Assembly: GCF_001655675.1 (NCBI RefSeq)
Contig: NZ_LYRP01000043.1
Coordinates: forward strand, 186,001 to 250,000
Source of the DNA: Mangrovibacter phragmitis
Lineage (GTDB): Bacteria > Pseudomonadota > Gammaproteobacteria > Enterobacterales > Enterobacteriaceae
Direction of reading: 5' to 3'
DNA: 64,000 nucleotides
The notes below the pieces were generated by a model. That model did not search any database, had not been told where the DNA came from, and saw nothing but the letters and a program-made list of their open reading frames with translations. The first letter of the stretch is position 1; each line of letters begins with the position of its first letter. The position numbers were made by a program, and so were the translations under genes. This document shows positions 1 through 64,000 of the stretch, one piece after another.

Positions 1-935
1 TCCATGACGATAACATCGAATTTTTCCCCCTGATCACGGTATTTTCGCAGTAGCTTGAAAACATCGTCACGAACAAACTGCGCTTTACTCACATCCAGTT
101 TATTCAGCCCGACGTTCTGACGTGCGACATCCAGCGCTTCCTGGGATGTATCCACGCTGACGACTTCTTTACAGCCACCGATTAATGCGGAAACAGCGAA
201 TCCACCGGTGTAAGAAAAACAGTTCAGCACCCGTTTATTTTCAACATAGCGCCGGGTAGCCAGCCGGCTATCACGTTGATCCAGATAGTAGCCGGTTTTG
301 TGGCCCTGGCGGATATCCACCAGCAATTGCATTTCATGCTCTTTAATTGGCAGCAGAGCCGGGGGCATTTCACCACGGATAAGACCCTGGGTGAGCGGCA
401 GCCCTTCCTTTTTGCGTACGGCCACATCAGAACGTTCATATAACGAACTTTCCGGGTAACAGGTTTGTAATGCCGTAATCAGTGCTTCCCTTTGGTGTTC
501 AGCACCCGCAGAGAGCAGCTGTAACACTAAAAAGGAACCAAATCTGTCAATGGTAATGCCCGGGAGACCGTCTGATTCACCGGCAACCAGGCGATAACTA
601 TCCAGACCATCTTTTTCTGCCAGCCAGTCCCGCCAGCATTGTGCCTGGCGTAATTTACGAATAAAGAAATCAACGTCAATGTGTTCTTCGGCATCGAATG
701 TCCACACGCGGGCACGGATTTGTGATGCCGGTGACAGCGCACCTCTGGCAATCCAGTTCCCCTGATGGTCTACAATATCAACAGTTTCTCCGCTACCGGC
801 TTTCCCTTCAATACGGGAAACTGCACCAGAGAATACCCACGGGTGGCGGCGCAGAAGTGACTTTTCACGGCCTTTAGCCAGCACCAGTCGTGGCAGCGAA
901 CCAGGCAGTGAAGTGGAAATTGAGTGTTTACTCAT
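1..935 (-). CDS. rlmI: 23S rRNA m5C1962 methyltransferase RlmI (3' part outside window)
   Basis: The minus-strand frame from an ATG at 935 stays open to the window edge, giving about 311 N-terminal codons of a family of roughly 396 residues. It begins MSKHS and contains the PUA-like N-terminal segment ([15 protein letters not shown]), then [16 protein letters not shown], typical of the RlmI/YccW family that uses SAM to methylate C1962 of 23S rRNA. The beginning of the Rossmann methyltransferase domain lies in the first 350 bases. It is transcribed away from yccX, with which it shares a short divergent intergenic region. The assignment rests on recognised family sequence and on synteny with yccX-tusE-yccA-serT as in E. 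coli. Confidence 0.93.
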
Positions 936-1115
936 CAAGGGTTACCTTAAACGCGAGACAGCATAGAATTAATATCGGAAAGGTGCGTAGCGTAGCACAT
1001 TGCGTGCCAGGCAGCATTATCGAACCGCTTACTGTCAGGTTTTGCTTCAGGGCGATACGGGAAAAGCAACTCTTGTATACTTAACACATACAGGTTTTTG
1101 CCAGGAGACGGAAAA

Positions 1116-1397
1116 ATGGCTGCATATTGCGTAATGGCCTGGGTTCATGGCCGGGTTCAGGGGGTTGGATTTCGTTACAGCACTCAGTTTGAAGCGAAAA
1201 GATTGGGGGTGACAGGGTATGCCCGTAATCTGGATGATGGCAGCGTTGAAGTACTGGCCTGTGGGGAGCCTGAAGCAGTAGAAGCGTTAATTACCTGGTT
1301 GAAAGCGGGTGGCCCACGCACTGCCAGAGTAGAGAGCGTTCTCACCGAGCCTCATCACCCTCAGCGCGAGTGGACCAATTTTGGTATCCGCTATTAG
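1116..1397 (+). CDS. yccX: Acylphosphatase YccX
   Basis: A 93-residue protein that hydrolyses the carboxyl-phosphate bond of acylphosphates in the cytoplasm. The signature [12 protein letters not shown] carries the catalytic Arg, and [13 protein letters not shown] carries the catalytic Asn. The length fits the usual 90-100 residues. An upstream TTG at 1098 is in frame, but the ATG at 1116 is preceded by AGGAGA at good spacing and matches the family N-terminus. Its stop codon overlaps the stop of convergent tusE by 4 bp, so the two genes share a tail-to-tail end with no room for a separate terminator. Confidence 0.95.
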
Positions 1398-1723
1398 ATA
1401 CATTTAACAGGCTTAGGCAAACCGGCAATTTTAGTCGCCTGTTTTGCCGGACCTTTAGGAAACAGGCGGTAGAGGTAGCGGCTATTTCCTTTTTCTTCCC
1501 CAAAAGTTTTTGCCATTGCCTTGACCAGCATGCGAATGGCGGGTGAAGTATTAAACTCCAGGTAAAAATCGCGGACAAACATAACCACTTCCCAGTGTTC
1601 TTCACTCAGGGAAATACCTTCATTTCTCGCAATAGCTTCTGCCAGCGGTTTACTCCACTGCCCGGTGTCTTTCAGGTAGCCTTCGGTGTCGGTTTCAATT
1701 TCTGTGCCGTTAAACATCAACAT
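1394..1723 (-). CDS. tusE: Sulfur relay protein TusE
   Basis: This 109-residue, DsrC-like protein is the last sulfur carrier from TusBCD to MnmA for 2-thiolation of U34 in Lys/Glu/Gln tRNAs. It starts [17 protein letters not shown] and ends GLPKPVKCI; the penultimate Cys is the persulfide-carrying residue and is present. A longer in-frame start at 1753 exists, but homologues begin at the MLxF segment, so 1723 was chosen. The C-terminal part ([15 protein letters not shown]) is nearly identical to E. coli as recalled. It is convergent with yccX. Confidence 0.95.
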
Positions 1724-1856
1724 ACTATTTTGTTCACTAAACTCGGTTATCAACTAATAACAATGGCGCTCAGTGTAGCACTTTCTTTACTGTCACCAAA
1801 AAATTGCCCCGCACAGTGGCGGGGCAATTCAGTAACAGGCATGCCGGGCAACAAAA

Positions 1857-2516
1857 TCAGTCGCGGCTGGCAAAACCCAGAATACTCAGCAGGCTGACGA
1901 AGATGTTGTACAACGACACATACAAACTGACGGTTGCACGAATGTAGTTTGTTTCACCACCATGGATGATGTTACTGGTTTCATACAGAATAGCCCCTGA
2001 AGAAATCAGAATAAACACGGCACTGATAGCCAGGTGCAGGGCAGGCAGTTGCAGGAAAATGTTGGCGACCATACCAATCAGTACCACAACGATTCCTGCC
2101 ATTAACATACCGCCCAGAAAAGACATATCTTTGCGGGTTGTCAGCACATAAGCGGAACAGCAGAAAAATACCAGCGCGGTGCCACCCAACGCCATACCAA
2201 TGACATCGCCCATTCCGGCGGACAGATAAGCGTTTAAAATGGGGCCGAGGATATAACCTAAAAAGCCAGTAAACGCGAACGCAGCAATAATGCCGGTGGG
2301 TTTATTGGCCAGGCGGTAAGTCAGGAACATTAAGCCATACATACCAACCAGGGTGAGGATCAGGCCTGGAGAAGGTAAGGCAAGCACTGTACTGGCGGTT
2401 GCAGTAATAGCTGAAAACGCCAGTGTCAGGCTCAACAGGAAGTAGGTATTGCGCAGCACCTTGTGGGTACTGAGTAGCGATGAGCGTTCGCGGGTAGAGG
2501 TAACTATACGATCCAT
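1857..2516 (-). CDS. yccA: Bax inhibitor-1 family inner-membrane protein YccA
   Basis: A 219-residue polytopic membrane protein of the Bax inhibitor-1 (UPF0005) family with about seven hydrophobic segments. In E. coli, YccA is a substrate and modulator of the FtsH protease. The start [15 protein letters not shown] at 2516 was preferred over an in-frame ATG ten codons upstream because the family begins with MDRIV and ACTCTCT-type purine-rich sequence (AGAGAGT on the coding strand) precedes it. The C-terminus [16 protein letters not shown] is typical. It lies between tusE and serT as in E. coli. Confidence 0.95.
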
Positions 2517-2862
2517 TTTTACTCTCTCTATGTATACAGGTGTCATAGCGTTCAGAATAGGTAAGGCTTTTTCACGAGAAAAGCGCGTTTACCCATCTTT
2601 ACCTGTCAGAATGGGGTTTGCGGCCAGTTTGTCACTCTTATGCTTCTGGGGGGGCAGATGCTCACCTTGTCTGTATTAATCAACCTGCCACTAACCATAA
2701 AGCAATTATTCAACCCAAGCGCGTTATACTCATCCCGCTATTTACCCTGCACGGATAACGCTTTGTTGCTGATTTTATTGCTGAATAACTAACCGAAATG
2801 CCGTATTTTCATGCAAATAACCGCGTTTTGTTGATTTTTAAAGCAAACGAACGAATTGGTGC
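2517..2862. other. Intergenic region between yccA and serT
   Basis: About 350 bases without a convincing gene. It should hold the yccA promoter on the minus strand (AT-rich around 2690-2850) and leads into the serT promoter. Short frames here overlap yccA in antisense or have no ribosome binding site. Confidence 0.6.
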
Positions 2863-2891
2863 TTTACATGACGCAAGGGGACGTTTATAGT
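2863..2891 (+). promoter_or_regulatory. Sigma-70 promoter of serT with GC-rich discriminator
   Basis: TTTACA at 2863-2868 and TATAGT at 2886-2891 are separated by exactly 17 bp. The -10 is followed by GCGCC, the GC-rich discriminator typical of stringently controlled stable-RNA promoters. The mature tRNA starts 13 bases after the -10. Confidence 0.85.
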
Positions 2892-2903
2892 GCGCCTCAT
2901 TCC

Positions 2904-2991
2904 GGAAGTGTGGCCGAGCGGTTGAAGGCACCGGTCTTGAAAACCGGCGACTCGAAAGGGTCCCAGAGTTCGAATCTCTGCGCTTCCGCCA
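2904..2991 (+). tRNA. serT: tRNA-Ser (anticodon UGA)
   Basis: An 88-nt serine tRNA with the long variable arm. The acceptor arms GGAAGTG and CGCTTCC pair, the anticodon loop CTTGAAA has anticodon TGA, the T-arm is GAGTTCGAATCTC, and an encoded CCA ends the gene. The sequence is almost identical to E. coli serT. Its 3' end is the attachment site of the downstream genomic island, and the insertion leaves the tRNA intact. Confidence 0.98.
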
Positions 2992-2992
2992 T
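2978..2992. repeat. attL: serT-end copy of the 15-bp island repeat
   Basis: CTGCGCTTCCGCCAT at the serT 3' end is repeated exactly at 28548-28562. This is the expected footprint of a tyrosine recombinase using a tRNA 3' end. Confidence 0.9.
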
Positions 2993-3056
2993 TTTTATGG
3001 CAAAATCAATAACTTACAGAATGTTTTTGATTCTGTCATGCATAAAGTAATGCATT

Positions 3057-3084
3057 AAAAGCCCGTGTAAAACGGGCTTTTTTT
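3057..3084 (+). terminator. Rho-independent terminator now serving serT
   Basis: AAAAGCCCGT / ACGGGCTTTT stem with a five-base loop, followed by a run of T. It lies inside the island, so the island has supplied serT with a new terminator; the likely original one is at 28567-28598. Confidence 0.88.
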
Positions 3085-3319
3085 GTATCTAAAATCCGTG
3101 TTTTTCATCAAAAATTTATCCAGTCTTAAGCCCTTCCAGCGCAACTAAATCCTTTAAAAGCAGTAATCTGATAACAGAAAACCTGCAGTCCATTTTGTAA
3201 TACTCACCAATCTTAAGAACCTGCCTGCATGAGATGCTTAGCTGCATTACGTGAATACTGGACAACATATTGTTCTGTCAGTTAAAACAACTAAAAATGG
3301 TAAAACGGATAGCACAGTA

Positions 3320-4165
3320 ATGAAACGAAGCGAACTCAGGAAAGTATTGGAAGAATGGTTTGACGTTGAACGATATGAAGCGATAAAGAAACTCACCCTA
3401 CAGCAATTCTATGTTGAGGTTGAGCGGCGTATCTTGGCCTACAAGATGTTGCTGAAAAGGGATACGTTACCGCCTCTGAACAGATTCTTATTGGATGATT
3501 ACCGCTATAAGATCCTCAGAGGCGAAATTTTGTTTAGCGGCGACACATCCACGCAGGGACACGGGCTCGCCAAAACCTATGCAGTAAATCCGACAACACG
3601 CAGTCATGCGCAATTTTATGCGAAAACCGTGGCGTTAACGGAAGCAACTCCCGAAATTTCAGTGTTAAGCCAATCTGAATTCCTGTCAGAATATTTGAAA
3701 GAGACATCGCTGACAAACCTTGCTCGGATCACTATCGATATTCATCTGGAAGAGGCTTCAACCGAAGACATCATCGAACACCTGAAAGTGCTCATTCCCC
3801 AATGGAAGAAACAGCTAAAAATGAACGATCCGGCTGTTAGAAAGTATCGCTTTGGCAAAAGCACGTTGAGAAAAATCATCGACTATCGACTCATTCCGAT
3901 GATGGATCTCATTTTTTGGGGAGCAGATAATAATGATACCAAAATATCACTTTCACTGATGTCATCGCTGTTGCATGAGAACAGCGAGAAGGATAGGGAT
4001 GAGGGAATGCTTAAGGTGACTGACTATCCGCTGGCAATGGCGTTACTGACAGACGAGAACTATCTGAAATCGTTTGAAGATTATATGATGGAAAACAATG
4101 TCTTAAAAGACACGAAGATTGTAGATCACGTCAAAGACGAGAAGAAGAAGAAAGAAGATAAGTAA
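3320..4165 (+). CDS. DUF6387-like protein of unknown function
   Basis: A 281-residue protein, or 304 if the GTG at 3251 is used. Neither start has a strong ribosome binding site; the ATG at 3320 is chosen because the N-terminal motif LEEWFDVERYEAIKKLT then sits near the start. That motif, followed by a conserved VERRILAYKMLL helix, resembles DUF6387 proteins that are common on enterobacterial integrated elements. This family call is from memory and is an inference. The C-terminus is very basic and acidic (DEKKKKEDK). It is the first gene inside the left end of the island and is followed by a hairpin at 4175-4195. No function can be given. Confidence 0.65.
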   Translation: MKRSELRKVLEEWFDVERYEAIKKLTLQQFYVEVERRILAYKMLLKRDTLPPLNRFLLDDYRYKILRGEILFSGDTSTQGHGLAKTYAVNPTTRSHAQFYAKTVALTEATPEISVLSQSEFLSEYLKETSLTNLARITIDIHLEEASTEDIIEHLKVLIPQWKKQLKMNDPAVRKYRFGKSTLRKIIDYRLIPMMDLIFWGADNNDTKISLSLMSSLLHENSEKDRDEGMLKVTDYPLAMALLTDENYLKSFEDYMMENNVLKDTKIVDHVKDEKKKKEDK

Positions 4166-4174
4166 AAAAGGGTT

Positions 4175-4195
4175 ACGTTCGCCCTGAGCGAACGT
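4175..4195 (+). terminator. Hairpin after the DUF6387-like gene
   Basis: ACGTTCGC / GCGAACGT, a perfect 8-bp stem with loop CCTGA ten bases after the stop codon. There is no T-run, so it may stabilise the 3' end rather than terminate alone. Confidence 0.5.
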
Positions 4196-4304
4196 GATCA
4201 CATCCATCCTCAACTATTTTTTTTCTGTTCACATACCCCCATTTTTTTCGAAAAACTCTTTTGCCAACATCCCTAAAACGCCATAAGCGAATTCGCTACT
4301 ATTG

Positions 4305-4326
4305 TCCTCGTTGAAACAACAGAGGA
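4305..4326 (+). promoter_or_regulatory. Hairpin that can hide the alpA Shine-Dalgarno sequence
   Basis: TCCTCGTTG, loop AAA, CAACAGAGGA: nine base pairs with one bulged A. The 3' arm contains the GAGGA ribosome binding site of the AlpA-like gene starting at 4335. If formed in the mRNA it would restrict translation of the regulator. Confidence 0.55.
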
Positions 4327-4334
4327 AAAAACAA

Positions 4335-4547
4335 ATGAGAAATGAAATCGCAGGTAAAAGATTAATCCGTGTTCCAGAAGTTCTGAGAAGAGTCGGATTT
4401 AGTCGAACCACAATGTATGAGCTTATCAAGGAAGGACGATTCCCGGATAAGGTAATCATAGGGGCAAGATCTGTAGCCTTTGTGGAAAGTGAGATTGATG
4501 CATGGATTGAAAATACCATTTCCGATTCACGCAGAAATAATAAATAA
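4335..4547 (+). CDS. AlpA-family excisionase-like transcriptional regulator
   Basis: A 70-residue small DNA-binding protein of the AlpA/MerR-like winged-helix group. The core RLIRVPEVLRRVGFSRTTMY followed by ELIKEGRFPDKVIIGARSVAFVESEIDAWI is the classic pattern of P4/CP4-57 regulators, which control integrase or excision genes. The upstream TTG at 4302 is in frame, but ATG 4335 has AGAGGA at good spacing. It heads a collinear run of small genes up to 6356. A family member so close to an integrase-bearing island probably acts in excision or in transcription of the island genes; this role is inferred. Confidence 0.88.
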   Translation: MRNEIAGKRLIRVPEVLRRVGFSRTTMYELIKEGRFPDKVIIGARSVAFVESEIDAWIENTISDSRRNNK

Positions 4548-4566
4548 CATAAAATAGGAAGCGAAA

Positions 4567-4884
4567 ATGAAAGTGAAAAAGATAGAAATAAATGTTAGTA
4601 ATGATGATACAAAATACTTTGTTCTGAAAAGTGGCGAAGACTATGACTACTATTTGCGATGTATGCATGAGTATATGGGGGAAAGGTTCTATCATAACCT
4701 TGAAGACGATGGTTATATGGAAGGTGTTTTAAAATCAATAATAGAGAACGGTAAGAAAGATTTTAATGAGTTCTTGAAAAAACATAAATATAAAGCATCG
4801 ATTAAAAACGTATATTTTGATGAAGTGCTTGTCAACCTGAGGCAGATACATCATGTGATGAGTCACTATATTTTACATACATAA
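4567..4884 (+). CDS. Hypothetical protein (105 aa)
   Basis: A 105-residue lysine- and tyrosine-rich soluble protein starting with MKVKKIEINVSNDDTKYF, 19 bp after the AlpA-like gene and preceded by AGGAAGCG. No motif is recognised. Its AT-rich codon use matches the neighbours in this cluster. It is followed by a cGCAAg mini-hairpin at 4905-4918. The frame is real by spacing, start context and position in a collinear series of small genes, but no function can be offered. Confidence 0.65.
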   Translation: MKVKKIEINVSNDDTKYFVLKSGEDYDYYLRCMHEYMGERFYHNLEDDGYMEGVLKSIIENGKKDFNEFLKKHKYKASIKNVYFDEVLVNLRQIHHVMSHYILHT

Positions 4885-4904
4885 TCGCTGGCGTCATCTA
4901 TTCG

Positions 4905-4918
4905 GCCCCGCAAGGGGC
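4905..4918 (+). promoter_or_regulatory. cGCAAg tetraloop mini-hairpin 1
   Basis: GCCCC-GCAA-GGGGC, five G-C pairs closed by an extra-stable GNRA tetraloop, in the spacer between two small genes. The same sequence recurs at 5278-5291, and shorter relatives occur at 5966 and 6416. Confidence 0.6.
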
Positions 4919-4969
4919 TAATATAAAACGAAATGAATAAAATAAGCATTTAATTATGAGGATATAAGT

Positions 4970-5266
4970 ATGTCTAAAGAAACTGTTATTGAAAATAAAT
5001 CAACAGAGCTGTTTTATGATCTAGCTTGTAGATCGTTTTCCGCAAGTTGGAATATGTTTATGGAAGTTAATGGTGATGGTGACGCCAATAACTATTTGGA
5101 TGATCCTGATTTTATGAGTCCATTTATTATTCATGTGATTGACCATATTCAAAACAACTTTGAAAGATTCACCACGCAAGAAGGAAACTGTGGTGATATT
5201 CATGAGGTTAACTTTGAACAAGTAGCAGCCCTGCTGGTAGGGCATTCAGAACACTTTAGAAAGTAA
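4970..5266 (+). CDS. Hypothetical protein (98 aa)
   Basis: A 98-residue acidic soluble protein (MSKETVIENKSTELFYDL...) with GAGGATATAAGT upstream as ribosome binding region. No membrane segment or known motif is visible; it contains DGDANNYLDDPDF, rich in Asp. It is the third gene of the small-gene run behind the AlpA-like regulator. The C-terminal helix (FEQVAALLVGHSEHFRK) ends just before the second cGCAAg hairpin. Function unknown. Confidence 0.65.
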   Translation: MSKETVIENKSTELFYDLACRSFSASWNMFMEVNGDGDANNYLDDPDFMSPFIIHVIDHIQNNFERFTTQEGNCGDIHEVNFEQVAALLVGHSEHFRK

Positions 5267-5277
5267 GAACTAATCTT

Positions 5278-5291
5278 GCCCCGCAAGGGGC
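5278..5291 (+). promoter_or_regulatory. cGCAAg tetraloop mini-hairpin 2
   Basis: GCCCC-GCAA-GGGGC, identical to the copy at 4905-4918, including the following CTAA. It lies 11 bases after a stop codon and 27 before the next start. Confidence 0.6.
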
Positions 5292-5317
5292 TAACTATAC
5301 ACAATAAGGAAAAACAG

Positions 5318-5554
5318 ATGAAGAATGATATGTCAGTAATCGTAAGTATGTTATGTAAGAAAACACCTAAAGTGATGAATCTTATCCAAGAGAGCTTGGA
5401 TATATTTATCGCATTAAGAGGTAGCTCTGTCGAAGAAATCATGAATGATAAGACCTTATTAGATGATTTAAATCGTTATGTCAATGAGGCACTGTATGAT
5501 GAGATGAATCTGGAATATGGATCTGCCATTATCAACATTGTGTATAACAACTAG
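5318..5554 (+). CDS. Hypothetical protein (78 aa)
   Basis: A 78-residue protein starting at ATG 5318 behind AAGGAAAAAC; a longer in-frame start at 5276 would run through the mini-hairpin and is less likely. The sequence is mostly helical (NLIQESLDIFIALRGSSVEE) without a recognisable motif. It is the fourth gene of the small-gene run. Function unknown. Confidence 0.6.
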   Translation: MKNDMSVIVSMLCKKTPKVMNLIQESLDIFIALRGSSVEEIMNDKTLLDDLNRYVNEALYDEMNLEYGSAIINIVYNN

Positions 5555-5592
5555 TATTTACTGACTATTAACTGAAAAATAAGGATGAAAAA

Positions 5593-5943
5593 ATGAAAGA
5601 GATTGTATTGAGCAGCTATGATAAAACAAAAAACCATCTTATTGCTAACATATTACAAGGATTCTGTGATGAGATATATGCCATTCATGAAGGCGATCCT
5701 GAAACAGCAATCTATATTATGAGTTGGGGAAAATTATCAGAAGCTATTTATGATGTGGTGATAACGCGTGAGATAATGAAATACTCTATCAAAAATAACA
5801 TATATGATATCAATAAAAATGATTTGAAGGAAGAGATTTTACATTGGCATCTAGAGCATATCATTGACCTTGTGTTTAAAAATATAAATCAAGATGAAAA
5901 TCAAGATCCTGTTTATTGGAAGTTAAAAATGACAGTTGTCTGA
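5593..5943 (+). CDS. Hypothetical protein (116 aa)
   Basis: A 116-residue protein with start context AAGGATGAAAAAATG. It is predicted soluble and mainly helical (ILQGFCDEIYAIHEGDPETA, EILHWHLEHIIDLVFK). It resembles the two preceding genes in size, AT-rich codon use and general composition, but no homology is obvious by eye. It is followed by a cGAAAg mini-hairpin at 5966-5977 and the truncated H-NS-like gene. Function unknown. Confidence 0.62.
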   Translation: MKEIVLSSYDKTKNHLIANILQGFCDEIYAIHEGDPETAIYIMSWGKLSEAIYDVVITREIMKYSIKNNIYDINKNDLKEEILHWHLEHIIDLVFKNINQDENQDPVYWKLKMTVV

Positions 5944-5965
5944 TATTCAGATGTAATAAGTATTC

Positions 5966-5977
5966 CCTCGAAAGAGG
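5966..5977 (+). promoter_or_regulatory. cGAAAg tetraloop mini-hairpin 3
   Basis: CCTC-GAAA-GAGG in the leader of the truncated H-NS-like gene. The 3' arm GAGGT resembles a Shine-Dalgarno sequence, but the likely start is 35 bases further on. Confidence 0.5.
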
Positions 5978-6011
5978 TAAAAAAAAGAATGATAAAACTA
6001 TGAGGTTTAAT

Positions 6012-6356
6012 ATGATTGATGAATTCCATGTTATGTACATGTACAGAAAAATCCAAGCTGAAGCGGCTACAACTGATCTAAAAATACTGGAACAGCTTTT
6101 GAAGAAGTTCCGTAAGGTGGTAGCAGAGCGCCGTGAAGAATACTATCAGGAGATTGGCGAGAAGAAGGCGCGTAAGCTCAGAGTGAAGAGGATTCTCAAG
6201 TTGATGGGAAAGGATAGAGTTTCACCAGAGGAGCTATGCTCTGCAGGCTCAGATTTGCTAAACCTTCTGTGGATCAAGGAAATACCAAATCTGAAAGAAA
6301 GCTTTGAGCCAGAGGTGGATGTTAAATCATCAAAAGAGATAGTTAAGCGGAAGTAG
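6012..6356 (+). CDS. Truncated H-NS-like protein (oligomerization domain only)
   Basis: A 114-residue protein starting at ATG 6012 with GAGG seven bases upstream (ATG 6000 is an alternative). Residues about 9-75 follow the H-NS/StpA N-terminal dimerization domain. The segment DLKILEQLLKKFRKVVAERR, then EEYYQEI, aligns with the H-NS stretch [20 protein letters not shown], and SPEELC fits the DPNELL turn. The C-terminal DNA-binding motif TWTGQGRTP is missing and is replaced by an unrelated tail ending KSSKEIVKRK. This architecture matches H-NST proteins described on E. coli pathogenicity islands, which bind H-NS and antagonise silencing. Its action here is inferred. A full H-NS paralogue lies at 22725-23123 of the same island. 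Confidence 0.75.
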   Translation: MIDEFHVMYMYRKIQAEAATTDLKILEQLLKKFRKVVAERREEYYQEIGEKKARKLRVKRILKLMGKDRVSPEELCSAGSDLLNLLWIKEIPNLKESFEPEVDVKSSKEIVKRK

Positions 6357-6415
6357 GTCATAACGACGTACCTAGCAGATCTGTTGATTCATCCAGTTAT
6401 TTTCTTGTTTTTATC

Positions 6416-6427
6416 CCTCGAATGAGG
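6416..6427 (+). promoter_or_regulatory. cGAATg mini-hairpin 4
   Basis: CCTC-GAAT-GAGG, the same stem as at 5966-5977 but with a GAAT loop. It sits 22 bases before the likely start of the next gene at 6449. Confidence 0.5.
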
Positions 6428-6448
6428 TATAAAAAAAGGAAAATGATT

Positions 6449-7183
6449 ATGGGGCCTTTACCGATGTACTCGCACAACCTCGCAAAAACCGTTGTATTGG
6501 CTGATCCGAATGATGTCGAATCTTACCTGCAGCCGATGAACCTTAGCCAAAGCGATCTTGCTCGTATCCTTGAGCGTGGCTTGTCTGGTCGCTATTCTAC
6601 GACACAAAACCACCCCGCGACTTCCCGAGGGCAGTATTTCTACGGTGAAGGGGTAAGTGCAGCTCGTGAAATTCTTGCCCCTAAAGGATATGAGCGATTG
6701 TCATTACGAAACGTAGAATTGACCGTCAGCGATAAGGTTGCAATATATCTTTGCCGTGGCTGCGATCAGACTGGCTTTGTCCATGGCTATCCTGAGTCAC
6801 GTATGAAGAAGGGTGACTTTACTTGCGAGCTTATGGGGTTAATCCATAATAACAATCCGGGTCAGGGGGAGTTAACACTGGACGACAGCCAGCTCAAGCT
6901 AGATTTGGACCTGCCGGAAGGCGATATTATTCCCTTGCTTCCAAATAAAATCGGAAGGGACTTATGGTTTTTACTCTATGAGTTATATGAACTGGATGAG
7001 TTCAATCGGGTAGGTATCCGCGCAGAGCTATCTCGACCTGTTTCTTATAATAACAAGAATGTAGTTAATAGTTTCTCTACTCGGTTGATTCTTGATGTCC
7101 ACCAACCGGATCCAATTGTTCAAAATGGTGATGCTCCTCAGTTTACACCTGATATCGATCTCGACATTTTGAAAACAGGCTAA
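6449..7183 (+). CDS. Partner protein of the XRE/ImmA peptidase, unknown function
   Basis: A 244-residue protein that begins MGPLPMYSHN at ATG 6449, eight bases after AAGGA; in-frame ATGs at 6422 and 6443 are less well placed. No family is recognised with certainty. It has a polar N-terminal part (LSQSDLARILERGLSGRYST), a central Cys pair (LCRGC), and an acidic C-terminus (FTPDIDLDILKTG). It ends nine bases before the XRE/ImmA gene, so the two are almost certainly co-transcribed and functionally linked. Base composition is closer to the core genome than that of the small genes before it, suggesting a module acquired separately. Confidence 0.75.
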   Translation: MGPLPMYSHNLAKTVVLADPNDVESYLQPMNLSQSDLARILERGLSGRYSTTQNHPATSRGQYFYGEGVSAAREILAPKGYERLSLRNVELTVSDKVAIYLCRGCDQTGFVHGYPESRMKKGDFTCELMGLIHNNNPGQGELTLDDSQLKLDLDLPEGDIIPLLPNKIGRDLWFLLYELYELDEFNRVGIRAELSRPVSYNNKNVVNSFSTRLILDVHQPDPIVQNGDAPQFTPDIDLDILKTG

Positions 7184-7192
7184 ATATGCAAC

Positions 7193-8305
7193 ATGTTTAA
7201 TTCAGAGCGTTTATGTATAGCAAGAGAACGAAGAGGCCTGACTCAAAGAGCACTAGCTGAAGCGGCTGGGTTAACCAGCAAGACCATTTCTAACTATGAA
7301 AAAGCTGGTATCTTTGATGCGATCGCAAGCGATAGCATGGAAAGAATCTCTGCTGTCTTAGAATATCCCATTGAGTTTTTCCTCGATCGGGATGTTCCTT
7401 CGTTAACACCCGAGGCAGTCAGTTTTCGCGCAATGACAAAATTAAGTGCGCAAAAACGTGATTCAGCTCTTGGGGCTGGGAAGTTGGCGCAGGAATTATC
7501 GGCATGGATTGACGGGCAATTCAAGTTACCAAAACCTAACGTTCCTGACTGTAGCTTCGATGGCTATTCAGAGCCTGAACGTGCCGCCAGAACGGTTAGA
7601 GAAGCTTGGGGAATAGGCGAACTATCGATATCCAACATAGTTCACTTGCTTGAAGTCAATGGCATTAGAGTTTTTTCACTTGCTGAAAATTGCGTTGAGG
7701 TGGATGCTTTTTCTTTTTGGATGGACGAAAAACCTTTTGTTCTGCTGAACACAATGAAAACTCCAGAACGAAGTCGTTTTGACGCGGCGCATGAGCTTGG
7801 CCATTTAGTTCTTCATAAGCATTCATGCAACAACGGGCGTCAGGCGGAACAGGATGCAGACCGTTTTGCATCGGCATTCTTGATGCCTGAACGTAGTATC
7901 TTAGCCTCGGTTCCAAGGATGCCAAGGCTGGATCAGCTCATTTTGCTAAAGAAGAACTGGAAAGTTTCACTAGCTGCACTAGTGCGACGGACGTTTGATG
8001 TTGGGTTATCGACAGAGTGGCATTATCGGCAGCTCTCAATAGAGCTTAACCGTCGTGGTTACCGTACGGGAGAACCCCAAGGTATGCCAGAACGTGAGAA
8101 GTCATTGATTTTGGAAAAGGTCTTTTCAGCATTGCGGAATCAAGGGATAAAGCGCACTGAGATCCTCGGGCAACTTAGGTTCCCTGCTGATGAAGTCAGT
8201 GCCCTGACGTTTAACAACCATTTCTTCATGGAAGCTATTACAGGCGACGGTCCTCAATCGAATATTGAGCGTAAGCAACCTCCTCAGTTAAGCCTTGTCA
8301 AATAG
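7193..8305 (+). CDS. XRE-family regulator fused to an ImmA/IrrE-type metallopeptidase
   Basis: A 370-residue protein. Residues 1-60 form a Cro/C1-type helix-turn-helix (RERRGLTQRALAEAAGLTSK, then TISNYEKAG). The centre holds the zinc-peptidase motif RFDAAHELGHLVLHKH, with both HExxH-type histidines and Glu present, followed by EQDADRFASAFLMP, whose acidic residues supply the third ligand region. ImmA/IrrE proteases cleave repressors or antitoxins, for example in ICE induction or radiation response. Fusion with XRE usually marks a regulator that governs its own operon. The C-terminal 90 residues are of unknown role. It follows the 244-residue gene by nine bases and is closed by a hairpin at 8320-8339. 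Confidence 0.88.
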   Translation: MFNSERLCIARERRGLTQRALAEAAGLTSKTISNYEKAGIFDAIASDSMERISAVLEYPIEFFLDRDVPSLTPEAVSFRAMTKLSAQKRDSALGAGKLAQELSAWIDGQFKLPKPNVPDCSFDGYSEPERAARTVREAWGIGELSISNIVHLLEVNGIRVFSLAENCVEVDAFSFWMDEKPFVLLNTMKTPERSRFDAAHELGHLVLHKHSCNNGRQAEQDADRFASAFLMPERSILASVPRMPRLDQLILLKKNWKVSLAALVRRTFDVGLSTEWHYRQLSIELNRRGYRTGEPQGMPEREKSLILEKVFSALRNQGIKRTEILGQLRFPADEVSALTFNNHFFMEAITGDGPQSNIERKQPPQLSLVK

Positions 8306-8319
8306 GATTGTTTGTTACG

Positions 8320-8345
8320 AACGGCGGTTGATTCCGCCGTATTTA
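8320..8345 (+). terminator. Hairpin after the XRE/ImmA gene
   Basis: ACGGCGG-TTGATT-CCGCCGT 15 bases after the stop codon, followed by ATTTATAG. Stable stem, weak T-run. Confidence 0.6.
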
Positions 8346-9054
8346 TAGTAATCACTATTAGCTCTGTATGCTGTTCCCTAAAAATAAATACTAATACATT
8401 TTCCAGTTTCTTTTCTGTAATGAATCTGTTTTATAAGTTTCTGTTACTTTTCTGGGTTCATATTTCCGCGAAGTTATTGTTTAAGCAATCACTAAGCGTT
8501 ACAGATATCTTAGTAAAGATGAAATTGTTTTCCTTTACTTCATGGCGGCTATCGCCGCGATTCTTTATGGATAAATCCATCACTAGCAGGGATGAACCCT
8601 GTTCCAGCATTGTGATTGTTTTTGACAATCACTAAGTGCTGCGGCTATGAATATATTTTCCCTATACGTTGAAGAGCAAATGCTATATGTTGGGGGTTAA
8701 CGCTAATTTCGAACATAGGATCAATTTTATAACTGAATGATGAAACGATCTAAATACGATCCTTTTCGGCTATGCTGGAAAATATTGAAACTACCCTATC
8801 AAGATAAAAATATATTAATGTCAGAGTTAGGGCGTAGCCGTGCTTCAGCACATGAGCGTTAGCTCATAGATAGTGATGATTTTCAAATAAGGATTTTAAT
8901 GAAGTAAAAAGGAAAGCTTTGCAATAAAAAAATAAAAACCGCCCGGTTTCTTTTAATCCTCTTAAGTATTATCTCTTACTTCTTGCAAAATTAAATTCAT
9001 GAAAAATCGACCTGTAGCCCTTGCGGTATAAGGCTTATGACGAAAATTTGCGAC
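8346..9054. other. AT-rich non-coding stretch before the iterons
   Basis: About 700 bases with no convincing gene. A plus-strand frame over 8312-8635 has no ribosome binding site, starts beside the terminator and reads as low-complexity hydrophobic sequence. A small perfect hairpin GCGGC-TATC-GCCGC is present near 8545. It may be leader and origin-flanking sequence for the rep gene. Confidence 0.5.
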
Positions 9055-9138
9055 TGACTGTACGGTCAGTGTTCCTGACTCTATAGTCAGTATTCCTGAC
9101 TGTACGGTGAGCTTTCCTGACTTTGCAGTCAGTTTCTA
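9055..9138 (+). repeat. Four tandem 21-bp iterons, each an imperfect palindrome
   Basis: Units start at 9055, 9076, 9097 and 9118. The shared pattern is TGACTnTAnnGTCAGTnTTCC, and each unit contains a TGACT...GTCA dyad. The 21-bp period, two helical turns, places every unit on the same DNA face. Tandem repeats of this size directly upstream of a replication-initiator-like gene are typical Rep-binding iterons. Confidence 0.8.
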
Positions 9139-9164
9139 TGTCATTTTTAATCTATAAAATGACA
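9139..9164. repeat. Perfect 9-bp inverted repeat next to the iterons
   Basis: TGTCATTTT, spacer TAATCTAT, AAAATGACA. It follows the last iteron directly and lies about 135 bp before the rep start. It could be a Rep operator or part of an origin. Confidence 0.7.
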
Positions 9165-9298
9165 GTGCTTTAAAATATAGTCACTGGAATGCTTGCGTTT
9201 TCTAAAATATTTTCGCAGAAAAATATGCAAAAAAAACTTGATATCTATTTTGTGCATGGTATTTAATTAGAAATAAAACAATAAGAGGTAATGTCGTG

Positions 9299-10111
9299 AT
9301 GAATGAAATAGAAGTTGATTTAGATTTAGGCTTAAATCCTTTTTGCTTTGAGACTGAGATAAAGATTGAAACAAGGAAAAGAAATCTGACTGTTTCAAGG
9401 GGGACAGAACTTATTGAAAGGAAGGATACCAGCAAAACCTATTTTGCCAATATCGTACATACACAAGAGGTCGATAAAGAAGAGTTCATTAAACTCTATA
9501 CTTCACAGATAAAAGCGTATTTTGATCTAACGAAAACAGCTTACAAAGTTTTTTTTATCTTTTTACGAATATATCAGGATGCAATAGGAAAAGATCACTT
9601 TTACCTGAGTTGTAAAAAAGCCATGTCGCTTGCAGAAAAGATAGATCACTTCATCTTGTCTGAATCTATCTTTTACAGAGGGATAAAAGAACTCATTGAA
9701 AAACGTATTATTGCTAAAACCAATGAAAAAAACTGGTATTTTATAAACCCTGCTATTGTCTTCAATGGTGATCGTGCTCGCTTTGTTTCAGAGATTATAA
9801 AAAAGAAAGAAGTAATGGAAGATCAACCCGAAAATGCTGTTGGCACGGGCAGTAGAAATAGAAATACTGAAGTAAAAAACAGGTCAATTGAGTCAGTGAT
9901 AGAAGATGTTAATGACCAACAGAATATTGATTTGTTAATTGCAAGATTACAAGCTAAAAAATCCCAAAGGAAAATGATGGATAAAAATCCGAATGGATCT
10001 ATGGCTACCAAGGGAGAAATGCTTCTACCGCCAGAAGAACCGTTAGATTGGGACAATATTCATGGAGAGGACTTTTTCACAAAGATGACGTTCAGTGACC
10101 GAGTTCGTTAA
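9299..10111 (+). CDS. RepL-like replication initiator candidate
   Basis: A 270-residue protein starting at ATG 9299; the in-frame GTG at 9296 is spaced better from GAGG at 9285 and is equally possible. Residues about 65-165 look like the winged-helix core of RepL-type plasmid initiators. A helix LTKTAYKVFFIFLRIYQDA, a recognition segment SESIFYRGIKELIEKRIIA, and the diagnostic ending WYFINPAIVFNGDRARFV all fit. The C-terminal 100 residues are low-complexity and charged. The four iterons and a dyad directly upstream support a role in replication or copy control of the excised element. The family call is from motif recognition only; a plain DNA-binding regulator is the alternative. Confidence 0.7.
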   Translation: MNEIEVDLDLGLNPFCFETEIKIETRKRNLTVSRGTELIERKDTSKTYFANIVHTQEVDKEEFIKLYTSQIKAYFDLTKTAYKVFFIFLRIYQDAIGKDHFYLSCKKAMSLAEKIDHFILSESIFYRGIKELIEKRIIAKTNEKNWYFINPAIVFNGDRARFVSEIIKKKEVMEDQPENAVGTGSRNRNTEVKNRSIESVIEDVNDQQNIDLLIARLQAKKSQRKMMDKNPNGSMATKGEMLLPPEEPLDWDNIHGEDFFTKMTFSDRVR

Positions 10112-10129
10112 CCTATAAACCTTGCGCAC

Positions 10130-10270
10130 ATGCGGAATCTGAACAATGTCTATGTGGCAATGTTTGGTAACGGTGAGTCCGAACATGAGCTGAAGGGCGA
10201 TCTCTATGAGATATTAGCTCAGGCCAATGATAGACTTAAGATCTCTGTTGTGATGTACAGAGTTATATGA
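10130..10270 (+). CDS. Small 46-codon frame, possible gene or fragment
   Basis: Between the rep candidate and the SIR2 gene (10112-10415) there is a short frame starting MRNLNNVYVAMFGNGESEHE and ending VVMYRVI. It reads like normal protein sequence rather than noise, but no Shine-Dalgarno sequence precedes it. It may be a remnant of a larger gene. The rest of the 304-base gap is AT-rich leader sequence of the SIR2 gene. Confidence 0.3.
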   Translation: MRNLNNVYVAMFGNGESEHELKGDLYEILAQANDRLKISVVMYRVI

Positions 10271-10415
10271 TTATATATGTAAATCAGCCTATTAGGCTTA
10301 ACATCCTCGTATCAAGGTTCGGCAGAGACTACGTCTAGCAGTAATTTTTGAAAAATTATTTTATATCAGGTGGTTATGGTTGGTTAAAAGTTTTCATCTT
10401 CATTAAGGTGCTGAT

Positions 10416-11981
10416 ATGGACGCAAATGATTTAAAAGAAGCTTTAATCAGAATCTTCAAAACAAGAAATTCCGGTCCATTCCTATTTGTTGGTTCTGGTT
10501 TCTCTCGGCGGTATTTAGGAATCAAAGATTGGAAAGGGCTTTTGGATAATTATTGTGTTTCAGGAAAACCATTCGAGTATTATCTAGCAGCAGGGGATTC
10601 AACTTATCCTACAGCAGCTAGACTCATTGCGGAAGACTTTAATACTACATGGTGGAGTGACGCAAAATATGCTGGGAGTCGTGAAAGATATAGTAAGAAG
10701 GTTACCGATAATACATCCGCGTTACGTTTTGAAATCTGTGATTATCTCACTGCCTCATTAGAAGTCCCGATCAAGGATAGCGAGTATCAGGACGAAATTG
10801 AAATACTTTCAAGACTCAATGTTGATGGAATAATAACAACCAACTGGGACTGTTTTCTTGAGCAGCTTTTCCCAGACTATAAAGTTTATACTGGACAGAA
10901 TGAGTTATTGTTTTCCAATCCTCAATCAATAGCAGAAATATATAAAATACACGGTAGTGCACATAAGCCTAAAAGTCTTATCTTAACTGATCATGACTAT
11001 AATGAATTTAATAACAAAAACCCTTACTTAGCAGCAAAGCTGATAACGATATTTGTGGAGCACCCTGTTGTTTTTATAGGCTATTCACTTTCTGATAAAA
11101 ACATTACTGATTTACTTGGTGCAATTTCAATATGTATTGGAAAGGATAGTATTTCACAGTTACGCAATAACTTAATCTTTATTGATAGAGAGGAAGGACT
11201 CACCGACTATTCAATATCTGAAACTTTTACAACGATCGAAAGAACACAGATACCAATAACATTAGTTAGAACTGATGATTTAAATCCTGTTTATGAAGCT
11301 ATTGAAACAAATAAAAGAAAAATTCCAGCCCGTATTCTTCGATATTGCAAAGAGCAGTTATATGAGGTGGTTAAGTCAAACTCAACAGAATCAAAAATTT
11401 ATGTAGTTGACATCGATGAGGTTGAAAAACATGATGATGTAGAGTTTGTTGTCGGCGTTGGTGTTGCTGAGGCTCGTAAAAAAGAAGAAGAGATTGGCAA
11501 GCTAGGTTATACACAAATAAACAATATAAATCTTTTTCACGATCTTTTACATGAGGATAATTCATATGATGCAAATAGCATTTTACAGAATGTTATTCCT
11601 AATGCGGGTCGATTCTCTCCGAATATAACCGTTTTTAAATACCTTAAAGAAATAGGCATTGTTGATGAAGTACAATATAGAGCATCTGAATATAATTTGG
11701 ATAAATGGGTTTTAAGAAATGACACAAGTTATCAATGTAAAGGATATTTTAGGACGTTTGTAAGAAAATTTAAGGATAAAGATACTAGATATATTATCGA
11801 GCATACCACACCAGAAGTAGCAGCAATCCATCTGCCTTTTCTGATGAATAAGCTAGATCTGACATTAGTTAAAGAGTTTTTAATTAATAACGAAGAGAAA
11901 CTGAATCCTGATAAATCAACTTATGCTAGTTATTTTAAAAAGTTAGCTTGCTTATATGATAAGCTATTACATGGTTGGTAA
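10416..11981 (+). CDS. SIR2-domain protein, probable anti-phage NADase
   Basis: A 521-residue protein. Residues 18-230 form a SIR2-type Rossmann domain: FLFVGSGFSRR (NAD-binding glycine loop), NVDGIITTNWDCFLE (residues 135-149, with TTNWD), and KIHGS with the catalytic-type His179, then VVFIGYSLSD. This is the SIR2_2 variety that occurs in defence proteins such as ThsA, DSR and SIR2-associated systems, which deplete NAD+ after phage sensing. The C-terminal 290 residues, with no clear motif, would be the sensor part. It stands alone, ends in a terminator at 11993, and is strongly AT-rich. The defence function is inferred from family and island context. Confidence 0.8.
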   Translation: MDANDLKEALIRIFKTRNSGPFLFVGSGFSRRYLGIKDWKGLLDNYCVSGKPFEYYLAAGDSTYPTAARLIAEDFNTTWWSDAKYAGSRERYSKKVTDNTSALRFEICDYLTASLEVPIKDSEYQDEIEILSRLNVDGIITTNWDCFLEQLFPDYKVYTGQNELLFSNPQSIAEIYKIHGSAHKPKSLILTDHDYNEFNNKNPYLAAKLITIFVEHPVVFIGYSLSDKNITDLLGAISICIGKDSISQLRNNLIFIDREEGLTDYSISETFTTIERTQIPITLVRTDDLNPVYEAIETNKRKIPARILRYCKEQLYEVVKSNSTESKIYVVDIDEVEKHDDVEFVVGVGVAEARKKEEEIGKLGYTQINNINLFHDLLHEDNSYDANSILQNVIPNAGRFSPNITVFKYLKEIGIVDEVQYRASEYNLDKWVLRNDTSYQCKGYFRTFVRKFKDKDTRYIIEHTTPEVAAIHLPFLMNKLDLTLVKEFLINNEEKLNPDKSTYASYFKKLACLYDKLLHGW

Positions 11982-11992
11982 TTTCTATAAAA

Positions 11993-12038
11993 ATACCGAA
12001 GGAGGCCATGTTTGCTCGACTTCCTTTGGTATGTTATT
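11993..12038 (+). terminator. Terminator of the SIR2 gene
   Basis: ATACCGAAGGA / TCCTTTGGTAT stem (one G-T pair) with a long loop, followed by GTTATTTTATT. Confidence 0.65.
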
Positions 12039-12080
12039 TTATTTATTAATTTATAAGATGCTTTCTACTATGTAAATTAA

Positions 12081-12458
12081 TTAATCCAGCAACCCACGCG
12101 AAACCTTACTCGCCGTCTGACTGAAATTATATCGGTCAACAATATCTCCCTTGAACCAGATTTCTAAGGAATTCATGTGCGCTGTATTACTGTTCTTCAG
12201 TAGGGCCAGACCGGGAATGTAGTTAGAGATCTGACTCTCGCCTGACATGCTGGAGTAGGACCACATTTCCTGACCATCATTAGTAGCTCGTGTCTGCGGT
12301 TCCCCGAATGCGTTAATAACATCTTGCTGAGTAGTTTTCCCTTTAACGATTTTGGCTTTTACGGTTTGTTGGGATTCGTCTTTCAGAGATTTGTTGCCGT
12401 AGGTTGTGCAAGCGGTAAGAGGCAGGATCACCAGAGCAGCGATAAATAGTTTTTTCAT
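12081..12458 (-). CDS. BamE/SmpA-like small lipoprotein
   Basis: A 125-residue protein with a lipoprotein signal peptide (MKKLFIAALVILPLTACTTY; lipobox LTAC, acylated Cys17). The mature part has the SmpA/OmlA-type pattern GKTTQQDVINAFGEPQTRAT followed by a WSYSSM strand, found in BamE and many small outer-membrane or plasmid lipoproteins. It is a minus-strand single gene. Its composition is closer to core genes than that of the SIR2 gene. It could affect surface properties or entry exclusion, but no specific role can be assigned. Confidence 0.8.
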   Translation of the reverse strand: MKKLFIAALVILPLTACTTYGNKSLKDESQQTVKAKIVKGKTTQQDVINAFGEPQTRATNDGQEMWSYSSMSGESQISNYIPGLALLKNSNTAHMNSLEIWFKGDIVDRYNFSQTASKVSRGLLD

Positions 12459-13092
12459 GTTAACTCCATATAAACAGTAAACGTAAAAATAGGCGTGAAA
12501 AAGCCGGGACCAGTGCTGTGTTCGGGCTGTCCATCGAAATAGGTCATGTAAATTAGTGGTGAAGAAAGCCGCTTATCAAAAGCCTGTGAGTTTTTATCTA
12601 ATCAGTTAACGGCATCCTTCATGGTTGTTTTCCCTGATGTTGCATTAATCAAAGCTATCCAAAGGCCATAAATCGACATTAACCGCTTGCCTCATGGTTC
12701 AACGCTCTATCCACTTGAATCAGCTCGTAAACTGTCTGGTGGTCCTTAGGTTTACTTTACTCATTAACGATTCCTCTAGCAAGAAAATGATCGGTATTGA
12801 AGATCAATAATTGTATACTGATAGTTAATATCGATTGAAAGTGATTTATCGATCGGTATTTTAATTGATTTAATCGATCGAATAATGAAATATGATAGAT
12901 GATAACTATCATTGCTTTGATTTTGATCGTTACAAACGATATGACGGCCTACAAAAATAATTGAATCCTATCAATTGGTTAATCAGGTGGTTTTGTTGCG
13001 TTATGCCAGTAAGAACAAGCCTTAACGACAAAAGAGGCGCTGCAGACTGCCTCTACATAACAGCATTTTTGATTATCAGGATGGATAGGAAG
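12459..13092. other. Intergenic region with repeated ATCGAT-type motifs
   Basis: About 630 bases. Between 12785 and 12950 the motif ATCGAT/GATCGGTATT recurs: GATCGGTATT appears twice, and ATCGATCG and GATAGATGATAACTATC-like dyads are also present. This suggests an operator cluster in front of the lipoprotein gene at 13093. On the minus strand near 12665-12740 a short frame reads DHQTVYELIQVDRALNHEAS, possibly a gene fragment. No full gene is supported. Confidence 0.45.
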
Positions 13093-13647
13093 ATGAAGAA
13101 GATTTTACTCGTTACTTGCTCAGCTCTTGCTTTGGCGGGATGCGGTGAAAAAGGCGATTTTGAGAAAGCGATCAACGCAAAAATATCACAATCAAAGCTG
13201 TGCTACTCCCTGCAGGACAACGACATTGTATTCAACAAAGGTTTTCCGATTAAGGTTAACCGTGGCTACCGTTCTGCCGGATACAGTGCCAGTGATGAAA
13301 TCCTGAAAGGACTTGCTGAACAAGGGCTGCTCACTGTTTCGCAACAGGCAAATGGCTTTAGCAGTGTTGATGTTCTGGAAGTAACAGATAAAGGCCAAGA
13401 AGTTGAGTTTTGGGACCGTGAGAAAGGGGCCTGTATCGGTCATCGGGCAGTTGCTGAGGTTAAAAGCTGGACTGAACCGAGTGAGGGTAACGGCGTTAAA
13501 ATGACACAAGTGACCTATACGTGGAAACTCGATGACGTTCCGGGCTGGGTGGATAAAAAAGCTTTCTCTGGCGTTAAGGGGATGGCTGAACCCGAAGAAG
13601 CGAAGATTATTCTGGTGAAGACCAATAACGGCTGGGCCGCTCGGTAA
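13093..13647 (+). CDS. Lipoprotein of unknown function
   Basis: A 184-residue precursor starting MKKILLVTCSALALAGCGEK, with a lipobox LAGC and a potential mature Cys17. Longer in-frame starts at 12961 and 13081 would put a poor N-terminus before the signal peptide, so ATG 13093 is chosen. The mature protein has repeated beta-rich stretches (VDVLEVTDKGQEVEFWDREK) and a C-terminal part TYTWKLDDVPGWVDKKAF. It is 17 bases upstream of a membrane-protein gene with which it probably forms an operon. No family name is assigned. Confidence 0.75.
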   Translation: MKKILLVTCSALALAGCGEKGDFEKAINAKISQSKLCYSLQDNDIVFNKGFPIKVNRGYRSAGYSASDEILKGLAEQGLLTVSQQANGFSSVDVLEVTDKGQEVEFWDREKGACIGHRAVAEVKSWTEPSEGNGVKMTQVTYTWKLDDVPGWVDKKAFSGVKGMAEPEEAKIILVKTNNGWAAR

Positions 13648-13664
13648 TTACAGGAAAAGACGCT

Positions 13665-14312
13665 ATGAACACTATCTATTGGGTGATTTCCATGGGGCTG
13701 CTGCTGAACATACCATCACTAGCACCAGTGCTGTTTCTTCGTAAGGCATCAAAGAATGTGAAAGTATCGATGGCGTTGAGGCTTTTTCTGCTAAACACCT
13801 TTTTGGTACTATCGCTGGTAACGGTATCGCAGAACACTACGCAAAAATACGGGCTGTTTCCTGTATGGCTGGTCTTTGCCGCTATTGGGCTATTTGTGGT
13901 CATGCTGGTGCCAACGGTAAAATTTATGCGTAAGCATTTAACCGTCGGGAAAAGTCGGGCTGTTATCCTGTCATCATTCCTGATTGTTTATGCCATTAGG
14001 TTTCACGGCGTGTTTTCAGTTGGGAATGGTAGTGGATATACGCTTAATGGATACAATGTGGTATGGACGCTGTTCTTCCTGTTTGCCAGTTTGTTGGCTT
14101 ATCTCGGTAGTGCTGGGAGTAAAACATATTCTGGTTATTCTGCGTCGTCATCTGCACCACGACCTGATTATTTTAAGCCGAACAAAGAATATGAAACACA
14201 ATCCCAAATTGATTATGATATTGCTGTGAAGGGCGCAGGTGTTCTGTCTGATCCTAATCTAAGCATTGTTGAACAACAGCGTTATCGGGATGCACTGAAA
14301 AACAGAGAATAA
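13665..14312 (+). CDS. Inner-membrane protein of unknown function
   Basis: A 215-residue protein with about five hydrophobic segments in residues 1-150 (MGLLLNIPSLAPVLFL, LFLLNTFLVLSLVTV, WLVFAAIGLFVVMLV, VILSSFLIVYAI, VVWTLFFLFASLLAYL). A soluble C-terminal tail of about 60 residues follows. It comes 17 bases after the lipoprotein gene, behind CAGGAAAAGACGCT. The pair lipoprotein plus membrane protein is followed by a terminator. Function unknown; an envelope role is the only supported inference. Confidence 0.75.
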   Translation: MNTIYWVISMGLLLNIPSLAPVLFLRKASKNVKVSMALRLFLLNTFLVLSLVTVSQNTTQKYGLFPVWLVFAAIGLFVVMLVPTVKFMRKHLTVGKSRAVILSSFLIVYAIRFHGVFSVGNGSGYTLNGYNVVWTLFFLFASLLAYLGSAGSKTYSGYSASSSAPRPDYFKPNKEYETQSQIDYDIAVKGAGVLSDPNLSIVEQQRYRDALKNRE

Positions 14313-14350
14313 GATAGTTAGTCATACGAGTATATTTTTTTGAACATATA

Positions 14351-14380
14351 AAGCCGGATTGATTTCGGCTTTTTATTTTT
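14351..14380 (+). terminator. Rho-independent terminator
   Basis: AAGCCGGA / TTTCGGCTT stem (one G-T pair) followed by TTTTATTTTTT, closing the lipoprotein/membrane-protein pair; it also abuts the convergent gene ending at 14393. Confidence 0.8.
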
Positions 14381-14392
14381 TATATTTTCGGG

Positions 14393-14821
14393 TTAATCAT
14401 TGTTTAATAATTCCCATAAGTCTATGTGAGTAATGTTTCCGTTATTTTTAAATTTATCTATTTTATCTTGTGGAAGATAATTTTTAACCAAGGGTAAATT
14501 TTCTTCACTAACAAAAGAATACCAAAAATGTAAATTGATGGCTTCTTCAATCATAAACTCACCACGTCTTACCGTTCTACTCCACCATAACCCATCTGGT
14601 TCAGGGTAATCATTAGACAATCGTGGTATATCATCTTTCCATTCGTTAATAAACTCAATCTGTTTTGATAATGGCACAGGTGTAAGCAGTTCATCAAGAA
14701 TAGTATAATAATCTCTCTTCTGTTTATCAGTATCATATTTTTTAAGTAGATCTAAAATATCATAGGGTTGATATTTTTCTTTTAGCTTGTCTTTTTCTTG
14801 TTTTATTATCTTGTAATACAT
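14393..14821 (-). CDS. Hypothetical protein (142 aa)
   Basis: A 142-residue soluble protein starting MYYKIIKQEKDKLKEKYQ, with a central DDIPRLSNDYPEPDGLWWSR segment and an acidic C-terminus ending LWELLNND. It follows the GNAT-like gene by 63 bases on the same strand and may share its transcript. AT-rich. The start has AGGAACCG upstream on the coding strand. No family is recognised. Confidence 0.62.
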   Translation of the reverse strand: MYYKIIKQEKDKLKEKYQPYDILDLLKKYDTDKQKRDYYTILDELLTPVPLSKQIEFINEWKDDIPRLSNDYPEPDGLWWSRTVRRGEFMIEEAINLHFWYSFVSEENLPLVKNYLPQDKIDKFKNNGNITHIDLWELLNND

Positions 14822-14884
14822 ATACGGTTCCTTTTTATATATACATAAGTTCTATATAATAAAGAAGATATAAAATCAACTTTA

Positions 14885-15655
14885 TCATCTACCTTTAAAA
14901 ATAAGGTTTAGGAATTTAATAATGCCTCTTGATGTCCGATGTAATATACCTTTTATTGTTTTACTCTCCATTATAGAAAGTTTTTGATTTAACGAATTGA
15001 TTCTTAATTTTTTATTTTCCATTTCGCGTTTTAGTGATTCACTTTCTTTAATCAGCTCATTTATATAATCATCAATATTTTGAATTACGATATTTCCACC
15101 ATTCTCTTTTTTCCATGAAGATAGAACAATCAATTTTGATGCTTTCATTTCCCGAGATCGACCAGTACAATTTTCATTGTCATCATAGTCGAACTTTAAA
15201 CCAGCGCCTCTATACATTTTATTTCGGCGTTTTAGATTATCTTCTGTGGCATCTGTTGGACCAAGTTTAATTGAGTTAACATCTGCATTAGGCCATTGCT
15301 TTGCCCAAGTTACAATTTCGTTAAATAACCACCTTCCCAGCCTATTTCCTTTGTAATCATTATGCCAAATACCAAGTGATCCGCATGTGAGCGAAATGGT
15401 TTCCGAGATAATAACATTATTATCATTCTTTAAAATAGTATGGATTGCTCGGAAACAGAGTTCAGGATCTTGTTTTTCTCCAACGCATCGAAAATAAAGT
15501 GTTATTAGATCATTATGCTCATTACCAATCTTTTTGTTTTTATAAATAGTCTCTACAAGAAAGGATTTCCAATACTTATCTAGATTATCTCGTTCGTAGA
15601 TATGAAGGATTTCAAATGTTGGTCGCTTAGCGTTTGTGTGGATAGGTTCTTGCAT
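14885..15655 (-). CDS. GNAT-like acetyltransferase with C-terminal coiled coil
   Basis: A 256-residue protein. Residues about 105-180 resemble a GNAT fold: beta strand CGSLGIWHNDY, then KGNRLGRWLFNEIVTWAKQW, which matches the acetyl-CoA pyrophosphate-binding R/QxxGxG region, then a strand IKLGPTDATEDN. Residues 195-245 form a heptad-like coiled coil (LIKESESLKREMENKKLRIN), and the tail is basic (FLNLIFKGR). The role may be acetylation of an unknown substrate. GNAT toxins are usually shorter and paired with RHH antitoxins, which are absent here, so a toxin role is not supported. Confidence 0.6.
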   Translation of the reverse strand: MQEPIHTNAKRPTFEILHIYERDNLDKYWKSFLVETIYKNKKIGNEHNDLITLYFRCVGEKQDPELCFRAIHTILKNDNNVIISETISLTCGSLGIWHNDYKGNRLGRWLFNEIVTWAKQWPNADVNSIKLGPTDATEDNLKRRNKMYRGAGLKFDYDDNENCTGRSREMKASKLIVLSSWKKENGGNIVIQNIDDYINELIKESESLKREMENKKLRINSLNQKLSIMESKTIKGILHRTSRGIIKFLNLIFKGR

Positions 15656-16374
15656 ATATGGTACTCTTTTATGATTACATAATGATATGATAACATTAAG
15701 CTTGACGTGACGTATCCTTTTGTTGACTAACTATCTTTTTGATGCAGACACATATATTCTAGCAAAAAAATCACTTAAAATAAGTATCCCGAACTAACTA
15801 CAAGTAACTCTCGAAGTGTAATATGATTATTAGAAAATATGCACAAATGATAGTTTCGTTGAGTAACTATTGAATGGATGGATTCAGGCAAATCAGCGCT
15901 ATGTCGATCTCTTAGGAAAGAAAGATTGTTGTTGGTGGTATAACGAACGGACCAATGTCTGTGTCCTTGCTGGCGCAGTATAGCGCAGAACGCATGGTAT
16001 CCCTGACCCTCAACAAGCACGTTCAGGTGTGGGCTTAGAACTATCAAGACATTGACTAACCCTCAGATTGTTCCTATGTTGGATTTTCTGTTCTGGGTTA
16101 AGAGAGGAAAAATATCAAAATTTCGTATGAGATGCTGTCTGGTTTTCCACACCCAGATTCATTAGAGTCGATTAGAAGTGGCTGTTTAACATCTACGTGA
16201 GTAAAAAAAGTATGATAAACACAAAGATTGATGGGGCGATGGTAATGAATGAAAAAGAAGAAGATTAGTTATATCATATATATGCTGACTTATTAAATAC
16301 AGCTACAATAGCTTAAAACCTCGTCTCTTCAGATAGAGGGAGATAATCAACTGTTATCCGCAATGGAGGCCGCG
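15656..16374. other. Intergenic stretch of about 700 bases
   Basis: No clear gene. A minus-strand frame at 15775-16047 starts with TTG, lacks a ribosome binding site and matches no family, although its first half reads like protein (SPHLNVLVEGQGYHAFCAIL), so a decayed gene is possible. The section 16200-16370 is AT-rich and probably carries the promoter of the gene at 16375. Confidence 0.4.
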
Positions 16375-17142
16375 ATGGAATGGTTTACACGAATGATTCT
16401 CAATTTACCACCACGAGCTAAGGACGTGAAAGAAATAAGAGAGAGTGCTCCTGAGTTATTCTCAGATGAAGAAATCAAAGAAACCAAAAGGTATCACCGA
16501 GGGTATATTCATCCTTTATATTGGGACACATATGAACTCCGAGAGGCAGTTCGTGTTTGGCTACAAGATTTTGAAGAAAAAACGCCTGAAGGGGATTGTT
16601 GCGATTATCCGTGCTGCATAAGGAAGAAGGCAGGAGATAATGCCGACGGCTATATGCATATGATGACGGTTGCAGGAGGAAGAGATCGCAATCCGCCTGC
16701 AAAATCATTTTTTGACTTAATAAATGCAACGAAAATAAAAAACGCAACAGTATTGCGGGTGATCCTGACCGATCCCTATATCTACTTCGACACTGGACAA
16801 AACGGTGACGGTGGCGGATTTAATAATTTGCTAAAGCTTCTCGAACATCTGAATATTGATAGTTCAACAGAATTTAGACTTGAGTTAACTCCACAAAACG
16901 ATTCAGAAAAAAAAGACAGGTTTGAGACAAAAATTCAACAAGAATTTCCTAGTTGCACAGTGTTGAATCATAATAATTCATCAACTTTTCACGATAGATT
17001 TATTTTTGTTCAGTATAATAATAATCAGTGTAAAGCTTGGTATGGGCCATCTCTGAATGGCCTAAATAGTAATTCGATAATAATATTTGGGGATCTCACA
17101 GATAGTAATGCGGTTAATCAACTCTCACAGAGGTTATTGTGA
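16375..17142 (+). CDS. PLD-like domain protein, possible defence effector
   Basis: A 255-residue protein starting at ATG 16375, five bases after GGAGG; an ATG at 16363 is less well placed. The C-terminal third has the pattern TFHDRFIFVQ...WYGPSLNGLN...IIIFGDLTD. This HDR / G-SLN arrangement is known from non-classical phospholipase D-like domains in several bacterial conflict systems; the classical HxKxxxxD is not present. The N-terminal part has CCDYPCC and no recognised domain. It is encoded alone, with a long AT-rich leader. The call rests on motif resemblance, so nuclease activity is only a possibility. Confidence 0.5.
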   Translation: MEWFTRMILNLPPRAKDVKEIRESAPELFSDEEIKETKRYHRGYIHPLYWDTYELREAVRVWLQDFEEKTPEGDCCDYPCCIRKKAGDNADGYMHMMTVAGGRDRNPPAKSFFDLINATKIKNATVLRVILTDPYIYFDTGQNGDGGGFNNLLKLLEHLNIDSSTEFRLELTPQNDSEKKDRFETKIQQEFPSCTVLNHNNSSTFHDRFIFVQYNNNQCKAWYGPSLNGLNSNSIIIFGDLTDSNAVNQLSQRLL

Positions 17143-17428
17143 TTGCATTCAATGAACGATATAACCGGATAGTCCATTATAACTGATCGTTACTGTATGG
17201 ATTTTCATCACCAAGAGAGTTGCAAGAGTATTTGATACATGGACGTGGTTTTATAACCATGAATGACTAAATATACTGCTGAATGGTATCATGCTTATGT
17301 AGTATATTCTGAGTTTGCCTAATTCTGGTAATTCACAGTGTTAAAAAAGTACTGATATAAAAATTTATGTGATGACTTGAAGTTTTAATTTATACAATTG
17401 ATTCTTAAGGTATGTAAAAAGGATATTG

Positions 17429-18676
17429 ATGATGTTTGAAAAAAAAGATTATGATAAAGAAATTTTAAATATAAACAAAAGAAGTAAAAAACACACATGT
17501 TTATACTCTGATTGTTTAGGTAAAACAATATACTCCCATGCCATATCTAAATCTATCTCTATCGAGAAAATTTCTGAAAATGGGCATGTAAAAAAATTTA
17601 GTCCTATCAGGCATGGAGATGAAAAAATACCGAAAATATCAGATGTTGGTATCAATGAAGCCACTGCTTTTAATGGTTTTTGTCACCTTCATGATGGTTT
17701 TTTTAATGATATAGATGAAAGAGAAATAAATAATTTAAGAGATCTTTTTTTGCAAATATATCGTTCTATTTCTTGTGTTTATTATTATGAACAAATAGGT
17801 GATGTGTTATATCCTGATATAGATATTGACGAGGCAGTTAAAATTATAGTAAATAATCAGATTACTAAAGACGAAATTGATTTAACTCAAGATAAACTAT
17901 ATAAGGTGAAAGGGTTTTTAAGCGATGAAATGGCAAGAGCAAATAACATAAAAAATAGTGAATTAAATAAAAGAAAGGAAGAGATAAACAGAGTTAGAAA
18001 TTATTTTTTAAATAATATTCATGAACTGGATGAGTGTAAGTATACTAATAGAAAGTTAAATGAAAAAGGAACGGAGTTACAAACAATTAAATTTAACGAT
18101 TTTGATTATGCATTATTTTATTATATAACTGATTTTCAGGTTCCGGTTGCAATAAACACCATGCATAACCTTAATTATGATGGGCGCAATTTTTTATTCT
18201 TTTATATAGTCATACCATATGAGGCATCTAATATAATTATCGGGGTGATGGAAAATAATTTACCTCCTGAATATTACGACAAGATTATAACTCTAATTGA
18301 TGATGCGTTTAAAAATAGATTGTCCGTGTTAAATTTTATTGAAACTTTAGTAATATCATCTCCGGATGAAACCTATTTCAAGCCTTGCATTATTAATAAT
18401 ATGAGAAAGGAAAAGTTAGATTTTATTTTAAATGATTTTATGTTCTTACATGAATTTCTCAGTTTTGATAAATATTTTCTTGAGTATGATGTCTCTATAT
18501 TTGATGAATTGAGAACTAGCATCATTTCAGAAGGTATAAACGTATTCAATGAAAGTGAGTTAGATAAAATTCATACATTGCCTATGAGAGAAAGCATTGA
18601 TGTAAGAAAAAATAAAATGATGAGTAAAATAATGAGAGAAAACATAACAATAAAATCACTAAAAAATGACTTGTAG
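17429..18676 (+). CDS. Zinc/HNH-like protein of unknown function
   Basis: A 415-residue, very AT-rich gene starting at ATG 17429 behind AAGGA. The N-terminal 90 residues carry Cys24-x4-Cys29, His37 in YSHAISKS, and Cys86-x2-His89 in FNGFCHLHDGFF. This spacing recalls an HNH-like zinc domain that is widespread in bacterial proteins of unknown or defence-related role. The remaining 320 residues are helical, with a coiled coil around 160-205 (LNKRKEEINRVRNYF), and match nothing I recognise. It stands alone between the PLD-like gene and the relaxase. A nuclease or RNA-binding role is possible but unproven. Confidence 0.6.
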   Translation: MMFEKKDYDKEILNINKRSKKHTCLYSDCLGKTIYSHAISKSISIEKISENGHVKKFSPIRHGDEKIPKISDVGINEATAFNGFCHLHDGFFNDIDEREINNLRDLFLQIYRSISCVYYYEQIGDVLYPDIDIDEAVKIIVNNQITKDEIDLTQDKLYKVKGFLSDEMARANNIKNSELNKRKEEINRVRNYFLNNIHELDECKYTNRKLNEKGTELQTIKFNDFDYALFYYITDFQVPVAINTMHNLNYDGRNFLFFYIVIPYEASNIIIGVMENNLPPEYYDKIITLIDDAFKNRLSVLNFIETLVISSPDETYFKPCIINNMRKEKLDFILNDFMFLHEFLSFDKYFLEYDVSIFDELRTSIISEGINVFNESELDKIHTLPMRESIDVRKNKMMSKIMRENITIKSLKNDL

Positions 18677-18842
18677 AGATAATGCTACAGAATGATGGTT
18701 TTATTATTTGTATGATACTATGGGCGTCTTTTTTTATTCAATGGCGGTAACCGATATTGGGTTTTGAACACTTCAGTTAGCAAAATTGTTTATATATACT
18801 CAATAATATTTTTCGTCCTATTAACTCTATCTGTTTTTATAT

Positions 18843-20243
18843 TCAATCGTTATGATAAGCCGGTGGCTTCAATTTAGGCACCGGCTTTTTCTTGTCCGAC
18901 GCGAGTGTTGGTATGTAGTCAAGATTGCTATCTGGCAGTTTTGGCTCAACAGGACGGCTTGGAAAACGCCTGATCTCTTCCTTGGTAGGCTTGTAGTCAT
19001 CCTTGTTAAATCTGGCGCGCCTTTCATACTCAGCGCGTGAAACATAGATACCCTGAACCTCATCGAAGACATAGTTTTCAGCAATACGCTTATCATGTTC
19101 AGTATCGACTGAAACAGGAGCTGGCTTCTTCTTGGCCCAGACGAATTTCTCTCTGATATAATCTACTACCAACAGCGTGAAACGTTTGAAAATCCCATCC
19201 TGACGGGGATTAACCTGTTTCCTCTTACTTTTAACAGGAGCACGTTTAATCGCTCTTGCCGTTGAAGAACATGGTTTTTTCAGTGTAGTGCGTGTATGAG
19301 GCGCAGGAGCAACCAGAGCAGGTTTTTGCGAGTCTGAAGATGACGCTCTCCCGGTATTATCCGGGATAACAATTTCTTCCGGTTCAGCCAGTGCATGCAC
19401 TGTAAAGCTGGCAACATCAACCACGATGTCTAATGGTAAATCCTTAAAGGCAAAGTAGGCTTCAACAGCTTCTTTTTTCAGCTCATCACGTATGGCTTGC
19501 TCTGCAGCACGTTGTTCCTGAGCGGCGACAGTTCCCCAGCGGTCACGAGGAATATGAAGTATTGGATCGCGGTTTGTTTCAATAGCTTTAGCCAGCCAGA
19601 TTGCTTTCTCTTCATTGGTAGCGGAAGCGGTAGCCTGTTCAAGGGCTTCCTCATACTGAACCCTGATAGAACGGTGATCAATGCGTTCATCATAACCATA
19701 CAGGTCAAGGAACGCATTACAGATGTTCTGCCAGCCTTTACGCCAGCTATCAAGGGTTTCAGGCTTATCCCACTCACGGACCTTTTTACCAAAGCCGGTA
19801 GAAAGAACCTCACGGGTTGTTCCCATGATATGGATATGCGGGTTATGACCATTGATATCATGAATAACAACATCGGCAATGATGCCTTGCTTGGTAAAGT
19901 GCTCAAGAACAAAAGCTGCAGTGAGTTCAATGTTCTGTTCTGGTGTTAGCTCTGCGGGGAGGGCAATTTTAAATTCTTTGGCAAGACGGGCATCTTTTCT
20001 CTTCTCTGAGGCTTCAACAGCATTCCAGAGTGTTTCACTGTCAACAATCAGGTCAGGTGGAGTATTTTCAGGTGCAAAAATCTGCGCAAAGGCAAGGTCC
20101 TTTTTATGTGCTGTTTTGCGACCACACACTTCACCTGTTCTGTTATCGAAGAAAACTTTACGGTGACGATATGCAGCAGAGTTAACCGAAGACTGACCTT
20201 CGCCTCTGCTGATGTTCTCCATTTTGAAACTGTATATCGCCAT
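18843..20243 (-). CDS. mobA: MOBQ-type relaxase (MobA/MobL family)
   Basis: A 466-residue relaxase starting MAIYSFKMENISRGEGQSS, with GAGGA upstream; an in-frame start at 20264 is less likely. Motif I VNSAAYRHR supplies the nicking Tyr25, and motif III GHNPHIHIMGTTR supplies the metal-binding histidines. Such enzymes cleave oriT and pilot single-stranded DNA into the recipient through a helper transfer system. The C-terminal 200 residues are basic and proline-rich without a primase domain. The divergent intergenic region upstream holds the putative oriT, and a TraD/MobC-like gene is encoded at 22244. It makes the island potentially mobilizable. Confidence 0.88.
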   Translation of the reverse strand: MAIYSFKMENISRGEGQSSVNSAAYRHRKVFFDNRTGEVCGRKTAHKKDLAFAQIFAPENTPPDLIVDSETLWNAVEASEKRKDARLAKEFKIALPAELTPEQNIELTAAFVLEHFTKQGIIADVVIHDINGHNPHIHIMGTTREVLSTGFGKKVREWDKPETLDSWRKGWQNICNAFLDLYGYDERIDHRSIRVQYEEALEQATASATNEEKAIWLAKAIETNRDPILHIPRDRWGTVAAQEQRAAEQAIRDELKKEAVEAYFAFKDLPLDIVVDVASFTVHALAEPEEIVIPDNTGRASSSDSQKPALVAPAPHTRTTLKKPCSSTARAIKRAPVKSKRKQVNPRQDGIFKRFTLLVVDYIREKFVWAKKKPAPVSVDTEHDKRIAENYVFDEVQGIYVSRAEYERRARFNKDDYKPTKEEIRRFPSRPVEPKLPDSNLDYIPTLASDKKKPVPKLKPPAYHND

Positions 20244-20376
20244 CCAAATATTCCTCAATGCCAAATGCTGCTTTTCGTTTTACGTAAGGAAAACGCCGGG
20301 GTTGACGTTGACCTTGATTTTGTTTCCGAAGGAAATGGTTTTAGCCTGCGGCAGGCAACCGTCGGTAGACCCCACG

Positions 20377-20412
20377 GCATTAGAGCGAAGCGATAATGCG
20401 TAAGTGGGCATT
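20377..20412. other. Putative origin of transfer (oriT)
   Basis: GCATTA-GAGCGAAGCGA-TAATGC forms a 6-bp stem with GA/GA tandem mismatches, an inner GC/GC and a GAA loop. It is followed at once by GTAAGTGGGC, which resembles the RSF1010/R1162-type MOBQ nic core GTAAGTGCGC. It lies 134 bases upstream of the relaxase start, the normal place for a MOBQ oriT. Nicking position is inferred, not shown. Confidence 0.65.
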
Positions 20413-20514
20413 GCTTTATTTTTTATCGCCATAAATGGCTCAAAAAATAACAACAATGTATAAAGCTTACCTTTATTAATTAATACGAAATATATTAATC
20501 CCTGTAAAACAAAA

Positions 20515-20625
20515 CGCCGAATTAAGCGGCGCAATCTGGATGAACGGGCGAAGTATTACCCGGATTGGGTTTTGAGAACGTCCGTAGGACAAAAAGAGTG
20601 TTAATTTATCCCGCCGTAAGGCGGG
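20515..20625. other. Cluster of four hairpins beside oriT
   Basis: In 110 bases: CGCCG/CGGCG (20515-20531), CGGG/CCCG (20545-20562), GTCC-GTA-GGAC (20580-20590), and CCCGCC-GTAA-GGCGGG (20610-20625), the last closed by a GNRA tetraloop. It is non-coding and lies between oriT and the small gene at 21064. It could be a single-strand origin or accessory oriT structure. The rest of 20626-21063 is AT-rich with no gene seen. Confidence 0.5.
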
Positions 20626-21063
20626 AAAGCACTAAAATAGCAAAAGATATTGGTAGTTATCCCTGTTGCACAATTCACAGGTGAGGATAAGGAATTAGAA
20701 TAGAGAATGGAAAGGTGAAATGAATATCACTTATAAACAAAAATAAGTAACGCGGAGAGTATTAGATATTTTAAGTTAGTAATTGCTATCACTTGTGTTG
20801 CATAAATTACAAAGTACGCTATTCAAGATTGAGTTGATATGATCTAAGATCAGTATGGATCATTCTCCTCGCTGTTTGAAGAAGCTTAAATCATTATCGC
20901 ATTACTAATCACGCATGGCAATTATAATGGAGATAAAGGGTCAGTTTTCCAAATGATGATTTATTTAACCTAATTAGGGTTAGGCACAGCAGCACCTCAC
21001 TGCTATACCATTAAACCACAAGAGCCCAACTACATGTATCTATTGTCGCCTATTATTAAATGA

Positions 21064-21270
21064 CTATGACTGTTTCGGCTTATCTAAGGCATATTTTGCG
21101 ATATAATAGCCAACGAGCAATTCAATAAATGCTGCGGCTGCCCACGCTCCCCACACTAATGCCCATATGACTGAGATGGCTACAATAGCTATAATTGCAC
21201 TACGCGAATCCTTGATAAAAGCACCAAGTGCGAAACCGATAATTACGAACACTATGGTGTAAAAAAGCAT
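21064..21270 (-). CDS. Small two-helix membrane protein
   Basis: A 68-residue, strongly hydrophobic protein: helix 1 LFYTIVFVIIGFALGAFI, a short polar loop KDSRS, then a long hydrophobic stretch (AIIAIVAISVIWALVWGAWA) and a basic C-terminus. The start has AAGGAAATAAAATA upstream. No family known to me; on a mobilizable element it could be an entry-exclusion or toxin-like peptide, but nothing in the sequence proves that. The following gap 21271-21578 is AT-rich and appears to hold only its leader. Confidence 0.6.
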   Translation of the reverse strand: MLFYTIVFVIIGFALGAFIKDSRSAIIAIVAISVIWALVWGAWAAAAFIELLVGYYIAKYALDKPKQS

Positions 21271-21553
21271 TATTTTATTTCCTTATTACAACAAGGTATC
21301 TGGTGACTACAAAAGTCATTTAACAATGTCTGTATAGTCGTAAATGATCAACTAGACTCATAATCTGCTATTAGGAAAAGTAGGTCAAGGAATAAAAATG
21401 GGAAGATGCCATGAATCGGAAGCTAGATGGTTTTGGGGCAAAACCGATTTAGTGTCGCTTGTCAGATCATGTAGGAGTCAGTACAAATAAATACTAAAAA
21501 TACAAAATGATGGCGAACAACTCGATAACCTTTGAGTCTTCCTGAGTGCTAAA

Positions 21554-21575
21554 GAAAGGGCCTTTTGGCCCTTTC
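21554..21575 (-). terminator. Hairpin terminator of the 60-residue gene
   Basis: GAAAGGGCC-AAAA-GGCCCTTTC read on the minus strand, starting just after the stop codon at 21579, with a short T-rich tail (TTTAG). Confidence 0.6.
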
Positions 21576-21578
21576 TGA

Positions 21579-21761
21579 CTATTTACGGCGCTTATCAACT
21601 TCTTTAGCTACACCTTTGAATGGTGTACCATCTTGCTTTTGGTCCATAAATTGGCCGCTGTCAGTATCCCGTTTCGTATAATTACCATTCTTGGGATTTT
21701 GAACCTGAGTACGATCTCGTACTGAACCTTTTCTTGAATCATTTCCTGTGTTTGTAGCCAT
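21579..21761 (-). CDS. Small conserved hydrophilic protein
   Basis: A 60-residue basic protein starting MATNTGNDSRKGSVRDRTQV at 21761, behind AAGGAAATAAGC; the longer frame from 21806 lacks a binding site. The pattern RDRTQVQNPKNGNYTKRDTD followed by SGQFMDQKQDGTPFKGV belongs to a small-protein type seen in many bacteria whose function is unknown to me. It is intrinsically polar and probably unstructured. It is expressed alone with its own hairpin terminator. Confidence 0.72.
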   Translation of the reverse strand: MATNTGNDSRKGSVRDRTQVQNPKNGNYTKRDTDSGQFMDQKQDGTPFKGVAKEVDKRRK

Positions 21762-21995
21762 GCTTATTTCCTTAGAATAGGGCCACATCAAATGATGCAT
21801 CGTCATTATTCTCCCTTATAGCTACACTGACAATAACAATCAATTATCATTTTTAAGAATAATGAATTATGGTTATATGTTAAAAAATTATTAGCTGAAC
21901 ATGAAATGGATAATATTAATTAATATCCCCCATGCTATTGATTATTTTATTAATTGTGATAATAAGTAATAAGGAAATTAATACAGGGAGGTTTT

Positions 21996-22244
21996 ATGTA
22001 TAAAAATAACGATGAAGCCATCGATCTTGAGGCAAAGCGATTACTTGATAATGGAATCTATACCGATCTGGAAAAAGCGTATAGTGAAGCAGAAAAGATT
22101 ATCACAGAAATAAGAGTTGAATTTAAAAAGAAACAGGAAAAGAAAGAATTCCGTTCCCGTATTAAATCAATCAAACGAGCACTTTCAGATGATGAGTTCA
22201 GAAATAATGTTCCTTATAATCATAGAAATCAATGGAGTAAATAA
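21996..22244 (+). CDS. Hypothetical protein upstream of the TraD/MobC-like gene
   Basis: An 82-residue highly charged helical protein (MYKNNDEAIDLEAKRLLDNG; C-terminal part FRSRIKSIKRALSDDEFRNN). CAGGGAGGTTTT is an excellent ribosome binding site. Its stop overlaps the start of the next gene by one base (TAATG), so translation is coupled. It probably works with that gene in mobilization, by context only. Confidence 0.65.
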   Translation: MYKNNDEAIDLEAKRLLDNGIYTDLEKAYSEAEKIITEIRVEFKKKQEKKEFRSRIKSIKRALSDDEFRNNVPYNHRNQWSK

Positions 22245-22597
22245 TGAGTGATGATGAAATACAAAATACCTATCTAACAGGTAAAGCTTTTCAGGGTGAT
22301 AGAAGCAGGGCAGAAATAAAGAAAACTCTTGAGCAAAAAATTGCGGGAGCACAAAATAAGCTCAATTATCTTAAAGCAAAAGAAAAGAGAGATAGCAAAA
22401 AAGAAAATACACGACAAAAAATAATTCTCGGTGCAGAGGTTGCCAAGGTTTTAAATTGTGATATAAGTGAGGTAGATAAACAATTACTCTTTGGTTTGTT
22501 GTTAGAAGTTCCATCCTTACATACGCACGATATCGAAAGGTATAAAGTAAATGGACAAATCTACATTGAAAAAGTCCTCAAAAAATTCAGACCATAA
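22244..22597 (+). CDS. TraD/MobC-like mobilization accessory protein
   Basis: A 117-residue protein. The segment KAKEKRDSKKENTRQKIILG followed by AEVAKVLNCDISEVDKQLLF resembles the TraD/MobC small proteins of MOBQ mobilization modules: a basic coiled helix, then RxKI-LGA, then an acidic helix. These bind the relaxosome. It is translationally coupled to the preceding gene and stands 2 kb from the relaxase on the opposite strand. The family call is from the motif only. The short gap to 22724 has inverted arms around AGCTCT/GGGGAGCT but no gene. Confidence 0.6.
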   Translation: MSDDEIQNTYLTGKAFQGDRSRAEIKKTLEQKIAGAQNKLNYLKAKEKRDSKKENTRQKIILGAEVAKVLNCDISEVDKQLLFGLLLEVPSLHTHDIERYKVNGQIYIEKVLKKFRP

Positions 22598-22724
22598 AAT
22601 CATTTCACGTCCGAACAGCTCTACGGCTTAAAACTTGTTTTAGGCTGGGGAGCTGTTGACCAAGCCCCAGAGGGCGCGGTAGTCAATTTTTACTGCCTTC
22701 CGTGGCAATAAATCACACCCCATT

Positions 22725-23123
22725 TCAGATGGCGAAATCTTCCAGAGTTTTACCATCTTCCAGTGCAGCAGTAATCGCTTTTGGTGTACGACCCTGACCT
22801 GTCCACGTCTTTTCATCGCCATTTTCATCAATGTATTTGTATTTAGCAGGACGAGGAGCACGAACAGCAGCCGGACGGGAAGATTTAGGATTAGCTAGCA
22901 GTTCTGATGGGTCAATACCATCTTCAAGCAGTTGTGTACGCAGCGCTTCAATTTTGGCCTGACGTTCAGCATTTTTTTGCAGTGCAAGTGATTCTTCTTG
23001 GCGTCGGTCTTCAACAATAGCAGTTAATTTTTCCAGCATCTCTTCCAGAGTAGCCAGATCTGTTTCTCGTGCCTGTGCGCGAAGGGTACGGATGTTATTA
23101 AGTGCTTTAATAGCGTCAGTCAT
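22725..23123 (-). CDS. H-NS-family nucleoid-associated protein (island paralogue)
   Basis: A complete 132-residue H-NS paralogue. It has the N-terminal oligomerization domain NNIRTLRAQARETDLATLEE, then RRQEESLALQ and DGIDPSELL; a linker rich in Ala, Pro and Arg; and the C-terminal DNA-binding domain with KYKYIDENGDEKTWTGQGRT. H-NS proteins silence AT-rich foreign DNA. Paralogues carried on mobile elements (for example Sfh, Hfp/H-NSB) are thought to lower the cost of carriage by supplementing the host pool. The linker differs from chromosomal H-NS. It lies between the mobilization genes and the PilV-like gene, and a truncated relative is at 6012-6356. Confidence 0.93.
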   Translation of the reverse strand: MTDAIKALNNIRTLRAQARETDLATLEEMLEKLTAIVEDRRQEESLALQKNAERQAKIEALRTQLLEDGIDPSELLANPKSSRPAAVRAPRPAKYKYIDENGDEKTWTGQGRTPKAITAALEDGKTLEDFAI

Positions 23124-23305
23124 TATCTTTTATCCTGATTGTTTAAGGTCTTGAGCAGGATAACATACAAAAGACGATAATGGATAAATTCACCCCTCCT
23201 AAATTTTATTGTTAACGGTTTTTTGTGGATTATATCTTAACCAACCTTGACCTCTTTTTTATTTTTGTTAATTGATATGTACGTGAAACAAAAAGGACGA
23301 TGAAA

Positions 23306-24652
23306 ATGAAAAAACAAAATAAGAAAGGGTTCTCATTACTGGAACTCATTTTGGTGCTGGGTGTCGGTAGTATGATGGCTTTTATGCGTTTTCAGGATAT
23401 GAAAAATGAACAGGAAATGGTGATTGCTAAGGCTGTTGGTCAACAAATGAAGCAGATAGGGGAGGCGGTCAATGGTTATATCAATATCCGCTATGACAAG
23501 CTTTCCACGCTGACATCGAGCAGCAGCCAGTCAAGTGATCCGGGTCCAAGAACGTGTGATAGTTCTGGTTGTGAAATCACTTATCAGACGCTTATTAATG
23601 AAGGGTTATTGCCAGCATCATATACCGGGGTAAATGCCCAGAAATCCTCTTATAAGATACTGCTAAAACGTTCAGGTATTACGCCTAACTATGTGGTTAA
23701 TGGCTTAATCACAACAACTTTACCTTGGAGTGAGGGCGGAAAATTTCGCTACGATTTATTAGGTAAGGCTATGCAGGAAGCTGGTATTGATAGTGGAATG
23801 ACACAATCAGCATCTGTGGCATCAGGGCTGCAGGGGGCGTGGAAAGAAACTTCAATAAATTACAGTAATATCGCCAGTGCAGGCCTTATGGCATATCGCG
23901 TTGGATATGATTCTGCAATGTATTCGGTTTACCTGCGTCGTGATGGGACACTTCCTATGACAGGTGATCTGAATATGGGGGGGAATGACATTAATAATGT
24001 GAAAGATATTACAGCATCTGGAACAGCAACTGTAGCAACATTAAAATCAACAGGAGCAACAACCGTTGGTTCAACACTTACCGTTGGAGGTGCTCTTAAT
24101 GCCAACAACGTTTTAACGGTAGCAGGTGTAAGTACGCTCAAAGGAGCAGCCAGTCTGAATTCCACCTTATCAGTTGCAGGGGCCAGTACACTTACTGGCG
24201 CATTAACCGTGAATAATGCAATTAATGCATCAGGGAACATCACATCCTCTGGACAGGTCAAAGGTGCTACAGTGGTTTCTACTGGACGAATGACAACAGG
24301 GGAATTTTTGCAGATTAATGGTACGGCAACAGTTGGTGCTGGATGTTCTCCTAATGGATTGCAAGGGAAAAGTAGTATTGGGGCGTTATTATCTTGTGTT
24401 AGTGGTATTTGGAAGGCTAATAATCCACAATATATGAAAGTAGGTGGTGTTTTTACTATTTATCCGGGCACGACAAAAAATCTTGGACGTTTTAAATTAT
24501 GTATTAATACATACAGAATAGATGGTCAGGAAATGGCGCTGACACAATTAATACCGACAGATAACCCTGACTCAAATGGAAATATGAACTGGCGTGCGCA
24601 TAATGGAACTCAATACTCTTCATATTACATGGGCATTCATTGCTTTATATAG
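23306..24652 (+). CDS. Orphan PilV-like type IV minor pilin/adhesin
   Basis: A 448-residue protein starting MKKQNKKGFSLLELILVLGV: a prepilin peptidase site G|FSLLE with Glu at +5, followed by the hydrophobic helix. ATG 23306 is nine bases from AAGGA; 23300 is possible. Residues about 40-210 resemble the PilV N-terminal domain of IncI1/R64-type thin pili. Residues 215-330 are beta-rich repeats (GSTLTVGGALNANNVL) like phage tail fibres. The end AGCSPNGLQGKSSIGALLSC resembles shufflon C-termini, which recognise recipient lipopolysaccharide. No other pil genes and no shufflon repeats are present. It would need a prepilin peptidase and assembly system from elsewhere. Confidence 0.85.
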   Translation: MKKQNKKGFSLLELILVLGVGSMMAFMRFQDMKNEQEMVIAKAVGQQMKQIGEAVNGYINIRYDKLSTLTSSSSQSSDPGPRTCDSSGCEITYQTLINEGLLPASYTGVNAQKSSYKILLKRSGITPNYVVNGLITTTLPWSEGGKFRYDLLGKAMQEAGIDSGMTQSASVASGLQGAWKETSINYSNIASAGLMAYRVGYDSAMYSVYLRRDGTLPMTGDLNMGGNDINNVKDITASGTATVATLKSTGATTVGSTLTVGGALNANNVLTVAGVSTLKGAASLNSTLSVAGASTLTGALTVNNAINASGNITSSGQVKGATVVSTGRMTTGEFLQINGTATVGAGCSPNGLQGKSSIGALLSCVSGIWKANNPQYMKVGGVFTIYPGTTKNLGRFKLCINTYRIDGQEMALTQLIPTDNPDSNGNMNWRAHNGTQYSSYYMGIHCFI

Positions 24653-24820
24653 TTAGTGTTAATTTCATTGGGTACTATTGATTTTTCATTGATACAGATT
24701 TAAGGATATCTGCTAATATAACTGGAGTGTGTTTATTAGTATATTGAATATGGCTGTGATATAATATATACCTCGCTATAAAATAGCACTGTTAAATGAC
24801 TTTTTTATAGTAAATTTCGG
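24653..24820. other. AT-rich spacer after the PilV-like gene
   Basis: No gene seen. Many short A/T runs; it leads into the hairpin-rich segment at 24821. Confidence 0.5.
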
Positions 24821-25025
24821 AATATTTTACACGGGAAATATATTTTGTTGTTTTAATTAACGATCCCGTGAAATATTTACTTCAATGAAGTGTCTGGTTG
24901 CCCTCTATATGGGGAGTTGTTTACAACCCAATGTGCTGCTTTAGTTGCCCCAATTATTGGGTTTTGTATTCACTCCAGTAGAGTGTTCCCTTTAAGGGAA
25001 AATAAAAGAGCCTAAAGGCTCTTTT
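24821..25025. other. Hairpin-packed non-coding region
   Basis: About 205 bases hold at least seven potential hairpins. AATATTT(TA)CACGGGA pairs with TCCCGTGAAATATT (24821-24877). ACTTC-AAT-GAAGT is at 24879-24891, and GGG(A)GTTG-TTTA-CAACCC near 24912-24929. AACCCAAT can pair with ATTGGGTT (24925-24963), in competition with CCCAA-TTA-TTGGG. CACTC-CAGTA-GAGTG is at 24971-24985, TTCCC-TTTAA-GGGAA at 24987-25001, and the terminator at 25004-25025. No open frame fits. Candidates are a structured RNA or a single-strand origin. Confidence 0.55.
25004..25025 (-). terminator. Terminator of the Septu-like pair
   Basis: AAAAGAGCC-TTTA-GGCTCTTTT read on the minus strand, 14 bases after the stop of the HNH gene. 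The stem is symmetric with T-runs on both sides, so it could serve both strands. Confidence 0.8.
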
Positions 25026-25038
25026 AACTACGGATGGT

Positions 25039-25701
25039 TCAGTCCATGATAGGAGTTAATAATTTATCAAGTTCTTCATCATCTTTTATCATCCAACGAC
25101 AAAATGCGGAGTATGGATATGATTTCTTAATCATTACTTTCATTTTATTAAGTGCATTTTGCTTTTCTTCTTCTGTAGAGTCTTCGCTATAATAAACAAT
25201 CATATGTTGTGTTAGCTTATGAGTGGTTTTGACGACTAGTGTTCGTAGTGAGCTAGCTGTAAGTCTTTTATTAATTGTATTATTGTTGTTATAAATATCG
25301 TTAAGTAGCTCTGCTGTTTCAAGTGTTTTTCTATCCTGAAATTGTGGCGTGATAATAAATTTTTTTGCTTTTGGAGAAAATCCGGGAGTTAATTTAATTC
25401 TTTCCCATACACTTATTGAACAACAATCAAGAAGATTATTGTATTTCGTTAGTTTGATATTATTGCAACGTGAGCATACTAAATAAAGATTATTCCATGA
25501 GAATTTTTTTATTACATTGCCCATATGTGGTTCAAAATGCTCGATATTGATATCTAAGGGTTTTTTAGTTTCACATAAATAGCATTTTTCATGAAAACAT
25601 TCCTGTAAAGCAGAGTGGACATCATCACCGTCATATTTTTTCTGAGTTAATAGTGAACCGGGTGCGGGCATTGACCTCACTACATTGAACATAATTTTCA
25701 T
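25039..25701 (-). CDS. HNH endonuclease, PtuB-like
   Basis: A 220-residue protein with a complete HNH zinc-finger core in residues 35-85: CYLCE, then DINIEHFEPH with the catalytic His pair region, then SWNNLYLVCSRCNNIK. Its size and arrangement fit PtuB of the Septu defence system or the HNH partner of retron Ec78-type systems. It starts one base after the stop of the ATPase gene (TAGGATG), so translation is coupled. Together the two would sense phage and cut DNA or RNA. No reverse transcriptase is present in the island, so a retron is not supported. Confidence 0.8.
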   Translation of the reverse strand: MKIMFNVVRSMPAPGSLLTQKKYDGDDVHSALQECFHEKCYLCETKKPLDINIEHFEPHMGNVIKKFSWNNLYLVCSRCNNIKLTKYNNLLDCCSISVWERIKLTPGFSPKAKKFIITPQFQDRKTLETAELLNDIYNNNNTINKRLTASSLRTLVVKTTHKLTQHMIVYYSEDSTEEEKQNALNKMKVMIKKSYPYSAFCRWMIKDDEELDKLLTPIMD

Positions 25702-25702
25702 C

Positions 25703-26929
25703 CTACTCGCTTAAGTTTTTTTTCGTTTTAATTAACTTTAACTGTGCTGCATCAAGAAAAGCTTGAGTATCATTACTCATATTATCTTTTTCAGATGCAA
25801 AAGATAATATGACTTTTTCTAACTCACCGATATTTTCTGGTGTTATATTTTGAACTAAACTTTCGATGTAAGTTAGTTTATCTGTTAATGCGTGAGAATC
25901 AGGTACAACGCCGAAAATTTCCGCCATAACTACACCATATGAATATGTAGAAACATCTATAATTTGTTCATTAGTAGTAAGATCATAAATAACAGAATCT
26001 GTAACAGATGTAACTACAAATGGAGAATGAGTTGTTACGATAAATTGAATTTTTGGGAATGACTTAATGAAAAAACGTAATATTTGCTTTTGTAATGATA
26101 CGTGCAAATGAGCATCAATTTCATCAATAAAAATGATTCCCTGTATATTATCAGGAGAGACCCCCCACATTTCAACTCTCATTATTAAATCAGTATAGAT
26201 ACTTAGTATTGAAGAGTATCCAGCTGATAACGTCTGAAAGGTATATCTGTCTTTCCCATCTTGATGTAAATAAAACTTCTCATCTTTTGTATCAAATTCT
26301 AGAACTAAATCTGGATCTTCAAATAATGAGCGTAGATCTAACTGTATCTTATCAAACCATAGGTTAATACGTTTTGCTTCATTTTCATCTTTATCAAAAG
26401 CTATTGCATAGCTTTGGTTTTTCTTTAAACTCAATAAATAGCTTTCAAAGAATTGACTGCCATCTTTATCATTAGGAAAATGCTTATTTTCCTCAATAAG
26501 AACAGAGTGTTTTGGTGCTTGATTTGGTGAAGATATTGCGGATTGTCTTGTAGCGCTATGGAATCTGAGCAAAGACCGAATGTCTTTGTTGTCAATAGAC
26601 TCAATTTCGATATTAAAATCATTAAGTTCTTCTAATCTAACTTTATTTCTCTCTAACTCATTCTTATAACCATTGTAAGAACTACCATCTCGTCCAACTT
26701 TATCCATGAGGTATTTATAATGATTTATCTGGCCTATCAAGTATTCGGCGTTATTATTATTAGGGCTGTCTATTCCCTTTTTTAAATAGTTATAGATGGC
26801 TGTTATGAGACTTGTTTTTCCACAACCATTACCACCAGTGATAATCAGACTTCTTCCATCTAACTGTATATCAACTTTTTTTCTGGAGTATGGGATTGGT
26901 ATATTTATTTTAGAAATGCTGCAAAGCAT
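25703..26929 (-). CDS. AAA/ABC-type ATPase, PtuA-like
   Basis: A 408-residue SMC/ABC-like ATPase. Walker A is GGNGCGKTS (residues about 32-40), there is a coiled-coil insert (KNELERNKVRLEELNDF), then a signature-like LSAGYSSILSIYTDL. Walker B is GIIFIDEIDAHLH, followed by the H-loop FIVTTHSPFVV. This is the OLD/PtuA arrangement. The gene is directly upstream of the HNH gene with one base between them, the standard Septu order ptuA-ptuB. AT-rich. It begins close to the integrase end of the island. Substrate and trigger cannot be told from the sequence. Confidence 0.8.
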   Translation of the reverse strand: MLCSISKINIPIPYSRKKVDIQLDGRSLIITGGNGCGKTSLITAIYNYLKKGIDSPNNNNAEYLIGQINHYKYLMDKVGRDGSSYNGYKNELERNKVRLEELNDFNIEIESIDNKDIRSLLRFHSATRQSAISSPNQAPKHSVLIEENKHFPNDKDGSQFFESYLLSLKKNQSYAIAFDKDENEAKRINLWFDKIQLDLRSLFEDPDLVLEFDTKDEKFYLHQDGKDRYTFQTLSAGYSSILSIYTDLIMRVEMWGVSPDNIQGIIFIDEIDAHLHVSLQKQILRFFIKSFPKIQFIVTTHSPFVVTSVTDSVIYDLTTNEQIIDVSTYSYGVVMAEIFGVVPDSHALTDKLTYIESLVQNITPENIGELEKVILSFASEKDNMSNDTQAFLDAAQLKLIKTKKNLSE

Positions 26930-27140
26930 ACAATGTCCTTTATGAAGATAGATGTGAACAGATCAGCTCTTTGGAAATCTTACCATTTTTCTTCTTAATT
27001 GAAACAGTGTGGAACAAAAATTAACCTATTAATTTGATCTTATGATATGTGTATTCTCATGTTTTTTCTACGGAATCAAGGTTCACTAACGCATAAGTCT
27101 GTCTTATATCTAACAGAGGGATTATAGGCTTACCATAGAA

Positions 27141-28382
27141 TTACTTTGTTTTGATGGAATTAGGCGCTGTACAATACCCCGCCCAATCATCCATCAACGC
27201 TACCCGTTTAGGCCATAACGTTCCACGCTGATAAGCTGCCTCTGCTTTGTCAGCCAGTTGATGTGCCAGTGCATGTTCAATAACTTCACGTTGATGGTCT
27301 GTTGTTTCACCAGCCCAATCACGAAAAGTAGAACGGAAGCCGTGTTGGGTTAAACCTGTATGGTTCATTCGCTTTAATACTGCCAGCAAAGACATATCTG
27401 GTAGCTGCCCACCACGCGGGGCAGGGAATACAAAGTTATTGTCCTTAAAGCGTGGTAAAGCCTTTAACAATCCTACAGCAGCGTCAGACAGCGGTACACG
27501 ATGTTCTCTACTGGCTTTCATTCTGCTGGCGGGAATGGTCCACGTTTTGTTCTTCAGATCAATTTCATTCCATTCAGCCCCCCGGACCTCACCAGAACGG
27601 GCAACGGTCAGGATTGAAAACTCAAGTGCTCGTGCTGAAATGCCCGCTCGTTTCTGCAGTTCAGAGATAAAGGGTTTGATCTCACTATAGGGCAGGGCTG
27701 CATGGTGCTTTTGTTGCTGCACCTTACTTGGCATTGGCAGCAGGGGCTTAAGCATACCTTTCCACGAAGCAGGGTTATCGCCCTCAAAGTATTCTTTCGC
27801 CTTGGCGTAATCAATAATGGCTTCAATACGACCACGCAGGCGGCTGGCGGTTTCATTTTTTGTTAACCAGATAGGTTCAAGTATTGCCAGTACATCAACT
27901 TTCGTGATTGAGCTGACAGGCTTTTCACCTACGACAGGGTAAGCATAGGCTTCAAGCGTTGAACGCCATTGTGCAATGTGCTTCTGGTTTTTAAGTTCCT
28001 TGGCCTTAATTTCAATAACGTCTTCAGCGCATTCGGTAAATGTCTTTCTCTTATGAGCCAGCTTTTCTTGTTCTGCTCTGGCGGCGTGTTTTTCTTCAAG
28101 TGGATTAACACCATTACGGACTTGCTTACGTAACTCACGGGCCTTATCACGGGCATCAGCTAAGGAGACTTCAGGGTAGGCACCAAGTCCCATGTTCAAA
28201 CGTCTGGGGACTGTTCTGCCTAATCTGTTTACTCTGACTCCCATTGCAATACAAAGTATCCACGAACGGGACTGACCCCGGACCCGGAGATATAAACCGT
28301 CAACGCCACCAACCGCATAAGAGCCTTCAGTTTTTAGCTTGGCAACAGCCAGTCCGGTGAGTTCTTTGGCTTTCTTTGGCAT
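27141..28382 (-). CDS. int: P4-type tyrosine integrase of the island
   Basis: A 413-residue site-specific recombinase. It has the N-terminal arm-binding domain typical of P4 integrases (DGLYLRVRGQSRSWILCI ... LGAYPEVSLADARDKARELR), a core-binding helix domain, and a C-terminal catalytic domain. That domain shows Arg in ILTVARSGEVRGAEWNEIDL, HGFRSTFRDWA (HxxR) and HALAHQLADKAEAAYQRG, which holds the second His and the nucleophile Tyr. It catalyses recombination between attP and the serT 3' end. It starts 165 bases inside the right repeat and is transcribed into the island, at the end opposite the intact tRNA. Confidence 0.95.
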   Translation of the reverse strand: MPKKAKELTGLAVAKLKTEGSYAVGGVDGLYLRVRGQSRSWILCIAMGVRVNRLGRTVPRRLNMGLGAYPEVSLADARDKARELRKQVRNGVNPLEEKHAARAEQEKLAHKRKTFTECAEDVIEIKAKELKNQKHIAQWRSTLEAYAYPVVGEKPVSSITKVDVLAILEPIWLTKNETASRLRGRIEAIIDYAKAKEYFEGDNPASWKGMLKPLLPMPSKVQQQKHHAALPYSEIKPFISELQKRAGISARALEFSILTVARSGEVRGAEWNEIDLKNKTWTIPASRMKASREHRVPLSDAAVGLLKALPRFKDNNFVFPAPRGGQLPDMSLLAVLKRMNHTGLTQHGFRSTFRDWAGETTDHQREVIEHALAHQLADKAEAAYQRGTLWPKRVALMDDWAGYCTAPNSIKTK

Positions 28383-28547
28383 ATGTTAAATCCTGTCATA
28401 CAACCCGCCATGCATAAGGTACTGCATAAAATGTCAGATTTTTTCGGATGTCGCAAGACGTCCTCGAACAACTGTTTTTGGCAACATATTGTTTATTAAT
28501 GGTAAAAATGAACTATTTCTGACATTTTCGGACATTAATTTGGCGGA

Positions 28548-28562
28548 CTGCGCTTCCGCCAT
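28548..28562. repeat. attR: right-end copy of the 15-bp serT repeat
   Basis: CTGCGCTTCCGCCAT, identical to 2978-2992, marks the right border of the island. Confidence 0.9.
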
Positions 28563-28566
28563 ATTA

Positions 28567-28598
28567 AAAAAGGGGTTACCAAGAGGTAACCCCTTTTT
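28567..28598 (+). terminator. Strong terminator outside attR, probable original serT terminator
   Basis: AAAAAGGGGTTACC-AAGA-GGTAACCCCTTTTT. It lies five bases after the tRNA-end repeat, where the serT terminator would be if the island were removed. Confidence 0.8.
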
Positions 28599-28618
28599 GC
28601 TTTTGGCTGCTGGAGTAT

Positions 28619-28951
28619 GTCACTTAACCTCTTTATGTATCTCTTGCTATGCCTCTCTAAATTTTCTTCGAATGGCAGGGCGGAAGCACCGATCATAACT
28701 GATGTGTAGCCAGTACGTATGGTACGCATCACCTGTTCCAGTATCTGCCCGAAGCCCAGATGAATAACAACAGGTACTGTTGTTTTAATAGCAAATTCAC
28801 GAAGATAGTAAATAATATCATCACCGGTAAATTCATACTCATACGGATGGGCTTCAAGAATAACAGGAGAGTGAAGTTTCTCTGTCATCTTAATAACGAG
28901 CCTTGCGAATTCTGCAGAAATTATATTAAATACCCGAACGCCGAATTTATT
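28619..28951 (-). pseudogene. Fragment of a class II (ketose-bisphosphate) aldolase
   Basis: On the minus strand, translated sequence from 28951 reads KFGVRVFNIISAEFARLVIK, then LHSPVILEAHP, VPVVIHLGFGQILEQVMRTI, and TGYTSVMIGASALPFEENLE. It follows residues about 10-110 of GatY/KbaY/FbaA-type aldolases (FNVNNLE...; VPVVLHLDHG...; GFTSVMIDGS). The catalytic HLDHG is changed to HLGFG and MIDGS to MIGAS. There is no start codon (TAA directly upstream), and the last two thirds of the enzyme are missing. A stretch from 28888 could be translated, but it would be inactive. Confidence 0.75.
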
Positions 28952-29765
28952 TTACCGAGCTACAGTTGAAATATTTTTCATATTCTGTTGAAGGTTAACT
29001 CTTCGCTCTGTAGCATGCCGGGTACCTTTTATCATTACTGATGTTAGCTTACGTTATTAATATCGGTAAACTATGTATTCTTTTACACGGATAATCACTC
29101 AGAAATACTGGTTGTGAAGGGTTTTATTTCCTCCATAAATAATATCCCGTTATTTATGATGGGGATGTAGTCAGTGCATATTATAACTCGATATTAAAAT
29201 AAGCACTAAGTATGTTGCCCTGTCATCCAGGTGTATCATTACCATGAGGGAGTATTTCGTCCGCGATTCTTGAGATTACCCGCTGTACTGACACTGGCAG
29301 AAAGCCCCACCGACAGAGTGCTGAAGTCAGTGAACATATAGAGATATATATTCGCTGTGTTTAAAATAATATTTATTATGCATTGTATCATCATTTTGTC
29401 TGGTCAGTGTTTTATCTATTTTCAACATGTTAACTATTACTCTCCGTGCACATTTTTTGTTGTTATTCTTTTTTTGAATACAATGTTTTTATTATAATAT
29501 ATTGATTTTGTTTAATTTTTTGTGAGTTTGAGATATTTGTCACAATTTCATCTCTAACTATCCATAAATGTTTTTAGTTGAATGCCTGATCACATATTCC
29601 GTTTCTCTCTCTTCCTTTTTGTTTCTACTTGTATGGTAGTATTCATAATATAAAGAGATCACCTGCTTTACGGTCGGTACATGAACATTCAGTGACGGCA
29701 AACTGTTTTTCCCTTTTTCCGTCATAAGCGGAAAAGTTAAACACAACTTTCGGAGTCTGATTTTG
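28952..29765. other. Upstream region of the hexuronate operon
   Basis: About 810 bases without a gene. The section 29340-29560 is very AT-rich and is a likely promoter region. A palindromic GATATTATTTA... / ...AATAATATCCCG arrangement lies near 29130-29160. Short frames on either strand are without ribosome binding sites. Confidence 0.5.
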
Positions 29766-31046
29766 ATGAAAATTAAAAACTTACGATGGTGGATGATTGG
29801 CCTCGTTTCACTGGCCACAGTTATTAATGCACTGGCTCGCAGCTCCCTTAGTGTGGCAGCACCAACACTTTTCACTGACCTGAATATCAGCGAGGAACAA
29901 TATTCATGGATTCTCGGGGCATTTCAATTCGCTTACACAGTTGCCGGGCCGATATGCGGTTTCTTTATTGATGTGGTGGGGCTGAAACTGGGGTTTTTTA
30001 TCTTAATTATTGCCTGGTCGCTCATTAACATGGCTCACGCCTCTTGCCATTCCTGGGGCGGACTGGCTTTCTTACGTGGCCTGATGGGGTTGAGTGAAGC
30101 CTCGGCTATCCCAGCCGGTGTGAAATGCAACTCTGAATGGTTTCCGGCTAAAGAACGTGGTATTGCCGGTGGTATTGCCAACATAGGAACTTCCATTGGC
30201 GCAATGCTGGCTCCACCTCTGGTGGTTTGGGCAATTATGACCTGGAACTGGGAAATGTCTTTTGTAATAACTGGAGGATTAGGTCTGGTGCTGGCTGTGT
30301 TATGGTGGTTTGGTTACGAATCTCCGAAAAAACACAAAGCATTAACCACAACAGAAGCACAATATATTCGCGAGGGGCAGGAGCAATATCTTGATGCCGA
30401 TGATAAAAAACCTTCTGTTCTGCAAATCCTTCGCCAACGAAATTTTTGGGGTATTGCCTTACCCCGCTTCCTGGCAGATCCCGCCTGGGGGACAATTAAC
30501 TTCTGGTTACCGGTATACCTGATGACTGTCCGCCATATGCCGTTAAAAGAGATAGCGATGTTTGCCTGGCTACCGTTTTTGGCAGCGGATTTTGGTGGGT
30601 TAGCCGGTGGCGTACTGAATGCATTCTTAATGAAGCACTGGAATATTTCCACAGTCAATGCGCGTCGGATTGGTTTTTCGATTGGAGCACTGATGATGCT
30701 GCCGCTGGCATTTGTTGGGTTTGTTGACAGCCCCTACGCGGCGATTGCGCTGGTTTCTGTATGCGGATTTGCCCACCAAATGTTATCCACCCAGGTCATT
30801 ATCATGGCCACCGATCTTTTTAAACGAAATACCACCTCAACAGTCAGTGGCTTTGCCAGTATGGCCGGATGGAGCGGAATTTTTATCTGCACTCTGATTA
30901 TGGGCGAACTGGTAAAAGTCATTGGTTATAACCCGTTTTTTATTGTTCTTAGTGTGATGGATATTATTGGCGCCATCATTCTGTGGACTTGTGTCAGAGA
31001 ACACCAGGTGGCAACACCGGCATCACAGCAGGCAGCTATGGCCTGA
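29766..31046 (+). CDS. exuT: Hexuronate transporter, ExuT-like MFS permease
   Basis: A 426-residue anion:cation symporter of the major facilitator superfamily with twelve hydrophobic segments. It begins MKIKNLRWWMIGLVSLATVI, as in ExuT, with RSSLSVAAPTL in helix 1 and the motif FLRGLMGLSEASAIPAGVKC between helices 4 and 5. It should import galacturonate or glucuronate with protons across the inner membrane. ATG 29766 is preferred to the overlapping TTG at 29763. It is followed 54 bases on by uxaC, forming a two-gene hexuronate operon. Fine substrate choice cannot be read from sequence. Confidence 0.85.
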   Translation: MKIKNLRWWMIGLVSLATVINALARSSLSVAAPTLFTDLNISEEQYSWILGAFQFAYTVAGPICGFFIDVVGLKLGFFILIIAWSLINMAHASCHSWGGLAFLRGLMGLSEASAIPAGVKCNSEWFPAKERGIAGGIANIGTSIGAMLAPPLVVWAIMTWNWEMSFVITGGLGLVLAVLWWFGYESPKKHKALTTTEAQYIREGQEQYLDADDKKPSVLQILRQRNFWGIALPRFLADPAWGTINFWLPVYLMTVRHMPLKEIAMFAWLPFLAADFGGLAGGVLNAFLMKHWNISTVNARRIGFSIGALMMLPLAFVGFVDSPYAAIALVSVCGFAHQMLSTQVIIMATDLFKRNTTSTVSGFASMAGWSGIFICTLIMGELVKVIGYNPFFIVLSVMDIIGAIILWTCVREHQVATPASQQAAMA

Positions 31047-31100
31047 TCTTTAACTGCCCGGGACAGACTGATGCCCCGGCTGATATAAACGGGAGTGTTG

Positions 31101-32519
31101 ATGAAACCTTTTCTGGATGAAAATTTTTTATTAGAAAATAATGCAGCTACTCGTTTGTACCATGAGTATGCATGCGACCAGCCAATTTATGACTATCATT
31201 GTCACCTGTCTCCGCAGGATATAGCTGATAATCGCCAGTTCCGGGATCTGGCTGAAATATGGCTGGAAGGTGATCACTATAAATGGCGTGTAATGCGTGC
31301 GGCTGGTGTGGATGAAAAACTCATTACCGGTAATGCCAGTGGCAAAGAAAAATACCTCGCCTGGGCAAAGGTAATACCAAAAACGTTGGGTAACCCGGTA
31401 TTTCACTGGACACATCTGGAACTGAAGCGGCCATTTGGTTTATCAAATATTATCCTGTCTCAGGATACTGCTGAAGAGGTATGGGAATACTGCCAGGCCA
31501 GGTTGATGTTACCCTCATTTAGTGCACAAGGTCTGATGAAACAAATGAATGTTCGTATGGTAGGTACTACAGATGATCCCCTGGATGATCTGACTCACCA
31601 CCGACGTATTGCAGAAAATCCTGATTTTGATATTGAAGTACGGCCAACCTGGCGCCCTGACCCGGTTTTCAAACCTGAATTGCCGGGGTTTGCTAATTAT
31701 ATTGATGCACTTGGTTCATGTACCAGGATAAATATTTACAGTTTTGACGATTTAACTCAGGCATTACTGATACGACTTGAGTATTTTGCACAGCATGGGT
31801 GTTGCAGTGCTGACCATGGTATTGAAACGGTTCGTTTTGCATCATGCCCTTCTCAAAAGGTGCTGGATGATATTTTGCAACGCCGCCTTGCGGGGGACGT
31901 TCTCAATGATACTGATGTGGCCTGCTTCAGTACTGCAGTACAAATCTGGCTGGGCCAACAGTATGCCCGGCGGGGATGGGTTATGCAGTTACATATTGGT
32001 GCACGGCGTAATAATAACCAGAGAGCTTTTCAGATGTTGGGGGCGAATAGCGGGTTTGATTCAATTGATGACAGGCCTTTCGCTGAACCACTGGCTCAGT
32101 TACTCAGTGCGCTGAATGAGCTGGATTCATTGCCCAAAACTATTCTCTACACACTAAACCCTGCATGGAATGAAGTTGTGGCAACAATGTGTGGTAATTT
32201 CCAGGGGGGAGGAATTGCCGGGAAAATGCAGTTTGGTTCCGGGTGGTGGTTTAATGACCAGCTTGATGGGATGAAGAGACAAATGGAGCAACTGGCACAG
32301 TTGGGGCTTATCAGCCAGTTTATAGGGATGTTGACAGACTCCAGAAGCTTTTTGTCCTATACGCGCCATGAGTATTTTCGTCGGTTGCTGTGTAACACTG
32401 TTGGGGGGTGGATGAACCGGGGAGAAATACCTGCTGATTTTGCTTTAGTGGGAAGTATGATTAAGGACATATGTTATAACAATGCCCGCAGCTATTTTTC
32501 AGGCAAAAAAAATCATTAA
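31101..32519 (+). CDS. uxaC: Glucuronate (uronate) isomerase UxaC
   Basis: A 472-residue cytoplasmic isomerase converting glucuronate to fructuronate and galacturonate to tagaturonate. The N-terminal motif [17 protein letters not shown] carries the metal-binding HxH, and [17 protein letters not shown] near the C-terminus is a UxaC hallmark. ATG 31101 has GGGAG five bases before it; GTG and TTG codons at 31095 and 31098 are in frame but less likely. Length fits E. coli UxaC (470). The next pathway enzymes (UxaA, UxaB, UxuA, UxuB) are not in the window. Confidence 0.95.
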
Positions 32520-32804
32520 ATTTCAGTGCGCGTAGTTAATTTTAAAACACCAGAACGGCGAGCTTCTCTGCTCTTCGGGTCATAGAAATCTCCTTGCATT
32601 CAGGTTAGGAGAATATTGCGCTGGTGAATGAAACGGACACCCCGGTTCGGCCATTCAGCCGGTTGAGCCGTTTATGTTGTATAGGGATTTTCGCCCGTCC
32701 GCCGAACTTTTCAGTCAGGCCGCAGCCTGGTCACGCCAGTAAAGACTCAATCAGTTGGCAGCCACGTCCTTGTGGCTGCCGGGGATTGCTGGTCAAAAAT
32801 AAGA
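32520..32804. other. Convergent intergenic region with a strong hairpin
   Basis: No gene seen. GGCAGCCAC-GTCCTT-GTGGCTGCC at 32757-32780 is a perfect nine-pair stem, about 25 bases past the end of the Ugp-like operon on the minus strand. It could act as a 3' stabiliser or terminator. Confidence 0.55.
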
Positions 32805-34127
32805 TTATTTCACCGGGGCAAGCGCTGTGCTGTCTACATAGGGTTTCATGATAGTGTCAGCCTGTTCCTGAGCGGCCCGGGCGGCACTTTCCGGTGTCAC
32901 TTTAGGGTCGTTAACCACAGCCGCCAACTGGTTCTCCATCGCTTTACGTACCGCCACAGTTTCGTAAGTGGCATACCATGGGTGAGCGTACTGTAACTGT
33001 TTAAGCGCAATTGCGGCTCGTGGGTCATTTGCGAGGTATGTTTTCATTTCTGGTGTGTCATAGGTTGCTTTACGTGGCGAGAAATAACCTGTAAAGCGGC
33101 TCCATTCGCCACTAATTTTCGGGCTGACCAGGTAATTCAGAAATTCCCAGGCTGCTTTTTTCTGAGCCTCGGAAATACCTTTAAAGCTGACCAGGCTGGC
33201 ACCGCCAATTGGCACAGCACGTTGTTCTTTGGCTGGCAGCATGGCGACACCTAACTCAAAGTCTTTACTGTTTTCACGCATAAAACCCAGCGCACCGGTA
33301 CTGAGCATCGCCATACCCAGCTTTCCGGAAAAGAATGCCGCGCTGATTTGTTTGGCATTCAGTACACCAGAGGGCATCACATGATCCTGGTAAATCAAGT
33401 TTTGCCAGAAGCGCAGGGCGCCAATGGTGGTGGGGGAGTTGTAATATACTTCACCAGGCCAGGTATCGTTAAAGTAGTTACCGCCATTGGCGCGAACTAA
33501 TGCTGAGAGGATCCAGCCGCCGTAATCATCATTAGTAGAAGGGAGCATGATTCCCCATTGTCCCTGATCTTTACTGGTCAGTTTAAGCGCGTCGGCGCGT
33601 AATTCTGCCCATGTTTGAGGGGGCTGGGTAATACCGGCTTTAGCAAATAGTGTTTTGTTGTAGTAAAGAATTGGCGTGGAGTTTTGGAACGGAATGGCAT
33701 AAGTTTCGCCCATCACCTGGGCATTTTTCCACATGGCAGGCCAGAAATTCTGCTCCAGAAAATCATTCGCTTTCAGATTGCCATATTTCAGGATCTCGTC
33801 CATAGGCAGAATTTCTTTCTTCAGCGCCAGGTCGGTGGTGAAGTTGGCGGACATAATCACCAGCGCTGGTGGTTGCCCGGCTTTCTGAGCTGATTCTGCT
33901 TTAATTTTTGTGGTGTCGTAGTTGCCGGTAAAAATACCGCGCACTTCAACATCCTGTTGTGAATCGTTAAAGGTTTTAATGATACGGTTCATTTCCATGG
34001 TCAACTTACCGTCGACCGGAGCCGGAAACATAAAATCGATTTTTTCTTTTGCCAGTGCGCTGGCTGTGAACGCCAGGGTTAAACTGCATACCAGAGCCGG
34101 TAACCGGAAAGGCGTGGCCTTAAACAT
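32805..34127 (-). CDS. Periplasmic substrate-binding protein, UgpB-like
   Basis: A 440-residue family 1 extracellular solute-binding protein. ATG 34127 begins a clear signal peptide (PFRLPALVCSLTLAFTASAL, cleavage before KEKIDFMF). The mature part has NSTPILYYNKTLFAKAGITQ and AWEFLNYLVSPKISGEWSRF as in UgpB, which binds glycerol-3-phosphate or glycerophosphocholine. Its start overlaps the end of the ATPase gene by eight bases. It is the last gene of the operon. With GpdQ in the same operon, the substrate is likely a glycerophosphodiester. Confidence 0.85.
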   Translation of the reverse strand: MFKATPFRLPALVCSLTLAFTASALAKEKIDFMFPAPVDGKLTMEMNRIIKTFNDSQQDVEVRGIFTGNYDTTKIKAESAQKAGQPPALVIMSANFTTDLALKKEILPMDEILKYGNLKANDFLEQNFWPAMWKNAQVMGETYAIPFQNSTPILYYNKTLFAKAGITQPPQTWAELRADALKLTSKDQGQWGIMLPSTNDDYGGWILSALVRANGGNYFNDTWPGEVYYNSPTTIGALRFWQNLIYQDHVMPSGVLNAKQISAAFFSGKLGMAMLSTGALGFMRENSKDFELGVAMLPAKEQRAVPIGGASLVSFKGISEAQKKAAWEFLNYLVSPKISGEWSRFTGYFSPRKATYDTPEMKTYLANDPRAAIALKQLQYAHPWYATYETVAVRKAMENQLAAVVNDPKVTPESAARAAQEQADTIMKPYVDSTALAPVK

Positions 34128-35196
34128 GAATAGTCTCCTGATGTAATAAATTGAGCTGTGTGTCAGCATCAAAAAAGTGCAAATCTTCAAGGGAAAAGCC
34201 GGGCTGAATAATGTCGCCGCATTCGGGAATGGTTCCCCGGTGGCGGCGGCAATAGCGCATATCCCCGAACGGGGTGGTCAGGTGAAGCAAATAGTCGGCA
34301 CCCATCAGTTCTCGCTGGCGAAGGGTGGCGGCGAAGGTAAACTGGCCGGGTTGTGGGGTATCGGTAATATGTTCGGGGCGAATCCCCACCCATACCTGGC
34401 GTGCCTGCCTGGCATTTGCAGGCAGAGAGATAGCCTGTTCCCCAAAGAAAACCTGGCCGCTTTCGCAGGGTAACAGCAGCAGGTTCATGGCGGGTGAGCC
34501 AATAAACCCGGCAACAAAGACATTGGCCGGATGGTGGTAAATGTCGGCGGGGCGGCCGGTTTGCTGAATCACGCCATCTTTCATAACCACTATCCTGTCC
34601 GCCATTGACATAGCCTCGGTCTGGTCGTGGGTCACATAAATGGTGCTGATACACAGCTTCTGGTGCAACGCCATAATGCTGTCGCGCACCTCGGTACGCA
34701 ATTGCGCATCCAGGTTGGAAAGCGGTTCATCCATTAAGAACAACTTCGGATCGCGGACAATCGCCCGCGCCATCGCAACACGCTGGCGTTGCCCACCAGA
34801 AAGTTTGCCCGGTTTACTGTCTAACAAGGGTTCCAGGTGTAACATTTGTGCGGCTTTTTCAAGGCGTGTTTGCCACCCGGATTTTGCCTCTTTGCGTACC
34901 TTCATTCCGAAGGTAATGTTGTCCCGTACCGATAAATGCGGAAACAGCGCATAGTTCTGGAAAATCATGGCAAAGTTGCGCTCCCCGGCTGGTAACGCAT
35001 TGATTTGCTCGTCATCCAGCCAGATTTCGCCGGTGGTGGTGTCTTCCAGACCAGCAATCAGGCGCAGCAGGGTACTTTTCCCGCATCCCGATGGCCCAAC
35101 CAGTACTACAAACTCGCCGTCATGAATATCCAGCGCCAGTGGGTGCAGCGCGGTTTTCCCGTCAAAAGTTTTACTCAGATTGCGCAACTTCAGCAT
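34120..35196 (-). CDS. ABC transporter ATP-binding protein, UgpC-like
   Basis: A 358-residue MalK/UgpC-type ATPase. Walker [13 protein letters not shown]-loop [10 protein letters not shown], signature [15 protein letters not shown], Walker [13 protein letters not shown] and switch His in VTHDQTEAM are all intact. A C-terminal TOBE regulatory region of about 120 residues follows. It energises the two permeases of this operon. It overlaps the phosphodiesterase gene by seven bases and the binding-protein gene by eight, indicating tight coupling. Confidence 0.92.
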
Positions 35197-36026
35197 GGCG
35201 ATGACGGCTCCTCAGTGGGACAACTGGCCTGCGGGTCATACAGCCACGGGCCGGCAAAATGCGCCAGAGAGTGCTGGTAACTCACCCATTGCTCTCCCAC
35301 CTGGCGGTGCATGGTGCATGCCGCGGGCGACATGTCGTAATACGGGCGGTTATCTTCATGGTGGTAAGGTACCTGGTGTACGGTGCCTGGCACGGTGGCA
35401 ATAATGGCCTGGCGGTATTGCGTCATACACAAGTTATGGTTGTGCCCACAGAACACCCGAACCAGGTTGGGGTGGCGGGTAATCAGTTCCAGCAATAAAT
35501 GGCCATTTTCACAGGCGATAGGGTCCATTTGCGCATTGCCCAGCGGCAAAGGCGGGTGGTGCATAAAGACTGCGGCGGGTTTATCCGGGGTGTCGCCCAG
35601 TTGCTTATCGAGCCAGGCAACTGTTTCTGGGGTTAGCCAGCCACTTGACGTACCTGTTCTGCTGGTATCAATAAACAAAAGCCGGGTGGCAAAGTGGTCA
35701 ACCACATAGCGAATATTGTCCGGGTCATTTCCCAGTTGGGGGCATAACGGGCGTAAAAACTCCAGAAAATGGGCTTTATCATCGTGATTCCCCGGAATCA
35801 CCAGTAACGGGTAACGCAAAGCTCCGAGCACCTGTCGGGCGACCTGGTACTCTTCCGGGCGGCCGCAATTCACTATATCACCACTGACAATTACGGCATC
35901 AGGCGCTTCGCGCAGTGCATTCAGTTGAGCCACTACATCGGCGTTGCCGGCATTCACATCAATAAAACCGTACAGTTTCTGGTTGTGGCTGCGAAAATGG
36001 GTATCAGAAATTTGTGCTAACAGCAT
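35190..36026 (-). CDS. gpdQ: Glycerophosphodiesterase GpdQ
   Basis: A 278-residue class III metallophosphoesterase closely resembling GpdQ of Klebsiella (Enterobacter) aerogenes. All metal ligands are visible: Asp8 and His10 in ISDTHF, Asp50 in VSGDIVN, Asn80 in IPGNHDD, His in [10 protein letters not shown], and the pair in FCGHNHN. It hydrolyses glycerophosphoethanolamine and similar diesters to glycerol-3-phosphate; relatives also act on some synthetic organophosphates. No signal peptide, so it is cytoplasmic. It is embedded between the permease and ATPase genes, which strongly links it to the imported substrate. Confidence 0.93.
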
Positions 36027-36038
36027 AGAAACACCTCG

Positions 36039-36923
36039 TTATTTAATACCCGAAAAACCAAAGCTTCTCAGGAACTGCTTTTGGAACAGAATGAAGGCCA
36101 GCATTAACGGCAGGCATACCATGAGCGTACCGGCACTGATCATGCCCCATTGCCCGCCAGACTCTGCCCCCATAGCAAATGACACCAGGCCAACAGTGAG
36201 TACTTGTTTATCCGGGTCGTTGAGAATCATCAGTGGCCACAAATACTCATTCCAGTGGTAGGTGATACTGACAGTGGCAAAGGCCAGAACGGAAGGCCAC
36301 GAACCCGGCAACATGACGTGATACAACACCTGCCACCAACTACAGCCTTCCATCAGTGCCGCCTCTTCAATCTCTTTCGGGATAGCCATAAAGGCCTGAC
36401 GCATCACAAATACGCCGAAGGCGGAGGTGAAGTAGGGCATCATGACCCCGGTGAGTGTGTTGAGCAGGCCCAGGCTTTTCAGTGTGAGCATATTGGGCAC
36501 CATCATGACGACAGGCATCACCATCAGTTGCACCAGAAACAGGGCGAACAGCGTTTGTTTGCCACGGAACTGGTGGCAGGCGAATACATAGCCTGCTGTG
36601 GTGGCGGTCACCAGTTGCACCACAAAGGTTCCACCAGCAAAAAACAGCGTGTTGGTATACAGACTGAGCCAGTTGGCGCTCTGCCAGGCATCACGGAAGT
36701 TATCCAGCGTGAGTGGCCCGCGGGGGAGCAGCGATGCCATATCGTTGCCAAATGTGGTGGCACTGAATGCTGAAGAGAGCATCCAGAGAAACGGGCTTAT
36801 CCATAGCAAAGCCAGGCACAGTAACAGGATCGTCAATGTGATTGCAGGTACAGGCGTGGTGTGGGCACGCGGCAGCGCGCGAGGCCGTGTTGCCAGCGTT
36901 ACCGGGGATATATCAGCGCTCAT
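36039..36923 (-). CDS. ABC transporter permease, UgpE-like
   Basis: A 294-residue inner-membrane permease with six hydrophobic segments after a polar N-terminus. The EAA loop is EIEEAALMEGCSWWQVLYHV, followed by MLPGSWPSVLAF, typical of MalG/UgpE proteins that contact the ATPase. The C-terminus FLRSFGFSGIK fits the family. GGAG precedes the ATG, and the gene overlaps its upstream permease by 11 bases. It is 12 bases before gpdQ. Confidence 0.88.
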   Translation of the reverse strand: MSADISPVTLATRPRALPRAHTTPVPAITLTILLLCLALLWISPFLWMLSSAFSATTFGNDMASLLPRGPLTLDNFRDAWQSANWLSLYTNTLFFAGGTFVVQLVTATTAGYVFACHQFRGKQTLFALFLVQLMVMPVVMMVPNMLTLKSLGLLNTLTGVMMPYFTSAFGVFVMRQAFMAIPKEIEEAALMEGCSWWQVLYHVMLPGSWPSVLAFATVSITYHWNEYLWPLMILNDPDKQVLTVGLVSFAMGAESGGQWGMISAGTLMVCLPLMLAFILFQKQFLRSFGFSGIK

Positions 36924-37785
36924 AGTGGGCTCCTTTCTCCAGCCACTTCAGGTTGAACAGCGAGAAAGCGAATAACCCCGCCAGCGTCAGGAAAGTTGCT
37001 GCTGATGCTTTACCAAGGTCATGAGTTTCCCAGGTGAGGTTCTGGATGTAATAGAGCAGTACTGTGGTGGCGTTATCCGGGCCGCCCTGAGTCATTACGG
37101 CAACGTGGTCGATTTGAGTAATGCCGTAAATCAATGCGGTGGTCAGGACAAAACTCAGGGTCGGGCGCAGCAGGGGCAGGGTCACCAGAAAAAAGCGCTG
37201 TGTGGCTGAGGCACCTTCCATGCGCGCCGCTTCATGTGTTGAGGCGGGTATTCCTTGCAGCCCGGCCAGGAAAAATAACATGTAATACCCGGCAAACTTC
37301 CAGACACCAATCAGTGCTAATGCAAACAGTGCTGTATTGCTGCGCCCCAGCCAGTTGTTATTTTGTGGGCCAAACCATATGGACAGATAATGGTCCAGCA
37401 ACCCCAGCCCCGGCATAAAAATAAACAACCATAGCGCTGCAGCGCTCACCATAGGCACAATCATCGGGAAGAAAAACGCAGTGCGCAGCCAGCGGTTAAG
37501 CCGGTGGTTCTCCCAAAGCGCAACAGCCAGTAATAACGCCAGGGCAATGCCTGGTACCACGGTCAGTACGATATACACCAGGTTATTGGTCAGTGCGCGC
37601 CAGAAAACGGGGTCTGCCAGCAGGCGGGCAAAATTATTCAGGCCAACAAAGACAGGGTTTTCGCTGGATAGCCGGGTATCAAACAGGCTGTCATAAACCG
37701 ACCGCACCAGGGGAAACCAGGTAAACAGCACTAAAAAAAACAGCGATGGGGCAAGGATTAACCAAGTTTGCCAGGTTCTGCGCAT
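36913..37785 (-). CDS. ABC transporter permease, UgpA-like
   Basis: A 290-residue inner-membrane permease starting MRRTWQTWLILAPSLFFLVL at ATG 37785; an in-frame TTG at 37821 has no ribosome binding site. Six membrane segments and the EAA loop STHEAARMEGASATQRFFLV are seen, followed by TLPLLRPTLSFVL, as in UgpA/MalF-type subunits. It heads the operon ugpA-ugpE-gpdQ-ugpC-ugpB. A phosphate-starvation promoter would be expected upstream, but I see no clear Pho box in 37786-37931. Confidence 0.87.
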   Translation of the reverse strand: MRRTWQTWLILAPSLFFLVLFTWFPLVRSVYDSLFDTRLSSENPVFVGLNNFARLLADPVFWRALTNNLVYIVLTVVPGIALALLLAVALWENHRLNRWLRTAFFFPMIVPMVSAAALWLFIFMPGLGLLDHYLSIWFGPQNNNWLGRSNTALFALALIGVWKFAGYYMLFFLAGLQGIPASTHEAARMEGASATQRFFLVTLPLLRPTLSFVLTTALIYGITQIDHVAVMTQGGPDNATTVLLYYIQNLTWETHDLGKASAATFLTLAGLFAFSLFNLKWLEKGAHYER

Positions 37786-37931
37786 AACAGCATTTGCCTT
37801 ATTACCACTCTCAGAAGGCAAACAGTCTGGTAGGGAAACACTGCAACAGCATGGCGCGCAGATGACGGTTTAATGAAAGGAAATGGTAGTGCAGGCAAGG
37901 AGCAGTATCCCACTCCTTGCCGTAACAGCAA

Positions 37932-38156
37932 TTAAACGTTTTGCCGTTCTATGGTTTGCTCTCCCCAGAACAGGGTTTGTTTATCTGTCCTGGCGAAGGC
38001 GTTAATCAGGGCTGTATCGTTGCCTTCTTCCCACATTTTCTCGGCCAGTTGTTCGTCGTAATTCACCAGTTCGAAAATCGCTTCAGCAATTTCCGGTGAG
38101 GTATTGCGCAAGGCAGCCCATTCACCAACGTGATGTAATTTACTTGCCTGGTTTGT
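37932..38156 (-). CDS. yccJ: YccJ small conserved protein
   Basis: A 74-residue protein starting [20 protein letters not shown] at 38156, directly behind AGGAGG; the longer frame from 38189 is unlikely. It closely matches E. coli YccJ ([29 protein letters not shown]). In E. coli it shares a stress-induced operon with wrbA; here no wrbA follows and the Ugp-like operon comes next. Function unknown. Confidence 0.93.
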
Positions 38157-38424
38157 CATAACGCCTCCTGTAACAGGGTATTTAGCCAAACATGTTTACT
38201 GTGAACCCGGTGGGTGGTTGTGGTTTTCTGTACCGCGTTCCTTTCTATTAAAGATATGTGCCATGGCGCAGAGTGCAAATATGCTGGCAGTTTTTTTGCC
38301 ATAGCCATTCATTCAGGCGCTATACCAGAGATATTTTGTTCTCCCTCTTGAAGCACAGGCATACCGGGCGCACACTGGTCATCTCCTTTCCAGTTAACAG
38401 GCTTTTTTCGTTGTGCAATCCCTG
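38157..38424. other. Divergent promoter region of yccJ and the EamA gene
   Basis: 270 bases without a gene. It should contain the promoters for both divergent genes; no operator is recognised. Confidence 0.5.
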
Positions 38425-39351
38425 ATGAAATTCTCCATTAAACCCCAGGAAGCCATTCTGATGCTTATCACCATGTTCTGGGGGGGAACATTCCTTGCTG
38501 TGCAGTATGCAACGGCAGACAGCGGCCCATTTTTCTTCGTTGGGTTACGTTTTGCTGCGGCGGCTGTAGCAGTAGGCCTGCTTTCGCTTCGCTCATTGCG
38601 TGGTTTGACCATGCTGGAGTTGAAAGCCGGGGTTGCGATTGGTATTGCGATTGCTTTCGGCTACAGCCTGCAAACCTGGGGGCTGCATTTTATTCCCAGT
38701 AGTAAGTCCGCTTTTATTACCGCGATGTATGTGCCACTGGTGCCATTGTTGCAATGGGTTTGCCTGGGCAAAATGCCCGGGGTAATGGCCTGGGCAGGCA
38801 TAGCACTGGCCTTTGTCGGGCTGGTATTGCTGGCCGGGCCGCAAGGCTCACTACTGGCGCCAGGCCATGGTGAAGTGATAACCCTGGTCAGTGCGCTGGC
38901 GATTGCGGCGGAAATTATCCTGATCAGTGCCTGGGCCGGAAAAGTGGATGTGAAGCGTGTAACGGTGGTGCAACTGGCTACGGCATCATTAGTGGCATTT
39001 GCCACCATGTTGCCAGCAGGGGAATCCGTACCGGTAATGACGCCCCGGCTGTGGGTAGTGGGTATTGGCCTGGGGATTTTTAGCGCCATTATTCAGGTGA
39101 CCATGAACTGGGCTCAGCGCAGTGTCTCTCCCACACGGGCGACGGTTATATACACGGGTGAACCTGTCTGGGCCGGTGTCTTTGGGCGGTTTGCCGGTGA
39201 ACGCCTGCCGTTGCTGGCTCTGGTCGGTGGCGTTTTCATTGTGCTGGGTGTCCTGGTGAGTGAAATGCGCCTGAAACACAGAAAAAAAGCGAAAGATGAG
39301 CCTGATGACAAACCTCATGCCCGCACTGAACGAGAGGGTGCCACTCAATAA
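38425..39351 (+). CDS. EamA-family (DMT) inner-membrane exporter
   Basis: A 308-residue protein with ten hydrophobic segments forming two EamA repeats (FWGGTFLAVQYATADSGPFF; second repeat around ATVIYTGEPVWAGVFGRFAG, then ERL). The C-terminus is a charged cytoplasmic tail. ATG 38425 is preferred to the GTG at 38413. Drug/metabolite transporters of this type export amino acids or metabolites; the substrate is unknown. It is convergent with rutF, where E. coli has rutG, and separated from it by a bidirectional terminator. Confidence 0.85.
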   Translation: MKFSIKPQEAILMLITMFWGGTFLAVQYATADSGPFFFVGLRFAAAAVAVGLLSLRSLRGLTMLELKAGVAIGIAIAFGYSLQTWGLHFIPSSKSAFITAMYVPLVPLLQWVCLGKMPGVMAWAGIALAFVGLVLLAGPQGSLLAPGHGEVITLVSALAIAAEIILISAWAGKVDVKRVTVVQLATASLVAFATMLPAGESVPVMTPRLWVVGIGLGIFSAIIQVTMNWAQRSVSPTRATVIYTGEPVWAGVFGRFAGERLPLLALVGGVFIVLGVLVSEMRLKHRKKAKDEPDDKPHARTEREGATQ

Positions 39352-39392
39352 AAAACCAGGAAAATCAATTTATTGATTTTCGGCTGCTAACT

Positions 39393-39428
39393 AAAAAGAA
39401 GGAAAAACCACGTTTTTTCCTTCTTTTT
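39393..39428. terminator. Bidirectional terminator between the EamA gene and rutF
   Basis: AAAAAGAAGGAAAAA / TTTTTTCCTTCTTTTT with loop CCACG; T-runs follow the stem on both strands. Confidence 0.85.
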
Positions 39429-39483
39429 CATCAATCTGAAGATGCAGTTGTCCCTGCTTCTCAGGCACCAGATAACTAAAGGC

Positions 39484-39969
39484 TCAGACGGCGCTAATCA
39501 ATGGGTGGTAGCGCCGGTCAAACCAGACCAGGCCATGTGGCGCGCCTGCGCTCACTACATCCTGCAGTTGGCAAAACAGAATATCGTGTGTACCAACACT
39601 CACCACCTGGCTTATTTGGCAGTCGAAGCTGACCAGCGCACCTTCGAGTAGTGGGCAGCCCGTTACCCCTGTGCGCCATTGTGCGGCAGCAAAACGGGCT
39701 TCCATTGGGGTTTTACCGCCAAACAATGTAGACAATTCGGACTGGTTTGCTGTTAGTGTATTCACACACAAATGGCGGTTTTCATTAAATACCGGCCACA
39801 CAGAAGCCTGGCGGTTGAGGCACACTAACAGCGTTGGCGGGTCGTCTGTTACGCTGCATACCGCAGAGGCGGTGAACCCGGCACGCCCGGCCGGGCCATC
39901 GGTGGTGATGATATTCACTGCCGCACCAAGGCGCGACATTGCATCACGAAATAAGGTTTTCTCCAGCAT
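39484..39969 (-). CDS. rutF: RutF flavin reductase
   Basis: A 161-residue NADH:FMN reductase that supplies reduced flavin to RutA. The FMN-binding segment [20 protein letters not shown] and the later [18 protein letters not shown] are typical of the flavin reductase-like family. It is the last gene of rutABCDEF, eight bases after rutE. The uracil permease gene rutG, which follows in E. coli, is absent. Confidence 0.95.
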
Positions 39970-39977
39970 ATTGCCTC

Positions 39978-40568
39978 CTACTCCAGCCCGCAGGCTACGC
40001 TGAAATCCAGTCGTGGCAGGCGCGCATGCACTTTGCTGTTGTCGCCATAACCAATATTAATCAGCAGATTACTTTTCCAGCCAGAATCCGCGAAGAAAGT
40101 GTCGTTAACTTTCTGCTGGTCAAACCCGGACATCGGCCCGGTATCCAGCCCCAGCGCCCGGCAGGCTATTATCAGGTAAGCGGCCTGCAGGCTGCTGTTA
40201 CGAAAGGCGGTTTCTTCTGCCAGTGCCGGGCTTGATGTGAACCAGGACCGGGCGTCAGCATGAGGAAACAGGGTGGGTAATTGCTCATAGAATGCCGGGT
40301 CCCAGGCCACAATGGCAGTAACCGGTGCCTGCATGGTTTTCTCCAGGTTTCCGCTGGACAGCGCCGGTTTCAGGCGTTCTTTCCCTTCCGCGCTGCGCAC
40401 AAACAAAAAGCGGGCAGGTGAGCAGTTGGCAGAAGTTGGCCCCATTTTCACCAGATCATACAGTTGAACCAGTAACGTGTCCGGAACCGGTTTTTCCAGC
40501 CAGTGGCTGTGGGTGTGCGCCCCGGTATACAGTGTCGCCAGTGCGTCCGGCGTCAGAGCTTCTTGCAT
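39978..40568 (-). CDS. rutE: RutE malonic semialdehyde reductase
   Basis: A 196-residue nitroreductase-like flavoprotein that reduces malonic semialdehyde to 3-hydroxypropionate. It shows the family pattern [20 protein letters not shown] and [20 protein letters not shown]. Length equals E. coli RutE. It starts 11 bases after rutD behind AAGGAGATG. Confidence 0.95.
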
Positions 40569-40579
40569 AACATCTCCTT

Positions 40580-41380
40580 TTATCTTGCTTCACTCATGGT
40601 CGGAAATAATTCAGCCAGGCCATCGAGTAACAGGCTGTTAAATGTGTCACTGGCTGTGACGTTACAGGCATGTGCTCCCCAGGGCATCACACACAGGCGG
40701 CTTGCCGGAAGGCACTCATGCAACATTTGTGAGCAATGCCAGGGAACCAGTAAATCGTCTCTGGCGCAGATTAACAGTACCGGTTGGGTTATCTGGCCTG
40801 CCGTGTGGGTAAAACTGGCTTGTTTCAGGGCACCCAGGCGTGCACGCAAATTGGCTTCTCCCTGAAAATGGGCATTATGCAGCGCTTCTTCGGCTTCCAG
40901 CCGGGGCTGTTGCTCACCCAGCCATTCAGCCGGGTAGAGAAACAGCGGTTGTGCGTGGTTCCAGGCGGCTGCCCCACCACTGCCAAGCAGTTGCTCGCGG
41001 GTGGCGAAGCAGCGAGCAGTTTGCGGGTTCAGACTCAACCAGCCGTTAATAATCACCAGTGCGGTAATGGATTGCGGGTAGTTCAGCGCCAGTTGCATGC
41101 CAATCAACCCGCCGAGTGCGTGCCCGGTAACGGCGTAACGGGTCACTCCGTGGTTCGCCAGGGCGTGGTGTAACTCATCGGCCATCATTGCCATGGTGTA
41201 GTCAGCCGGGAGTTCAGACTGGTTTTCCCCGGTACCGCGATGATCATAAGTGATGACCTGATATCGGGGTTTCAGCGCGCTGAGTTGCGCCACCCAGTAG
41301 CTACCGCTTCCCCCCAACCCGGCACTAAGCACCATTACAGGAGCACCGGGGTATGGCGCATCATGGACGTGCAGTTTCAT
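40580..41380 (-). CDS. rutD: RutD alpha/beta hydrolase
   Basis: A 266-residue alpha/beta hydrolase that speeds aminoacrylate or carbamate hydrolysis in the Rut pathway. It has the oxyanion region [13 protein letters not shown] and the nucleophile-elbow position GHALGGLIG (Ala rather than Ser, as in GHALG of several RutD proteins). The C-terminal MPWGAHACN has the catalytic His. Its start overlaps the rutC stop (ATGA). Confidence 0.93.
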
Positions 41381-41775
41381 GCAGAAGCTCCGTTGCCAAT
41401 ATGGGCGGTGGTGGCGATTTCCACCAGTGCTTCAGGTTTAACCAGTCCACACTGGATGCAAAAACGTGCTGGTTTATCGCCCGGGAAAAACTCCGCGTAA
41501 ACTTCATTAATCGCGGCGTAGTGAGTCCAGTCGGTGATAAAAATAGCGTTGAAGGTCACATCCTCCATCGTCCCGCCCGCTGTCTCGATAACGGTTTTGA
41601 TTGTTTCCAGAACGTGGCGGGTTTGTGCCTTTGGGTCGCCGGGGTACACCACATTATTTTGCTTATCAAATGGTAGTGTGCCGGAAACATAAACCACGCC
41701 GTCTGCCAGTGTGCCAGGAACAAAAGGCGCAATAGGCGTTGTGGTGCCAGCAGGAATAATCACTTGTTTTGGCAT
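41377..41775 (-). CDS. rutC: RutC aminoacrylate deaminase (RidA family)
   Basis: A 132-residue YjgF/RidA-type protein that deaminates 3-aminoacrylate. It starts [20 protein letters not shown] behind AAGGAA; an upstream ATG at 41793 overlaps rutB and is less likely. The signature [20 protein letters not shown] is intact. It overlaps rutD by four bases. Confidence 0.95.
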
Positions 41776-41785
41776 GGTATGTTCC

Positions 41786-42484
41786 TTATGCAATATGGGC
41801 TAATGATGTAGTGTCAAGGGTGTCGCAGAATGTTTGTACATCGCTAACCCAGCCAAAGAAGGTTTCAATATTGAATAGCGCGGCCTGTTGAGCGAATGCT
41901 GGTCCTGCCTGATGCGTGGCGTCTTCCAGCACAATGCCGAAATATTCCAAAAAGAACCCATCACGCAGCGTGGATTCCACGCAGACATTGGTGGCGATGC
42001 CAGTAAAGAACAGCTGGCGAATTCCCCGGCTGCGCAAAATGCTGTCGAGCGGGGTATTGAAAAAGCCACTGTAGCGGGGTTTGGGGAGCAAAATGTCACC
42101 AGGCTCTGGTTTAAGCGCATCCACCAGTTGGTAATCCCAGCCGCCTTTGGCCAGTAACTTGCCCTCCAGTTCCGGGCGCTGGCGCATGGTTTTCAGCGCA
42201 TTGGATTTATGCCAGTTAGGTGAGCCTGGTCCACCTGCCTCAACATACTGTTCATCCCAGCCGTTCTGGAACCAGATAACCGGGATCCCGGCGGCCCGTG
42301 CGGCACTGACGGCAATGTTGATTTTTTCAATCACCGGGCCGGTAGCTGAAACATCAAACCCGGCAAGGTCGAGATAACCGCCTTTGCTGGCATAGGCGTT
42401 TTGCATATCCACAACAATTAATGCGCTTTGTTCGGGGGAAAACGAAATTGCTTCCGGGCGGGCTTCAAGGGTCAGATCTTTCAT
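41786..42484 (-). CDS. rutB: RutB ureidoacrylate amidohydrolase
   Basis: A 232-residue isochorismatase-like cysteine hydrolase that releases carbamate and aminoacrylate from ureidoacrylate. It shows Asp in [17 protein letters not shown], Lys in [14 protein letters not shown] and the nucleophile Cys in [17 protein letters not shown]. Its ATG shares bases with the rutA stop (ATGA). Confidence 0.95.
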
Positions 42485-43575
42485 CAGGCAACCTCCTGTT
42501 GAGCGGGAAGAACAGCTTTACGGCAGGACATCAATGGTTGGATGTGTTTGCCAAAGTTTTCAATACCTGTCAGGAAATCGTCAAAGGTCAGCAGTACACC
42601 TGCACAACCAGAGACTGTCGCCACTTCATCGAGCAGACGGGCGACGGTAGACCATGAGCCCACCAGGGTACCCATATTGATATTGACGGCGGAGGTCGGG
42701 TCGGCCATCTGGCGTACATTGGTATCGCTCCCCGAGCGGGTATCTTTCTGGCTCTGTTCTGTTAGCCAGGACAACGCATCTTCGTCAGCACCGGCTTTAT
42801 AGTGTTCCCATTTGGCGCGGGCGGCTTCGTCTGTTTCGTCGGCTATTACCATGAACAACACATAGGAACCAACATCACGCCCGGCTTGTTCCGCTGCTGC
42901 TTTCATGCGTGCAGCGGTGGGAGCGAAGGCGGTGGGAGTGTTGACACCTTTCCCAAAACAGAAGTTGTAATCGGCGTACTGTGCTGAAAAAGCCATTCCG
43001 GCATCACTTTGCCCGGCGCAAATAACTTTCACCGGTTGTTCCGGGCGCGGGCTGAGGCGGCAGTCGTTCATCGTGAAAAATTCACCTTTGAAGTCGCTCT
43101 GGCCTTTGCCCCACAGATCCCGCAGAACTTGTACGTATTCGGTCAGGTAATCGTAACGGCGGGAAAAGTATTCATCCCCCGGCCACATGCCCATTTGTTC
43201 GTATTCGGGTTTTTGCCAGCCGGTAACCAGGTTTACCCCAAAACGCCCACCGGAAATGGAATCTACGGTGGATGCCATACGGGCGACAATAGCCGGGGGC
43301 AGGGTCAGTGTTGCGGCTGTTGCGTAAATCTGAATTTTTGATGTGACGGCAGCCAGACCGGCCATCAGGGTGAACGACTCCAGGTTGTGATCCCAAAATT
43401 CGGTTTTACCGCCGAAACCACGCAACTTGATCATCGAAAGGGCAAAGTCAAAATGGTAATGCTCTGCTTTTTGCACAATCGCTTTATTCAGCTCAAACGT
43501 TGGCATGTACTGTGGCGCATTGGTTGAAATCAGCCAGCCGTTGTTACCGATAGGAATGAATACACCGATTTTCAT
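42484..43575 (-). CDS. rutA: RutA pyrimidine monooxygenase
   Basis: A 363-residue luciferase-like FMN-dependent oxygenase that opens the uracil ring between N3 and C4, first step of the Rut pathway. It begins [20 protein letters not shown] at 43575 behind CGAGG; an in-frame start at 43632 is less likely. [19 protein letters not shown] and the C-terminal [17 protein letters not shown] are diagnostic. The sigma-54 promoter and regulator sites lie 85-215 bases upstream. Confidence 0.96.
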
Positions 43576-43661
43576 CACGAACCTCGCACGTCTTGGTTGA
43601 GTAAATGCATGGGCCTGGCATCCTGCCGGCATTTCCTGTCACCACGCTGTAGCGAAAATGT

Positions 43662-43677
43662 TGCAATTGTGATGCCA
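43662..43677 (-). promoter_or_regulatory. Sigma-54 promoter of the rut operon
   Basis: TGGCATCACAATTGCA on the minus strand: GG and GC elements with exactly ten bases between them, matching TGGCACG-N4-TTGCA. Transcription would start near 43650, about 75 bases before rutA. E. coli rut is known to depend on NtrC, which fits. Confidence 0.82.
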
Positions 43678-43741
43678 AAAATAAAAAGTATTTATTATTA
43701 AACAGTTAATAAATAACGCAAAAAAAGTAAGGTTAAAAAAG

Positions 43742-43757
43742 TGGACTATTTGGTCAA
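43742..43757. promoter_or_regulatory. RutR operator
   Basis: TGGACTATTTGGTCAA matches the RutR consensus TTGACCA-NN-TGGTCAA at 12 of 14 defined positions, with one perfect half-site. It lies between rutA and rutR. Confidence 0.75.
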
Positions 43758-43790
43758 AAATGGTGCACAAAAAAGCACCATCAGAGCGCA
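43751..43790. promoter_or_regulatory. Two NtrC-like enhancer sites
   Basis: TGGTCAAAAATGGTGCA (43751-43767) matches TGCACTAAAATGGTGCA at 14 of 17 positions, and AGCACCATCAGAGCGCA (43774-43790) is a weaker site 23 bases away. They lie 75-130 bases upstream of the sigma-54 promoter. The first overlaps the RutR operator. Confidence 0.65.
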
Positions 43791-43861
43791 GGCCCTTCAA
43801 GCTTGTCGAGTGGTGAAGCGGATTTTGTTATGCTGTCTGCATCCATGCAGGGAGAGTAAAT

Positions 43862-44500
43862 ATGGCCGGTGAAACGGTAAAAACGACAGGGCGGCGCTCC
43901 CGGGCGGTCGCCGCGAAAAAGCAGGCCATTCTGGCCGCCGGGTTAGCCCTTTTTTCTCAATATGGTATTCACGGCACCAGCCTTGACCAGGTGGCAGAAC
44001 AGGCCGGTGTTTCCAAAACGAATATGCTCTATTACTACCCGTCTAAAGAAGCATTGTATGTGGCTGTGCTTAAAGACATTCTGGAAATCTGGCTGGCACC
44101 TTTCAAGTCCTTCAGCGCCGACCAGGAACCGCTGGTGGCAATTGGTGATTATATTCGCAGAAAGCTGGAGGTCTCACGCGATTACCCTCAGGCCTCCCGC
44201 TTGTTTTGCCTGGAAATGCTACAGGGTGCTCCTTTATTAATGGCCGAGTTGTCTGGTGATTTAAAACAGCTGGTGGATGAAAAATCCGCGATTATTGCCG
44301 ACTGGGTTGCCAGTGGAAAACTGGCTCCTGTTGACCCGCATCACCTGGTCTTTATGATTTGGGCCACCACCCAACACTATGCCGATTTCGCCACACAAAT
44401 AGAGGCGGTAACCGGAAAAAATCTCAGAGACCCACAATTTTTTGCCGAGACTGTGGCAAGTGTCCAGCGCATGATTACCGAAGGCATTCGGGTGCGTTGA
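43862..44500 (+). CDS. rutR: RutR, pyrimidine-responsive TetR-family regulator
   Basis: A 212-residue regulator that represses rut and controls pyrimidine genes, releasing DNA on binding uracil or thymine. The helix-turn-helix is TSLDQVAEQAGVSKTNMLYY followed by YPSKEALY; the C-terminal domain ends SVQRMITEGIRVR as in E. coli. It is divergent from rutA, with GGGAGAGTAAAT upstream of the ATG. In E. coli putA is the neighbour; here it is absent. Confidence 0.95.
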   Translation: MAGETVKTTGRRSRAVAAKKQAILAAGLALFSQYGIHGTSLDQVAEQAGVSKTNMLYYYPSKEALYVAVLKDILEIWLAPFKSFSADQEPLVAIGDYIRRKLEVSRDYPQASRLFCLEMLQGAPLLMAELSGDLKQLVDEKSAIIADWVASGKLAPVDPHHLVFMIWATTQHYADFATQIEAVTGKNLRDPQFFAETVASVQRMITEGIRVR

Positions 44501-44510
44501 TGGTCAGGGG

Positions 44511-44543
44511 GCAGGCAAGCCCGTAGCAACAGGGCTTACCTGC
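44511..44543 (+). terminator. Hairpin after rutR
   Basis: GCAGG(C)AAGCCC / GGGCTT(A)CCTGC stem of eleven pairs with nine-base loop, followed by CTGTGTTT. Confidence 0.6.
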
Positions 44544-44903
44544 CTGTGTTTCACTGTATACAGAGAGCGACGTTTTACCCTGCGCCTGTTCCAAACCAGA
44601 CACCGCGCAGTTGCATCAGTTTTTTCAGCGGTGCCCCATTCAGTTATTACTCCACCGTGTGTGTTTCAGTGTATTTTCCCCCTGTTATTAACCATGTGAG
44701 CTATCTTTAGTTTTATTCCTGTGGGATATCTGAGGACTGTGACGCATTGCCTAAAGTAACAGCAGTTCGTGCCGATACCTTCAATACCTTTCGGTGCATC
44801 CCTCTTGAGCCGTAAATCCAGGTTGCAGCAATGGGTGAATAAAAACCGATGATAACAGTCCGGATGAAGGACGGTTTTGCTTCAAGACGAAAGGGCTGAT
44901 GCC
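44544..44903. other. Upstream region of the cyclic-di-GMP gene
   Basis: About 360 bases with no supported gene; minus-strand frames here are without binding sites. It presumably carries the promoter of the gene at 44904. Confidence 0.5.
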
Positions 44904-47510
44904 ATGTACGAAAAAACACACAATGCCGGGTCGAATGGGCAGGGTGTTACGCCAGCATTGAGCCAGTTGCAAGCGCTTGATGACGTACTTGCCATTGCTG
45001 AGTTCGATGGCAATGGATGCGTGCGCCAGGTGAATGATAATTTATTAAATCTGTTTGGCTACCAGGCCGCGGAGGTAATTGGACGCCACCACAGCGAATT
45101 CTGCCTGCCTGATTTTGCCCGCCACCCACGCTACCTTGTGCTGTGGCAGGACTTGATGCGCGGTATTTCTGGCTCAGGCGTGATAATTGCGTTTCACAAA
45201 ACAGGCCGTCTTATCTGGGTTGATGTGACATGGGTGCCTGTCGCCGATATGAGCGGCAAGATAACGAGTGTGTTGGCGCTGGTTCGCCCGGCAACCGACC
45301 AGACCCGCCACGATTTTGAACAACCCGCTCTGATGTACCAACAATTCCAGGTAGCTGAAGTCATTCACACTGCAGTGATGGTGAGTGATGGTGACGGCTA
45401 TATCCGTTATGTCAGTAAAGGCTTCACACAGTTGCTGGGTTGGGAAATTAACGGGCTTAATGGTATTAACCCGGTTGAGTTGTTGTTGAGTGGGATTGAT
45501 GAGTCTGCCCGCCAGGCGGTTATTCGTGAACTGAGCGCCGGAGAGCCTCTGGAAGGTGAATACCTGATTCAGGACAAAAACCAGCACAGGCACTGGGTGA
45601 GGCTGGTTTGTTACCCGATAGTCAATACCCATACCCGACAAGTGTCGCACCAGGTGTGGATGGTGCACAGTGTCACACACAGTAAGATTTATGAAACGCT
45701 GCAGCAGCAGGTGCTCGAAGCGTTGGTACAGGAGCGCCCGCTGGTGGATGTGCTTGAGTTGATTTGTAACGAAGTCGAGCGTATCGCCCCGGATATTACT
45801 GCTACCATTCTTGAACTGGATAACCATGGGCGCCTGTTCCCTCTGGCAGGCCCCGGGATGGCAAAATCTTTCTCACGCCAGTTAGAAGGGTTACAGATTG
45901 GTCCTGACGTGGGTTCCTGTGGCTCTGCTGCCTGGTTTAATCATCCCGTGCTTGTTACTGATATCGCAACAGATCCTCGCTGGGAGCCGTTTCGCGACCA
46001 AATTTTGCCGTTGGGTTATATCGGTTGCTGGTCGACGCCTGTTTGTAACAACCAGGGCAAAGTGATTGGTACCTTTGCCTTCTATTTCCGCCAGCCGCTA
46101 ACAGAACGCATCTCGCTGCTGCACCAGTATCTGATTGATGTCTCGACCCACTTATGTTCACTGGCGTTGACTCGTGAGCATGCGCGCCAGCGTATCAGTC
46201 AGTTGGCGTTTTACGATAGCCTGACCGGGTTGCCAAACCGCAGTTTGTTACAGGCCAAACTGGACCAGGAAGTCGAAGCGGCAGCACATCGTAACGAAGC
46301 GGTTGCCGTGCTCTTTATTGACCTTGACCGCTTTAAGCAGATTAATGACTCATACAGCCATCAGTTAGGTGATGATGTCCTGGTACAGGTCGCGCAGCGC
46401 CTGCAATGTGCATTACGTGTAACGGACATTGCAGGCCGCCTTTCCGGTGATGAATTTTTGGTGGTGATGCCACAGTGCGACAAAAACCAGGTTCAGGAAG
46501 CGGTCTCCCGTTTACAGGCGGTGCTACATGAGCCGCTGGAATTGTCAGGTACATCGCTGTCAGTCACGGCGACTGTGGGTATCGCCATGTTTCCGAACGA
46601 TGGTAAAACAGTGGATGAGCTGATTCAGCATGCCGACCTGGCAATGTCTCAGGCCAAAAGTTGTGGCCGCGGACAGTGGGCATTTTTCAGCAACGACATG
46701 GGGCAAACAGCGCAGGAACGTATGAGGCTGGAAAGTGCTTTGCGCCAGGCAGTAAAGCAAGGCGGGTTGCAGCTCTATTACCAGCCACAAATTACGCTAC
46801 ATGATAACAGTATATATGGCGTTGAAGCCCTGGCCCGCTGGTATCACCCTGAGTTTGGTATGGTGCCGCCTTCGCGTTTTATTCCTCTGGCGCAGGAGTG
46901 TGGGTTGATTGCTGAGTTAGGCATATGGGCGATGGATACAGCCTGCGCACAACTCGCCGAGTGGCAGACTCAGGGCATTCCCATACCAGCGGTGTCGGTT
47001 AATCTCTCTTCCACCAGCTTTCATGACCTGTCATTGCCAGATACCGTGGCGAAGATCCTCGAAAAACATGGTCTGGAGCCTCATCACCTTACGCTGGAAC
47101 TGACAGAAAGTGTCTTACTGGACAGCAACGTCAATACCGTGACATGCCTGAATGAGGTCAATGCGCTGGGGGTTCGCTTATCAATGGATGATTTTGGTAC
47201 TGGCTATTCCAGCCTGAGTTATTTGCGCCGGTTACCGTTCAGTGAGTTGAAACTGGACCGCAGCTTTGTGGCTGACCTGGAAAATGATGAAATCGCCTGC
47301 TCACTCAGTAAAGCAATTATGGGCATAGGGGAAAGCCTGCACCTGACTGTGGTTGCTGAAGGGGTGGAAACCTGTGAGCAGTTTAACCGTCTGCGTGACC
47401 AGGGTTACCCGGTAGTACAAGGGTATTTGCTGGCCCGGCCAATGGCACCGCAGTCATTGCTCGCCTGGCTGGATGAACGCCAGGTGATAGCCAGTTTACA
47501 GGGTAATTAA
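44904..47510 (+). CDS. PAS-PAS-GAF-GGDEF-EAL cyclic-di-GMP signalling protein
   Basis: An 868-residue cytoplasmic protein starting MYEKTHNAG at 44904 (TTG 44877 is in frame). PAS domains occupy about 20-130 and 145-260, and a GAF domain about 280-425 (ILELDNHGRLFPLAGPGMAK). The cyclase domain at 435-595 has DIAGRLSGDEFLVVMPQCD, where SGDEF replaces GGDEF. The EAL domain at 610-860 has VEALARWYHPEFG, LTLELTESVLL and SMDDFGTGYSSLSYLRR, so all key phosphodiesterase residues look intact. The layout resembles DosP. Phosphodiesterase activity is likely; cyclase activity is uncertain. No membrane segment is seen. It is convergent with a chemoreceptor. Confidence 0.9.
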   Translation: MYEKTHNAGSNGQGVTPALSQLQALDDVLAIAEFDGNGCVRQVNDNLLNLFGYQAAEVIGRHHSEFCLPDFARHPRYLVLWQDLMRGISGSGVIIAFHKTGRLIWVDVTWVPVADMSGKITSVLALVRPATDQTRHDFEQPALMYQQFQVAEVIHTAVMVSDGDGYIRYVSKGFTQLLGWEINGLNGINPVELLLSGIDESARQAVIRELSAGEPLEGEYLIQDKNQHRHWVRLVCYPIVNTHTRQVSHQVWMVHSVTHSKIYETLQQQVLEALVQERPLVDVLELICNEVERIAPDITATILELDNHGRLFPLAGPGMAKSFSRQLEGLQIGPDVGSCGSAAWFNHPVLVTDIATDPRWEPFRDQILPLGYIGCWSTPVCNNQGKVIGTFAFYFRQPLTERISLLHQYLIDVSTHLCSLALTREHARQRISQLAFYDSLTGLPNRSLLQAKLDQEVEAAAHRNEAVAVLFIDLDRFKQINDSYSHQLGDDVLVQVAQRLQCALRVTDIAGRLSGDEFLVVMPQCDKNQVQEAVSRLQAVLHEPLELSGTSLSVTATVGIAMFPNDGKTVDELIQHADLAMSQAKSCGRGQWAFFSNDMGQTAQERMRLESALRQAVKQGGLQLYYQPQITLHDNSIYGVEALARWYHPEFGMVPPSRFIPLAQECGLIAELGIWAMDTACAQLAEWQTQGIPIPAVSVNLSSTSFHDLSLPDTVAKILEKHGLEPHHLTLELTESVLLDSNVNTVTCLNEVNALGVRLSMDDFGTGYSSLSYLRRLPFSELKLDRSFVADLENDEIACSLSKAIMGIGESLHLTVVAEGVETCEQFNRLRDQGYPVVQGYLLARPMAPQSLLAWLDERQVIASLQGN

Positions 47511-47518
47511 TCTGTACA

Positions 47519-47549
47519 TTCCGGGAGTTTTCGTGCCCGGAAAAAAATA
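47519..47549. terminator. Hairpin between the convergent EAL and chemoreceptor genes
   Basis: TTCCGGG-AGTTTTCGTG-CCCGGAA. The stem is good, but the flanking run is A on the plus strand, so intrinsic termination is not certain for either gene. Confidence 0.4.
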
Positions 47550-47635
47550 AAGGAGCCTGGTAACTGGCCCTCTTGATATTTAGTGTGTGGCTATGCCGTA
47601 CAGTTTATGGCACTTCCTTGTGCCATTCATGTGGA

Positions 47636-49636
47636 TTAGACCGGCACAGGCAGAGCAGACACCTGTACAGACCTTACCTGAGGAACGGGGGATTCAGGTC
47701 CCCGTTCACTCACACGAAATACAGCAATTTCGCTGGCGAGTTCCTGTGCTTCCTGGCGTAACAGTGCGGTGTTATGGGCTGTCTGGTTAATCGTGGCCAG
47801 GTTTTCTGCTACGGTCTGTTCCATTTGAGTGACAGCCCGGGTAACTTCATCAATCCCTTTGCTTTGTTCATCACCAGCAACACGTATTTCCGCCATAATG
47901 TTTTTCACCTGGTCAACATCATTGACCAGTTGCGCCAGTTGTTTTCCGGCGTTATCGATAAACTGGCTTCCAGCTAACACATGGTTGTTAGAATCATCAA
48001 TCAGGGCTTTTATTTCATGAGACGCAGTGGCACTGCGTTGAGCCAGTAACCGCACTTCTCCCGCCACAACGGCAAAGCCGCGCCCTTGTTCCCCCGCACG
48101 GGCGGCTTCCACCGAGGCGTTCAGTGCCAGAATGTTAGTCTGGAAGGTAATGTCATCAATAACACGCAGGATCTCACCCACCCGGCCGGAAGCCTGACGA
48201 ATGTTATTCATGGAGCTGATAACCTGCTTCATTACCTGGTCATTTTGCTGTGCGGTACCCGCTGTTTTTTCGGCCAGTTGGTCGGCAATACGCACATTGT
48301 CGGCATTCTGGCGCACGGTGGCATTCAGTTGCTCCATTGCGGCCGCACTTTCTTCCAGAGCAGCGGCCTGGCCGGCGATTTTATCCGCCAGCCCACTGTT
48401 GTTGTCTGCCAGTGAGGTCGCCCCCCGGGCGACAATTTCGCTGGTGCTTTGGGCGCTACGTACCACACTGGCGATTTTATCGGCAAACTGGTTAAAGGAG
48501 TGTGCAATCCCCGCTAATTCATCTTCACCGTTATCGTCGAGCCGACGGGTCAGGTCGCCATCGCCGTGAGCAATTTCGTATAATGCCTGCTGTGTGGCAT
48601 TCAGCCTGCGTGTAATAGTTTTACTGATTACCCAGAACCCCAGCATCAGCACAGCCAGAACGGGAACCAGGATAAACAAAATGCCGTGAGTGATGGTGGC
48701 GGCCAGACCCGATACTCTGGCATCGGGGGTGACCAGGCCGATTACCCAGCCAGTCCCCTTCATGCGAAACAGGCTGACCTGCGCATGTTCCCCCAGTAAT
48801 GGGTCTTTCAGGTCGGTCACGGCGGTAACACTGGTGTCATTGTGAAACTGGTTAACGGCGTTATTTACCGGTGCGAGCCAGGGTTGTTTTTCCGCCAGTT
48901 GCGCCAGCGACATCAACTGTTTTTCGTGTGCGGCAGGCGAAAAAATAAGTTGTTTGGTGGCGTCCAGTACAAAGGTATAACCGCCGGTCACCGTACCGCT
49001 TTTTTGCAGGTAGGCACCGAGATTATCAAGCTGGACGTCAATGGTGGCGACCCCGGCAAACTGGCCTGCTGCATTATGGTAAGGCACACTGCAGGTAACC
49101 ATATTCACGCCAGAGACCGGGTCCTGGTATACTTCAGACCAGGTACACTGGTTACCCGGTGCGCTTTTCACCGCGGTGTACCAGCTTTCGTTATGGTAAT
49201 CCGCAGTGGAAGGGTCGTTATAGCCATTGGAAAAGGTCAACTTACCGTCACTTCCCCGTGCCCAGAAAAAGCTGTGCCGGGCCTCACCTTCGCTGAAGGC
49301 ATTTGGCTCAGGCCAGATACCGCCCCCCGCAATGGTGTCGTTTTGCTGGGCATCTATCATTCCCGGCAATACGTCTTTGTAGAGCGCATCCTGGTGGGGA
49401 AGTTGTTCCGCCATGCGGGCCATACTGATAGCCTGGCCTTCAATTTTTTTCAGTTGCTGGTCAATATTGGCGGTCAGGTTATTTCCCGCCTGGAGAATCA
49501 GTTCGTTGCTGGCATCAATGATTCGTGGCTGGGCGAACCACTGCATGGTGAAATACACAATCAGGACTGTGACGGCCAGAATGATGACACCACCGGAAAG
49601 CAACTTCCCGGATAAACGCGCCGGAATTAATCGCAT
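47636..49636 (-). CDS. Methyl-accepting chemotaxis protein with dCACHE sensor
   Basis: A 666-residue membrane receptor. A first transmembrane segment (LLSGGVIILAVTVLIVYF, residues 12-30) leads into a periplasmic double-CACHE domain of about 290 residues (GGGIWPEPNAFSEGEARHSF; YHNESWYTAVKS). Then come TM2 (ILFILVPVLAVLMLGFWVI), HAMP, and a cytoplasmic signalling domain with the hairpin tip AGEQGRGFAVVAGEVRLLAQ. The ligand is probably an amino acid or organic acid. The NWETF-type CheR tether is not seen at the C-terminus. AAGGAG precedes the ATG. Confidence 0.93.
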   Translation of the reverse strand: MRLIPARLSGKLLSGGVIILAVTVLIVYFTMQWFAQPRIIDASNELILQAGNNLTANIDQQLKKIEGQAISMARMAEQLPHQDALYKDVLPGMIDAQQNDTIAGGGIWPEPNAFSEGEARHSFFWARGSDGKLTFSNGYNDPSTADYHNESWYTAVKSAPGNQCTWSEVYQDPVSGVNMVTCSVPYHNAAGQFAGVATIDVQLDNLGAYLQKSGTVTGGYTFVLDATKQLIFSPAAHEKQLMSLAQLAEKQPWLAPVNNAVNQFHNDTSVTAVTDLKDPLLGEHAQVSLFRMKGTGWVIGLVTPDARVSGLAATITHGILFILVPVLAVLMLGFWVISKTITRRLNATQQALYEIAHGDGDLTRRLDDNGEDELAGIAHSFNQFADKIASVVRSAQSTSEIVARGATSLADNNSGLADKIAGQAAALEESAAAMEQLNATVRQNADNVRIADQLAEKTAGTAQQNDQVMKQVISSMNNIRQASGRVGEILRVIDDITFQTNILALNASVEAARAGEQGRGFAVVAGEVRLLAQRSATASHEIKALIDDSNNHVLAGSQFIDNAGKQLAQLVNDVDQVKNIMAEIRVAGDEQSKGIDEVTRAVTQMEQTVAENLATINQTAHNTALLRQEAQELASEIAVFRVSERGPESPVPQVRSVQVSALPVPV

Positions 49637-49903
49637 ACAGACTCCTTAACACTCAAATAGAACACTTGCGCACAGCGGCCAGGGGCCAGAAACGGCTAAT
49701 GCGCTTCTGTGCCGGTGGGAGCCAGAAAGTTATGCAGGGTAGTGATGCTGGTTTTTTTATTGAATCCTGAAACTGCTATCGGCAATGGCGCAGTAAATCT
49801 GAGGGTTATATTTGAGGTATAAGTATTTACTATGGAAGTGGTTCGGGGCTTATAGATAACGGGTGGCTTGTGGCCCGGGAGTCACCGGGCTTTTGGGCTT
49901 AGC
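49637..49903. other. Upstream region of the chemoreceptor gene
   Basis: No gene seen. GCCCGG-GAGTCA-CCGGGC-TTTT near 49873-49894 is a good plus-strand terminator-like hairpin without an obvious gene before it. Confidence 0.45.
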
Positions 49904-50235
49904 TTAGTAATAGTAGAATTTAAGCTGTCTGAATAATTTTCTTTGGCACCAGAGCTCGTTGAATAAAACTATCGCCACCATGATGCTATAGAAGGCTAAC
50001 ACACTAAAAATCCAGGAGGCAGGCATATTGCCATTTTCAGTCCCCGCAAAAAAGATAAAGTGGAATACGTTACAGGCGAGGTAAAACGGACTGTATAACG
50101 AAACGACTCGCTTAGTGCCTCCTGCCCGGTGAATGACTCAATATCTGTTTCAATGGTGATACGTTTAAACAGCAGTAAATACCGGTTGAGCGTACCTGAC
50201 TGAATTTGTTGGTGCTTCTGGGATGTGTGCGCCAC
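49904..50235 (-). pseudogene. Relic: VgrG-like N-terminal fragment joined to a membrane-protein tail
   Basis: The minus-strand frame from 50235 reads NRYLLLFKRITIETDIESFT then GQEALSESFRYTVRFTSP, which fits the first 40 residues of a VgrG (TssI) spike protein (xxRITIET...; GQEALSxPFRY). It then loses similarity. In the +1 frame, from about 50110 to the stop at 49904, the sequence reads SPFYLACNVFHFIFFAGTEN, ASWIFSVLAFYSIMVAIVLF and ELWCQRKLFRQLKFYYY. That looks like the C-terminal end of a polytopic membrane protein. Neither part is a complete gene. This suggests a decayed type VI secretion accessory locus. The rest of the gap to 50520 holds no gene. Confidence 0.5.
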
Positions 50236-50520
50236 CTGATCTTTCCCTGATAATTGCGCTCATGAATGTTGGGAAGAGTAAGGCAGGAAGAAAATGGGGT
50301 AAACACGCTATTTCTATAGTTGTTTATCAGGAAAAATAATAAGTTTTCCCGCAAACCTGCAAGGAGGTGTGCTGCCAGGGGGGGCGTATTTTTAATACCA
50401 AATGCTGGCACTGAATAATTATAGCGGCGCATTTTAGTGTTTATTATGTTGTTAACAGTATGATTAACACCAACACCTGGGTTCAGTACGTTTTTTGCTG
50501 CGCGGTATATTAAGCCAAAT

Positions 50521-50548
50521 AAAACGCCGCAGTTACGGCGTTTTATGG
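50521..50548 (-). terminator. Terminator of the his operon
   Basis: AAAACGCCG-TAACTG-CGGCGTTTT read on the minus strand, 22 bases after the hisI stop, followed by a T-rich tail (ATTTGG). Confidence 0.85.
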
Positions 50549-50569
50549 GAGCATGGAAAACAGCAGGAA

Positions 50570-51174
50570 TTATTTATGCCGTGATTTCAGGTTATCAATC
50601 ACCGTGCCTAAATCCAGTTCCTGATCCTGCAACAGAACCAGTAAATGGTACATCAGGTCAGATGCCTCATTCGTCAGTTCATGTTTATCATGCACGGTGG
50701 CGGCCAGTGCGGTTTCCACACCTTCTTCACCCACTTTCTGGGCAATGCGTTTGGTGCCGCTGGCATAAAGTTTTGCCGTGTAAGAACTGGCCGGGTCCGC
50801 GTGTTTGCGCTCTGCCAGCAGGCTTTCCAGTTCGTACAGGAAATGCCACTGATGGTGGGTATCACCAAAACAACTGGAAGTCCCTTTGTGGCAGGTGGGG
50901 CCAATGGGGTTAGCCATTACCAGCAGGGTGTCGTTGTCGCAGTCAGCGGTAATACTGACCACATTGAGAAAATGGCCGGAGGTTTCGCCTTTGGTCCACA
51001 ACCGTTGTTTGGTGCGTGACCAGAAAGTCACTTTGCCATTTTGCTCTGTTTGCGCCAGAGCTTCCTGATTCATATAACCCAGCATCAGGACTTCACCGGA
51101 TACGGCGTGCTGCACGATAACCGGTAACAGGCCATCGGTTTTTTCCCAGTCCAGTTGCGCACGTTGTTGTTCTG

Positions 51175-51181
<7 letters not shown>
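50570..51181 (-). CDS. hisI: HisI bifunctional PRA-CH/PRA-PH
   Basis: A 203-residue bifunctional enzyme. The N-terminal phosphoribosyl-AMP cyclohydrolase part has [20 protein letters not shown] and the zinc Cys residues of ADCDNDTLL and [12 protein letters not shown]. The C-terminal phosphoribosyl-ATP pyrophosphatase part has [12 protein letters not shown] and [14 protein letters not shown]. These are steps 2 and 3 of histidine synthesis. Last gene of the operon; overlaps hisF by seven bases. Confidence 0.96.
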
Positions 51182-53265
<2,084 letters not shown>

Positions 53266-53266
<1 letters not shown>

Positions 53267-54333
53267 TACAACACTCCTTTTGACGAAGGCAGTGCATCCC
53301 CTTCCACGCGAATGGCCTGGCGCAGTGTGCGGCCAAAGGCTTTGAACAGGCTTTCAACGCGGTGGTGATCATTTTTACCTTTGGTTTTCAGGTGCAGTGT
53401 CACGCCCATGGTATAAGAGAGCGAACGGAAGAAGTGCTCGACCATCTCGGTGCTCAGGTCGCCCACGCGCTGATAATTGAACTCAGCTTTATATTCCAGG
53501 TGCGGGCGACCGGAGATATCCATTGCGCAGCGCGCCAGGCATTCATCCATGGGCAGCACGAAACCAAAGCGCGCAATACCACGTTTGTCGCCCAGTGCCA
53601 CACGCAGTGCTTCACCTAAGGCCAGGCCGGTATCTTCAACGGTGTGGTGGTCGTCAATGTGCAGGTCGCCATGGACTTTAACGGATAAACGGAACCCGCC
53701 GTGGGTGGCAATCTGGTCCAGCATATGGTCGAAGAAACCCACGCCAGTGTTAATGGTGCTTTCACCTTCGCGGTCCAGCCACACTTGTACGTCAATTTGG
53801 GTTTCCCGGGTATTACGCTCAACCCGCGCGTAGCGGTCGCGCTGGGTAAGTTTGGTGCAGATATCGGCCCAGTTGAGGTTATCTGGCGCATATTGCAGCC
53901 CCTGAATACCCATATTGTTCGCCAGTGCGATATCGGTTGCGCGGTCACCAATCACATAGCTATTGGCGGCATCCATTACCCCGCGAGCCAGGTATTTTTC
54001 GACCAGGCCGGTTTTGGGTTTACGGCAGGCGCAGTTGTCCTGCTGGAAATGAGGGCAGATAAGAACTTCTTCGAAATTCACACCCTGTGAGCTGAGAACC
54101 TGCATCATCAGGTTGTGCGGGCCATCGAAGTCTGCCTGTGGGTAGCTGCTGGTACCAAGGCCATCCTGGTTGGTGACCATCACTAACTGCCAGCCCGCTT
54201 TTTGCAGTTGCAGCAGCGCGGGAATAACGCCGGGTTCAAAGGCGAGTTTGGCATAGCTGTCCACCTGGAAATCTTCCGGCGGTTCGGTAATCAGGGTGCC
54301 GTCCCGGTCAATAAAAAGATACTTCTGGCTCAT
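53266..54333 (-). CDS. hisB: HisB histidinol-phosphatase / IGP dehydratase
   Basis: A 355-residue bifunctional enzyme. The N-terminal HAD phosphatase has LFIDRDGTL (nucleophile Asp) and the zinc cluster [15 protein letters not shown]. The C-terminal dehydratase has the histidine motifs [27 protein letters not shown] and [14 protein letters not shown]. Start at 54333 follows GGAG; the longer frame overlaps hisC. Confidence 0.97.
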
Positions 54334-54335
54334 AC

Positions 54336-56748
<2,413 letters not shown>

Positions 56749-56753
56749 GGTCA

Positions 56754-57653
56754 TTACTCCATCATTTTTTCAATGGGCAGGACGAGAATGGAGCTGGCAC
56801 CCAGCACTTTCAGTTTTTCCATGGTTTCCCAGAACAGGGTTTCGCTGCTGACCATGTGCATAGCAACACGTTGTTTGTCACCAGCCAGCGGCAGAATGGT
56901 GGGGCGCTCAGCACCTGGCAGCAGGGCAATCACTTCTTCCAGACGGTCGCTTGGCGCATGCATCATGATGTACTTGGATTCACGAGCCTGAATCACACCC
57001 TGAATACGGGTCATCAGGCGGTCAATTAACTGTTGTTTGGCGCTGTCCATTTCGCCATCACGCTGAATCAGGCAGGCTTTGGAGCGGTAAATCACTTCCA
57101 CTTCACGCAGGCCGTTTGCTTCAAGCGTCGCCCCGGTAGACACGAGGTCACAAATCGCATCAGCAAGGCCGGCTCGCGGAGCAACTTCAACGGAACCATT
57201 CAGTAAACAGGATTTGAACTGAATGTTTTTTTGGTCGAGATAACGTTTGAGCAGGTGAGGATAAGACGTGGCGATACGTTTGTTATTCAGGGCAGCCGGG
57301 CCATCCCAGGCTTCATCAACCGGCAGGGCCAGTGAGAGGCGGCAACCACCGAAATCGAGGCGGCGCAGTGTGAAGTAACGTGGGTCTTCACCTTGTGCCC
57401 GGCGAGTCAGCAGTTCTTCTTCCAGCACATTCTCACCAATAATCCCCAGGTCAACAACGCCATCCATAATCAGGCCCGGGATATCGTCATCGCGTACACG
57501 CAGAATATCGACAGGCATATTCTCAGCCAGCGCTATCAGGCGTTGTGTGTGCAGATTCACTTTAATGCCGCAACGGGCGAGCAGTTCGCGTGAATCATCA
57601 CTTAAACGGCCTGATTTTTGAATAGCTATGCGTAAACGTGAATTATCTAACAT
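56754..57653 (-). CDS. hisG: HisG ATP phosphoribosyltransferase
   Basis: A 299-residue long-form HisG that commits ATP and PRPP to histidine synthesis and is feedback-inhibited by histidine. [20 protein letters not shown], the PRPP-binding stretch [20 protein letters not shown], and a C-terminal regulatory domain ending [11 protein letters not shown] are present. First structural gene, after the leader and attenuator. Confidence 0.97.
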
Positions 57654-57700
57654 TATGTTGTTACCTCTTAACCTGTTTAACTCTGCCCGAAAAACGTAAT

Positions 57701-57738
57701 AAAAAAGCCCCCGGAAGTGCGACCTTCCGGGGGCTTTT
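57701..57738 (-). terminator. his operon attenuator terminator
   Basis: Minus-strand AAAAGCCCCCGGAAG / CTTCCGGGGGCTTTTTT with a six-base loop, between the leader peptide and hisG. It is formed when charged tRNA-His is plentiful. Confidence 0.93.
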
Positions 57739-57798
57739 CATTGCGTTCATGCACCACTGGAAGATCTGAATGTCTTCCAGCACACATCGCCTGAAAGA

Positions 57799-57849
57799 CT
57801 AGTCAGGATGATGGTGATGATGGTGGTGTTTAAATTGAACGCTTTTCAT
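57799..57849 (-). CDS. hisL: his leader peptide
   Basis: A 16-codon leader reading MKSVQFKHHHHHHHPD, with seven consecutive His codons, nearly identical to E. coli HisL. Ribosome stalling in the His run when His-tRNA is scarce prevents the attenuator at 57701-57738. Confidence 0.97.
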   Translation of the reverse strand: MKSVQFKHHHHHHHPD

Positions 57850-58190
57850 AAAATTCTCTGTATGAATGACTATTCATTAAGTGGTTCTTACCGTAAACCA
57901 GGTTAAGGGCTGAACGCAAGCCCTTTTTTTACAAGATTAAGAACTTTCATTTTCATCCTGACATTGTTGGTAACCGGAGACAGGCGTAGCGTAGTACTAT
58001 GATTAAGCCAACGGGCAGGATTAAGCCAACGGGCAGGATTAAGCCAACGGGCAGGATTAAGCTGGCAGGGGAGTTAAGCAATATGAGCCGGGTAACTGGC
58101 TAAGTGGTAACATTGCACAACAAGCTGGTGGGCTTATCAGGAAAACCCTGATTAATACCTAAGATGTGAACACCGTTAAGGAGAGCAGGC
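57850..58190. other. Region between the his leader and yeeZ
   Basis: It holds the his promoter on the minus strand (TTGCGT near the 57910s is a possible -35, low certainty), the tandem repeat at 58001, and the yeeZ leader. No gene is seen. Confidence 0.5.
58001..58062 (+). repeat. 18-bp tandem repeat, three copies plus a degenerate fourth
   Basis: GATTAAGCCAACGGGCAG begins at 58001, 58019 and 58037 without mismatches; a fourth, altered unit follows (GATTAAGCTGGCAGGG). Non-coding, upstream of yeeZ. Confidence 0.9.
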
Positions 58191-59015
58191 ATGAAAAAGG
58201 TCGCCATTGTTGGTCTGGGCTGGCTGGGAATGCCTTTGGCATTGTCACTTATGGCGCAAGGGTGGGAAGTGAAGGGCAGTAAAACATCACAGGATGGCGT
58301 GGAAGCAGCGCGCATGTGTGGTGTCAGTTGCTGCAAACTCCAACTTGAGCCTGAATTAACCTGCGATAACGATGCGCTGGATGAATTACTGGATGTCGAT
58401 GCGCTGGTCATTACGTTACCAGCCCGGCGAACAGGAACGGGGGATAATTTCTACCTCAGGGCAGTCCAGGAACTGGTAGACAGTGCTCTGGCGCGCCATG
58501 TACCCCGTATTTTGTTAACCAGCTCAACTTCGGTATACGGTGAAGTTGATGGCAGTGTTAAAGAAAGCACGCCGTTAAACCCGTCTACGGCAAGTGGCAA
58601 GGCGTTACAGGAGCTTGAACGCTGGTTGCATAATTTGCCCGGGACTTCGGTGGACATCTTACGCCTCGCAGGCCTGGTGGGGCCACAACGTCACCCAGGT
58701 CGTTTTCTGGCCGGGAAAACGGTATCAGGTGGCAACAATGTGGTAAATCTGGTGCATCTGGAAGATGTGGTGGCGGCAATCAGCCTGTTATTGCAGGCCC
58801 CTAAAGGTGGGCATATCTATAACCTCTGCGCACCCTCGCACCCAACCAAACGCGAGTATTACCCCATGATGACTGAAAAGCTGGGTGTGGCCGGGCCGGT
58901 ATTTACTGATGAACCGGGGCAACCTGGTGGCAAGAAAGTAGACGGAAACCGGATTTGCAATGAACTGGGGTTTGAATACCTCTGGCCGGACCCGTTTGTT
59001 ATGCCGGTAGAGTAA
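58191..59015 (+). CDS. yeeZ: YeeZ NAD(P)-dependent epimerase-like protein
   Basis: A 274-residue short-chain dehydrogenase/epimerase-type protein with the Rossmann motif VAIVGLGWLGMPLALSL at the N-terminus, and LTSSTSVYGEVDG in place of the usual SxnK/YxxxK region. It lies next to the his leader as in E. coli. AGGAG-type sequence (AAGGAGAGCAGGC) precedes the ATG. Substrate unknown. Confidence 0.93.
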   Translation: MKKVAIVGLGWLGMPLALSLMAQGWEVKGSKTSQDGVEAARMCGVSCCKLQLEPELTCDNDALDELLDVDALVITLPARRTGTGDNFYLRAVQELVDSALARHVPRILLTSSTSVYGEVDGSVKESTPLNPSTASGKALQELERWLHNLPGTSVDILRLAGLVGPQRHPGRFLAGKTVSGGNNVVNLVHLEDVVAAISLLLQAPKGGHIYNLCAPSHPTKREYYPMMTEKLGVAGPVFTDEPGQPGGKKVDGNRICNELGFEYLWPDPFVMPVE

Positions 59016-59374
59016 TCTTAAGAGCTTTTAAAGCCATTTATTATCATTGTGTTACAGTTGTATTGGCAGCGGGGCTGTAACCCGAGAAACACATCCCTGA
59101 ACTGAATGTGCGCTTTCATTCATATCAGTACCTGGTCAGCTTGATTTTACACTCCGCAATGTGCAGAATACGCGCCCTGTAAAAAGATGATTAACCGACG
59201 TTTCTTTCACGTCGGTTATTTTTTGCATAAAAAAACACTCCGTTTAAATAAGAGGCCGGGCTTCGTTCCGGATAGATAGTCACTTTCAGATTTCGACCGT
59301 CGTGTCGCTCAAGGATACCAATATGGGGCAATTTATTGCTTTTGCGATGGTTCACGCCGTAAGAGGTAACGCTC
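59016..59374. other. Intergenic region yeeZ-plaP with a terminator
   Basis: The LysR-type gene yeeY found here in E. coli is absent. AACCGACGT-TTCTTTC-ACGTCGGTT at 59193-59217 with a T-run is a clear plus-strand terminator. The remainder carries the plaP promoter and leader. Confidence 0.6.
59193..59225 (+). terminator. Rho-independent terminator
   Basis: Perfect nine-pair stem AACCGACGT / ACGTCGGTT followed by ATTTTTTG. Confidence 0.85.
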
Positions 59375-60724
59375 ATGTCGCATAACGTCACTCCAGGTGC
59401 AACCCCTCGTGTGGGCTTGCGTAAAACGCTTACCCTGATCCCTGTAATTATGATGGGTCTGGCGTATATGCAGCCTATGACCCTGTTTGATACGTTTGGT
59501 ATCGTATCGGCGAAAACCGATGGTCACGTCGCCACGGCTTATGCCTTTGCATTAATTGCTATTCTGTTTACTGCGCTGAGCTATGGCAAACTGGTGCGCC
59601 GCTTCCCATCTGCGGGCAGTGCCTATACCTATGCGCAAAAGTCTATCAGCCCGGTGGTTGGGTTCATGGTGGGCTGGTCTTCACTGCTGGATTATCTGTT
59701 TATGCCGATGATCAACATCCTGCTGGCGAAGATCTATTTTGAAGCGCTGGTGCCCAGTATTCCTTCCTGGATTTTTGTTGTGCTGTTGGTCGGTTTTATG
59801 ACGATATCCAACCTGCGCAGTATTAAGGCTGTCGCTAACTTTAATACTGTGATTGTCACGCTCCAACTGTCGCTGATGGCGGTAATCACCGGGGTATTAA
59901 TTTATGGTGTATTCCACGGCCAGGGGGCAGGTACACTGGCAAGTAGCCAGCCTTTCTGGAATAGCAATGCGCACGTAGTGCCCATGATTACCGGCGCCAC
60001 GATTCTGTGCTTCTCTTTCCTGGGCTTCGACGGTATCAGTTCACTGTCTGAAGAAACCAAAGATGCTGACCGCGTCATTCCGAAAGCGATTTTTCTGACT
60101 GCGCTGATTGGCGGTGTGGTGTTTATCGTGGTGTCTTACTTCCTGCAGCTGTGGTTCCCGCGTATCGCTGAAGAGGCGACACAGCCAGATATTATGCTGG
60201 CAGTTGCTGGTAAAGGCTTCCAGTTTGGTGTGGTTGTGTTCTCTACGGTGACCGTACTGGCATCGGGAATGGCCGCGCATGCCGGGGTTTCTCGCCTGAT
60301 GTATGTGATGGGGCGTGATGGCGCATTCCCTTCGCGCTTCTTCGGTTACCTTCACCCGGTATGGCGTACACCGGCAATGAACGTCCTGTTAGTGGGCGCC
60401 ATTGCACTTTTAGCGATTAAATTCGATCTGGAAACCGCAACCGCGTTAATTAACTTTGGTGCGCTGGTGGCGTTTACCTTTGTTAACCTGTCGGTTATTT
60501 CACAGTTCTGGATCCGTGAAAAACGCAACAAGACACTGAAAGACCACTTCCAGTACCTGGTTCTGCCTGTACTGGGTGCGCTTACTGTTGGGGCGCTGTG
60601 GGTAAATCTGGAAGAAAGCTCTATGATCCTCGGCCTGATTTGGGCGGCAGCCGGTCTGGTTTATCTGGCCTGCGTGACCCGTGTCTTCCGTAATCCAGTG
60701 CCGCAATACGAAGATATTGCCTGA
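59375..60724 (+). CDS. plaP: PlaP putrescine importer (APC family)
   Basis: A 449-residue amino acid/polyamine permease with twelve hydrophobic segments. It starts [20 protein letters not shown] and has [20 protein letters not shown], then FTGFDGIS-type [19 protein letters not shown], and ends [10 protein letters not shown], all matching E. coli PlaP (YeeF), a low-affinity proton-driven putrescine importer linked to surface motility. GAGGTAACGCTC precedes the ATG. Confidence 0.95.
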
Positions 60725-60751
60725 GATTAACCTGACTCAACTGTAATAATA

Positions 60752-60785
60752 AACGGCCCCAGAATTGTTGCTCTGGGGCCGTTAT
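60752..60785. terminator. Terminator between convergent plaP and sbcB
   Basis: AACGGCCCCAGA / TCTGGGGCCGTT, twelve pairs with an eight-base loop; short T/A runs on both sides allow use from both strands. Confidence 0.85.
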
Positions 60786-60812
60786 TGTTTACGAGTTGCC
60801 CTGCCTGAACTA

Positions 60813-62237
60813 TCAGTTCACCAGTTCCTGCACATATTGGTAGAGTGCTTTCAGCAGTTGCTGTTTGTCTGTCTGGCCTTCGTACTGTTGCCAGAGTTGC
60901 GCCAGCTCACTGGCATAATTCTCCAGGTTTTCTGGGGAGAATACCTCGCGGCGATGTGCCAGCCAGCGCTGTTGTTCGGCTTCATCCAGTGTGCCGGGGA
61001 AGTTGCGCGCGCGGTAGTTAAACAACAGTTTTTCAATTCTTGGGTCGCCAAAAGTAATATCCAGCGCCGGTAAATTTTTCGGCTCGGTTTCCTGAATAAT
61101 CTTCATGCCATTACGGTCGGCATCACTGAAAAAGCCGTTGTAGAGTTGGGCATCAACATTTTCTGGCGGAGTAAAGGGCTCCGCTCCGGCAAACAATAAC
61201 ACCACTTTCTCCCGCACGTCCGGGTTGGCCTGAAGCAGGCGCAGGTTTGCCAGGCACAACTCCCGGTCAATATTCAGCCGTTGTGCATCTTCCGGGCGTA
61301 ATGTACGCGCCTGCGCCAGTACCGGGCATTTATTCAGGTGTACCAGTTTAACTGGCACGGGCAGGTTATCGCCCAGTTCTGCTTTCGGCGTATATAACCT
61401 CTCACGCAGGGTATCGGCATCCAGTTCCAGCAGTGGCGAAACATCCGCGGCCAGGTCCACCATAATTACGGCGTTGCGGTTATCCGGGTGCCATGCCAGT
61501 GGCGCCACCCAACTGGTATTACCCCGGCTGGCACCAAACATGCCGGAAACATGCACCAGAGGGGCCATTTTCGGAATATCAATCAGCGTCATCAGCTTTT
61601 GCTTGCTGCGGTACTGCCACAGGTAATCAAACAGCCGTGGCTGATGTTTTTTCACCAGTTGTGCCATGGCGATAGTTGCCCAGACATCAGCCATGGCATC
61701 GTGCGCATTACTGTGTTCAATACCATTGGCGACAGTCAGGTGCTCCAGGCGGAAACTGGGCAGCCCATCTTCATTCTCTGGCCAGTTGATGCCTTCCGGG
61801 CGCAGGGCATAACAGGCGCGCATCACATCCAGCAAATCCCAGCGTGAATTGCCGTTTTGCCAGCTCCAGGCATACGGGTCATAAAAATTACGGTAGAAAA
61901 TATTACGGGTGACTTCATCATCAAAACGTACATTGTTGTAGCCCACAATACAGGTCTTTGGCACGGTGAAAATATCGTGAATACGCCGGGCGAATTGCGC
62001 TTCGTTTTCACCTTGTTCCCGCGCCTGCTGTGGTGTAATCCCGGTAACCATTACTGCTCCGGGTTGAGGCAGGTAGTCATCCGCTGGCTGGCAGAAGAAC
62101 ACTTCCGGTTCACCAATGGGGTTGAAATCGCTGTCTGTGCGTATTGCTGCGAACTGCGCTGGCTTGTCCAGCGCCGGGTGCGTGCCGAAGGTTTCGTAAT
62201 CATGAAACAGGAAGGTTGGTTGAGCGGCGTCAGTCAT
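60813..62237 (-). CDS. sbcB: Exonuclease I
   Basis: A 474-residue 3'-5' single-strand DNA exonuclease of the DEDDh class that acts in recombination and mismatch repair. Exo I motif is FLFHDYETFGTHPALDKPAQ, followed by YNNVRFDDEVTRNIFYRNFY and HDAMADVWATIAMAQL, then the SH3-like and C-terminal domains (RARNFPGTLDEAEQQRWLAH). Length is the same as E. coli SbcB (475). Confidence 0.97.
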   Translation of the reverse strand: MTDAAQPTFLFHDYETFGTHPALDKPAQFAAIRTDSDFNPIGEPEVFFCQPADDYLPQPGAVMVTGITPQQAREQGENEAQFARRIHDIFTVPKTCIVGYNNVRFDDEVTRNIFYRNFYDPYAWSWQNGNSRWDLLDVMRACYALRPEGINWPENEDGLPSFRLEHLTVANGIEHSNAHDAMADVWATIAMAQLVKKHQPRLFDYLWQYRSKQKLMTLIDIPKMAPLVHVSGMFGASRGNTSWVAPLAWHPDNRNAVIMVDLAADVSPLLELDADTLRERLYTPKAELGDNLPVPVKLVHLNKCPVLAQARTLRPEDAQRLNIDRELCLANLRLLQANPDVREKVVLLFAGAEPFTPPENVDAQLYNGFFSDADRNGMKIIQETEPKNLPALDITFGDPRIEKLLFNYRARNFPGTLDEAEQQRWLAHRREVFSPENLENYASELAQLWQQYEGQTDKQQLLKALYQYVQELVN

Positions 62238-62630
62238 TGCAGGTAGTGTCCATCTTCGGTCAATACAATTAACCAGTAATTATGGCGAGTTCGGCATGTA
62301 ATCACCACCCTTATCTGGTGGGGAAGTTGCTTCAGGAAGTGTTGTTCAGAATAATGGCACGCAATTGCCATTTTCTTTACTCCATTAATAAATAAAAAGA
62401 CAAACATTTAATTAACTTGTTAATTATTTTCGTTTGGCGTAACTAATGAGAATTTTCACGCGAAAAATAAATGGATTGAATGTTTTTGGTGGCTATAATT
62501 TCCGGCGAAAATAATTTTTATTTATGTTTTTTATTATCTCTTGTTTATGTTTTTTGGTAATGAGTGTTTGGGGTTTGGTTGTGCATGGTCGTTATTAAAT
62601 TATAAGGATAATGATTCAGAGAGGTTGGTA
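62238..62630. other. AT-rich upstream region of the fimbrial operon
   Basis: 390 bases without a gene, very AT-rich after 62370, typical of H-NS-silenced fimbrial promoters. It contains the palindrome at 62409-62426. Confidence 0.55.
62409..62426. promoter_or_regulatory. Perfect 8+2+8 palindrome
   Basis: TAATTAAC-TT-GTTAATTA, about 205 bases before the chaperone start. Candidate regulator site; which regulator is unknown. Confidence 0.5.
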
Positions 62631-63332
62631 GTGAAAAAGGTTGAATATAGTCTGTTGATTGTGCTGGGGTGTTTATTTAGTATGGCCTCAAGCGCAAGTA
62701 TCCAGGTTGAGCCAATGCGTGCTGAACTCGATGCTAAAGGGAATGCCATTATTAAAGTCAGATCAACAGGGAGTGATACAGCTTATATTCGTGCATCACT
62801 TAAACAAGTCATGTCCCCTGCAACTGCGAGTGAATATGAGCAGGATGCAGTTATTTGGGATAATAGCGGGCTAATGTTGACGCCTCAGAAACTAATTATC
62901 CCTGCAAATAGTCAACGTACGCTCCGGTTGATCAGCATGAAACCACCGGAAAAAGAAACTGTGTATCGCGTGATGGTTGAATCCGTTTCAGCGGAGGGCT
63001 TTCCTCTGGCAAGCAGTCATGCTCTGTCAGCTGGCTTTGGTATGAACATTATTTGGGGCGTTGTGGTTAATGTGCCACCTCGTCAACCCAGCATTGCTTT
63101 TGATTTTAACCGGCCCTTAAAGAGAATTAGCAATAAAGGTACTCAGCGAATTATTTTTCGTAAAATTGAAAGCTGTAACAGTGAATTAACGAAATGCCAG
63201 TCTCATGAAATAAAACGCACTCTCTACCCTGACCAGCAATGGGTTATAGAAAATGATGTGGTCACAGGAAATAAAACAAAATTCACAGTCTATGACTGGA
63301 TAAATAAAAAAGAAGTTGTCTTTGTTAAATAA
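62631..63332 (+). CDS. Fimbrial chaperone of a CS1/CFA-I-type operon
   Basis: A 233-residue periplasmic chaperone. GTG 62631 with GAGG six bases before it starts a signal peptide (KVEYSLLIVLGCLFSMASSA) and a mature domain beginning SIQVEPMRAELDAKG. RTLRLISMKPPEKETVYRVM is the usual chaperone strand that binds subunits. An in-frame ATG at 62541 gives a poor N-terminus. The next gene is a CfaB-like subunit, so this is the CfaA/CooB-type alpha-fimbrial chaperone. Confidence 0.85.
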   Translation: MKKVEYSLLIVLGCLFSMASSASIQVEPMRAELDAKGNAIIKVRSTGSDTAYIRASLKQVMSPATASEYEQDAVIWDNSGLMLTPQKLIIPANSQRTLRLISMKPPEKETVYRVMVESVSAEGFPLASSHALSAGFGMNIIWGVVVNVPPRQPSIAFDFNRPLKRISNKGTQRIIFRKIESCNSELTKCQSHEIKRTLYPDQQWVIENDVVTGNKTKFTVYDWINKKEVVFVK

Positions 63333-63355
63333 TTAACCCATAAGGAAATCAAGAA

Positions 63356-63847
63356 ATGAAAAAGCTTTTAGTCACCTCTTTAGCATGCACGCTGGCGGTT
63401 GCATTTAGTGCCAGCGCTTTACAAAAAGACATTACGGTAACGGCTGCGGTAGATGCCAACCTTGAAATGACGCTGGCTGATGGAAGCGCATTACCAACCA
63501 CCGTAGCAATGCAACATATGCCTGGGCTGGGTTTATCGCCTCATACATTACAAACCAGGCTATTCAGTAATGCCCCGGAAAGTAATGTCATTGTGCGTCT
63601 GGTTGCCAGCCCGGAACTAACGGCAGCGGAAAGTAATGCATCTGTTCCTCTGTCTGTCACCCTTGGGAACAAAACACTGTCTACATCCGACACCGTATTT
63701 AATACAACTGATTTATATCCTGGCGGAGACAGCAGTACTGGGTCGATGCCTCTGCCATTAGTTATTTCACAGGCATCCTCAGGCTCATTGACGAGCGGCC
63801 ACTATAACGGTCTGGTCAGCATGTACATGACGCTGTCCGCAGACTGA
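63356..63847 (+). CDS. CS1-type (alpha) fimbrial major subunit
   Basis: A 163-residue pilin precursor with a signal peptide (LLVTSLACTLAVAFSASA, cleavage before LQKDITV). The mature start KDITVTAAVDANLEMTLADG matches the CfaB/CooA pattern KNITVTASVDPxIDLLQADG, and the end GHYNGLVSMYMTLSAD fits GNYSGVVSLVMTLGS. It has no cysteines, as usual for this class, which polymerises by donor-strand exchange. Ribosome binding site AAGGAAATCAAGA. Confidence 0.92.
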   Translation: MKKLLVTSLACTLAVAFSASALQKDITVTAAVDANLEMTLADGSALPTTVAMQHMPGLGLSPHTLQTRLFSNAPESNVIVRLVASPELTAAESNASVPLSVTLGNKTLSTSDTVFNTTDLYPGGDSSTGSMPLPLVISQASSGSLTSGHYNGLVSMYMTLSAD

Positions 63848-63871
63848 TACCCTCCTGTTTTGAGACACAAC

Positions 63872-63892
63872 GCGGCATGGTTCTCATGCCGC
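63872..63892 (+). promoter_or_regulatory. Stem-loop between pilin and usher genes
   Basis: GCGGCATG-GTTCT-CATGCCGC, a perfect eight-pair stem 24 bases after the pilin stop with no T-run. Such hairpins in fimbrial operons protect or partially terminate the transcript to give more pilin than usher. Confidence 0.65.
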
Positions 63893-63928
63893 AAGAATAT
63901 TTATAGCTGCATGAAAGGGTATTCATCG

Positions 63929-64000
63929 GTGAAAAATACGCATTATTATGGCCTTCTGGGGCTATGCTGCTCTTATGCGGCAATGGCATCTGTTCCGGCT
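63929..64000 (+). CDS. Fimbrial usher, CfaC/CooC-like (start only)
   Basis: The first 24 codons of a secreted protein reach the window edge: MKNTHYYGLLGLCCSYAAMA followed by SVPA, a signal peptide. GTG 63929 has AAAGGG nine bases upstream; the in-frame ATG at 63911 has none. Position after the CS1-type major subunit indicates the outer-membrane usher (CfaC/CooC type). Identity rests on operon order alone. Confidence 0.6.
   Translation, partial: MKNTHYYGLLGLCCSYAAMASVPA

Follow-up and report, generated by a model that had tools for sequence, protein, structure and literature searches.

An integrative mobilizable element at a tRNA-Ser gene

The analysed window, 64,000 nucleotides of Mangrovibacter phragmitis DNA (contig NZ_LYRP01000043.1, positions 186,001 to 250,000), contains an island of 25.6 kb at a tRNA-Ser (TGA) gene, its integration target (2904..2991, + strand; ARAGORN). 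The island is bounded by 18-bp direct repeats, attL at the 3' end of the tRNA gene (2978..2995, +) and attR at the far border (28548..28565, +), which agree at 17 of 18 positions. In another genome of the genus, G075, this place is free of an island, and the empty site, where the 3' end of the tRNA runs on into CATATT, is identical to the window's right repeat (18/18). A second Mangrovibacter island, in genome G196, likewise lies downstream of the same tRNA-Ser region. Its integrase is 98% identical to the P4-type tyrosine integrase of the window (27141..28382, –), while the opposite end of the island carries an AlpA-type excisionase, or recombination directionality factor (4302..4547, +; Pfam PF05930, 3.2e-18), adjoined by a DUF6387 gene (3251..4165, +; PF19924, 8.5e-50). 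The integrase thus occupies the end far from the intact tRNA-Ser; in relatives at tRNA-Asn it adjoins the tRNA.

Between these borders lie a MobQ-family relaxase (18843..20264, –; Pfam MobA_MobL, 1.4e-55, and NCBIfam NF041496 over its cut-off), a TraD-family mobilization accessory protein (22244..22597, +; PF06412, 8.3e-16) and two H-NS homologues: a short one consisting of the H-NS N-terminal domain only, with no DNA-binding domain (5916..6356, +; PF22470, 8.2e-14), and a full-length H-NS/StpA-like protein (22725..23123, –). Defence-like cargo comprises a Septu pair, PtuB and PtuA (25039..26929, –; PADLOC, 2.7e-98 and 9.6e-144), an RmrT/RmrA-like pair (6422-8305) and a SIR2 gene, a PDC-S25 candidate (10416-11981). 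Four 21-bp iteron-like repeats (9054-9133) stand upstream of a gene for a 271-aa protein of no recognised family (9296-10111), and the two together may serve the island, once excised, as a replication unit.

A site composed of AGCCTGCGGCAGGCAACCGTCGGTAGACCCCAC, a hairpin and TAAGTGGGCATTG (20343..20413, +) lies some 130 bases upstream of mobQ and is found at the same place in 26 of the 37 island loci described below. Its flanks are almost invariant, and the hairpin occurs in five versions, the arms of each being complementary. In form it resembles the RSF1010 oriT, and its conservation upstream of mobQ marks it as a putative oriT. The open-licence literature yielded no published oriT for the ROD21-like island family.

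Having its own relaxase and oriT-like site, with no pil genes on the island and no VirD4 in the genome, the island is best explained as an integrative mobilizable element whose backbone is of the ROD21 kind. The initial annotation had placed a PilV-like gene on an island with mobilization genes, and the relaxase, TraD, the repeat borders and the empty site in G075 bear this out.

An intact PilV-like gene with no other pilus gene

The PilV-like gene is an intact open reading frame of 450 codons (23300..24652, +), with a second in-frame ATG at 23306, the start given in the initial annotation. Its product has the prepilin leader MKMKKQNKKG^FSLLE, a Shufflon_N match (Pfam, E = 5e-17) and an N_methyl match (5.6e-4) slightly short of the curated cut-off, so the earlier description of a complete gene with a prepilin cleavage site stands. 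Leader and pilin-like anchor make up residues 1-230 (23300..23989, +), followed by a repetitive, tail-fibre-like stem (residues 231-365; 23990..24394, +). The motif CVSGIW (24395..24412, +), at the position of the R64 sfx site and constant-variable junction, then opens an exchangeable tip of PilVB type (residues 366-450; 24395..24649, +). The protein therefore shares with R64-type PilV the leader, Shufflon_N and a variable C-terminal tip at a conserved junction, and differs in lying outside any pil operon and any shufflon with rci and sfx.

The gene had also been described as having a tail-fibre-like C-terminus. This is right for the stem, since strong PHROG matches (PHROG 523, 'tail collar fiber') cover residues 7-346 (23318-24337), but not for the last 86 residues, which are a PilV shufflon-type tip. 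PHROG 523 may itself include PilV-like proteins. A search of phage records with the anchor gave zero matches, and a phage origin of the anchor was rejected. The AlphaFold model (mean pLDDT 47) was too poor to use, and sequence comparison found no relative in the PDB.

No PilS or pilus-assembly gene was found in the island, in agreement with the initial annotation. A candidate PilS relic in the window was rejected, its sole match being the prepilin leader common to such proteins. The window's genome gave no PilS match, a weak result since the control went unmatched everywhere too; neither VirD4 nor, at E up to 1e-20, an R64-type PilN was detected there, and there was one distant secretin match (22%). 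It does encode one prepilin peptidase and one T2SSE-type ATPase, and processing of PilV by the host is therefore possible. An on-board shufflon was likewise rejected: we found no sfx site in the island within 3 mismatches, no Rci in the window and no silent tip cassettes, each island having a single tip.

The same isolation is seen elsewhere. Queries for PilL/M/N/O/P/Q/R/T/U drawn from three pil operons detected the true pil operons used as controls and found assembly genes near island PilVs at 0 loci. Nor were any found when a survey of the family, covering 392 genomes, supplied 20 more neighbourhoods, 6 of them at loci already in the first set.

The PilV anchor is conserved as an island gene

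Relatives of this PilV define a clade found at 37 distinct island loci, counted with duplicates removed and with some loci cut by contig ends. MobQ is present at 26 of the 37, the same 26 that carry the oriT-like site, which confirms the co-occurrence with MOBQ islands that had been suggested as a check; a PilS-like gene lies nearby in 16. Anchor DNA was matched in 698 of 5,426 complete E. coli genomes (~13%), always on the chromosome and never on a plasmid, and a plasmid search with the anchor returned, besides distant relatives, only one misfiled chromosome and an island within a large plasmid. In a quick tree with long branches, a branch with full support separated the anchors of 27 island PilVs from ten pil-operon PilVs. 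Anchor dN/dS was ~0.1 (0.05-0.16 in the computable pairs, from Yersinia, Pectobacterium, Citrobacter and Escherichia), with dS often >1 and mostly saturated, which argues for purifying selection on the anchor.

These results bear on the possibility that the gene is no more than the chance survivor of a pil operon that was formerly whole. The island does lack pilus-assembly genes, and about half of the relatives also lack PilS, as such a remnant might. A remnant would not, however, be expected to show this dN/dS across four genera or to be intact in most loci, and the anchors form one clade rather than the product of repeated strandings, with tips exchanged with plasmid PilVs (see below). Because of the low dN/dS, the separate clade, the linkage to MobQ and the oriT-like site and the want of a complete pil operon at any inspected locus, the remnant reading fails, and we strongly disfavour it as very improbable. 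It had been put forward as the outcome to expect if homologues were always found inside complete pil operons; every locus inspected lay apart from one. Comparative evidence thus supports the view that PilV is a maintained island gene.

Tips are exchanged at a fixed junction

Comparison of the 27 island PilVs over all 351 pairs separates the two ends of the protein sharply: anchors are alike in 351/351 pairs (median 73% identity), and tips in only 17/351. The tips fall into 15 unrelated groups, each beginning at C-x-x-G-x-W; the R64 sfx site presumably codes for this motif.

The window's tip is homologous to the recipient-recognition tips of conjugative plasmids. It matches 1,270 plasmids, 1,208 of them typed as conjugative, and is 75.6% identical to PilV of pSA20075157.1 (46/50, or 92%, over the last 50 residues) and, again at 75.6%, to PilV of a complete operon on a Salmonella diarizonae contig (45/50 over the same length). 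It is 57.6% identical to the segment annotated PilVB in pS84-3 and unrelated to PilVA and PilVC. The anchors of these tip-sharing plasmid and operon PilVs are ~25% identical to that of the window, and since like tips stand on anchors so little alike, tips move between pil-operon PilVs and island PilVs. By this comparison the window's PilV has a tip of conjugation type that was swapped onto an anchor specific to the islands. The other Mangrovibacter island has nearly the same tip (97.6% identity), although DNA identity between the two islands falls to 67% in the stem, from 94% and 96% in the parts flanking it.

The origin of the tip also helps in weighing another explanation, that PilV (with PilS where present) is an adhesin of benefit to the host, displayed by machinery that the host chromosome encodes, a type IV pilus or type II secretion, and serving adherence to surfaces or host tissue, with no part in conjugation. 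The window's genome has a peptidase, an ATPase and a distant secretin match that could belong to such machinery, and the authors who described the EARL islands proposed a host benefit, noting that the type IV pilus genes were less conserved than the transfer module (PMC10763509). Nevertheless, the tip is closely related to the mating tips of conjugative plasmids, and the gene is linked to MobQ and oriT-like sequences and occurs also on a small mobC plasmid. We therefore regard a host-benefit adhesin as unlikely, if still worth keeping in mind.

A proposed model for recipient choice by a helper-dependent island

Our preferred reading, which we hold tentatively and at slightly under an even chance, is a general one in which island PilV serves the transfer of the island as a fixed tip adhesin for mating pairs. 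The cell would also contain a helper, either a conjugative element whose pilus is of type IVb or assembly machinery able to use these pilins. The island prepilin would be processed and set at the tip of the helper's pilus, where its C-terminal domain would bind a sugar on the recipient surface, probably of the LPS core. This would keep the two cells together while the MobQ relaxase acts at the oriT-like site and passes the island on through the channel of the helper. With one tip per island, and lineages differing by swaps at the CxxGxW junction, the island population would form a distributed tip repertoire in place of an on-board shufflon. Where PilS is present as well, the island's own pilins might form a pilus with the help of borrowed machinery. 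The island, its linkages, conservation and selection, the tip swap and the lack of assembly genes can be read directly from the sequences, and to these the model would add display on a helper pilus, an LPS ligand, an effect on recipient choice and oriT function.

Published work on thin pili makes such a role plausible. Supplying PilV or PilS in trans partly restores transfer of TP114 (PMC9045228) and PilV tips select recipients through LPS-core sugars (PMC10654706), and therefore an island PilV could serve a helper's pilus. The initial annotation had proposed just this, and the parts of the proposal that hold up are a maintained, mobilization-linked gene with a conjugative-type tip. Display on an IncI-type pilus did not fare as well. 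Identity of the island anchor to the anchors of IncI/IncK PilVs is no more than 25-28%, and that of island PilS to pil-operon PilS 24-33%, so a fit into the IncI pilus is doubtful; the window's genome has no such operon; and co-occurrence with IncI-type systems was at chance level, island PilV and R64-type PilN being found together in 3 of 19 genomes in a comparison of little power (2.2 expected, p=0.38). Display by an IncI pilus specifically is thus less likely than the general mating-tip model. Also counting against the mating-tip model, transfer of ROD21 apparently needed pSLT, an F-like plasmid, and its MobA homologue was dispensable (PMC3976249).

The window's own genome, with neither R64-type PilN nor VirD4 detected, yielded no helper, another point against the mating-tip model. 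This would suit a different use of the tip, as a lure on the recipient side: shown by an island cell that lacks a helper, it would hold potential donors and make entry of a conjugative helper likelier. Identical tip chemistry could work in both directions, and ICEKp258.2 pilV is linked to plasmid uptake and exchange in a passage of PMC4904035. However, a lure would have to be displayed without the helper's assembly genes, and we consider it improbable.

If the mating-tip model is correct, mobilizable islands would steer their helper's choice of recipient, going beyond passive riding, and such steering would help to account for the interspecies spread of islands such as ROD21 and ICEKp258.2. 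Related islands across the enterobacteria have a single tip each and differ widely in which one, as if every island brings its own recipient 'hook'. A conserved gene that descriptions of this island family have left unexplained would thereby become a testable recipient-choice factor with a predicted class of ligand, the LPS core.

Comparison with known systems

The closest known systems are the ROD21-like (EARL) islands, such as ROD21 and ICEKp258.2, which have in common with the window's island a MobA/MobL (MOBQ) relaxase together with TraD, H-NS homologues both full and short, a P4-like integrase and an excisionase near opposite ends, and direct repeats at a tRNA 3' end (PMC6035254, PMC10763509). 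Of their type IV pilin-related genes the window's island has PilV but not PilS, which occurs at 16 of the 37 related loci. It differs in lying at tRNA-Ser rather than tRNA-Asn, in carrying Septu instead of type III restriction-modification, and in an integrase only 25-27% identical to those of three tRNA-Asn relatives (L026, L028 and L029). With PilV of R64/TP114-type thin pili the island protein shares the leader, Shufflon_N, the stem and a PilVB-type tip exchangeable at the same junction; unlike them it has no pil operon, rci or sfx (≤3 mismatches), a single fixed tip and an anchor only ~25% identical.

The initial annotation knew of no described case, which was too broad. ROD21-like islands with pilV and pilS are published, their role left untested there (PMC3976249, PMC6035254, PMC10763509), a passage of PMC4904035 citing Adler 2014 already links ICEKp258.2 pilV to plasmid exchange, and SGI1 is published too (PMC5389848). 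As far as the literature shows, four points are new: the pattern in which tips are swapped, the conservation of an oriT-like site, the pairing of an island anchor with a tip of conjugative type, and the presence of orphan pilins on further replicons free of pil operons.

Such replicons include the plasmid pMB5632_6 and linear plasmids of ~40 kb (e.g. NZ_CP055585.1), which like the island carry PilV or PilS without pilus-assembly genes. They differ in being plasmids, in which mobilization genes were either of MobC type or not recognised, the linear ones having PilS only. An unrelated 5.8-kb Klebsiella aerogenes mobC plasmid (NZ_CP103670.1) has an orphan PilV of the same kind (1013-2185) with its own tip, no pilus-assembly gene and 35% identity to the window's anchor, a point in favour of the mating-tip model. 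The linear plasmids, from several genera, carry two orphan PilS-like pilins adjoining an H-NS gene (NZ_CP055585.1, 19983-21095), one of which is the nearest non-island relative of island PilS (~45%). It is conceivable, although we think the odds are against it, that elements dependent on a helper use orphan type IVb pilins as a general device, with unrelated hitch-hikers (ROD21-like islands, the small mobC plasmid and the linear plasmids) each bringing a tip or pilin to the helper's pilus, and their population acting as a distributed shufflon that sets the recipients reached.

SGI1 provides the precedent, by analogy, for an island that customises its helper's mating apparatus. It too is a mobilizable island with mating-apparatus parts of its own, including an adhesin-type protein, and supplies its TraN, TraH and TraG to the helper (PMC5389848). 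In SGI1 these are F-type T4SS subunits used with an IncC helper, and their function is proven, whereas the window's island would contribute the tip of a type IVb pilus, a function that we infer.
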